A DNA stretch of 39,914 nt from Mycobacteriales bacterium (GTDB taxonomy: Bacteria; Actinomycetota; Actinomycetes; JAFAQI01): assembly GCA_035504215.1 (NCBI GenBank), contig DATJSI010000057.1, positions 1 through 39,914 of the forward strand, written 5' to 3'. Position numbers and translations under genes: made by a program. The notes under the pieces were generated by a model, which was not told where the DNA came from, made no database searches, and was given only the letters and a program-made list of their open reading frames with translations. This document shows positions 1 through 39,914 of the stretch, in pieces; positions within the stretch are counted from its first letter, which is position 1; every line of letters starts with the position of its first letter.

Positions 1-41
1 CCGGTGAGAACAGCGGTGATCACAAGGCGACGCTTCGACAT
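1..41 (-). CDS. IS481-family transposase, N-terminal fragment cut by window edge
   Basis: An ATG at 41 on the minus strand opens a frame that runs off the left edge and reads MSKRRLVITAVLT. This matches the usual beginning of actinobacterial IS481-family transposases, whose N-terminus is a helix-turn-helix followed by a DDE integrase core. Only 13 codons are visible, so the assignment rests on this short stretch and on the repeated terminus just upstream. The full gene would be expected to run about 1 kb to the left. Confidence 0.5.
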   Translation of the reverse strand, partial: MSKRRLVITAVLT

Positions 42-62
42 GCCGAAGCCTGAGCGGCCACC

Positions 63-125
63 GCTATTCCGATGACCTGCGACACGCTATTCCGATGACC
101 TGAGACACCCCATTCCGATGTCCTG
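63..125. repeat. Three 23-bp direct repeats at the IS terminus
   Basis: Units begin at about 63, 86 and 109. The first two are identical over GCTATTCCGATGACCTG and the third has one T for A change in the core. They lie between the transposase start and the presumed IS end, so they are probably transposase-binding sites. They could also form part of the transposase promoter. Confidence 0.6.
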
Positions 126-177
126 AGCCAGGACACTGTCATCCCGACCAAATCGTCGGCGGCGGCGACGGCGTCGG

Positions 178-2889
178 TCAGTGGCTGAAGGCAACGGCAA
201 TCGGGTTGTTGCCGGTCTTCACCTTCGCGACCAGCTTGTGGTTGGCGAGGTTCACGATCGCGAGCCGTCCCGAGTACGAGCCAAGGGTCACCGCCAGCCG
301 GTGACCCGGCACCAGATCGACCGCGGTGGGATAGGGGTACGTGCCCACGGGAATCTGCGCGCCGCGCTTCCCGGTCGCCGTCTTGATCGGCGTCAGCGAT
401 CCGTAGATGTTGTTGAGCACGTACGCCGTACCCGACCGGATGGCGATGCTCTCCGGTGCGAAGCCGACCTTGATCCGGGACTCGGCGTCGTTCGTCGCCG
501 TGTCGATCGGCGTGACGTCGTCCGTGTCGCCGTTGACGACATAGACGGTCTTGCCATCGGGAGTGACGGCAAGCGCGTCGGGTGCGGCACCGACCCGGAT
601 CGCGACGCCAGGAACGCCGGTTGCGGTGTCGATCGGCGTCACCGTGTTCGATCCGTAGTTGGCCACGTACGCCGTGCTGCCATCCGGCGTGAACGCGATC
701 GCGAACGGATAGGACCCGGTCGGGATCGCCGGGCCGGCGAGGTTCGTCGCCGTGTCGATCGGCGTGACAGAGCGTCCCAGCCAGTCGAGGACGTAGGCGG
801 TCGATCCGGTTGGGTTCACCGCGATCGCGAGCGGATGCCGGCCGACAGGGATCGGCGTACCGGCAGTCTCGGTCGCCGTCGAGATGGGCGTCACGGTGTC
901 GCTGCCTGCGTTCACGGCGTAGACCGTCGATCCGTCCGGCGTGATCGCGATCCCGCCGGCGTGCCCGACGTCCCCTGCCCCGGGCGCAATCGGGATCTGC
1001 GTCACCAGCCGTTGCTTGACGGTGTTGATCACTGCAACGTGGTGTGCGCCGGCGACGAGCACGTACGCGCGGCTGCCGTCCGGACTTGTCACGATCCCGG
1101 TCGGTCTTCGGCCGACCGGGATCGGCGACCCCCTGCGATGAGTGATCAGGTCGACCGCAGTGACGGTGCCCGAGCCCTGGTTCACCACCCACGCGGTCGG
1201 GTCCTTCGAGCCGCCGGTCGACCTCACGCCGGGATGCTGCGTCGCTGCCGGGGAGCGTGAGGACCGAAGCGCCGGCCAACGCAGTCGCCGCGGCGTGAGC
1301 ACGGCGCCCGGCGAGGCTCGGTCGCGGGTGAAGACATCGTTCAGCGGTTGCGCGTACTTGTCGTTGTCCGTCATCGGCGGCAGACCCAGTGCCCGCTCGA
1401 TCGTGCGGCCCAGGCTGTAGTGCGTGTAGCGCGTGTGCGAGACGAAGCTCTTGCGGACGCCTTTCGAGCCGAGGACGAGGGTCGCGACTCGTTGCGCCGG
1501 CCGCTCGTGGTCATAGGCATCCTCGTCGAAGGTGATGATCGCGAGCGAACGCTGACTGGTCCACGCCGGCGAGTGCATGATCGCCCCGAGCGTCGAGGCC
1601 AGGAAGCGGTCACCGGAGGCGATGCCGCACCCCTCCATGTCGGTGCAGTCGTTCGGCACCACCCAGGAGAAGCTCGGCGTCGTCGAGGTGTGCGCGAGAT
1701 CCGGCCGGAGCTGTTCGAGCGGGACCAGATGCTGCGCGCAGTAGTGATACCGCGTGCGGACGTCGCGGAAGTTCATCATCTCCGCGTCGTCGTCCCAGTA
1801 GGAGTCGTGCACGGTGTCGTCGCACGGCCCGTTCGCACTTTGCGCGTACTGCTTCCAGGTCTCGTGCGCGCCGACGATCTCATCGCCGAGGTTGCGATGG
1901 TCGATGCTGTAGGTCGGGTTCTCCTCGAGCGGGTCGTCGAGCGGCATCCCGAACGTGCTGCCGCCCGCCAACGCCACGTAGTTGCCGTCGCTCGGGTGCT
2001 CCTCGGCGAAGAAGTTTGCGAGCAGGCTCCCTTGCGGGATCAGGCTGTTGAAGAACGGTGCCTGTTTGGTGTTCCCGACAATCGTGTGGAAGTCCTCGTT
2101 CTCGAAGTAGTAGAGGAACACGTGCTGGTAGCGCGGGATGTGCGCCGCCGGCGGTGCCAGCCGCGCCGGCTTGCGAGCTCGGCTTCCCAGCGAGAACGAC
2201 AGGTCGTCGGCGGTCGCCCGGTCGTAGCCCTTCTCCGGCGCGTAGTAGCCGTCGTCGTCGGTAAGCGTCGTGTCGAGCCTCAGGTCGACCACCGCGCGCC
2301 GGGCTCCGGACGGGACGACGCCGGTTACTGCGCGGCGGGTCAGCCCTGCCCGCAGCTTGCGGTCGTCGGTCGGCAACGCCGGCACCGCGACCGTCCCGAG
2401 CCGGCGGCCCGCGGCGGAGAAGAACCGTACGCCGAGCGCGGCGTGGCTGGTCGACGTGCCGCCGAGCCAGCCGGACAGCAGGAACGTGACCCCGGCCGGC
2501 AGCGGCCGACCCGACGGGGACTGCAGCCGCACCGTCTGTGCCAGGACGGCTGACCCGCCGGCGCCACCGACGAACATCTGCCCGCCGCGCCCCCGCGGCC
2601 CGGGTGCGCGCGTGCCGGGAAAGCCGTGGTCGCCGTACCGAACGACGGTCGGCAACCCCTTGACCACTCGCCAGCCGGGGATGGTGACGGTCGCCCAGCC
2701 GTTCTTGTTGGCGGCACCCGCCTCAGCGCCCGGGTTGAGCAGCAGGTTGGTGTGCGGCGCGGCCGCGTCCTGGGTTGCCGCCGGATGAGCGGACGCCCCG
2801 GACACCAGACCTGAGCCGCTCACTATCGGCCAGCTCACCAGCAGCGCGGACGCCGCGAGGGTCGAGCCGAGTCGCCGTCGCCGAGCCAT
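178..2889 (-). CDS. Secreted phosphoesterase fused to a C-terminal YVTN beta-propeller
   Basis: This 903-aa exported protein starts at ATG 2889, which is preceded by AGGGAG; the frame also extends upstream without a better start. Residues 1-34 form a twin-arginine-like or Sec signal (MARRRR then a hydrophobic stretch). Residues about 45-235 look like a beta-sandwich opening with NLLLNPGAEAG. Residues about 252-540 match the phosphoesterase/acid phosphatase family (PF04185-like): YFENEDFHTI, the probable nucleophile Ser in HPSDGNY (about residue 300), PNDCTDMEGC, and the metal-binding FDEDAYDH. From about residue 560 to the end there are at least seven repeats ending in IPVGxxP followed by PDGSxAYV, the YVTN propeller signature. 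The likely role is extracellular phosphate-ester or phospholipid hydrolysis; the substrate cannot be read from sequence. The stop lies just beyond an IS end. Confidence 0.8.
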   Translation of the reverse strand: MARRRRLGSTLAASALLVSWPIVSGSGLVSGASAHPAATQDAAAPHTNLLLNPGAEAGAANKNGWATVTIPGWRVVKGLPTVVRYGDHGFPGTRAPGPRGRGGQMFVGGAGGSAVLAQTVRLQSPSGRPLPAGVTFLLSGWLGGTSTSHAALGVRFFSAAGRRLGTVAVPALPTDDRKLRAGLTRRAVTGVVPSGARRAVVDLRLDTTLTDDDGYYAPEKGYDRATADDLSFSLGSRARKPARLAPPAAHIPRYQHVFLYYFENEDFHTIVGNTKQAPFFNSLIPQGSLLANFFAEEHPSDGNYVALAGGSTFGMPLDDPLEENPTYSIDHRNLGDEIVGAHETWKQYAQSANGPCDDTVHDSYWDDDAEMMNFRDVRTRYHYCAQHLVPLEQLRPDLAHTSTTPSFSWVVPNDCTDMEGCGIASGDRFLASTLGAIMHSPAWTSQRSLAIITFDEDAYDHERPAQRVATLVLGSKGVRKSFVSHTRYTHYSLGRTIERALGLPPMTDNDKYAQPLNDVFTRDRASPGAVLTPRRLRWPALRSSRSPAATQHPGVRSTGGSKDPTAWVVNQGSGTVTAVDLITHRRGSPIPVGRRPTGIVTSPDGSRAYVLVAGAHHVAVINTVKQRLVTQIPIAPGAGDVGHAGGIAITPDGSTVYAVNAGSDTVTPISTATETAGTPIPVGRHPLAIAVNPTGSTAYVLDWLGRSVTPIDTATNLAGPAIPTGSYPFAIAFTPDGSTAYVANYGSNTVTPIDTATGVPGVAIRVGAAPDALAVTPDGKTVYVVNGDTDDVTPIDTATNDAESRIKVGFAPESIAIRSGTAYVLNNIYGSLTPIKTATGKRGAQIPVGTYPYPTAVDLVPGHRLAVTLGSYSGRLAIVNLANHKLVAKVKTGNNPIAVAFSH

Positions 2890-2987
2890 CGCCGCTCCCT
2901 GGAGTCGCCGGCCGGCCGCGGGCCGGGGCTGACTGAACCGGCAATCAACCATCCCGCGACCGGGCTGTCAACGCAGCCGGGCGCCGC

Positions 2988-5310
<2,323 letters not shown>

Positions 5311-5316
5311 GCGCCG

Positions 5317-5322
5317 ATTCTA
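5317..5322 (-). promoter_or_regulatory. -10 box of a leaderless lysC-asd promoter
   Basis: On the minus strand TAGAAT is followed after 6 nt by the lysC ATG, placing the expected transcription start at or next to the A of the start codon. No ribosome binding site precedes the ATG. No convincing -35 box is visible. Confidence 0.45.
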
Positions 5323-5426
5323 CGGAGCGGCCTGCGTCGAGGCCGACCCATTTGTGCCGCGTCGGCGACCCGACCGACGCCGCTCGCCGCAGCGACGCCT
5401 GCGGGCTACCTGTCGGTCACCGGCCG

Positions 5427-5432
5427 TAGGCT
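5427..5432 (+). promoter_or_regulatory. -10 box of a probable leaderless ybaB-recR promoter
   Basis: TAGGCT lies 7 nt before the ybaB ATG at 5440, again without a ribosome binding site. This fits the TANNNT -10 element of actinobacterial leaderless genes. The -35 region is not recognisable. Confidence 0.4.
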
Positions 5433-5439
5433 CGGGGCC

Positions 5440-5769
5440 ATGCCCCCGCAGCCCAACATGCAGCAACTGATGAAGCAGGCCCAGAAGATGCAGCAACAGC
5501 TCGCCGCCGCGCAGGAGGAGCTCGCGTCGGCGACGGTCGAAGGCAGCGCCGGCGGCGGGCTGGTCCGCGCGACGGTCAGCGGCACCGGCGAGCTGACCGC
5601 GCTCGAGATCGACCCCCAGGCGGTCGACCCCGACGACATCGAGACGCTGCAGGACCTCGTGGTCGCCGCGGTTCGCGACGGCAAGCGGGCGGCCGACGAG
5701 CTCGCCGCGCAGACGATGGGGCCGCTCACCGGCGGCATGGCCGGCAGCCTCGGGCTGCCGGGCTTCTAG
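5440..5769 (+). CDS. ybaB: YbaB/EbfC family nucleoid-associated protein
   Basis: The 109-aa protein has the family layout: an N-terminal helix rich in Gln, Met and Lys ([20 protein letters not shown]), the conserved core [22 protein letters not shown] (in two parts, about residues 40-62), and a C-terminal helix. YbaB proteins are DNA-binding dimers that lie next to recR and dnaX in many bacteria. The start at 5440 was chosen because it gives the family N-terminus and directly follows a -10 box. The stop is 15 nt from the recR start, so the two form an operon. Confidence 0.95.
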
Positions 5770-5784
5770 GACTGCCGCAACCCG

Positions 5785-6384
5785 ATGTACGAAGGGCCGG
5801 TCCAGGACCTCATCGACGAGCTCGGCCGGCTGCCGGGCGTCGGTCCGAAGGGCGCGCAGCGGATCGCCTTCTACCTGCTCGCCGCGGATCCGGCTGACGT
5901 CCGCCGGCTGGTGTCGGCGCTGACCGAGGTCAAGGACAAGGTCAGGTTCTGCACGATCTGCGGCAACGTCGCCGAGCAGGAGCAGTGCCGGGTCTGCCGC
6001 GACCCGCGCCGCGACCTGTCGGTGATCTGCGTGGTCGAGGAGCCGAAGGACGTCGTCGCGATCGAGCGGACGCGTGAGTTCCGCGGGCGCTACCACGTCC
6101 TCGGCGGCGCGATCTCCCCGATCGAGGGCGTCGGCCCCGACGACCTGCGGATCAAGGAGCTGATGACGCGGCTCGCCGACGACGAGGTCAACGAGCTGAT
6201 CATCGCGACCGACCCCAACCTCGAGGGCGAGGCGACCGCGACGTACCTCGCCCGGCTGGTCAAACCGATGGGTCTGCGGGTGACCCGGCTGGCGTCCGGG
6301 CTCCCGGTCGGCGGCGACCTGGAGTACGCCGACGAGGTCACCCTCGGTCGCGCCTTCGAAGGCCGCCGCCTGCTCGACGTCTGA
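5785..6384 (+). CDS. recR: Recombination mediator protein RecR
   Basis: The 199-aa length is normal for the family. The N-terminal helix-hairpin-helix is in [16 protein letters not shown]4 zinc finger uses Cys56, Cys59, Cys68 and Cys71 (FCTICGN and CRVCRD). The Toprim domain covers about residues 80-175, with [15 protein letters not shown] and the acidic [10 protein letters not shown]. RecR acts with RecF and RecO to load RecA on gapped DNA. The gene follows ybaB at short distance and is followed by the repeat array. Confidence 0.97.
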
Positions 6385-6901
6385 GCGGCCGCGCCGGTCG
6401 CCCCTGCCGCGCGCATGGGCCATCGGTGTCGCGACCGGCGCACGCATGGCCCACCGCTGTCGTACCACCGCAACCCTCATGGCCCATCGGTGTCGCCCTG
6501 GCGCACGCATGGCCCATCGGTGTCGCCCAGGCAACACGCATGGCCCATCGGTGTCGCCCTGGCAGCCCGCATGGGCCATCGGTGTCGCGACCCGGCGCAC
6601 GCATGGCCCACCGGTGTCGTGCCCGCGCAACCCTCCTGGCCACCGGTGTCGCCCTGGCAGCCCGCATGGCCCATCGGTGTCGTGCCCGCGCAACCCTCAT
6701 GGCCCACCGGTGTCGTGCCCCCGCAACCCTCATGGGCCACCGGTGTCGCCCTGGCAGCCCGCATGGGCCATCGGTGTCGTGACTGGCGCACGCATGGGCC
6801 ATCGGTGTCGCCCTGGCAACCCTCATGGGCCATCGGTGTCGTGCCCGCGCAACCCTCGTGGGCCGTGCGTGCATGGGCAAGGCGTGCGGCGGCGCTGGGG
6901 T
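6385..6901. repeat. Array of 14-15 short direct repeats between recR and dnaX
   Basis: This 517-bp stretch between two convergent genes contains no gene. Clear units start at 6415, 6446, 6479, 6509, 6540, 6571, 6603, 6636, 6666, 6699, 6732, 6763, 6794 and 6825; decayed ones start at 6858 and 6873. Each unit has a 17-bp core, ATGGSCCAYCGGTGTCG, then a 13-16 bp tail of three main kinds: ending GGCGCACGC, CGCAACCCTC or CTGGCAGCCCGC. The period is 30-33 bp with a mean of about 31.6. The periods are not multiples of three, so the array is not coding. The first nine bases, ATGGSCCAT, are self-complementary except for the centre. Confidence 0.92.
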
Positions 6902-8785
6902 TCAGCTGGTGTCGATCTCGCCGATCACCTGGCCGCCGAGCTCCTGCTTGAGCAGGTTCAGCGCGGAGCTCTGCGGATCGACCGACGTCGAACCCTCGAG
7001 ATCGATGACGTCCTCGGACCCTTCCGGCTCGGCCTCGTGTGCGGCAGCGGCGGTGGCCGGGCGACCCTTCCCCGACGGCGGCGCGTCGGCCGGGCTCGCG
7101 CTCGCCGCCGGCCGCGCCGGCTCTGCGCCGCCGCGCTCGCCCGACGTGGTGCGTACGACCAGGTCCAGCCCGAGCACCTCTTTCAACGCGGCGCCCACGA
7201 CGTCCCCGAACTCGCTAGCGACCCGGGTCGCGAGCCCCGGCGTCTGGAACGACAGCGTCAGGCTCTTCTCGTCGAGTGCCACCGGTTGCGCCCCGAACAT
7301 CAGCGCCTGCGCCGTACGACTGCGCTTCTTGACCGCGTCCAGCACCGGGTCCCACATCCGCTCGAGTGCAACCAGGTCGATGCGTCCCGGCACCGAAGGC
7401 TCGGATGCCGCCGGCGGGGCGGTTTCGACCTCCGCCTCCTGCTGGCCGGCAGCGGCCGCGACCTCGACGTCGGACTCGGGCCCGGCCACCGGCGCCGGCT
7501 CGGCCGGGGATACGGCGGGCGGCGTCTCGGGTTCGGCGGCCTTCGCCGCCGGGGGGCGCCCACTCGGGCGTGGCGACTCGACACCGGCCGCGGGTGTCGT
7601 CGGCGCCGCGCCGTCCACTCCGGTGGCCGACAGCCGGCGCTCGAGCAGGTCGAGCCGCGAGAGCATCGCCGCCACGTCTTCGGCCGCGCCCGGCAACAGC
7701 ACGCGGGCGCACGCGAGCTCGAGCACGAGCCGGGGTGACGTCGTACCCCGCATCTCGACCAGCGCCTCGGCCATCACGTCGCCGGCTCGCGAGAGCGACG
7801 CGCGGCCGTACTTCGTCGCTTGCGCGCGCATCCGTTCGAGCTGGTCGGCGGGCGCATCGAGCAGGCCGCTGTCGGCGGCATCGGGTACGGCATCGAGCAC
7901 CAGCAGGTCGCGGAAGCGCTCGAGGAGATCCTGGGCGAAGCGGCGCGGCTCCAGCCCCGCATCGATGACACGGTCGACGGCCCGGAAGACCGCGCCGCCG
8001 TCACCTGCGACGAAGGCGTCGACGGCCTCGTCGAGCAACGCCGCGTCGGTATAGCCGAGCAGAGCAAGCGCGCGGTCGTAGGTGATCGTCTCGTCCCCAG
8101 ACCCTGCGGCGAGCTGGTCGAGGATCGACTGTGCGTCCCTGGCGGAGCCGGCGCCGGCCCGCACGATCAACGGCAGCACCGACGGCTCGATCCTTATGCC
8201 CTCGGCCTCGGCGAGCGTCGCCAGGTGCTCGCGCATCACCTGCGGCGGGATCAGGCGGAACCGGTAGTGGAAGGTCCGTGACTTGATCGTCGTGAGCACC
8301 TTGTCGGGCTCGGTCGTCGCGAAGATGAACTTCACGTGCGGCGGCGGCTCCTCGACCACCTTGAGCAGCGCGTTGAACGCCGCGGTGGTGATCATGTGCG
8401 CCTCGTCGATCACGTAGATCTTGAACCGCGACGACACCGGCGCGAAGAACGCCCGCTCGCGCAGGTCGCGGGCGTCGTCGACGAGGCCGTGCGACGCAGC
8501 GTCGATCTCGATGACGTCGAGCGACCCCGGTCCGTTGGGCGCGAGCGCTACGCAGGAGTCGCACACACCGCATGGCGTCGGCGTCGGGCCCTTCTCGCAG
8601 TTCAACGACCGCGCAAGGATCCGCGCGCTCGACGTCTTGCCGCAGCCACGCGGGCCGCTGAACAGATACGCGTGGTGGATCCGTCCCGACGCCAGCGCCT
8701 GGCAGATCGGCTCAGTCACGTGCTCCTGGCCGAAGACCTCGGCGAACGAGCCGGGCCGGTACTTCCGGTACAGCGCGAGCGACAT
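6902..8785 (-). CDS. dnaX: DNA polymerase III subunit gamma/tau
   Basis: The 627-aa clamp-loader ATPase starts at ATG 8785, preceded by GGAGG at 8-nt spacing; the open frame further upstream runs through the SRP RNA and is not coding. The Walker A motif is GPRGCGKT (residues 44-51) and the zinc module uses Cys63, Cys72, Cys75 and Cys78. Walker B and sensor regions appear as VIDEAHMITTAAFNALLK and the following EEPP. Residues from about 360 hold the collar domain, then a long Pro/Ala-rich linker and a C-terminal tau-like domain. No A6G slippery heptamer was seen, so I find no sign of programmed frameshifting to a gamma form. Confidence 0.96.
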   Translation of the reverse strand: MSLALYRKYRPGSFAEVFGQEHVTEPICQALASGRIHHAYLFSGPRGCGKTSSARILARSLNCEKGPTPTPCGVCDSCVALAPNGPGSLDVIEIDAASHGLVDDARDLRERAFFAPVSSRFKIYVIDEAHMITTAAFNALLKVVEEPPPHVKFIFATTEPDKVLTTIKSRTFHYRFRLIPPQVMREHLATLAEAEGIRIEPSVLPLIVRAGAGSARDAQSILDQLAAGSGDETITYDRALALLGYTDAALLDEAVDAFVAGDGGAVFRAVDRVIDAGLEPRRFAQDLLERFRDLLVLDAVPDAADSGLLDAPADQLERMRAQATKYGRASLSRAGDVMAEALVEMRGTTSPRLVLELACARVLLPGAAEDVAAMLSRLDLLERRLSATGVDGAAPTTPAAGVESPRPSGRPPAAKAAEPETPPAVSPAEPAPVAGPESDVEVAAAAGQQEAEVETAPPAASEPSVPGRIDLVALERMWDPVLDAVKKRSRTAQALMFGAQPVALDEKSLTLSFQTPGLATRVASEFGDVVGAALKEVLGLDLVVRTTSGERGGAEPARPAASASPADAPPSGKGRPATAAAAHEAEPEGSEDVIDLEGSTSVDPQSSALNLLKQELGGQVIGEIDTS

Positions 8786-8805
8786 CGAGGCGACCTCCAA
8801 CCAAT

Positions 8806-8899
8806 GGGACCCCTCGCACACCCGCCAGAGCCCGCTTACCCTTGCTGCCTTCCGGCCCTGGGGGGGTTGGGCGGGGTAACGCCGCACGAGGGGTCGGCG
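8806..8899 (-). ncRNA. ffs: Signal recognition particle RNA, small bacterial type
   Basis: The minus strand carries the invariant SRP RNA apex GGCCGGAAGGCAGCAAGGGT, flanked by long complementary arms. The ends pair as GACCCCTCG with CGAGGGGTC. Length is about 90-95 nt. The RNA binds Ffh for co-translational membrane targeting. Placement between dnaX and tRNA-Ser is the usual actinobacterial arrangement. Exact ends are estimated from the closing helix. Confidence 0.93.
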
Positions 8900-8902
8900 C
8901 CC

Positions 8903-8908
8903 ACTGTA
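8903..8908 (-). promoter_or_regulatory. -10 box of the SRP RNA promoter
   Basis: TACAGT on the minus strand lies about 7 nt before the expected 5' end of the SRP RNA. The -35 region (about GGTCGG at 17-nt spacing) is weak. Confidence 0.4.
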
Positions 8909-8990
8909 GTCGCGGCCGGTGACAGCCGACCAGGCCGCGCACACCGCGGTCGCCCTCGCTCGCCGGCTGCCGGCGCACCACCGAAGTCGA

Positions 8991-8996
8991 TAGAAT
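8991..8996 (+). promoter_or_regulatory. -10 box of the tRNA-Ser promoter
   Basis: TAGAAT ends 7 nt before the first base of the tRNA, so transcription would begin almost at the mature 5' end. No clear -35 box is seen. Confidence 0.4.
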
Positions 8997-9003
8997 CCCG
9001 GAC

Positions 9004-9092
9004 GGAGGATTCGCCTAGTTGGCCTATGGCGCACGCTTGGAAAGCGTGTTGGGGGCAACCCCTCGCGAGTTCGAATCTCGCATCCTCCGCCA
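9004..9092 (+). tRNA. tRNA-Ser, anticodon GGA
   Basis: The 89-nt sequence folds as a class II tRNA with a long variable arm. The acceptor strand GGAGGAT pairs with ATCCTCC, followed by G and an encoded CCA. The anticodon loop is CTTGGAAAG with GGA at 9039-9041, and the T arm contains GTTCGAATC. It reads UCC and UCU codons. Confidence 0.97.
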
Positions 9093-9132
9093 CGCGCGGC
9101 CCGTCCTCGCCCGCCGGAGTTGGAGGTCTGCG

Positions 9133-10614
9133 ATCGCCAGCCCGGCGCAGGCACCGCCCGCTCGCGAGGAGTCCAGCGGCCGGGTCGCGGCGAGGTACGT
9201 CGCTCCTGCCCTGCTCTGCCTGAGTTTCGCCGCGATCGCGGTCACCCAGCTTCTCGGCCCGAGTGCCACCGAGGCACCGCTCGGCGCGAACGACAACGGC
9301 GCGACCCCGCCGTGGCACGCGTCGACCTCGCCGTCACCGTGGTTGGTGAGCGGGCTGCTCGCGCTTGCCGTAGCGGCGGGGGTCGCAACGCTGTGGCTCG
9401 GCCTCACCGGACGCTGGCGACCGCGCCCGAAACGTGTGATCGCCGCGAGCGCACTCGCTGTCGGGGTCCTGGGTCTGCTCGCACCGATCGGCTCCGCCGA
9501 CCCGCTGTCCTATGCCGCCTACGGACGGATGGTGACGACCGGCCACGATCCCTACACGACAGCACCGTCCTCGCTCGCGGCAACCGACCCAGTCGAGCGG
9601 GCGGTGGAGATTCCTTGGCAGCACACGCCATCGGTCTACGGTCCGGTGGCGACCGCCGAGCAGGCGCTCGCCTCGAAGCTGGCCGGCCGCAACGTGGCGC
9701 TCACGATCTTGCTGCTCGACCTGGTCGGCGCGGTGGTGTTCATCGCGACCGCGCTGCTCCTCTACCGGATCGCGCCGACCGACGAGGTCCGGCTGCGCGG
9801 TGCACTGTTGTGGACGGCAAACCCGTTGCTGTGGCTGCAGCTCGTGGCCGGTGCGCATCTCGACGTACTCGCCGCCGGCGCAGTGCTCGCCGCGGTCGCG
9901 ATCGCCGTACGTAGCCGGATCGCCGCCGGGGCGCTGGTCGGCGTCGCCGTCTCGATCAAGGCACCCACCGCTCTGGTCTGGGTTGCACTGGCCTGGGCCG
10001 CGCGACGGTCGAGGCGAGCCGTAGCAGCGCTCACCGCGGGCGCCTTGGTGGTCGCCGGAGTCGGCTACGGCGTCGCCGGTGCGGGCGCGTTCCGCGAGCT
10101 GAACCGCGCCTCGCGGCAAGTGTCGCTCGCAACGCCGTGGCGGCTCGTGTCCGACCTGACCGATCCTGCGTTCGGTCATGGTGCGTCGCGCCGCGTGATC
10201 GGGGCACTCGCATTCGTCGTTTTCGTCGCCGTAGTTGTCGCGCTGCACCGTTTGAACCCGGAGGTGCGCGGCGGCAGCCCGACGGCCCTCGCCTTCGCCC
10301 TGTCCCTCGCCTACGTGCTGTCCGCGCCGTACACCTTGCCGTGGTACGACGCCGTGCCGTGGGTGCTGCTTCCCTTGCTCGCGACCAGCCGGCTCGACGC
10401 CTTGCTGGCCGCGCACACCGCGGTGCTCTCGCTCGCCTACATTCCCGGTCGCGCGGCGTACCGGCTGACCGGCGCGATGCACGCCGTGGCGTTCGGTATG
10501 CGCGACGCCGTATCACCGATCGTGCTGATCGCGCTCCTGCTTGCGCTAGCCGCAGCAAGCACCCGACACGCCTCGCGACCTGCGAGTTTGGCTCCACCAC
10601 GCTCGCCTGGCTAG
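9133..10614 (+). CDS. MptB-like polyprenol-phosphomannose-dependent mannosyltransferase, probable ATC start
   Basis: This integral membrane protein of about 493 aa has roughly 11-13 hydrophobic segments. The first is APALLCLSFAAIAV. The region LSYAAYGRMVTTGHDPY and the acceptor-loop motif SVYGPVATAEQALAS match actinobacterial alpha-1,6-mannosyltransferases of the GT87/GT-C type, which use polyprenyl-phosphate mannose outside the membrane. Between the tRNA end (9092) and position 9343 the frame contains no ATG, GTG or TTG. An ATC at 9133 is preceded by TGGAGG with 6-nt spacing and gives a sensible N-terminus (MASPAQAPPAREE), so I infer AUC initiation. The alternatives are a start inside the tRNA or a TTG at 9343 that would remove the first membrane helix. 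Confidence 0.8.
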   Translation: MASPAQAPPAREESSGRVAARYVAPALLCLSFAAIAVTQLLGPSATEAPLGANDNGATPPWHASTSPSPWLVSGLLALAVAAGVATLWLGLTGRWRPRPKRVIAASALAVGVLGLLAPIGSADPLSYAAYGRMVTTGHDPYTTAPSSLAATDPVERAVEIPWQHTPSVYGPVATAEQALASKLAGRNVALTILLLDLVGAVVFIATALLLYRIAPTDEVRLRGALLWTANPLLWLQLVAGAHLDVLAAGAVLAAVAIAVRSRIAAGALVGVAVSIKAPTALVWVALAWAARRSRRAVAALTAGALVVAGVGYGVAGAGAFRELNRASRQVSLATPWRLVSDLTDPAFGHGASRRVIGALAFVVFVAVVVALHRLNPEVRGGSPTALAFALSLAYVLSAPYTLPWYDAVPWVLLPLLATSRLDALLAAHTAVLSLAYIPGRAAYRLTGAMHAVAFGMRDAVSPIVLIALLLALAAASTRHASRPASLAPPRSPG

Positions 10615-10644
10615 CCTTGTGCTTGCTCACAGCAAACGCTTGAG

Positions 10645-10828
10645 ACCGTCACGGCGCGCTTAGTCCCGCCGGCCGTGACGAGCGGTTACCGACGGCGGGA
10701 GCGGAGGACCCACCGCGGTCGGTGCCGTTTACATCACCGGACGCAGGGGTGAAGTCGACCAAGTAGAGGTCGACCGGGCACCTTCCAGCCCGAACCCGAC
10801 AGCTGACTTCGCAGGCGCCCGGAAGGGA
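10645..10828 (+). ncRNA. c-di-AMP riboswitch (ydaO-yuaA class)
   Basis: The leader of the Rpf-like gene contains the ydaO-class conserved blocks: GGGAGCGGAGGACCCACCGC, GGGGTGAAGTCG, CCGGGCACCTTCC, and GCCCGAACCCGACAGCT followed by GACTTCGCAGGCG. CCTTCC pairs with GGAAGG just before the start codon, closing the 3' side and overlapping the ribosome binding site. An outer stem, CGTCACGGC with GCCGTGACG (10647-10655 and 10672-10680), is part of the same structure. Actinobacterial riboswitches of this class lie before cell-wall hydrolase genes and lower expression when c-di-AMP is high. Limits are approximate. Confidence 0.92.
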
Positions 10829-10836
10829 ACTGTTCC

Positions 10837-11436
10837 ATGCGCCATGCCCGAAAACCGGGACGACATCGCAAGCCGTCGAACGCCGGCTTGCTGGCCACGG
10901 CCGGCGCGGTCGGTGTCGGCACCCTCGCCGCGGTGATCATCAGCCCGGCTGCCGCCAGCGCCGCAACCAACGTCCAGTGGGAGCGCGTCGCGCACTGCGA
11001 GTCCGGCGACCGCTGGCACATCGACACCGGCAACGGCTACTACGGGGGCCTGCAGTTCTCGGCGTCGACGTGGGCGTCGTTCGACGTCGACCACTACGCC
11101 AGCCGCGCCGACCTCGCTTCCAAGCACCAGCAGATGGATGTGGCAAACCACGTCTTGAAGCGCCAAGGTTGGCACGCGTGGCCGATCTGCTCGCAGTACG
11201 CCGGCTCGCCCGGCCCGTCTCCGGTCGAGACCAAGGCGGGTCACGCCAAGCACGACGGCAAGTGGATCCACTACCGGGTACGCCACGGCGACACCCTCGC
11301 CGAGATCGCTCGGCGACACCACGTCAAGGGTGGCTGGCGCACGGTGTACCGGGACAACCGGCACGTCATCGGCAGCAACCCCAGTGCGATCCATGCCGGG
11401 GAGAAGCTCAAGCTTCGCGCGCATCACGCACACTGA
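10837..11436 (+). CDS. Secreted resuscitation-promoting-factor-like transglycosylase with LysM domain
   Basis: The 199-aa protein has an N-terminal signal peptide (residues 1-43, ending ASAA). A transglycosylase/Rpf domain follows (about 44-120): NVQWERVAHCESGDRW carries the catalytic Glu55 and is followed by GGLQFSASTW. A C-terminal LysM domain (about 147-197) reads YRVRHGDTLAEIARRH and ends in IHAGEKLKL. Rpf proteins cleave peptidoglycan and help dormant cells resume growth; LysM anchors the protein to glycan. The start at ATG 10837 lies 8-9 nt after AGGGA at the riboswitch end, so expression is likely set by c-di-AMP. A strong hairpin follows the stop. Confidence 0.93.
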   Translation: MRHARKPGRHRKPSNAGLLATAGAVGVGTLAAVIISPAAASAATNVQWERVAHCESGDRWHIDTGNGYYGGLQFSASTWASFDVDHYASRADLASKHQQMDVANHVLKRQGWHAWPICSQYAGSPGPSPVETKAGHAKHDGKWIHYRVRHGDTLAEIARRHHVKGGWRTVYRDNRHVIGSNPSAIHAGEKLKLRAHHAH

Positions 11437-11447
11437 GCACCGCAGAC

Positions 11448-11482
11448 TGCCGTAGTCGTGAGCGACGTTCACGACTACGGCA
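11448..11482. terminator. Strong hairpin terminator between convergent genes
   Basis: A perfect 14-bp inverted repeat, TGCCGTAGTCGTGA at 11448-11461 and its complement at 11469-11482, encloses a 7-nt loop. It lies just after the Rpf-like gene and 27 bp before the end of the convergent CPBP protease gene. There is no long T run, which is common for actinobacterial terminators. It could serve both directions. Confidence 0.75.
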
Positions 11483-11508
11483 ATTCTGTGTCTCGTCGGA
11501 GATCTCGG

Positions 11509-13059
11509 TCAGTCGTTCATCGTCGTGATCATCTGCTGGAAGTCTCGCGTCGCGCGTGCACTACCGGCGCTGAGGAAGACCAGCTCGTACTCGTAGCCGT
11601 CGTCGGGAGAGGTCGCGCCGATCACGCCGGAGCGGCCGTCGTAGGTGAACGACTCCTCGACGATGGTGGCGTCATGGCCGGCCACCTCGGTGATCGACGA
11701 CGGGTCGAGCACGACCTTGGTCGCGACCGGGACCTGGTCCGAGCGCAACCGTTCGACGATGGTCGAGGGATCCACGACCTGTGGGCTCGGTGTCGCGATG
11801 ATCGCGAGTGACGCGTCGTCGGGCCCGACCAGCAAGGTGGAGTCAGGGAGCAGCTCGCCGGACGCGGAGTTCGGCGTCGACCACCCGCTCGGCACCGTGA
11901 TGGTCAGGCCGTCCATGGTCACGACGTGTGACGGCCCCAGCACGACCGCGATCGCGGCAACCGTGAGCACCCCGTTGAAGGCGAAGTGTGCGGCCATCGA
12001 GCAGGCGAGCCCACGTTTGAGGTAGAGCCCGCCAAGCACCGCACCCATGGCCGCGTAGTACACGAGTGACGCCGGCATGAAGTGCCAGACGGCGAATGCC
12101 GCCGCCGACCCGAGGATGGCAACCGGCGTCCCTCGCGGGCGCAACGACTCCAGTAGCAGGCCGCGGAACAACGTTTCCTCGACCAGCGGCGCGGCCAGGC
12201 ATCCGATCACCACGGCGGCCGCGATGTGGGTGGGGTCACCCTCGCTCATGAGCAGCACAATGCGCGGGTCCGGAGCGAGATGGCCCGCGGCCAGGCTGAC
12301 CAGCCCGAGCAACGCTCCGCTGATGACCGCTCCGAACCCTGCTCCGAACACGATCCGGCTCAGCAACGGTCCGTCGCCCCAACGCAGTCGGACCGACGGC
12401 GTGATCTGGCTCGCGATCATCCCGCCGACCACGAGGTACACACCGAGCGTCAGGACGATGTCGTAGCGGATCAGCGTGTCCGGCTCGATCGAGGTGTTCC
12501 GCGAGAGCAGGTAGGCGACCAGCTGCGCGATTCCTCCGAACACGATCGCGCTGATGACCAGGACGAGCGCCCGGCGGTCGAGCAGCCGGCCGTCCCGCCT
12601 GGCGTCCTCCGCGGTGTACGGCGGGGCGGGCGGTGCCGCGGGCACCCACCCGGCCACCGGCGGCGGGCCCGGCGGAACCCAGCCTGTGGGCGCCCCGCCC
12701 GGTGGCGTCCAGCCCGGCGGGGCCCAGGCGGGAGCGGAAGCGGCGGGGGCAACGCCGGCGAGCGCAACGGCCGGCTCGTGCGCCGGCGGGCGCCAGCCCG
12801 GATGCCGCGGGACGGGCAGGCTCGGTGGTGGTGCGGCTACCGCATCGTGCGCCTGAGCTGCGGCCGGCGCTGCGGCCGGCTGCCCCGCGCTCTCGGCGGA
12901 CGTCGACTGGGGTGCGGCGGCCGGAAAGGGCAGGTAGCACTGGCCGCACCACCTGGCCTCGGCAGGTGAGACGGCACCGCACTGGCCGCAGCTGCGCACC
13001 ACCTCGTATCGACCCGAATGCAGACTGCCTTGACTTCTGTCCTGGTTTGCGACCTTCAC
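11509..13059 (-). CDS. CPBP-family intramembrane metalloprotease with N-terminal zinc ribbon
   Basis: The 516-aa protein starts at GTG 13059; no ribosome binding site is seen, so the start is uncertain. A zinc ribbon uses Cys24, Cys27, Cys38 and Cys41 (CGQCG and CGQC). A long Pro/Ala-rich linker covers about residues 45-150, followed by about eight membrane segments. The CPBP (Abi/CAAX protease) motifs are EETLFR (Glu294, Glu295, Arg299), His326 in WHFMPAS, and HFAFN near residue 358. After the last helix, about 125 residues form an extracytoplasmic domain (VPSGW, then LVGPDDASLAI), resembling the PsbP/LpqN-like domains of exported actinobacterial proteins. The family cleaves substrates in the membrane; no substrate can be inferred from the neighbours. 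Confidence 0.85.
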   Translation of the reverse strand: MKVANQDRSQGSLHSGRYEVVRSCGQCGAVSPAEARWCGQCYLPFPAAAPQSTSAESAGQPAAAPAAAQAHDAVAAPPPSLPVPRHPGWRPPAHEPAVALAGVAPAASAPAWAPPGWTPPGGAPTGWVPPGPPPVAGWVPAAPPAPPYTAEDARRDGRLLDRRALVLVISAIVFGGIAQLVAYLLSRNTSIEPDTLIRYDIVLTLGVYLVVGGMIASQITPSVRLRWGDGPLLSRIVFGAGFGAVISGALLGLVSLAAGHLAPDPRIVLLMSEGDPTHIAAAVVIGCLAAPLVEETLFRGLLLESLRPRGTPVAILGSAAAFAVWHFMPASLVYYAAMGAVLGGLYLKRGLACSMAAHFAFNGVLTVAAIAVVLGPSHVVTMDGLTITVPSGWSTPNSASGELLPDSTLLVGPDDASLAIIATPSPQVVDPSTIVERLRSDQVPVATKVVLDPSSITEVAGHDATIVEESFTYDGRSGVIGATSPDDGYEYELVFLSAGSARATRDFQQMITTMND

Positions 13060-13107
13060 CGGCCGGCGCTGCGGCGCGGGCGGCCGTAACCGTGCGACGG
13101 TGAGCGC

Positions 13108-13563
13108 ATGTCCTCACTCTTCGAGTACGTGCCGCACCCCCACCTCGAGCACCGCGTCGCCTCCGGCCCCGTCACGACCGCCGCCGCGCGACGACGGGTT
13201 CACGGCGACAGCGCAGCCGGTCGGCTCAACGAGCGCATCGGCCTGCGAATCACCCTCGTCGTCGGCACGATGTGGTGCGCCTACCTGTTCACGGTGATCG
13301 CGTTGATCAGCGCGCCGTCGGCGTTCCGCACCGGCGACACGCTCGTCATCGTGATGTGGATCGCGCAGACGTTCTTACAGCTGGTCCTGCTGCCGATCAT
13401 CATCGTCGGGCAGAACGTGCAGGCGGTGGCTGGCGATGCCCGGTCGAAGGCGACGTACGACGACGCCGTCGCCGTCCTCGCCGAAGCGAAGCAGATCCAA
13501 GCCCACCTCGAGGCGCAGGACGAGGCGATCTCGAAGATCCTCACCGCCACCGCCGCCCACTGA
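13108..13563 (+). CDS. DUF1003-like small membrane protein
   Basis: The 151-aa protein has two hydrophobic segments (about residues 50-70, ITLVVGTMWCAYLFTVIALI, and 80-105, VMWIAQTFLQLVLLPIIIVG). A charged C-terminal helix follows (about 115-150), containing DDAVAVLAEAKQIQAHLEAQ. The pattern of two helices, then VGQN and an Asp-rich tail, resembles DUF1003 proteins, which have no established function. It is divergent from the CPBP protease, with starts 48 bp apart, so they may share a control region. ATG 13108 is preferred to GTG 13100, which is in a different frame. Confidence 0.75.
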   Translation: MSSLFEYVPHPHLEHRVASGPVTTAAARRRVHGDSAAGRLNERIGLRITLVVGTMWCAYLFTVIALISAPSAFRTGDTLVIVMWIAQTFLQLVLLPIIIVGQNVQAVAGDARSKATYDDAVAVLAEAKQIQAHLEAQDEAISKILTATAAH

Positions 13564-13609
13564 GCGATCACAGGCGAACGCGCCGTGCCCACTCGAGGCG
13601 TGCTAGCGG

Positions 13610-14791
13610 TCAGCGCAGCTCGGCGCGTACGGCCTCGAACGCGGCGACGGCGCGTTCGAGATCGGCGCGCGTGTGCGCGGCAGACACCTGGGTGCGGATG
13701 CGCGCCTTGCCCATCGGTACGACGGGGTAGCTGAAGCCGATCACGTACACCCCGTGCTCGAGCAGCCGGTCCGCCATCCGCGTGGCGAGCGCCGCGTCCC
13801 CGATCATCACCGGGACGATCGGATGGTCGCCGGGAAGGATGTCGAAGCCGAGCCCGGTCATCCGCTCCCGGAACCACGCAGTGTTCTCACGCAGCGTCGT
13901 GCGGAGCTGGTCACTTCCCTCGAGCAGGTCCAACACGGCGAGCGAGGCCGCCACGATCGGCGGTGCGACCGAGTTGGAGAACAGGTACGGACGTGATCGC
14001 TGGCGCAGCAGGTCGACGATCTCCTGCCGTGCCGCGACGTAACCCCCGCTCGCGCCGCCGAGCGCCTTGCCGAGCGTGCCGGTCACGACGTCGACCTGGT
14101 CGGTAACACCGTGCAGCTCGGGAGTGCCACGTCCGCGCTCGCCCACGAACCCGACCGCGTGCGAGTCGTCCACCATCACCATCGCGTCGTACCTCTCGGC
14201 GAGGGCACAGATGTCCGCGAGCGGCGCGACATAACCATCCATCGAGAACACGCCGTCGGTCGCGATCAGCCGGCGGCGCGCTCCGGCCGCCGCTTGAAGC
14301 TGCGACTCCAGGTCGGCCATGTCACGGTTGCGATACCGGGAGCGCTGCGCCTTGCACAGCCGGATCCCGTCGATGATCGACGCGTGGTTGAGCTCGTCGC
14401 TGATGACGGCGTCGTTCTCGTCGAGCAAGGTCTCGAACAGCCCGCCGTTGGCGTCGAAGCAGGACGAGTAGAGGATCGCGTCCTCGGCGCCGAGGAACCC
14501 GGCCAGCCGGCCCTCGAGCTCCTTGTGCACCTCCTGCGTGCCGCAGATGAAACGGACGCTGGCCAGCCCGTATCCCCACCGGTCGAGGGCGTCCCGGGCA
14601 GCGGCGACCACGTCAGGGTGGTCGGCCAGACCGAGGTAGTTGTTCGCGCAGAGGTTCAGGACCTCGGCACTGCCGACCCGGATGTCGGCGCGTTGGGGCG
14701 TAGCGATGACGCGCTCGCTCTTGTAGAGACCCGCATCCCGGATCTCATCCAACGTCGAGCGAAGCTCTTCACGAACCTTCGTGAAGACCAT
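13610..14791 (-). CDS. kbl: Glycine C-acetyltransferase (2-amino-3-ketobutyrate CoA ligase)
   Basis: The 393-aa PLP enzyme splits 2-amino-3-ketobutyrate with CoA into glycine and acetyl-CoA, the second step of threonine degradation. The PLP-binding lysine is Lys242 in [14 protein letters not shown]. Other alpha-oxoamine synthase marks are [10 protein letters not shown] (51-60), [10 protein letters not shown] (84-93) and VDDSHAVGF (207-215). Length and motifs are those of E. coli Kbl. The start ATG 14791 is preceded by GAGGAG. The gene starts 12 nt after the tdh stop, forming a tdh-kbl operon. Confidence 0.96.
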
Positions 14792-14803
14792 GTGCTCCTC
14801 CTG

Positions 14804-15835
14804 TCAGCGGTCGCCCCATTCGAGGATCACCTTGCCGCACTGCCCACCATGGACGACGTCGAACGCTGCTTCGAAATCGGCGGCCGCGAACCGGTGCGTG
14901 ATGACCGGCGTGAGGTCAAGACCGGACTGGATCAGCACGCTCATCTCGTACCAGGTCTCGAACATGCGCCGGCCGTAGATGCCGCGGATCGTGATCATGT
15001 TGAGCACGAGGTAGTTCCAGTCGATGCCGAACTCGTCGGTGGGAAGGCCCAGCATGGCGATCGACCCGCCATGTCGCATGCTCGCCAGCATCGAGCGCAA
15101 GGCGTCGGGGTGGCCGGACATCTCCAGGCCGACATCGAAGCCCTCGGTCATGCCGAGCGCGTGCATCGTCGAGTCCAGCGTGTCCGCGCGGACGTCGACG
15201 GCAAGGTTCACGCCGAGGCGACGGGCCAGGTCCAGCCGGTACGGCGAGACATCGGTGACCACGACGTAGCGCGCACCGGCGTGCCGGGCAACCAACGCGG
15301 CCATGATGCCGATCGGACCGGCGCCGGTGATGAGAACGTCCTCGCCCAGCACCGGGAAGGCCAGTGCGGTGTGCACCGCATTGCCGAACGGGTCGAAGAT
15401 CGCCGCGACGTCGAGGTCGATGTCGTCGTGATGCCGCCAGACATTGGTCGCCGGCAGCGCGATGTACTCGGCGAAGCACCCCGGGTGGTTGACCCCGACG
15501 CCCTTGGTGCGCGCGCACTCCACCCGCCGTCCCGCCATGCAGTTGCGGCAGCGTCCGCACACCAGGTGCCCTTCACCGCTGACCAGATCGCCGACCGCCA
15601 GGTCGTGAACGTCCTCGCCGATTTCCGCGATGGTGCCGACGAACTCATGGCCGACTACGAGAGGCACTGCCATGTGCGCCTGCGCCCAGTGATCCCACTC
15701 GTAGATGTGCAGGTCGGTGCCGCAGACGCCGGTACGAAGGACCCGGATCAGTACGTCGTCACGACCGATCACCGGAACCGGAACGTCGGACCACATCAGC
15801 CCGGGCTCGGCCGCAGCCTTGACCAATGCATTCAC
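14804..15835 (-). CDS. tdh: L-threonine 3-dehydrogenase
   Basis: The 343-aa zinc alcohol dehydrogenase oxidises threonine to 2-amino-3-ketobutyrate, which Kbl then cleaves. The catalytic zinc site is Cys38, His63 and Glu64 ([13 protein letters not shown]). The structural zinc site is Cys93, Cys96, Cys99 and Cys107. The NAD-binding GAGPIG loop follows near residue 175. The start is GTG 15835. TAGCCT lies 6 nt upstream and there is no ribosome binding site, which suggests a leaderless mRNA. Confidence 0.96.
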
Positions 15836-15841
15836 GAGGCG

Positions 15842-15847
15842 AGGCTA
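15842..15847 (-). promoter_or_regulatory. -10 box of a probable leaderless tdh promoter
   Basis: TAGCCT on the minus strand ends 6 nt before the GTG start of tdh. It lies between tdh and tRNA-Ser. The -35 region is not recognisable. Confidence 0.35.
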
Positions 15848-15898
15848 GTTCTGAGCCGGCAGGCGGCGCTCAGCGCGCTCACATCCCGCAAGATCCTT

Positions 15899-15988
15899 TG
15901 GCGGTGGAGGTGGGATTTGAACCCACGGAGGAGTTGCCCCCTCACACGCTTTCGAGGCGTGCTCCTTCGACCGCTCGGACACTCCACC
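15899..15988 (-). tRNA. tRNA-Ser, anticodon CGA
   Basis: This 90-nt class II tRNA on the minus strand has acceptor GGTGGAG pairing with CTCCACC, then G and an encoded CCA. The anticodon loop is CCTCGAAAG with the anticodon at 15952-15954. A long variable arm and a GGTTCAAATC T arm are present. It reads UCG codons. Confidence 0.97.
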
Positions 15989-16020
15989 GGCGACGAGCCT
16001 AGCGGAGCCAAACGCGGGCG

Positions 16021-16491
16021 CTAGTCGCGTTTCGCGTCGAACCAGCCCCGCAAGAGCTCGCGGCACTCGGGCTCGAGCACCCCTGCCGTGACCTCGGGCC
16101 GGTGGTTGATCCGGCGGTCCCGGACCACGTCCCACAGCGACCCGACCGCACCCGCCTTCGGGTCGAAGGCGCCGTACACGAGCCGGTCGAGGCGGGACAG
16201 GACGACCGCGCCGCCGCACATCGTGCAAGGCTCGAGCGTGACGTAGAGAGTGCAGCCGTCGAGCCGCCAACGACCCAGCGCGTCGGCGGCAGCCCTGATC
16301 GCCAACACCTCCGCGTGAGCCGTCGGGTCACCGGCCGACTCCCGGCGATTGTGGCCGTTGCCGATGACTGTGCCCGCGGCGTCGACGACCACCGCACCGA
16401 CCGGCACGTCGCCGGCCGCTTCGGCCGCCCGCGCCTGCTCGAGCGCGAGCCGCATCCGATCCTCGTCGATCTCCCGCCGGTCGCTGCTCAC
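16021..16491 (-). CDS. tadA: tRNA-specific adenosine deaminase
   Basis: The 156-aa zinc deaminase converts A34 to inosine in the anticodon of tRNA-Arg(ACG). Zinc and catalytic residues are His59 and Glu61 in TAHAEVLAIR, and Cys89 and Cys92 in PCTMCGGA. Length is normal for TadA. The start chosen is GTG 16491, whose GTGA overlaps the stop of the upstream tadA-associated gene, indicating translational coupling. An ATG at 16455 is an alternative but would cut the first helix. Confidence 0.95.
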   Translation of the reverse strand: MSSDRREIDEDRMRLALEQARAAEAAGDVPVGAVVVDAAGTVIGNGHNRRESAGDPTAHAEVLAIRAAADALGRWRLDGCTLYVTLEPCTMCGGAVVLSRLDRLVYGAFDPKAGAVGSLWDVVRDRRINHRPEVTAGVLEPECRELLRGWFDAKRD

Positions 16492-17006
16492 ACGCCGCGA
16501 AGCTTCTCCAGGACGTCCAGGCAGCCGGCCGACTCGCACAGGGCGCTGATCACGTCCGACGGAAGCGCCCCCTCCTCGGCACAGAGCCCGAGCAACCGCG
16601 CCGACGAAGTGCCGAGGTCGGAGAGCAGCGCGGAGTCTCCAACCGGGTCGCCGTCGGCGCGAGTGCCTTCGTCATCCTCGTCGTCGGCGGTCTCGTCCTC
16701 ACCGGGCTCGTCCTCCTCGGGATCGATCTCGATCGCCGCCTCCGCGAACAGGCCGGCGATCTCACTCGTCGCGACGACGCGGGCATCCGACACGAATACC
16801 CGTGGTTCGTCGTCGGAGTCGACCCGGAGGATCGCGAACCACTCGTCGTCCTCCTCGACAAACAGCAGCGCGGTGCTGGCGTCGTCGCCGACCGTCTCCC
16901 GCAGCAGCTCGACGACTCCGTCGAGGTCCTCGACCCCATCGAGGTCGAGCTCGTCGCCGTACCACCCGGCGTCGGCCCGGGCGATGGCGGCCGCGGCGTA
17001 CGTCAC
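16488..17006 (-). CDS. tRNA adenosine deaminase-associated protein
   Basis: The 172-aa protein starts at GTG 17006, preceded by GGGGAG. It reads MTYAAAAIARADAGWYGDEL followed by DLDGVEDLDGV, the opening of the actinobacterial family named for its place beside tadA (TIGR03941-like). Further marks are EEDDEWFAILRVD and PRVFVSDAR. A very acidic stretch (about residues 95-130) separates this from a C-terminal helical part. The function is not known. It overlaps tadA by 4 nt and follows a related gene by 37 nt, so the three form one operon. Confidence 0.85.
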   Translation of the reverse strand: MTYAAAAIARADAGWYGDELDLDGVEDLDGVVELLRETVGDDASTALLFVEEDDEWFAILRVDSDDEPRVFVSDARVVATSEIAGLFAEAAIEIDPEEDEPGEDETADDEDDEGTRADGDPVGDSALLSDLGTSSARLLGLCAEEGALPSDVISALCESAGCLDVLEKLRGV

Positions 17007-17043
17007 CAGTCCACTCCCCGTCGCGTGCGAAGGACGAAACTGC

Positions 17044-17532
17044 TCACCGCGGCAAGGCCTCGAGCGCGAGGTCGTAGACGTCGGCGAAGCCGAGCCGGTC
17101 GGCGACCGACAGCAGCATCTCATCGGCGTACGCGTCGAGATCCGCCAGCAGTGCCGAGAGCTCCATTTCATCCAGTCCGAGGTCCGCGAAGATCCCCACA
17201 TCGCCTACCGGCCAAACGTCGTCGAGGTCCGGCTCGCTCGGCGCTTCGAGCCCCAGCCGGTCGACCACCTGACGGGCCAGGTCCCACTCGACAGCCGCGG
17301 TGACGTCCGACAACATCAGCCGTACGTCGTCTCCCCTCACCCGGAGAGCCACGAAGAACTCGTCGGCAACGTTGACCAGACCGATCGCACCGTTCTCGGC
17401 CGGCTGCTGCCGGAGCACCTGGATCAGGCCGTCGAGGTCGCTACCGACCGCCTCGGGCAGGACTCCCGACTGCCACTCGCCGTTCTCCCGGTACACGACG
17501 ACGGCGATGCTCTCCGCTGCCTCGCCGCTCAT
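17044..17532 (-). CDS. Second tadA-associated protein, paralogue of the next gene
   Basis: The 162-aa protein starts at ATG 17532 behind GAGGTG. It shares the layout of its downstream neighbour: GEW near the N-terminus, SDLDGLIQVLRQ, a strand reading ADEFFVALRV, then VRLMLSD and DLGLDEMELSALL. It keeps the C-terminal helical part (YADEMLLSVADRLGF) but lacks the long acidic insert. The shared order of motifs indicates an old tandem duplication. Function is unknown; the operon with tadA suggests a link to tRNA editing. Confidence 0.8.
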   Translation of the reverse strand: MSGEAAESIAVVVYRENGEWQSGVLPEAVGSDLDGLIQVLRQQPAENGAIGLVNVADEFFVALRVRGDDVRLMLSDVTAAVEWDLARQVVDRLGLEAPSEPDLDDVWPVGDVGIFADLGLDEMELSALLADLDAYADEMLLSVADRLGFADVYDLALEALPR

Positions 17533-17647
17533 CGCCCACCTCACAGATGCCCGTTGGCGGCATCGTGACAGATCGAGCGGGCTGCGCCAATAGGCCGTTC
17601 CTGGGCTGGTCACCCGTCGCAACGGGACCGCGGACGGCGACCCGGAA

Positions 17648-17836
17648 TCAGGAACCGGGCGGGTCGGCGGAGCCGGCCTCGGCGGCGATCTCGTCGGGTA
17701 GGCCCATCCCGATCATAGACAGCGCCCAGGCCCGCCGGCACGACCGGCACCACCAGCCGCCGTGACGTTCCGCATAAGGCCGCAGGTCCTCCTCGCCGCA
17801 GTACGGGCAGTAGAACGGAGCCGCGCGCTCGGTCAT
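17648..17836 (-). CDS. Small zinc-ribbon protein of the sulfite reductase operon
   Basis: The 62-aa protein has two CxxC pairs, FYCPYCGEED and WWCRSCRRAW, spaced as in a zinc ribbon or rubredoxin-like knuckle. ATG 17836 is preceded by GAGGG and lies 16 nt after the sulfite reductase stop. The final residues are acidic and small. Its position suggests a role with the reductase, for example in assembly or electron delivery, but nothing in the sequence proves it. Confidence 0.8.
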   Translation of the reverse strand: MTERAAPFYCPYCGEEDLRPYAERHGGWWCRSCRRAWALSMIGMGLPDEIAAEAGSADPPGS

Positions 17837-17852
17837 CGCTACGCCCTCGTCC

Positions 17853-19496
17853 CTACTGGACGAGCGCCTCGTCGGCGCGACGCACCCAGGAGGCGAACCG
17901 CTCGCCGTCCGCGCGGTCGGCGAGGTAGTTGCGCAGGACCCGCTCCACGTAGTCGGGGAGATCGTCCGCGGTCACCTTCAGCCCCCGCAGCTTGCGGCCG
18001 AAGCCGGCATCCATGCCGATCGCACCGCCCAGGTGCACCTGGAAGCCCTCGCGGTCGTCGACGATCATGCCCTTCAGTCCGATGTCCGCGACCTGGAACC
18101 GCGCGCAGGAGTTCGGGCAGCCGTTCACATTGATGGTCACCGGAGTGTCGAAGTCCGGGAGCCGGCGGTCCAGCTCGTCATACAGGTCGACCGCCCGGCG
18201 CTTGGTCTCGACGATCGCGAGCTTGCAGAACTCCAGGCCGGTGCACGCCATCATCCCCCGGCGAAACGCCGACGGCCGGACCGCAAGATCGCGCGCCTCG
18301 AGCGCCGCCACCAGCTCGTCGACCTGGTCGTCGGCGACATCGAGGATCACCATCTTCTGCTCGACCGTTGCGGCCAGCCGGCCGCTGCCGTGCCGGTCCG
18401 CCAGGTCAGCGACCGCGGTCAGCTCGGTGCCGCTCGACCGGCCGGTGCGGAACGCGAATCCCACATAGTTGCGTCCGTCCTTCTGCCGGCGTACGCCGAC
18501 ATGGTCGCGATCGCCGGAGAGCTCCTTCGGTGCCGGGCCATCCTCGAGCGAGCGGCCGAGATAGTCCTTGCTCTCGAGCATTGCCCGGAACCTCTCCGCG
18601 CCCCAGTCGTCGACGAGGAACTTCAGCCGGGCCCGGTTGCGGGACCGGCGGTAGCCGTAGTCGCGGAAGATCTGCGTGACGCCGATCCACGCCGTGAGTG
18701 TCTCGCCGGGCGGGATGAAGACGCCAAGCCGCTGCGCGAGCTTCGGGTTGGTCGACAACCCGCCGCCGACCCAGAGGTCGTAGCCGACCCGACCATCGTC
18801 GTGGCGGACGCCGACGAAGGACACGCAGTTGATCTCGTGCGCGGTGCACTGCACCGGGCAGCCGCTGATCGCCGTCTTGTACTTGCGCGGCAGGTTGGAG
18901 AACTCCTTGTTTCCCAACGCGAAGTCGTTGATCTCGACGAGTGCGTCGCTCGCGTCGAGCACCTCGTCGGCATCGACGCCCGCGAGCGGGCAGCCGAGGA
19001 TGTTGCGTGGTGTGTCACCGCAGGCCTCGCCGGTGCTGAGCCCGACCTGTTCGAGCCGCCGCCAGATCTCCGGGACGTCCTCGATGCGGATGTAGTGCAG
19101 CTGCACGTTCTGCCGGTCCGTGACGTCGGCGAAGTCGCGGCCGAACTCGGTGGCGATTCCCGCCACCACCCGCAGCTGGTCACTGGTGAGCGCGCCGCCG
19201 GGAATCCGGATCCGGAGCATGAAGAACTCGTCGTCGAGCTCCTCGGGCTCGAGGATCGCGGTCTTGCCGCCCTCGATGCCCGGCCGGCGTTGGGTGTAGA
19301 GGCCCCACCAGCGCATGCGGCCGCGCAGATCGCTCGGGTCGATCGATGCGAAGCCCGCCTTGGAGTAGACGTTCTCGATCCGGGACCGGACGTTGAGGCC
19401 GTCATCATCCTTTTTCATCCGCTCCTGCGGCGTGAGCGGCTCCAGGTGGCCAAGCGCCCACTGGCCCTGGCCGGCGCTTCGACGAGATGGTGGCAT
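17853..19496 (-). CDS. sir: Ferredoxin-dependent assimilatory sulfite reductase (NirA/SirA type)
   Basis: The 547-aa enzyme carries siroheme and a [4Fe-4S] cluster and reduces sulfite to sulfide with six electrons from ferredoxin. Cluster ligands are Cys418 and Cys424 (ACTGLEFCK) and Cys460 and Cys464 (NGCPNSCARF). Tyr67 in WWGLYTQRR and Cys159 in TGEACGD correspond to the cross-linked Tyr-Cys pair of the mycobacterial enzyme, which favours sulfite over nitrite. The start at ATG 19496 gives QWALGHLEPL early on, as in mycobacterial homologues. It is divergent from cysH, with a palindromic operator candidate between them. Confidence 0.95.
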   Translation of the reverse strand: MPPSRRSAGQGQWALGHLEPLTPQERMKKDDDGLNVRSRIENVYSKAGFASIDPSDLRGRMRWWGLYTQRRPGIEGGKTAILEPEELDDEFFMLRIRIPGGALTSDQLRVVAGIATEFGRDFADVTDRQNVQLHYIRIEDVPEIWRRLEQVGLSTGEACGDTPRNILGCPLAGVDADEVLDASDALVEINDFALGNKEFSNLPRKYKTAISGCPVQCTAHEINCVSFVGVRHDDGRVGYDLWVGGGLSTNPKLAQRLGVFIPPGETLTAWIGVTQIFRDYGYRRSRNRARLKFLVDDWGAERFRAMLESKDYLGRSLEDGPAPKELSGDRDHVGVRRQKDGRNYVGFAFRTGRSSGTELTAVADLADRHGSGRLAATVEQKMVILDVADDQVDELVAALEARDLAVRPSAFRRGMMACTGLEFCKLAIVETKRRAVDLYDELDRRLPDFDTPVTINVNGCPNSCARFQVADIGLKGMIVDDREGFQVHLGGAIGMDAGFGRKLRGLKVTADDLPDYVERVLRNYLADRADGERFASWVRRADEALVQ

Positions 19497-19524
19497 GGGG
19501 AACGCTTCCGGATTCGGCGACCTT

Positions 19525-19540
19525 GAGACGCCGGTGTCTC
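19525..19540. promoter_or_regulatory. McbR-like palindrome GAGAC-N6-GTCTC
   Basis: GAGACGCCGGTGTCTC is a 16-bp palindrome with one mismatched pair. It has the spacing of the corynebacterial McbR site (TAGAC-N6-GTCTA), which controls sulfur genes. It lies between the sulfite reductase start and the cysH leader, where a shared repressor would be expected. No regulator gene is in the window. Confidence 0.45.
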
Positions 19541-19587
19541 GTGTCGGTTCGTTTGTGGTGTTTCGCGTTGCTGAGGCGGAGTCCGCG

Positions 19588-19618
19588 TTGTCGCAGGTCC
19601 CCCGTCGTGTGGCAGACT
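19588..19618 (+). promoter_or_regulatory. Probable promoter of the leader peptide-cysH operon
   Basis: TTGTCG at 19588-19593 and CAGACT at 19613-19618 can be read as -35 and -10 boxes with a 19-nt spacer. The leader peptide ATG follows the -10 box after 6 nt, so the transcript would be leaderless, as known for mycobacterial cysteine leader ORFs. Confidence 0.4.
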
Positions 19619-19624
19619 ACCCGC

Positions 19625-19705
19625 ATGTCCTCGCACCTGCTCTTGGTGGCGCGACTGCACATCGACCTGCAGCGCATCCAGAGCTCCGTGTGTTGCGGCC
19701 GCTGA
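19625..19705 (+). CDS. Cys-Cys leader peptide (cysteine-responsive attenuator)
   Basis: The 26-codon ORF reads MSSHLLLVARLHIDL then QRIQSSVCCGR. The ARLHIDLxRIxSxxC pattern is that of the actinobacterial leader peptides found before sulfur-assimilation genes. Two tandem Cys codons near the end would let ribosome stalling at low cysteine raise cysH expression, as described for leaderless polycysteine ORFs in mycobacteria. It ends 38 nt before cysH. No ribosome binding site is present. Confidence 0.8.
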   Translation: MSSHLLLVARLHIDLQRIQSSVCCGR

Positions 19706-19743
19706 CCACTCGCGCCCGCATCCCATCGTCATGAGGACATCCC

Positions 19744-20514
19744 GTGATCAACGCCACTGCCACGGCAACGGTGTCGCGCGTCGCGCCGTCGTTGTCGTTC
19801 TTGCACGACGAGGCCACGGTGCTGCAGGACTTGTACGACGGTTCTGACGGCCTGGCCCACCTCGCGGCCCACGCGGGAGCGGCGCTGGAAGGCGCCACTC
19901 CGCAGGAGGTGCTGCGCTGGGCGGTCGACCGCTTCGGCCAGCGCCTGGTCGTGACCTCATCCATGGCCGACGGCGTTCTCGCCCACATGGCCGCCGGAAT
20001 CCGTCCAGGCATCCGCGTGCTGTTCGTGGACACCGGCTACCACTTCGCCGAGACGATCGGTACGGCGGACGCGCTCGCCTCGACCCTTCAGATCGACCTG
20101 GTGAGCGTGCGGCCGCACCTGACGGTCGCCGACCAGGACGCAGCGTTCGGCCAGGATCTGTTCGCACGCGACCCGGACCTGTGCTGCGCGATGCGCAAGG
20201 TCGCCCCGCTCGCGAAGGCCCTGGCGCCGTACGTCGCCTGGGCGTCCGGCATCCGTCGCGACGAGACGACCACCCGCTCGCAGGTCGGAGTTGTCGAGTG
20301 GGATGAGCGGCACGAGATGGTGAAGGTCAACCCGCTCGCGACCTGGACCCACGACGACGTGCAGCGCTACATCGTCGACAACGACGTCCTGGTCAATCCG
20401 CTGATGTCCGAGGGCTACGGCTCGATCGGCTGCGCGCCGTGCACGAACCGCGGCGAAGGCCGGACCGGCCGCTGGCTGGGCCTTCCGAAAGTGGAGTGTG
20501 GACTGCACGGATGA
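19744..20514 (+). CDS. cysH: Adenylyl-sulfate (APS) reductase
   Basis: The 256-aa enzyme reduces APS to sulfite with thioredoxin. It is of the iron-sulfur type: [4Fe-4S] ligands Cys147-Cys148 (DLCCAMRKVAPL) and Cys230, Cys233 (GCAPCT), and the catalytic C-terminal Cys252 in KVECGLH. Presence of the cluster motif points to APS rather than PAPS as substrate. The start is GTG 19744 behind GAGGAC. The stop overlaps the next start by 4 nt. Control is likely by the upstream leader peptide and possibly by the palindrome at 19525. Confidence 0.95.
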   Translation: MINATATATVSRVAPSLSFLHDEATVLQDLYDGSDGLAHLAAHAGAALEGATPQEVLRWAVDRFGQRLVVTSSMADGVLAHMAAGIRPGIRVLFVDTGYHFAETIGTADALASTLQIDLVSVRPHLTVADQDAAFGQDLFARDPDLCCAMRKVAPLAKALAPYVAWASGIRRDETTTRSQVGVVEWDERHEMVKVNPLATWTHDDVQRYIVDNDVLVNPLMSEGYGSIGCAPCTNRGEGRTGRWLGLPKVECGLHG

Positions 20515-21203
20515 CGCGCGCTGCGGCGCCGCTGGTGCTCGCAGCACACGGCAGTGCCAATCCCCACTACGCGACGGTCATCACCACACTGGCATCGACC
20601 GTCGCTGCCGCGCGCCCCGATGTCGACGTGCGGATCGGCTACCTCGACCATGGGCGGCCTCGGCTCGAAGACGTAGCGGCCGCGGGCAGTGTCGTCGTGC
20701 CGACGCTTCTGACCAACGGTTTCCACGTGCACATCGACATCCCCGCCCGCGCGGCTGAGCTGACCACGGTCACAACCGCAATCGGGCCCGACCCGAGGCT
20801 CGCGCTTGTGCTCCTCGATCGCTTACGGGAAGCCGGATGGAGAGGTGATCGCCCCGTGGTGGTCGCGGGCGCCGGCTCGGCCGACGAGCAGGCACTCGAC
20901 GACGTACGACGCACCGCGCGCGGCCTCGCCGAGCTGACCGGTGTGCGGGCTCGTGCCGCCTTCGCTGGATCCGGGGCACCACGGCTTGAAGCGAGTGATG
21001 ACGATGCCGTCGTTCCGTATGTCATCGGCCCGGGACGCTATGCCACCCTGATCGCCGGCTGCGGCGCGCCGATCGTCGCTGCCCCCCTCGGCGCGCATCC
21101 GTTGCTGGCCGAGATCATCATCGACCGCTACGACTCCGTGATCGACGAAGGCTTTGCGCCACGCTCTCCCCACGCCCGCGTGCTCGCAGTCCGACATAGG
21201 TGA
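20511..21203 (+). CDS. Sirohydrochlorin chelatase (SirB/CbiX-like)
   Basis: The 230-aa protein begins VLAAHGSANP, with His13 as the likely metal-binding residue, and has a second site in LTNGFHVHIDIP. A weaker second half (VVVAGAGSADEQAL, then APLGAHPLLAEII) repeats the fold, as in two-domain CbiX/SirB proteins. It inserts Fe (or Co) into sirohydrochlorin. Here it would supply siroheme for the divergent sulfite reductase. The start at ATG 20511 overlaps the cysH stop (ATGA), so the two are translationally coupled. Confidence 0.85.
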   Translation: MTRAAAPLVLAAHGSANPHYATVITTLASTVAAARPDVDVRIGYLDHGRPRLEDVAAAGSVVVPTLLTNGFHVHIDIPARAAELTTVTTAIGPDPRLALVLLDRLREAGWRGDRPVVVAGAGSADEQALDDVRRTARGLAELTGVRARAAFAGSGAPRLEASDDDAVVPYVIGPGRYATLIAGCGAPIVAAPLGAHPLLAEIIIDRYDSVIDEGFAPRSPHARVLAVRHR

Positions 21204-21298
21204 GCATGAGCGTGCGGATCCAGCTGTCGTCGCGGATGCCGGTGCGGGTGGGTGGCTCGGCGACACCATGAGAAAGCCAGAGCCGACGCGGCCGACCG

Positions 21299-22564
21299 CT
21301 AGGTCGTCGCTCCTGCGGAAGCCTCCGTGGTGGCGCCGACACCGAGACCGGAGTCCGGCCACAGGTAGCTGGACTCTCCGTGCTCGGACAGGTCGAGGCC
21401 GGTCTGTTCGTCCTCCGGGGTGACCTGCAGCCCGACGAGGTGGTCGGTGATCCAGAGCACGATCCAGGTCATGACGAACGGGTAGGCGATCCCGACGACC
21501 GCCAGCACGACCTGCCGCCCGAACTGCGTCCACCCGGCCGGCTCGCCGGCTGCGTTGACGGCCAGGCTGGCGAAGACTCCGGTGAGGATCACGCCGACCG
21601 CACCCGCGACCATGTGTACGCCGACGACGTCGAGCGAGTCGTCGTAGTGGAACACATCCTTCAGGTGCACGGCGCCGTAACAGATCAGGCCGGCGGCGAT
21701 GCCGATGATCAACGCGGCCCACGTGGGCACGTAGCCGGATGCCGGAGTGATCGCCGCGAGGCCTGCGACGGCACCGGTCGCGATTCCGATACCGGTCGGC
21801 TTGCCCGTGTGCCACCACTCGATCGCCATCCACGCGAGCATCGCCGTACACGCGCCGAGTTGGGTGTTCACAAGCGCGTAGCCGGCGACCGTCCCCGCCG
21901 ACAGCGCACTGCCCGCGTTGAAGCCGAACCAGCCAAACCAGAGGATGCCCGCACCGAGCAGGACCAGCGGAACGCTGTGCGGACGCTCGAGCTCATGACG
22001 GCGTCGCAGGTACAGCGCGGTTGCGAGCGCCGCGGCACCCGCGAGCTCGTGCACGACAGAGCCGCCGGCGAAGTCGATCGCGTGCAGCCCGCCGCTGCCG
22101 AGGAAGCCACCGCCCCACTCCGCGTGTGCGAACGGCGAGTACACCAGCAGCGACCAGAGACCGATGAAGACCAGGTAGCCGCGGAAGCGCATGCGTTCGC
22201 AGAACGCGCCCGCGATCAATGCCGGAGTGATCACGGCGAACTTCATCTGAAACGCCATGTAGACGAGTGACGGAATGGTCGGTGCATACGCGTTCGGCTT
22301 GCCGTTCACGTCGTGCAGGAACGCGAAGTGCAGGCTCCCGATCACGCCGCCGTGGTCCGCGCCGAAAGCGAGGGAGTATCCGACCACCGCCCACAGCACG
22401 CTGATCAGCCCGATCGCGACGAAGGACTGAACCATCGTGGCGATCACGTTCTTCGCGCCGACCAGCCCGCCGTAGAACAGTGCGAGCCCGGGCATCATGA
22501 ACATCACGAGGGCGGTTGATGTGAGCATCCACGCGGTGTCGCCGGCGTTGAGATGCATGGCCAT
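21299..22564 (-). CDS. amt: Ammonium transporter
   Basis: The 421-aa channel has about 11 membrane helices. Family marks are MMPGLALFYGGLV (23-35), DFAGGSVVHELAG with the first pore histidine His172, and VVGVHMVAGAVG with the second, His317. It conducts ammonium into the cell. The start ATG 22564 is preceded by GGAAGGAG. No glnK or glnD follows, which is unlike the usual actinobacterial amt-glnK-glnD operon. Confidence 0.95.
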   Translation of the reverse strand: MAMHLNAGDTAWMLTSTALVMFMMPGLALFYGGLVGAKNVIATMVQSFVAIGLISVLWAVVGYSLAFGADHGGVIGSLHFAFLHDVNGKPNAYAPTIPSLVYMAFQMKFAVITPALIAGAFCERMRFRGYLVFIGLWSLLVYSPFAHAEWGGGFLGSGGLHAIDFAGGSVVHELAGAAALATALYLRRRHELERPHSVPLVLLGAGILWFGWFGFNAGSALSAGTVAGYALVNTQLGACTAMLAWMAIEWWHTGKPTGIGIATGAVAGLAAITPASGYVPTWAALIIGIAAGLICYGAVHLKDVFHYDDSLDVVGVHMVAGAVGVILTGVFASLAVNAAGEPAGWTQFGRQVVLAVVGIAYPFVMTWIVLWITDHLVGLQVTPEDEQTGLDLSEHGESSYLWPDSGLGVGATTEASAGATT

Positions 22565-22639
22565 CTCCTTCCACCCGCTGACGCGCGCGGGTGAGAGCGC
22601 GCACAGGTGTCGGTCTCAGGCGATCCGAGATCGGGGGTG

Positions 22640-22645
22640 ACTATA
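22640..22645 (-). promoter_or_regulatory. Possible -10 box of the amt promoter
   Basis: TATAGT on the minus strand lies about 75 nt before the amt start in an otherwise GC-rich gap. No clear -35 box or GlnR-type site was recognised. Confidence 0.3.
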
Positions 22646-22681
22646 GGTGCTGGCGGTCGTCGCGAAGGCGATTGGAGATCA

Positions 22682-22873
22682 TCATCCGGCCCACAAACCG
22701 TGCAAATGCACCGCTATCGGCTCAACCCCGGCCGATCGCCTTCCCAGCGGTACGCCGCACCAGCTTGGCGGCGTACGGATGACGAGGTAGTTCGCGCGTT
22801 CGTCGACGACCGACCCGGACAACCGCCGAACCATGATGTCGGTCCGGAACCCCAGCGACTGGATCTCCATCAT
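22682..22873 (-). pseudogene. Remnant of a GNAT acetyltransferase N-terminus
   Basis: In the 347-bp gap between amt and the next gene, the minus strand has a 63-codon frame. Its first part reads SLGFRTDIMVRRLSGSVVDE and then RANYLVIRTP. This is the N-terminal pattern of a family of GNAT acetyltransferases (SLGxRTDLxxxxLxGSxVxDRGDxLVVRTP). After RTP the similarity is lost and the frame closes, so only about 35 residues of the domain remain. The rest of the gap shows no gene. It could instead be a small orphan protein. Confidence 0.4.
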
Positions 22874-22911
22874 CCGATTCTGCCTACCGGACGATGCCGC
22901 GCGCTCGCTGG

Positions 22912-24015
22912 TTACTGGCCGTAACTGAAGATCGCGCCGCGCTCCGGCGTCGACCCATTCACCAGATAGCCGATCGACCACATCGCCGTGGACCCCGGCA
23001 CTGACGCGAGCACGCCCGGTTCAGACGTGAAACCGGTCATGGCCGGTATGGGGTACGTGTGCCACTTCCCGCCACTGCGGTGGACGAACGCGGTGTGCGC
23101 GCTGTCAATGGAGCCGCTCGTGGCGATCAGCCAGTAACCACCGTGTCCGTCGATCGCGAGCTGGTTGACGAGGCCGACGGAGGCGGGCACCTCGGTGTGC
23201 GTCCAGTGCTTGTGCCAGTGCAGCAGCTCGGAGCTCGTACCGGACTTGGAGAACGCCTCGCCCATGACCTCCACCGAGCTCGGACCAGACGCGGCGAAGC
23301 CGTTCGTGACCAGCGTCGTTCCGGAAGGCCCGCTTGGTTCGGCGATGACCTGCCACTTCTTGCCGTTCCACCTGGCCAGCTCTCTGCCGGAGTGGCCCGG
23401 TACGAGGCCGGAGAGCCAGATGTCGGTTGGGCTGAGCGCATCAGCCAGCTCAGGCTCCATCGGCAGTTGAACCTTGTGCCAGTGGCCGTTGTGGAAGTGG
23501 CCGGCGAGCATCGGGTGCGACTCGGCGTCGATGCTGAAGGCCCAGACGTTCTTCGCCGAAAACACCGCGGTCGCGACGCCCGGAGCCCCGCCGTCGATCT
23601 TGCGTTCCACCCAGCTCGGGAGCTTCGAGGTGTCCCAATGGTGACCGTTGAAGACACTCACGCGACCGTTCGCGGTGAATACCCACAGGTTGTCGGACGC
23701 GCTCGCGTCCATTCCGACGATGTCGGCCGGGTACTTCAACGCCGCCGGCAACGTGACCGCGCTCCACTTCTTGCCGTTCCAGTGGTCCATGAGGTTGGCG
23801 TGCGCCGGAGTCGTGGACCCGCACGGCCCGCAGGTCCACGTCGTCCAGGCGTCTGATGGACCGCTGACCGCGATGTCGCCGTCGTTGATGGCACTGGTCC
23901 CGGTCCCGATCGTGGCGCGGATCGTCCACGTCGGACTCGTCACCGCGCCCGCCACAGCAAGCGGGCTCAACGCGATGATGACCGCGGCGAGCAACGCCCC
24001 GCCAGTTCGCCTCAT
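22912..24015 (-). CDS. Secreted repeat protein of unknown function, propeller-like
   Basis: The 367-aa protein begins with a signal peptide (MRRTGGALLAAVIIALSPLA). The mature part has about six repeats of 45-60 residues, each with a strand such as HWNGKKWSAVTLP, RWNGKKWQVIAEP or RSGGKWHTYPIP, and phrases like DNLWVFTANG and KNVWAFSID. This spacing suggests a six- or seven-bladed beta-propeller, common in exported actinobacterial proteins. No catalytic motif is visible. Its stop is about 350 bp from amt, and it diverges from a glycosyltransferase gene at 24178. Confidence 0.75.
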   Translation of the reverse strand: MRRTGGALLAAVIIALSPLAVAGAVTSPTWTIRATIGTGTSAINDGDIAVSGPSDAWTTWTCGPCGSTTPAHANLMDHWNGKKWSAVTLPAALKYPADIVGMDASASDNLWVFTANGRVSVFNGHHWDTSKLPSWVERKIDGGAPGVATAVFSAKNVWAFSIDAESHPMLAGHFHNGHWHKVQLPMEPELADALSPTDIWLSGLVPGHSGRELARWNGKKWQVIAEPSGPSGTTLVTNGFAASGPSSVEVMGEAFSKSGTSSELLHWHKHWTHTEVPASVGLVNQLAIDGHGGYWLIATSGSIDSAHTAFVHRSGGKWHTYPIPAMTGFTSEPGVLASVPGSTAMWSIGYLVNGSTPERGAIFSYGQ

Positions 24016-24177
24016 GCCTCAGCCTCCCCGCCGCCGCCCCCGCGCCACCATCCTCGCCAGCAACCGGCGAGCCAGCCGGCCGAACCCCGGAAAATGGCCC
24101 GATCGAGTCAGGACGGTCGACAACAACGTGGAGCGACGACGCTTCAGGGGGCTGTCTGCACGGTCGAGGACGCAACG

Positions 24178-25530
24178 GTGGGCAGGGCGTTTGATACCCG
24201 ACTGGGCTCTATATCCGTTCATGATCACCCAAGGGTCTTTCGGGCTCGATTCTGGATTCTTGGTGCCTGGGCCCTGTTCTTGATGGTTGTCGTCCTGCAT
24301 TACCAGGCCGGTTACGGCGGGGATTGGCTGTACTTCACCGAGGGCTTCGACCTGCTGGTCCATGGCCATGCCAACGTCCGACACGAGTTCACGACCGTGC
24401 ACTACGGCAACGGTGGGCTGCACCTCTACGGGAGCGACCCCGACATTCAGATCGGGCCGCTCGCCCTGCTCCTTGCCGGTGTCGTCATGGCCATGAACGA
24501 CGTGAGCAGGTACCTCGCTCCGACGGTCCTGATCCTGGTCGGCCTCGCGACGCTCGGCGGGGTTGAGCGCACCGCGCTGCGTATGTCGCCGGGCACGGAG
24601 ACCAAGATCCGCCAGCTCACCCTGGTCGGTGGAGTCCTCGTGATGTACGCCTGGGTCCAGGCGTTCGTGCAGTGGCGACATCTCGATGCCATGCTCGTCG
24701 TCGTCGGAGCCGCGGTCGCGCTGTCCGCGGTCGCAAGGCGTCAACCATGGCTGTTGGGCGCGGCGATCGGACTGTCGGTCGCCGCCAAGCCGACTGCGCT
24801 TGTGCTGTTGCCCTTGCTGTTCGCACTCGACAAGCGGGCGAACCTCAATGCACTCGCGGTCGCTGCGACACTGATCGGCGCCTTCTGGCTGCCGTTCGTG
24901 ATCGCCGATCCCGCCACCCTGCATGCGGGAGCGCCGCAGATCCCGATCCGGCTCGGGTCCGGCCTGGCCGCGTTGGGATTGCGTGCCGGCGGAGCCGCAC
25001 CGAGCGCGATCCGCGCCGCCCAGCTGCTCGTTGCGCTGATCGGCGGCGGGTTCGCCGTCGTACGGCGTCGCTGGTATCTCGTCCCCGTGATCGGGTTCGC
25101 GTTGCGGGCCGGTCTCGATCCCTCGGTCGAGAGCTACTACGCCATTCCTGTCGTCATGGGCGCGCTCGCGGCCGACCTGCTGCCGGCGCCAACGGTTCCG
25201 ACCACGACCATGCTGACCTGGCTCGTGTTCAGCGAACCGTTCGGCCTACCGGGCAACTACTACTGGCGCGCGCCTAGCATGACGGTCCAGGCATGGCTGC
25301 GGCTTTGCCTGCCGGTCGTCCTCGCGATCGTGCTGGTCGCGACCCCCGACCGGCACACCCGAGCCCACCCACCGGCGGATCGGGAGCCGCAGGCGGCGCC
25401 GCTGGAACGCATCTCCGTCCATCTGCCGGCCGGTCGGGTCAGCTCGCCCGGCCGGCGGTGGCCACGGTCCGGCCTTCGACCGGTACGCCGAGGCCGCGCA
25501 GCAGCTCGGCAGCAACCCGGTCCCAGCTGA
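24178..25530 (+). CDS. Polytopic membrane glycosyltransferase, GT87/DUF2029-like
   Basis: The protein of about 450 aa has 9-10 hydrophobic segments. The first extracytoplasmic loop (YGGDWLYFTEGFDLLVHG, then DPDIQIGPLALLL) holds the conserved acidic residues typical of GT-C mannosyl/arabinosyltransferases that use polyprenyl-phosphate sugars. The start chosen is GTG 24178, preceded by GAGGA at suitable distance; ATG 24094 is in frame but has no such site. The last 60 residues are Arg/Pro-rich and overlap the 3' end of the convergent gene by 92 nt. It opens the polysaccharide region. Confidence 0.75.
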   Translation: MGRAFDTRLGSISVHDHPRVFRARFWILGAWALFLMVVVLHYQAGYGGDWLYFTEGFDLLVHGHANVRHEFTTVHYGNGGLHLYGSDPDIQIGPLALLLAGVVMAMNDVSRYLAPTVLILVGLATLGGVERTALRMSPGTETKIRQLTLVGGVLVMYAWVQAFVQWRHLDAMLVVVGAAVALSAVARRQPWLLGAAIGLSVAAKPTALVLLPLLFALDKRANLNALAVAATLIGAFWLPFVIADPATLHAGAPQIPIRLGSGLAALGLRAGGAAPSAIRAAQLLVALIGGGFAVVRRRWYLVPVIGFALRAGLDPSVESYYAIPVVMGALAADLLPAPTVPTTTMLTWLVFSEPFGLPGNYYWRAPSMTVQAWLRLCLPVVLAIVLVATPDRHTRAHPPADREPQAAPLERISVHLPAGRVSSPGRRWPRSGLRPVRRGRAAARQQPGPS

Positions 25531-26632
25531 GCTGCGCACTTCGATCACGAGCCCGCCGGCCGAACTCCTCGGCGACCTCGGGTACACCGAAGGTCACCAT
25601 CGCATCGACAACGGCCTCGCGATCCGACGGGTCGACGACCAGACCCCCGTCGCCGATGATGAAACCGGCGCCGCCTCCCGCCCCACCGATGCTCCCGACA
25701 CCCGCGCGCGCCGCCTCGACGAAGACGGTGCCAGCAGGCTCGTGCGCCGACGGCATCACGAAGCACGTCGCGGTCTCGAACAGCCGCACGAGGCGAGCAC
25801 GATCCTCGGCAACGCCGAGTGCCAGCCGGCCGTGTCCCACCACCCCCGCAAGCTCGACGGCGGGATGGGCGCCGACCAGATGCAGCTCGGCATCGGGGTG
25901 GCGCCGGCGTACCTCTGGCCACGCGCCGAGCACCGCCGGACCGCCCTTGCGCTCCCACTCTCGACCCGCCCACAGAAACTGGGCGCGCGACCAGTCGCGC
26001 GGCATCGGGCGCGGGTCGAGGTTCGGTCCCTGCCCGACCGCGTGTACGGCGTGCGCCGGCACCTGATAGTCGATGATCGCCGAGCGCGCCGCCCAGTCGG
26101 TCACGAAGTAGACCCCGCGGGCCCGCCCGTACATGCGCTTGGATCGCTGCTGCGCAGCCTCGAGCCACCGCCGTCTGGCGCGCGCGAGGTGGGCGTAGTG
26201 GCCGGAGACACGGATCGCGGCTGCGAGGGTCGAGTCCTCGTAGGTCACCAGCGGCAACCCCACGTCACCCGGATCGACCTCGGTCCCGTGGGCCACGATC
26301 CCGACCGTCCCCCGGGGGGCGTGCAGGAGGTGGCGTCGCGCTCGGCGGCACCTGCGCCGGGTCATCGCCTCTGACCCGCGCGCCTGCCGAACGGCCATGC
26401 GCCAGGCATGCCGGGGATGCCGGCGGACCGACCGCAGGTCGAGCAGTCCCGGCGCGATCAGGCGGGCGAGCACGGTCTCAACGGCCGGGGCGCACTGCAG
26501 CGGCACCGGCCAGACCGCGACGCCCTGCCGCTCGATCGCGCGGGCAAGCTGGAACGGCAGTCCCGAGTACGAGCCGGGATCGGACGGGTCGCCGAGACTC
26601 GACAGGGCGAGGATCGGGCGGCTTGCCGCCAT
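25439..26632 (-). CDS. Glycosyltransferase, GT4-like
   Basis: The protein of about 397 aa has a GT-B fold pattern. The C-terminal half shows FLWAGREWERKGGPAVLGAW (acceptor/donor hinge), ELHLVGAHPAVELAGVVGHG, and MPSAHEPAGTVFVEAARAGV, the EPxGxxxxEAxAxG motif that binds the nucleotide sugar. The N-terminal acceptor half contains YEDSTLAAAI. Start: ATG 26632 has GGGAG upstream; the frame is open to 26692. It converges on and overlaps the GT87-like gene. Donor and acceptor are not predictable. Confidence 0.8.
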   Translation of the reverse strand: MAASRPILALSSLGDPSDPGSYSGLPFQLARAIERQGVAVWPVPLQCAPAVETVLARLIAPGLLDLRSVRRHPRHAWRMAVRQARGSEAMTRRRCRRARRHLLHAPRGTVGIVAHGTEVDPGDVGLPLVTYEDSTLAAAIRVSGHYAHLARARRRWLEAAQQRSKRMYGRARGVYFVTDWAARSAIIDYQVPAHAVHAVGQGPNLDPRPMPRDWSRAQFLWAGREWERKGGPAVLGAWPEVRRRHPDAELHLVGAHPAVELAGVVGHGRLALGVAEDRARLVRLFETATCFVMPSAHEPAGTVFVEAARAGVGSIGGAGGGAGFIIGDGGLVVDPSDREAVVDAMVTFGVPEVAEEFGRRARDRSAQLSWDRVAAELLRGLGVPVEGRTVATAGRAS

Positions 26633-26743
26633 CCCGACTCCCATCCGCCCGAACCGCCGACTCGGAGGGCTACAGCCGAACACCATCAGCACCGAGTAGA
26701 GAATTGACCCTGGTTATGGGGTTTTCCCGCTAGACGAGGACTC

Positions 26744-27979
26744 ATGCACACTTCCGTCCTTCGGCGTCCGATTCTCCTCGGCGTCAGCTCGCTCGCCGCC
26801 GCAACCCTGATCGCGACCGGCGCGCCCTCGGCGCAGGCCGCGACGACCGTGCCCGGCGGCGTCAGCGCCCGAAACTCGCGGTCACCGCTGACCGCCGCCG
26901 AGGTGACCGCCATCCGCACCGGCCTGGTCGACTCGCTGCAGCACACCGTGAACGCGCTCGCCGAGAAGTCGGGCAAGCACGACCACCAGTACTTCTCGCA
27001 CGGCGTCTGGCACAACACTGCCCCGCAGTGCCTGCGTTGCGACACCGGCCCGGCGGTGGCGTCGGCCGAGCTGGCCACGCTGACCGGCAACGCCGTCGAT
27101 CAGCGCCGGGCCGTCGAGACCTTCGACACGGCGATCACGCACCACCGCCACCACAGCGGGGCATTCGGGCCACCATCCGGCTCGGAGACCGGGCCCGGCA
27201 TCCAGACCGCGTTGTTCGCCAACGAGCTCGGCGAGGCTTACCTCGTCCTCGGAACGAGACTGTCGACCACGGTGCGCACGCGCTGGCGCAATGCCATCGC
27301 AGGCGCCGCCAACTACCTGGTCCGCGACGGCAACCTCAGCTGGTACACCAACGGCAACATCACGCTGGCCAACTCCCTGACCATGGCGCTCGCTGCCGAG
27401 GTCACCGGCGAGCCGAAGTACGTCGCGGACTACCACCAGGCGTTGAGCTTCTCGCTGCACCCGCCGCAGAAGCGGTGGCACGGCTTCGGGCTGCACATCA
27501 CCCGCAAGCCGAAGGGGCCGGTCGGGTACGGCGGCGCCGGATACCTCGCGGAGCAGGGAGCGCACAAGCCCGGGTTCGACGCCGACTACACCCAGCTGCA
27601 GACCAGCGACGCCGTCCAGCTCTACCTGCTGACCGGCGACCCGAAGGCGTTGTGGCTCACCACGTTGCTGGTCGACCGGTTGCTGCCGCGCGTGCACTTC
27701 GGCAAGTGGTTGCTGAACACCAGCAACGGCAGCCGGCACCCGCAGCACCATCGCTACATCAACTACACGACGGCGGGCCTGCCGGTCCTCGCGCTCGACA
27801 CGGACCGCCCCGGCCTGGCTCGGCATGCGGCGTCCCAGATCACCCGCGTCGAGCAGGTCTTCGCCGGTGCCGCCCACTACAGCAACATCGGGATGTACTA
27901 CGGGTTCGGCGACGACCCGGTGTCCGACCTGATCGCGCTGTCCGGCGGCCCGATCGCGCAGATCTCGAGCGTCCGGTAG
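26744..27979 (+). CDS. Secreted protein of unknown function, probable alpha/alpha-barrel enzyme
   Basis: The 411-aa protein has a clear signal peptide (MHTSVLRRPILLGVSSLAAA, cleavage near AQA-AT). Helical repeats such as DTAITHHRHHSGAFGPPSG, TALFANELGEAYLVLG, LANSLTMALAAEVTGEPKY and TSDAVQLYLLTGDPKALWL resemble the (alpha/alpha)n barrels of polysaccharide lyases, glycosidases and uronate epimerases. One CLRC pair (near residue 98) might form a disulfide. It lies between glycosyltransferase genes, so it may act on the exported polysaccharide. I cannot assign it to a known enzyme family. GAGGA lies just before ATG 26744. Confidence 0.7.
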   Translation: MHTSVLRRPILLGVSSLAAATLIATGAPSAQAATTVPGGVSARNSRSPLTAAEVTAIRTGLVDSLQHTVNALAEKSGKHDHQYFSHGVWHNTAPQCLRCDTGPAVASAELATLTGNAVDQRRAVETFDTAITHHRHHSGAFGPPSGSETGPGIQTALFANELGEAYLVLGTRLSTTVRTRWRNAIAGAANYLVRDGNLSWYTNGNITLANSLTMALAAEVTGEPKYVADYHQALSFSLHPPQKRWHGFGLHITRKPKGPVGYGGAGYLAEQGAHKPGFDADYTQLQTSDAVQLYLLTGDPKALWLTTLLVDRLLPRVHFGKWLLNTSNGSRHPQHHRYINYTTAGLPVLALDTDRPGLARHAASQITRVEQVFAGAAHYSNIGMYYGFGDDPVSDLIALSGGPIAQISSVR

Positions 27980-27986
27980 CCCGGTC

Positions 27987-29036
27987 TCAGCCGGCGAGCA
28001 GCTCGGCGAGCTGGTCGGCCTGGCCGTCGAGGTCGGCGTACTGCTCGAGGAACTCGCGTCCGCGCTGACCGAGCTCGCTTCGCAGCGACGGGTCCGCGAG
28101 CAGCTCCCGAAGCGCTCGATCCCAATCCGACGGCGTTTCGGCGAGGCGGCCGGCGCCGGAGCGCTCGACCAGCTCCCGGTTGACCCCGACCGGGCTGGCA
28201 ACGACCGGTACGCCGGCCGCCATGTACTGCAGCAGCTTGAAGCCGGCCTTGGTGCGCGTGTAACCGGTGTCGGGCAACGGCATGATGCCGACCGCGAACC
28301 GCGCGAACAGCGTCGGTTCCTCGGCAAGCGTCCAGAGTCGGAACCGCGACGGCCCCGCCCAGGCCCGAGAGCTCACCACTTCTACGTCGGCCAGCTGCTC
28401 CGCACGCAGGTTGCCGAGCACCTCTCGCAAGGGGTCGAGGTAGCGCAGCCCGCCGTTGGTGCCGGCCCAGCCGATCACCGGCTCGACGGCCCCGTGCCGC
28501 GCCTGCTGGTAGGCCGACGGATCGGGCACGGTCGGCAGGACGACGGGGTCGAGGTCACGGCGCGGCAGCGCATCGGCCAGCTCGGTGGTGCTGACGACAA
28601 CCTGGTCGGCGCGCGCCACCAGCCGCTTCGCCTGCTGCGGGCCATAGAGCCATTGCGCGACCCGTCCCCTCTCGTCAAGCGATGGTGAGCGGACGAACAG
28701 GTTGTCGTCGAGATCCAGCACGAGCCGGCCGCGATAGTGCTCGAACGGGCGGGCGAGTGCTCCGGGCCCGATCGGGTACGCGCCGCGTTGCACCAGCACG
28801 GCGTCGTACTCGGGCAACCGTCGCGCCAGCTCCTGCCATCGGGCGACGTACCGCACACCGTGGCTGCCGAAGAAGAGCACCCGGCCGAGCGGACCGGTTC
28901 GTGGCCGCGGGACGTCGCGAGCGACCAAGAGATCGACTGCGCCCAGCCGCTCGCGCAACCGCGGCACGTGCTGGACCGCACGGTGGCGGGTCGACGCACT
29001 CCACGTGTCGAGCTGCGTGATGACGGCGAATCTCAT
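27987..29036 (-). CDS. Glycosyltransferase, GT4-like
   Basis: The 349-aa protein begins MRFAVITQLDTWSASTRHR, the usual first strand of a GT-B enzyme whose N-terminal half binds the acceptor. LVLDLDDNLFVRSPS and VIGWAGTNGGLRYL (start of the donor domain) follow. FKLLQYMAAGVPVVASPVGVN is the C-terminal nucleotide-sugar motif. It starts 12 nt after the acetyltransferase gene, so the two are one operon. Its stop lies 7 bp from the convergent secreted-protein stop. Confidence 0.85.
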   Translation of the reverse strand: MRFAVITQLDTWSASTRHRAVQHVPRLRERLGAVDLLVARDVPRPRTGPLGRVLFFGSHGVRYVARWQELARRLPEYDAVLVQRGAYPIGPGALARPFEHYRGRLVLDLDDNLFVRSPSLDERGRVAQWLYGPQQAKRLVARADQVVVSTTELADALPRRDLDPVVLPTVPDPSAYQQARHGAVEPVIGWAGTNGGLRYLDPLREVLGNLRAEQLADVEVVSSRAWAGPSRFRLWTLAEEPTLFARFAVGIMPLPDTGYTRTKAGFKLLQYMAAGVPVVASPVGVNRELVERSGAGRLAETPSDWDRALRELLADPSLRSELGQRGREFLEQYADLDGQADQLAELLAG

Positions 29037-29048
29037 TCGCTCGACGAC

Positions 29049-29585
29049 TCAGCGAACATGACGCGGGCGCTCGAGCACTTTCACGACTCTGGACTCCGGC
29101 GCGCGGACGACAGCGCGCGGCGGCACATCCGACGTCACTACCGCGTTGGCTCCGATGTGCGCGCCATCACCGACGGTGATCGGGCCGACGATAACCGCGT
29201 TCGATCCGATGAAGACGTCGTCCCCGATCACCGGTGAGCCGCCGTAGCCGTGGCCGAGCGTCACGCCCTGCATCAACTGACAGCGATCGCCGACCACACA
29301 GCGCGGGCCGATCACGACCGACACCGGGTGGTGCAGCTGCAGACCCGCACCGATGCGAGCACTCGCCGAGATATCGCTACCGGTCAGTACGCCGGACCCC
29401 CACTTGATCAGCGTTGCGAGACCCCAGCGGGCGCCGGCCGACTGCGACAACCGAAACAGCAAGACGGCCTGTAACCGTTGCAGCAACGCGATCCTGGCCA
29501 CCAACCCGAGGGTCGAGCGCGGTGGCCGATCGGCGTACTTGGAGTACGCCTGTACGTCGGACTTGAACAACTGCAGCCAGTTCAT
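29049..29585 (-). CDS. Serine O-acetyltransferase-like hexapeptide acyltransferase
   Basis: The 178-aa protein begins MNWLQLFKSDVQAYSKY, like CysE-family enzymes in polysaccharide clusters. Residues about 85-165 form a left-handed beta-helix: SASARIGAGLQLHHPVSVVI, QGVTLGHGYGGSPVIGDDVF, IGSNAVIVGPITVGDGAHIG. The motif GHGYGGSP replaces the GxGxxxGD(R/K)HP of classical CysE. It may acetylate serine or, given the neighbours, a sugar. The start ATG 29585 has AGGAAA upstream; longer frames are not supported. Confidence 0.85.
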   Translation of the reverse strand: MNWLQLFKSDVQAYSKYADRPPRSTLGLVARIALLQRLQAVLLFRLSQSAGARWGLATLIKWGSGVLTGSDISASARIGAGLQLHHPVSVVIGPRCVVGDRCQLMQGVTLGHGYGGSPVIGDDVFIGSNAVIVGPITVGDGAHIGANAVVTSDVPPRAVVRAPESRVVKVLERPRHVR

Positions 29586-29901
29586 GTGAGTTTCCTGTTG
29601 CGCGAGGGGAGCGACCTCAGCGTTGTTCCCCGTCCCGACGCCGCCGAACGATCTCGTCACGCGCCGTTGCGCGGCAAGCCGTCGAGAGTTCACCCGGTAA
29701 CACGCCGAACCCGATGATTAGGCCCCGCGCGGCCCTGGGTAGTGACATCCGCGGACGGCGACCACGAGCCCTGACCGAGCGGGCGCATCTCCACAACATC
29801 ACGCACACCCATCATTCGCCGTCGTGGTGGCGATACGGCTGTCGCGCCGGAACGCACAGTCGCTCTGCCCGGGGAACCCACGCATCGAGGAGACAAAGTC
29901 C
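29586..29901. other. 316-bp divergent control region of the polysaccharide genes
   Basis: This gap separates the divergent acetyltransferase and glycosylphosphotransferase genes and must hold both promoters. Open frames within it show no family pattern. I could not identify confident -35/-10 pairs, operators or a riboswitch. GAGGAG with 9-nt spacing precedes the plus-strand GTG start. Confidence 0.5.
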
Positions 29902-31278
29902 GTGAGCACCATTCCCTCCCCTCGCATGCCCGCAATCAAGGAACCAGCGCGCCTCCTGCGCCGCCCGGCCTGGGTGCTGCTGCTCACCGTGGACGTGCTC
30001 GGCATCATGGCGCCGTCGCCGTTCCTGTCGCACGGGCGCTTCGAGCTGCTGTCGATGGCTGTGGTCAGCGCGATGCTCTTCCAAGCCGGCGGGCTCTACC
30101 GGCCGCAACTGAAGTTGTCGGTGCTCGACGACGCACCGAAGCTCGTCACGCGATCGGTAGCCGCTGCGATCTTCGTCGGCGCGATCACAGCCGTAATCGG
30201 CTACCAGCCGGTACTGAGCGACTTCTTCCTGCTCGCCGTCATGGCCGTCGGGTTACATCTCGCCAGCCGCGCAATCGCGTACTCGATCATCAGATACGCG
30301 CGCTCGCGTGGCTCCGTGGCGCACTCGACCCTGGTGGTCGGCGGCGGGGCGGTCGCCGACCGGATCGTCGGGCGGCTGCGCGCCGACCGGAGCTACGGAC
30401 TGCGGCCGATCGGCTTCCTCGACCACCACTCCGACCGCCAGCTCGTGGCGAGCGGGATTCCGTTTCGAGGTTCGACGTATGAGCTGCCGCAACAGCTCGA
30501 CCGCACGAACGCTCGCGTGGTGATCGTCGCGTTCACGGACGGCAGCGACGCGGACCTGATTCCCGTGTTGCGCGCCTCCGAGCGGCGTGGCTGCGACGTG
30601 TTCGTCGTACCGCGGCTGTTCGAGATCTACAACTACGGCCAGACCGATCACATCGGCGCGATTCCCGTGGTCCGGATCTGGCGCCCGCGCCTGAGCCGCA
30701 CGGCGTGGCTGCTGAAGCGTTCGTTGGACGTCGTTGTCAGCAGCGCTGCGCTGACCCTGCTCTCGCCGCTGTTCGCCGTCGTCGCTCTGGCGGTGCGCCG
30801 AGAAGGCGGGCCGGGCGTGATCTTCCGGCAGACGCGCGTCGGCCTGGACAACCGCGAGTTCCAGCTCATGAAGTTCCGGACGCTGGCGCCGTGTGATGAC
30901 GCCGAGTCGGCGACCCGGTGGAATATCTCCGACGACGAGCGGATGGGTCCGGTCGGGCGGGTTCTTCGACGTACGTCGATCGACGAACTTCCCCAGCTGG
31001 TGAACATCCTCCGCGGCGACATGACGCTCGTCGGTCCCCGGCCGGAGCGCCCGCACTTCGTCCAGACCTTCACCGACGAGATCCCCGACTACGCGCTGCG
31101 CTGCCGGATGCGGGCCGGGCTCACCGGTCTCGCACAGGTCAACGGGTTGCGCGGTGACACCTCGATCGTGGACCGCGCGCGCTACGACAACTTCTACATC
31201 GACAACTGGTCACTCTGGCTCGACGTGAAGATCATGGCCGGCACGGTGCGCGAGGTGGTGGGCGCCCGTGGCAAGTAA
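29902..31278 (+). CDS. Polyprenyl glycosylphosphotransferase (initiating enzyme)
   Basis: The 458-aa membrane enzyme moves a sugar-1-phosphate from a nucleotide sugar to undecaprenyl phosphate, starting the repeat unit. An N-terminal part with about four helices and a CoA-binding-like domain (TLVVGGGAVADRIVGRLRAD) precedes the bacterial sugar transferase domain. That domain starts at KRSLDVVVSSAALTLLSPLF (about residue 272) and includes VIFRQTRVGLDNREFQLMKF, DELPQLVNILRGDMTLVGPR and GLTGLAQVNGLRG. GTG 29902 was chosen for its GAGGAG site. It heads an operon running past the right edge. Confidence 0.93.
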   Translation: MSTIPSPRMPAIKEPARLLRRPAWVLLLTVDVLGIMAPSPFLSHGRFELLSMAVVSAMLFQAGGLYRPQLKLSVLDDAPKLVTRSVAAAIFVGAITAVIGYQPVLSDFFLLAVMAVGLHLASRAIAYSIIRYARSRGSVAHSTLVVGGGAVADRIVGRLRADRSYGLRPIGFLDHHSDRQLVASGIPFRGSTYELPQQLDRTNARVVIVAFTDGSDADLIPVLRASERRGCDVFVVPRLFEIYNYGQTDHIGAIPVVRIWRPRLSRTAWLLKRSLDVVVSSAALTLLSPLFAVVALAVRREGGPGVIFRQTRVGLDNREFQLMKFRTLAPCDDAESATRWNISDDERMGPVGRVLRRTSIDELPQLVNILRGDMTLVGPRPERPHFVQTFTDEIPDYALRCRMRAGLTGLAQVNGLRGDTSIVDRARYDNFYIDNWSLWLDVKIMAGTVREVVGARGK

Positions 31279-32452
31279 CGCGATGACCTCGCGAGCGCTG
31301 CGGGTCGCAGTGGCGCACAACCTGAAGCCGGGCGGTGCCCACCGCCGCCTGCGGGCGCAGGTCGCACACCTGGACGGCACCGTGCGCGAGTTCACCCTCG
31401 ACACTGCCGAACCGTTGAGCAACGACGCCGTGGTCGTGCCGGTCTCCACGCGGGCGCCGCAGTCGCCGCGCTGGCGGCGACCGGTACGGCGTTACACCGA
31501 CCTGTGGCAGATCGGTTCGGCGTGGACGCGCTGCTTCGCCGAGGTCGCCCGCTGGCAACCCGACGTCGTCTGGCTGAACCCCTGCCAGTTCCTCCAAGCA
31601 CCAAAGTTGCCGAGCGATCTGGCGATCCCGACGGTCTACTACTGCGACGAGCCGCGACGCGCGGACTACGAACCGGCTGCGTTTGCGCAAACCAACCCGG
31701 CCACGCGCGGGGTGTACGCACCACTTCGGCGCCGCGAGCGCCGGCTCGACCGCGCGAGCGTGCGTCGAGTCACGGGGATCGCCACGAACTCCTCCTACTC
31801 GGCCGCCGCGATCCGATCGGCGTACGGGCGCGACGCGTCCGTCGTGCGCTGCGGTGTCAATGCCTGCTTCACCCCGGCAACGCCGCCGACGATCCCGCCG
31901 CAACATGTTCTCTCGGTGGGTGCGCTGATTCCGAGCAAAGGCCACGACCTCGCCATCGCCGCGGTGGCCCGAGGAGCCCGCGACCTGCCGCTCGTGGTCG
32001 TGGCGCCGCGCCGGGCCGAGGCCGAGGAACGCCGCCTGACCGAGCTGGCAACCGCACATCGGGTCGACCTCCGGATCCGCACCGGCATCTCCGATGCGGA
32101 CCTCGTCGAGCACTACCGAAGCGCTCTTGCCACCGTCTATCTCGCCCGCGCCGAGCCGCTCGGTCTGGTCAGCCTCGAAGCCCAGGCCTGCGGCTGCCCG
32201 GTCATCGTTGCCGACGAAGGCGGCCTGCCCGAGACCGTCCTGAACGGCAGCACAGGCTGGGTCGTCGAACGCAACGCGGCCGCGGCCGGCGAGCGACTGC
32301 GCAGGTTGCGCAACGAGACCCTCCGCGCCTCGATCGTGATCGCCGCCGCGCGCCACGGGGCTGCCGCGTCTTGGGCGGAGTCCGCGCAGCAGATGCAGGC
32401 GCTCCTCGAGTCGGCCACGCCGGCCGTCCGGATCGTGCAGGTGGCGGCATGA
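31268..32452 (+). CDS. Glycosyltransferase, GT4-like
   Basis: The 394-aa protein has the GT-B layout. The N-terminal half opens LRVAVAHNLKPGGAHRRL. The donor half has VLSVGALIPSKGHDLAIAAV and EPLGLVSLEAQACGCPVIVA, the ExxGLxxxEAxxxGxPV motif. The start GTG 31268 overlaps the previous stop by 11 nt; ATG 31283 is an equally possible start. Part of the polysaccharide operon. Confidence 0.88.
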   Translation: MASNAMTSRALRVAVAHNLKPGGAHRRLRAQVAHLDGTVREFTLDTAEPLSNDAVVVPVSTRAPQSPRWRRPVRRYTDLWQIGSAWTRCFAEVARWQPDVVWLNPCQFLQAPKLPSDLAIPTVYYCDEPRRADYEPAAFAQTNPATRGVYAPLRRRERRLDRASVRRVTGIATNSSYSAAAIRSAYGRDASVVRCGVNACFTPATPPTIPPQHVLSVGALIPSKGHDLAIAAVARGARDLPLVVVAPRRAEAEERRLTELATAHRVDLRIRTGISDADLVEHYRSALATVYLARAEPLGLVSLEAQACGCPVIVADEGGLPETVLNGSTGWVVERNAAAAGERLRRLRNETLRASIVIAAARHGAAASWAESAQQMQALLESATPAVRIVQVAA

Positions 32453-33618
32453 AGCCTTCGGCTGCCCGGAGCACCCGGCTCGTGATGTGCGCGAAGAGCC
32501 CCTGGTCGCCGAGCATTCGGCGCGAGCACTGGCTTGCGCGGGAGACCGCGGCGCACGGGGTAGAGACGATCTACCTCGAGGCGCCCGCGGACATCCGCGC
32601 GCTCGCCGACAGCGACGAGTGCGCGCGCTACCTCACCGGTCTTCTGCGCGGCGCCCGGCGCCGGCCGAGCGGGCCTGATGCCGTCGGTGTCGACCTGTGG
32701 TCCCGCAGCACCGTCGTGCCGCCGCATCGCGGGCCACGCGCCCTCGCATGGGACGCCGCACGACTGGCCCACGATCTCGCTCGATTCGACCAGCCCGAAA
32801 CGGTAGTCGTGGCCTGCTCACCGTGGGCATGGCCTGCTGTTGAAGGCCTGACCCAGGCGCGTCGCGTCATCGACCTCGGCGACGACTGGGCGGCGCTGAT
32901 CCCGGACCGTGCCGACCTCGTCGCCGCGCTCTACGCCCGCATCGCCGCGACCGCGGACGGGATCGTGCTCGCTTCGGCGGACCTCGTCGGCGCCTTCCCC
33001 GGTCGCATCCCGACGGTGATCCCGAACGGTGTCGATCCCTCGATGATCGCCTCACCACCGACGGCTCCGCCCGATCGCCGCCGCATGGTGTACGTCGGCA
33101 CGCTGTCGGAACGCCTCGACGTGCCGTTGCTCACCGACGTCGTGCGCGCGCTCCCCTCGTGGACGCTCGACCTGTATGGACCGTGTGCCTACCGCCGCCG
33201 CGGCAACCGACCGGACGCCGAGTTGCTCGGCTTGTTGGCACAGGCGCCCGAGCGGGTGCGCTGGCACGGCCCGCTGCCGCGACCCGACGTACCCGAGGTC
33301 ATCGACGGTTCCGACGTTGCGCTGGTTCCGAACCGGGCGAGCAGCACCGCCGGGCAGGACTCGATGAAGGTCTACGACTACGCCGCGCGCGGTCGGCCGA
33401 TCGTCGCCACCACAGCGGTGCTCGGTCGCCGGCGGGTTCCGGGCGCGTTGGTCGCCAGCGGCCCGGTCGAGTTCGTCGGCGCCGTGGCCGAAGGCGCCGA
33501 GCAACCTGCGCACGCCCGGCAAGAGGCGGTCGGCTGGGCGGCCCGCAACACCTGGCCGCGTCGCTGGCCGCAGTGGTGGGCCGCCGTACGAGGACCAGGT
33601 CAGGAGGTGAGGGCATGA
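32449..33618 (+). CDS. Glycosyltransferase, GT4-like
   Basis: The 389-aa protein starts MKPSAARSTRLVMCAKSPW. Its central part has TVIPNGVDPSMIAS, then RRMVYVGTLSERLDVPLLTD at the donor-domain start, and DSMKVYDYAARGRPIVATTA, a variant nucleotide-sugar site in which a short MKVYDYxAxGxPIV motif replaces the usual EGFG. Such a pattern is seen in glycosyltransferases resembling TuaH-like enzymes. The start ATG 32449 overlaps the previous stop (ATGA). The sugar is unknown. Confidence 0.85.
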   Translation: MKPSAARSTRLVMCAKSPWSPSIRREHWLARETAAHGVETIYLEAPADIRALADSDECARYLTGLLRGARRRPSGPDAVGVDLWSRSTVVPPHRGPRALAWDAARLAHDLARFDQPETVVVACSPWAWPAVEGLTQARRVIDLGDDWAALIPDRADLVAALYARIAATADGIVLASADLVGAFPGRIPTVIPNGVDPSMIASPPTAPPDRRRMVYVGTLSERLDVPLLTDVVRALPSWTLDLYGPCAYRRRGNRPDAELLGLLAQAPERVRWHGPLPRPDVPEVIDGSDVALVPNRASSTAGQDSMKVYDYAARGRPIVATTAVLGRRRVPGALVASGPVEFVGAVAEGAEQPAHARQEAVGWAARNTWPRRWPQWWAAVRGPGQEVRA

Positions 33619-34874
33619 CCGCGGCACCGATCAGGTCGACGCCGATCGTCATGGTCACGAACGCGGTGGCGCCCGACCAGCTCGGCGGGCTCGAGCGCTA
33701 CGTCCGCGAGCTGTCCGCCGCCTTGGTGCGGCGCGGGCACCCGGTGAGCGTCGTCGCCAAGCGCGTCTCGATCGACCACCCGCCCGAGGAGGTAGCTGCC
33801 GACGGTGTCCGGATCATCCGTCATGCCGTGCCGGCTAAGTCCGATCCGGCCTTCGCGGTGAAGTACCCGCTCGCGGTCGGCACCGCAGTCGACCGTGCGC
33901 TGCCAACGATCGGCCGCGATGCGGTGCTCCACGCGCATTTCGTCACGTCCGCGCTCGCCCCGATGCTCCGCCGCCAGCCGTACCTCTACACCTTCCACGC
34001 ACCGGTGCACCGGGAGCTGCTGGACGAGCGCCAGGGCAGCTACCTGCTGCCGCGACCGCTTCAGCCGCTCGCGGTCCGCGGCTTGCGAGCCGCCGAGCGC
34101 GCCGTTCTCGGTCGCGCCTCCGGGCTGGTCGTGCTGAGCGAGTTCTCTCGCCGCGAGATCGCCCGGCTGCACCCGGCCGCGGCCCGGCGAGCCGGGTTGA
34201 TTCGCGGCGGCCTCGATGTCGACCGCTTCACACCTGCTTCCGAGGTGACGCCCCCGGTCGCGGCTACCCCGGGCGATCCGCTGCTCGTCACCGCCCGCCG
34301 GCTGACGCCACGAACCGGCGTGCTCGAGCTGGTCGCGGCGATGCCCGCCATCGTCGACCGCCATCCCTCGGCCCGGCTGGTCGTCCTCGGCGAAGGCGCC
34401 GCCCGCCCGGAGATCGAGACGATGGTCTCGAACCTCGCGCTCGCGAACAGCGTCGAGCTCCGCGGCTGGGTCGACGATCACGAGCTGGCGAGCTGGTACC
34501 GCCGCGCCGATCTCGCCGTCACGCCGACGCAGCGACTCGAAGGGTTCGGCCTCGCGACCGCGGAAGCCCTCTCATGCGGTACGCCGGTGCTGGTCACTCC
34601 GGTCGGCGCGAACCCGGAGGTTGTCGATGGCCTCGGATCCGACTACCTCGCCGCGGGCACCACTCCCGCTGACCTCGCGGGCGCGGCCAACCGGGCGCTC
34701 GACGCCCGGCTGGACTCCCGACCACCGACCGAGTCGGTGCGAGCTGTCGTCGCTCCGCGGTTCGGCTGGGAACACGTCTGCGAACAGTACGAGCGGCAGT
34801 ACCTGAACCTGTCCGGCACATCGAACGCCCCGTCCGAGCTCCATCCGACACCCAACCTGGAGAAGGCGTCATGA
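33615..34874 (+). CDS. Glycosyltransferase, GT4 family
   Basis: The 419-aa protein shows the classical GT4 order: VTNAVAPDQLGGLERYVREL at the N-terminus (acceptor side, GGLERYV), HAHFVTSALAPML, GLVVLSEFSRREIARL, LLVTARRLTPRTGVLELVAA and EGFGLATAEALSCGTPVLVT with the catalytic-site glutamates. It resembles enzymes that add hexoses to lipid-linked repeat units. The start ATG 33615 overlaps the previous stop and is preceded by GGAGGTGAGGG. Confidence 0.92.
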   Translation: MTAAPIRSTPIVMVTNAVAPDQLGGLERYVRELSAALVRRGHPVSVVAKRVSIDHPPEEVAADGVRIIRHAVPAKSDPAFAVKYPLAVGTAVDRALPTIGRDAVLHAHFVTSALAPMLRRQPYLYTFHAPVHRELLDERQGSYLLPRPLQPLAVRGLRAAERAVLGRASGLVVLSEFSRREIARLHPAAARRAGLIRGGLDVDRFTPASEVTPPVAATPGDPLLVTARRLTPRTGVLELVAAMPAIVDRHPSARLVVLGEGAARPEIETMVSNLALANSVELRGWVDDHELASWYRRADLAVTPTQRLEGFGLATAEALSCGTPVLVTPVGANPEVVDGLGSDYLAAGTTPADLAGAANRALDARLDSRPPTESVRAVVAPRFGWEHVCEQYERQYLNLSGTSNAPSELHPTPNLEKAS

Positions 34875-35764
34875 CCCTGCCAATGCTGAAGGATCGGGTG
34901 CGCAGACCCGCACCGACGACGGGCGGCGGGCTGCCATCCACCCCACCGCCGGAAGACCGCTTGAGCATGCTCTGGTCGGCGAAGTTCTGGGTGATCGCAC
35001 TGGTCGTGGTTGCGGCAGCAGCGACCTACCTGATCAGCTCGCAGCTGCCCGCGACGTACCAGTCGCAGAGCACGGTCGTCGTCACCAGCCGGGGTTCGTC
35101 GACGATCTCGCCGCTGGACACCGTCAACGCTTCCGACGGGCTGGCGTCGCAGTACGCGCAGGTGGTTTCCACCAAGGCGATCACGGGCCCGGCGTCGAGC
35201 GCGCTGGGGCGGGCATCGCTGGCCGGGAACGTCACGGCATCAACGGTGGCGAACCAGAACTTGATCCACGTGCAGGTGCGGGAGGCCTCGCCGACCGAGG
35301 CACAACGCGAAACCCGTGCGGTGGCCGCAGCGCTCGTCAAGTACATCGGCGGGTCGGCGAACTCCCAGCAACGGTCCTACGGCAGGCTGCTCAGCCATCG
35401 GCTGGCCGGGCTCGACACCGCGATCAACCACGCGCGGAAGGCCGTGCGCTCCGCCAAGGCGTCGACGTCCCACACCGCGAACGCCAACAGTGCCGGTGCG
35501 ACCACGCTCAACAACGCACAGCTCAACCTGTCCGCGTTGATCCAGCGCAAGCAGTACATCCTCAGCCAGGCCGGCGTGGACGAGACCTCGCAGCAGCCGA
35601 GCGCCGCGATCGTCGCGCCGGCGAGCGCCGCCAGCAAGGCGTACCCGAAGCCGCTGCTGTTCGCCGGCATCGCCGCCCTGGTGGCGCTTCTGGTCGGGAT
35701 CGAGCTGGCCTGGGTCGCCGGTCGCCGGCGTACCGCGCAGTGGCGGACGGTTGCCCTGTCATGA
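34871..35764 (+). CDS. Wzz-like chain-length determinant protein
   Basis: The 297-aa protein has two membrane helices, at about residues 38-56 and 258-280, enclosing an extracytoplasmic part with coiled-coil potential (HRLAGLDTAINHARKAVRSA). The loop begins PATYQSQSTVVVTSRGSS, the Wzz/polysaccharide co-polymerase pattern. No C-terminal Walker motifs or Tyr cluster follow, so it lacks the kinase half of BY-kinases. It is likely to set polymer length with the Wzy-like protein next door. GGAGAAGG precedes ATG 34871, which overlaps the previous stop. Confidence 0.88.
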   Translation: MTLPMLKDRVRRPAPTTGGGLPSTPPPEDRLSMLWSAKFWVIALVVVAAAATYLISSQLPATYQSQSTVVVTSRGSSTISPLDTVNASDGLASQYAQVVSTKAITGPASSALGRASLAGNVTASTVANQNLIHVQVREASPTEAQRETRAVAAALVKYIGGSANSQQRSYGRLLSHRLAGLDTAINHARKAVRSAKASTSHTANANSAGATTLNNAQLNLSALIQRKQYILSQAGVDETSQQPSAAIVAPASAASKAYPKPLLFAGIAALVALLVGIELAWVAGRRRTAQWRTVALS

Positions 35765-37209
35765 CGATGCCGGCCTTCGGCCGGTCCGCCCCGGCCGAGC
35801 ACCAGGTGCGTGTGGCCGTCGCCGTCATTGCGGGGATCGGCCTGGTTCTCGCGCTACCCGGGGTTGCCGCGCACGAGGCGTTCGCCCAGCCGACCACCCT
35901 CAAGTACGCCGCGAGCGTGGCCGCGCCGCTGGTCCTGCTGCTGCTCGCCACGGCATCGTCACCCGACCGGGTCCTGGTGCCGGCGGCGATCCTCGCCGCG
36001 CCGTTCGCGCCGCTCGTGATGACGGCCGGCGGCGTGCCGATGTCGGCCTTCGCCGTCGTGACCGGGCTTGCCGTCCTCGTCACGCTGTGCCGAGAGAGCA
36101 GAACCACATCGGGCTCGGCGACTGCGCACGGAGCAGTGCTGGCGCTCGCGCTGCTGCTGCCGGCCGTCATCATCGGCAGCGACGTCGGCGAGACCCTGAC
36201 GCTGGTGCTCGCCGTGGCGGCGATCGGCTGGATCACCGCCCGGCTCGCGAGAAAGCGCGGCGGTCCCGAACTGGTGGCGGCATCGATTCTGTCCTCAGCG
36301 ACACTGCAGTCCCTGCTCGCGATCTATGAGTTCGCGTCGAAGAGCACAGTGAACTTCTACGGCTCCGGTACGACGGCGCTCGCCAGCAACTACTTCTACA
36401 ACTTCAACGGCACCGACCGACCGGTTGGCAGCTACTTCGACCCGATCTCGCTGGGCAACGTCCTTGCGCTGAGCCTGCCGATAGCGGTCGGCGCAGCAAT
36501 CATCATGGTGCAGCGACGCCGCCCGGTCGCCGCGACGCTGACGATCGTCTCTGCGCTCGTCATCCTCACCGGCCTGGTGCTGTCCTTCTCGCGGATGAGC
36601 TGGATCGGGGCTGGAATCGGGGTGGCCTGCACGGCATTCGCGCTGCCTGGTCGGCTCCGCGTCCGTGCTGTCTCTGGGGTCGCGGTCACCGCCGCTGTCG
36701 GCGCCGTGATCGCGGTCGCGGTCGCGGGCGGCGAGCTGTCCAGCCGGTTCGGCTCGATCTTCCACCCGGGAGCAATGAACCCTTCGAACCCCGACAGCGA
36801 CCAGGTGCGATTGATGTTGTGGGGCTCGGCGGCGCACGTCTTCGCACGGCATCCGTGGTTCGGGGTCGGCATCAACCAGCTGGTGAGCGCGTTCAGCCGG
36901 ATGATCGCGGACGTCACACCCACGACGAACGCGCAGAACACGTACCTGCAGATCGCCGCCGAGGCCGGCATTCTCGGCATCGCCGCCCTGGTTGCACTCG
37001 CGGTCGGGGTCATCCGCGACCTGCGCTCCGACCGGCTGGCTGCAGTTGGCCGGGCCGCGCTCGTCGGCAGCCTCGTGGCCCTCGCCATCTGCTGGGTCTC
37101 GGACGACACGGTCCGCTACATCGCGGTCGCCGCGAGCATCGCCCCCGTCTTCGGCCTGCTGTCCGGGCTGGCGGTGCGGTCCGACGAGGAGGCCGAAGCA
37201 CCGGCATGA
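35761..37209 (+). CDS. O-antigen ligase/Wzy-like polysaccharide polymerase
   Basis: The 482-aa protein has about 12 hydrophobic segments. The large outer loop and Wzy_C marks are DRPVGSYFDPISLGNVLALS, LVLSFSRMSWIGAG, HPWFGVGINQLVSAF and NTYLQIAAEAGILGIAALV, typical of O-antigen ligase/polymerase proteins. It would join lipid-linked repeat units on the outer face of the membrane. The start ATG 35761 overlaps the Wzz stop by 4 nt. Confidence 0.9.
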   Translation: MTMPAFGRSAPAEHQVRVAVAVIAGIGLVLALPGVAAHEAFAQPTTLKYAASVAAPLVLLLLATASSPDRVLVPAAILAAPFAPLVMTAGGVPMSAFAVVTGLAVLVTLCRESRTTSGSATAHGAVLALALLLPAVIIGSDVGETLTLVLAVAAIGWITARLARKRGGPELVAASILSSATLQSLLAIYEFASKSTVNFYGSGTTALASNYFYNFNGTDRPVGSYFDPISLGNVLALSLPIAVGAAIIMVQRRRPVAATLTIVSALVILTGLVLSFSRMSWIGAGIGVACTAFALPGRLRVRAVSGVAVTAAVGAVIAVAVAGGELSSRFGSIFHPGAMNPSNPDSDQVRLMLWGSAAHVFARHPWFGVGINQLVSAFSRMIADVTPTTNAQNTYLQIAAEAGILGIAALVALAVGVIRDLRSDRLAAVGRAALVGSLVALAICWVSDDTVRYIAVAASIAPVFGLLSGLAVRSDEEAEAPA

Positions 37210-38678
37210 CCACCACCGATGTCACCGCCGTCGACGCGGTCGAGGTCGCAGCGAGCGAGCCGCTCTCCGACGTAAGCCGAAAGGTCGGGCGCTCGGCTGC
37301 GGTTCTCGTCGTACGCCGGATCGTCGTCACGGCGGCGTCCGCGCTCTCGACCGTGATCCTCGCCCGCCGGCTGTCCATCTCGGACTTCGGCGCGTACTCC
37401 GCCGGGCTGGCGACGTACTACCTGCTGCTGTCGGCCTGCGACCTGGGCTTCAACGCCGTCCTCGTCCGCGAGCTGGCGATCCGGCCGTCCGGCCACGCGA
37501 GCTGGCTTCGGATCACGACGCAGCTTGCGCTGATCTGGTCGCTCGTGATCGGCGGCGCACTCCTCGTCATTGGACTGGCCGCGGGGCCGGGTGGTCTTCG
37601 CGGCCAGACGATGCTGGCGCTGTCGCCGGCTCTTGCCCTGACCGGGATGACGGTCACGCGCCAGGTCTTCATGGCCACGTACGACGTACGTCGGATCGCG
37701 ATGATCGACATGGTCGCCAACATCGCGCAGTCCGCTGGGCTCTGCCTTGTCGCGCTGGCCGGCTTTCCCACCGCCCTGCTCGCTGTCTGGATCGCCGTCA
37801 CCACGATCGCCGACACATTGGTCATCGCCCGCATGGCGGTGCGGGAAGTGCCAAGGAGCCCCGGCGACCGTGCAAACCACCGGCTGATCCTGCGGATGGC
37901 GCTCCCGCTGGGACTGACGTCGATCCTCGCGTCCGCCTACTTCATGGTCGACATCAGCATCGACGGCTTCCTGGTGCGACCCGCCGCGCTCGCGGGATAC
38001 GCCGCCGCCGTCAAGGTGCTCACGATCCTGCTCTCGCTGCCCGGCCTGGTCATGGGCGTCGCGCTGCCCGGGTTGTCGCGCCAGACCTCCGACCCCTCGA
38101 CCCTCTCCGAGCTGACCGCTCGGGTCTGGCACTGGTTCGCCACGACATTGCTGCCGTTGACGATCGGCATGCTGGTCTTCGCACCGATCGTGATGGGAGT
38201 CATCTTCGGCCCGGCCTATGCGCATGCGGTCGGGCTGCTCCGCATCCTCCTGGCCTCGGGTGTCATCGCACTGCTGTCGAACGTCGTCGGCAATGTTCTG
38301 GTTGCGCAGCGACGGGCTGCGGTCATGCTCGTCCAGAATTCGGTCGCGCTCGGCCTCAACGTCATCGGCAACGTGTTGCTGGTGCCACGCGTGGGAGTGA
38401 TCGCTTCCGCGTGGTTGACGCTCGGAACCGAGGCGCTGGTGTGCGGAGCGTCACTCGCCTGGTTGATGGGACGCCTACGGTTCCGGCCACTGGCGGCAGC
38501 GACGGTGCGGCCCGCGCTTGCACTGGTTCCCATTGCGGCGGCCGGCTGGCTCCTGGGAACCGGCTCGTGGCTGGCCGTCGCCGTCGGAACCGTCGCGTTC
38601 CTGCTCGTGTTGAGCCTGCTCGGCGCGTGGCCTGCCGATGCCCCACTGCCGCGGCGGCTCACGGCGGATGCCGCATGA
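37206..38678 (+). CDS. Wzx-like oligosaccharide flippase
   Basis: The 490-aa protein has 12-14 hydrophobic segments. The N-terminal signature is ILARRLSISDFGAYSAGLAT, and ADTLVIARMAVREVPRSPG precedes the second half, which opens RMALPLGLTSILASAYFMVD. This is the polysaccharide-exporter pattern (MATE-like MOP superfamily). It would flip the lipid-linked repeat unit across the membrane. The start ATG 37206 overlaps the previous stop by 4 nt. Confidence 0.92.
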   Translation: MTTTDVTAVDAVEVAASEPLSDVSRKVGRSAAVLVVRRIVVTAASALSTVILARRLSISDFGAYSAGLATYYLLLSACDLGFNAVLVRELAIRPSGHASWLRITTQLALIWSLVIGGALLVIGLAAGPGGLRGQTMLALSPALALTGMTVTRQVFMATYDVRRIAMIDMVANIAQSAGLCLVALAGFPTALLAVWIAVTTIADTLVIARMAVREVPRSPGDRANHRLILRMALPLGLTSILASAYFMVDISIDGFLVRPAALAGYAAAVKVLTILLSLPGLVMGVALPGLSRQTSDPSTLSELTARVWHWFATTLLPLTIGMLVFAPIVMGVIFGPAYAHAVGLLRILLASGVIALLSNVVGNVLVAQRRAAVMLVQNSVALGLNVIGNVLLVPRVGVIASAWLTLGTEALVCGASLAWLMGRLRFRPLAAATVRPALALVPIAAAGWLLGTGSWLAVAVGTVAFLLVLSLLGAWPADAPLPRRLTADAA

Positions 38679-39754
38679 GGATCGCCATGGTCACAACGAC
38701 TCCGGCGCCCGGTGGCGTGCACCGTCACATCGCCGACCTCGGAGAGGCACTGCACGGCCGTGGTCACGCGGTGACGATCATCGCGCCAGCGGGCGCGGCC
38801 GGGCTCGCCCGGCACGCAACGACGACCGGCCTCGGCCTCCGTCACTCGTCGAACCCTGCCACGCTGCCGGGCTTCGACGTCGTACACCTGCACCTCGCCG
38901 ACACCTACGACCGCCCGGCGATCGGCATGATGCTCGGCTGGCGGGCCACGCACCCGGCAACGCTGCGGGTGGTCACCGAGCACCTGCCGCACACCAACGC
39001 CAGCGACCCGCGCCTCGACCCCGGTCCGCGCCACGTCGGTGCCCACGCGGCCAAGACCTGGCTCAAACGCACCCAGCTCTGGTCGACCGACCGGACGATT
39101 GCCGTCAGCACGAACTCCGCGCGGTTTCTCAGCGAGCGGTACGCCGTGCCGTCCGCACGCATCGCGGTCGTGCCAAACGGGATCGACCCGCAACCCGATG
39201 GCCGGTCACCGGACGCGCCACGGACCGGCGTGCTCACGATCGGAACGCTCGCCCGCCAGAAGGGCCACGACGTCCTCATCGAGGCGGTGGCCCGGTCGAC
39301 CCGCAGTTGGCAGCTCACAGTGGTCGGCGACGGTGCCGCGCGCGAACGGCTCGAGGCGCAGGCCGACCGCACCGCGCCCGGCCGCGTGCGCTTCCTCGGC
39401 CGGCGCGACGACGTCACCGAGCTGATGCACTCCAGTGCGGTGTTCTGCCTGCCGTCGCGTTGGGAAGCTGCACCGTACGTCGTCCTGGAGGCCATGCGCG
39501 CCGGCCTGCCGGTGGTGGCGTCGGCGGTGGATGGCGTCGACGAGATCGTCGAACCCGAACACTCCGGCCTGTTGGTCGCACCGGACGACCCGGCCGGGTT
39601 GGCGGCGGCGCTCGACCGCCTCGATGCCCACCCCGAGCAGGCGCACCGGATGGGGCTGAGCGGACGGGTGCGGCAGCGCACGCGCTTCACCGCGCACGGG
39701 ATGGCAGAGTCGACCGAGGCTGTGTACCGCGACGCGCTGGCGGCCCGGCGATGA
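38675..39754 (+). CDS. Glycosyltransferase, GT4 family
   Basis: The 359-aa protein begins MRIAMVTTTPAPGGVHRHIA, with the acceptor-side GGVHRHI. Further marks are VVPNGIDPQPDGR, VLTIGTLARQKGHDVLIEAV (donor domain), ELMHSSAVFCLPSRWEAAPY and VVLEAMRAGLPVVASAVDGV. The EAAPYVVLEAMRAGLPVV segment is the GT4 donor-binding motif. The start ATG 38675 overlaps the flippase stop by 4 nt. Longer upstream frames are antisense or out-of-frame shadows. Confidence 0.92.
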   Translation: MRIAMVTTTPAPGGVHRHIADLGEALHGRGHAVTIIAPAGAAGLARHATTTGLGLRHSSNPATLPGFDVVHLHLADTYDRPAIGMMLGWRATHPATLRVVTEHLPHTNASDPRLDPGPRHVGAHAAKTWLKRTQLWSTDRTIAVSTNSARFLSERYAVPSARIAVVPNGIDPQPDGRSPDAPRTGVLTIGTLARQKGHDVLIEAVARSTRSWQLTVVGDGAARERLEAQADRTAPGRVRFLGRRDDVTELMHSSAVFCLPSRWEAAPYVVLEAMRAGLPVVASAVDGVDEIVEPEHSGLLVAPDDPAGLAAALDRLDAHPEQAHRMGLSGRVRQRTRFTAHGMAESTEAVYRDALAARR

Positions 39755-39914
39755 GGGTCGCGCACGTGACGCCCACCGGGTTCGGCAGCGACGGCAGCTA
39801 CGGCGGAGGCGAGCGGTATCCCGCCGAGCTCGCCCGCGCGATGTCACGGCTGACACCCACCCGGCTGGTCCGCTTCGGCGCACGTTCGGGCCGGACCTTC
39901 GAGGACGGGCTGGA
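39751..39914 (+). CDS. Glycosyltransferase, N-terminal fragment cut by the window
   Basis: An ATG at 39751 overlaps the previous stop by 4 nt and opens a frame to the right edge (54 codons). It reads MRVAHVTPTGFGSDGSYGGG then ERYPAELARAMSR, the first strand and glycine-rich acceptor loop (GGGERYPxELARA) of a GT-B glycosyltransferase. The remainder lies outside. Confidence 0.8.
   Translation, partial: MRVAHVTPTGFGSDGSYGGGERYPAELARAMSRLTPTRLVRFGARSGRTFEDGL

Follow-up and report, generated by a model that had tools for sequence, protein, structure and literature searches.

In the polycysteine leaders of the Ms4527A type, the ribosome-binding site of the next gene is reportedly hidden by RNA pairing. 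These leaderless ORFs (Canestrari et al. 2020; NCBIfam NF042936) consist of a short reading frame with a core peptide and start with GTG or ATG just after a CAnAnT -10-like box. For the mycobacterial case, the excerpted text of a review states that downstream translation is regulated by cysteine-dependent attenuation (PMC9031893), and the available part of Shell et al. 2015 (PMC4633059) describes a Cys-rich leaderless small ORF before cysA2, a gene of cysteine metabolism. The uORFC-8-2 motif before cysS of Rhodobacterales comprises an intrinsic terminator and a leader whose tandem Cys codons lie within a stem, and UGC dominates among its Cys codons, with some UGU (excerpt of PMC8632094). In the LEU element of actinobacterial leuA, the base stem of the leader RNA involves the Shine-Dalgarno box, with which the leucine codons pair (Seliverstov et al. 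2005, PMC1262725, in excerpt).

The locus described here lies in a stretch of 39,914 nucleotides (the window) from an uncultured actinobacterium of the Mycobacteriales (GenBank GCA_035504215.1, contig DATJSI010000057.1); its features are collected in Table 1. Its leader shares the short ORF, the core peptide and the position of the start codon with the Ms4527A type, but it carries Cys-Cys in place of C-S-C-x-C, reaches 21.9 of the 45 bits needed in the NF042936 profile, precedes cysH and has its Shine-Dalgarno partner at the leader 5' end. Compared to the excerpted descriptions of the other systems, the peptide differs from that of the cysA2 leader (PMC4633059); unlike uORFC-8-2 (PMC8632094), the window has no terminator between leader and gene, and its putative sensor is UGU; and it is the leader start, instead of leucine codons as in the LEU element (PMC1262725), that is predicted to pair with the Shine-Dalgarno box. 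Five leaders of family f5, found by our pattern in 5 of the 20 loci L123-L142, are preceded by GGCAnAAT; we take these genomes as mycobacteria because their rows lead the NF042936 match list.

Table 1. Features of the cysH leader locus in the window
Feature	Coordinates	Strand	Basis
Divergent nitrite/sulfite reductase, sirA-like	17853..19496	-	PF01077, PF03460
Inverted repeat GAGACGCCGGTGTCTC upstream of sirA	19525..19540	.	sequence reading; clade comparison
-35-like TTGTCG, spacer 19	19588..19593	+	sequence reading; weak
-10-like CAGACT, context TGTGGCAGACT	19613..19618	+	same-place box in all eleven sequences
Possible -10 TAGTCT for divergent sulfite reductase, overlaps plus-strand box	19614..19619	-	TANTCT in clade A; inference
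Leader ORF, 26 codons, predicted leaderless	19625..19705	+	ORF reading, family match, relatives
P0 5' strand AUGUCCUC, candidate anti-Shine-Dalgarno	19625..19632	+	folds, complementarity, covariation
P1 hairpin inside leader, codons 9-18	19649..19677	+	folds; also coding
Putative sensor Cys codon UGU, +11 from His	19691..19693	+	aligned leader peptides
Second Cys codon UGC; tandem shared with G002 alone	19694..19696	+	eleven-sequence comparison
P2 hairpin, starts at Cys codons, stop codon in loop	19694..19720	+	folds, covariation
P0 3' strand GAGGACAU = cysH Shine-Dalgarno region	19733..19740	+	window fold, complementarity
cysH, PAPS/APS reductase	19744..20514	+	NF002537 E 1.6e-70, PF01507
CbiX-type chelatase, ATGA overlap with cysH	20511..21203	+	PF01903 on ORF 20439-21203; start chosen by eye

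The leader encodes the peptide MSSHLLLVARLHIDLQRIQSSVCCGR, followed by a stop. It runs from an ATG (19625-19627) over 26 sense codons with an SSVCCGR end to a TGA (19703-19705), 38 bases before the GTG of cysH at 19744, and the -10-like CAGACT lies six bases ahead of the ATG. These coordinates agree with an earlier note on this DNA, made from the sequence alone, which had described the ORF, its end, its distance to cysH and a start 6 nt after a -10-like box. The promoter scan found no consensus promoter at the -35-like TTGTCG region. The leader matches the full length of the 19-position NCBIfam profile NF042934 (cis_reg_atten) with an E value of 2.7e-6 and 26.8 bits, 0.2 below the curated cut-off of 27; the Ms4527A profile NF042936 gives E 9.5e-5, with a score below its cut-off. 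A cmscan at gathering thresholds found no known RNA family at the leader. The likeness to polycysteine attenuators claimed in the earlier note stands as far as family membership (NF042934, just below cut-off), homology and anatomy are concerned, while the run of Cys codons is not the conserved feature. The profile matches support the view that the window leader is a member of the known actinobacterial Cys leader family, and the conserved -10-like box 6-7 bases before the start supports its prediction as leaderless. Because it is homologous to the mycobacterial system, it would sense cysteine, and cysteine control of the cysH leader is very likely. An ATG in the chelatase frame (20511) shares the bases ATGA with the cysH stop and the two genes are therefore probably coupled, which supports their treatment as one unit, as proposed before.

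We compared the locus with its relatives, which are likewise from uncultured organisms. The order search comprised 13 genomes including the window's own, and cysH was found in 12 of them. A homologous leader ORF is present at the same place in all ten family relatives whose contig reaches upstream of cysH; these ten (G001-G010) and the window make up the set of eleven sequences used below. The -10-like box is CAGACT, CAGAAT or CACACT, always at the same place, and is separated from the start codon by 6 bases in 10 of the 11 sequences (7 in G002). The gap between leader and cysH varies from 38 to 56 bases. Over a 15-codon core of the leader, pS is 0.32 and pN 0.07 (pN/pS 0.22), and the leader peptide is therefore under selection. 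The codons CTG CAG CGC are invariant across all eleven leaders, which may reflect hairpin P1. Of the eleven sequences, the window and G002 alone carry tandem Cys codons; in the window, the first of the two (UGU) occupies the conserved position and the second (UGC) is additional. A second Cys that stands apart is present in G010 and G005, and seven of the ten relatives have a single one. The distance of the Cys codon from the leader start is 22-23 codons in 10 of 11 sequences and 31 in G010. Class-wide, NF042936 finds a match at E <=0.001 in 141 of 296 genomes. Among named genomes, a leader-like peptide, recognized by its motif, lies upstream in 64 of 80 stretches, these being the best 80 of 586 cysH-like stretches; it is usually found about 2 kb from cysH, before a long ORF about as large as sirA.

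The leader peptides of the whole class share a fixed core, L-x-x-R-x-H-V-D-L-x-R-x-x-S/T-x-x-C. The Cys follows the His by exactly 11 residues in 93 of 94 distinct leader peptides, and does so in the window, too. The leader search itself required the core residues D, L and R, but not the R at -2 (94/94) or the L at -5 (93/94). From the core His onward, 50 of the 94 leaders contain a single Cys. The codon of the +11 Cys is TGT in all 80 distinct DNA stretches with Cys, and in 91 of 91 in a recount without L164-L166, although these sequences are related, with Streptomyces weighing heavily, and do not count as independent events. Elsewhere in the leaders, Cys codons are mixed or TGC, and in the cysH genes of these loci TGC outnumbers TGT by 48 to 1 in the family and 388 to 10 in the named loci; the window cysH contains four TGC and one TGT. 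A pattern allowing both codons matched in 186 of 393 class genomes, representing 65 of 137 genera, with zero matches for the backwards control, and all of the matches listed carry TGT. A TGC-only pattern was found in 3 of the 393 genomes. Because all three of these look like real leaders, the UGU rule, as read from the sequences, is strong but not absolute. With a shorter pattern, 396 genomes drawn from the phylum yielded 41 matches: 40 with TGT, all inside the class and including that of the window, and a single TGC match outside the class that looks like chance. The base after the +11 codon is C in 72, T in 19 and A in 3 of 94 stretches, the three TGC leaders included, and never G. The synonymous rate at the other core codons is 0.32-1.05, and a change from TGT to TGC would be one transition.

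The stretches of all 41 tRNA matches in the window genome (96% complete) were analysed with ARAGORN, which identified one tRNA-Cys gene with the anticodon GCA. This anticodon reads UGU by G-U wobble. RNA pairing alone appears to be a poor explanation of the fixed codon. Across the eleven sequences of the window family, the third base (U3) has a mean pairing of 0.90, is paired in the majority of folds, usually with A, and its replacement by C costs an average of 2.65 kcal, so that pairing could explain UGU there. But in 67 other leaders the mean U3 pairing is 0.63, with 15 mostly unpaired, and the same change costs 0.19 kcal; moreover, where pairing is all that counts, a C-G pair would also serve. 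The conserved peptide, which sits at a fixed distance from the codon, suggests that the nascent chain may take part. The ORF might also be translated and merely couple or feed ribosomes to cysH, with cysteine playing no role. The single Cys codon of the seven relatives would fit this view, but we consider it highly improbable in the light of the +11 Cys in all but one of the leaders and of its codon, which is uniformly UGU once the three TGC loci are set apart. Furthermore, the next gene belongs to sulfur assimilation in the Pfam-checked loci (sirA in L015, L018, L022 and L077, cbiX-cysH in L077, APS kinase in L022), and the mycobacterial homologues are reported, in the part of the source available, to be cysteine-responsive.

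The first eight bases of the leader, AUGUCCUC, are complementary to the cysH Shine-Dalgarno sequence GAGGACAU, and these two strands are paired (P0) in the minimum-energy fold of the window. When some 100 leader positions are compared as 8-base partners of the Shine-Dalgarno sequence, base 1 ranks first in 10 of the 11 sequences, including the window. RNAalifold, applied to all eleven with no structure given, also pairs leader bases 3-8 with the cysH Shine-Dalgarno sequence and predicts P1. In folds of single sequences, the Shine-Dalgarno sequence pairs with leader bases 1-12 at a probability of at least 0.8 in 7 of 11; P0 is weak in G008, G010, G009 and G006. In G010 it is absent in the 8-base register, and by our own reading it may be present in a shifted one with G-U pairs. 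Dealing the Shine-Dalgarno sites among the eleven sequences gave a P of 0.055, which is not significant because most letters are shared. The stability of the window RNA is ordinary (z -1.16; 24 of 200 shuffles as good), and P2 folds in all eleven sequences with z values from -1.4 (window) to -5.1.

Covariation was evaluated on an alignment of the eleven sequences that had been fitted to the predicted structure. Two-sided changes were seen in 8 cells, compared with 2.0 in shuffles (none of 500 reached this number), and in 5 pairs, compared with 1.9 (6 of 500). These counts support P0, which holds two of the five pairs, and P2, which holds three; P1 shows no double change over the eleven sequences. 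In G009, changes on both sides keep the P0 pairing (GUGGCUUU with GAGGCCAC). A measure of further pair types was no higher than in shuffles (326 of 500), and among the five closest sequences taken alone only a single pair shows a double change (358 of 500 shuffles). Another alignment (A5), with 14 double-change pairs against 4.9 in shuffles, was set aside since it contained rows of doubtful homology.

The complementarity together with the hairpin at the Cys codon suggests translational attenuation. We consider it likely that cysH and the chelatase gene that overlaps it are controlled at the level of translation by a leaderless Cys leader peptide. The transcript would begin at the leader AUG. 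If Cys-tRNA is plentiful, ribosomes would pass the UGU and leave at the UGA inside P2; the RNA would then fold with P1 and P2 inside, and AUGUCCUC would pair with GAGGACAU, closing both start sites. If Cys-tRNA is short, the ribosome would wait at codon 23 (UGU) and open P1 and P2. One stalled ribosome alone would not cover the leader 5' end, but following ribosomes could queue back to it, 22 codons being about two ribosome lengths, and this queue would block P0, so that cysH is translated. The start site, the stalling, the queueing and the induction by low cysteine are all inferred, the queueing to the start from the position of the Cys codon 22-23 codons into the leader in 10 of 11 sequences.

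A ribosome on the leader could instead decide on an intrinsic or Rho-dependent stop of transcription before or early in cysH. The terminator scan detected no terminator-like site between leader and cysH (19705-19744), and only 38 bases of untranslated RNA precede cysH, which is short for Rho. The scan did find two terminator-like sites in 351 bases against 0.3 in shuffles, one of them, with 7 pairs, just inside cysH (19768-19789), but this is followed by an interrupted U tract (CGTTGTCGTT) without a run. Rho has been suggested for mycobacterial leaders in the excerpted text of Seliverstov 2005 (PMC1262725). With a complementary partner of the Shine-Dalgarno sequence present, transcription attenuation appears rather unlikely to us.

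Pairing of the leader 5' end as a general rule was rejected, since P0 was found in 2 of 66 leaders scored outside the family (66 of 70 rows, without L043 minus, L052 and L054, where no Shine-Dalgarno sequence was found, and L085, whose gene start is unclear; among the rows scored, L043 plus duplicates the G010 leader). This result and the permutation P of 0.055 would fit the usual mould, in which a local anti-Shine-Dalgarno, situated in the spacer or close to the Cys codon, is freed when a ribosome sits on that codon. Pairing near the leader 3' end is predicted for the Shine-Dalgarno sequences of L048 and L101. The complementarity of the 5' end would then arise incidentally, from Ser codons (UCC UCG) that happen to match a GAGGA site. 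For the window family we regard this as unlikely, given that base 1 is almost always the best partner and that the changes on both sides in G009 keep the pairing. Control of cysH and chelatase translation through P0 remains our preferred reading.

As the earlier note had claimed, the divergent sulfite reductase has no such leader. This holds in the window and, by motif scan of the minus strand, in G001, G002, G004 and G008; the window contains no minus-strand ORF of at least 20 codons ending between 19497 and 19616. A second leader facing the opposite way is found in G003, G005, G007, G009 and G010 (the comparison excludes G006, whose contig ends too early), and the gene behind it is a nitrite/sulfite reductase by Pfam in the two loci tested (L015 and L018). 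Because these five genomes have a sulfite reductase leader, its lack in clade A is, to judge from the sequences, a lineage-specific loss or absence. In the genomes with two leaders, the palindrome AGTGTGnCACACT, a -10 box, lies 6 bases from both divergent starts and is conserved in 5 of 5 loci (L015, L016, L017, L018 and L042). It is likely a bidirectional promoter driving two divergent leaderless Cys leaders; such promoters are known (Warman et al. 2026, in excerpt). In all five clade A genomes (window, G001, G002, G004 and G008) the minus strand carries a TANTCT that overlaps the plus-strand box. In the window, a shared promoter of TAGTCT and the overlapping CAGACT could still link both operons, and the statement that the sulfite reductase must be set in another way went too far.

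In all five clade A genomes, the inverted repeat upstream of sirA retains the form GAGAC-N6-GTCTC. As an operator of a regulon it was rejected, the site at 19525-19540 being the only exact one in the genome; a single-site operator or an RNA hairpin are candidates. A Frankiaceae MAG of a different family, G032 (L024 2978-3321 / L077 1855-2198), has a sirA / cbiX-cysH divergence with a Cys leader on either side. In L022, a Cys leader (2262-2364) lies downstream of cysH and precedes a gene for adenylylsulfate kinase (PF01583).

NF042934 has one better match in the window genome, with 38.2 bits, before a rhodanese-like (cysA2-type) gene (G000:C112:7023-7076, L001 1501-1554). Bases 5-12 of this leader (UCAUCUCC) are complementary to GGAGAUGA of its gene, and the 5'-end pairing is the top pairing in two of five rhodanese-gene leaders of the family (of ten loci, five yielded a leader and L159 did not, and in the remaining four the pattern did not find the gene start). 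The position of the L001 leader resembles that of the one described before mycobacterial cysA2 in the available part of Shell 2015 (PMC4633059). Elsewhere, the window contains a c-di-AMP riboswitch (10647-10832; RF00379, 60.6 bits), a small SRP RNA and two tRNA-Ser genes (GGA, CGA; 8802-8898 minus, 9004-9092 plus and 15899-15988 minus).

A broader reading, which we hold to be less likely than not, may be put forward: the class would sense cysteine by one UGU that stands in fixed register with the conserved peptide ahead of it and is read through wobble by the single tRNA-Cys (GCA), with the nascent peptide in the tunnel slowing the ribosome, and the window family would have wired this sensor to a lock of start codon and Shine-Dalgarno sequence. 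In the open-licence literature, a scope to which Canestrari 2020 does not belong, the texts seen in part (PMC8632094, PMC4633059, PMC9386245, PMC1183508) yielded no prior report of the UGU rule or of the 5'-end pairing. A start codon that acts as anti-Shine-Dalgarno would be a compact and testable layout, and relatives with and without the sulfite reductase sensor offer a natural comparison. If the reading of one UGU is true, one codon would be enough and no run of Cys codons would be needed. The UGU rule is the most interesting point: the putative sensing codon is the Cys codon that the cysH genes themselves seldom use.
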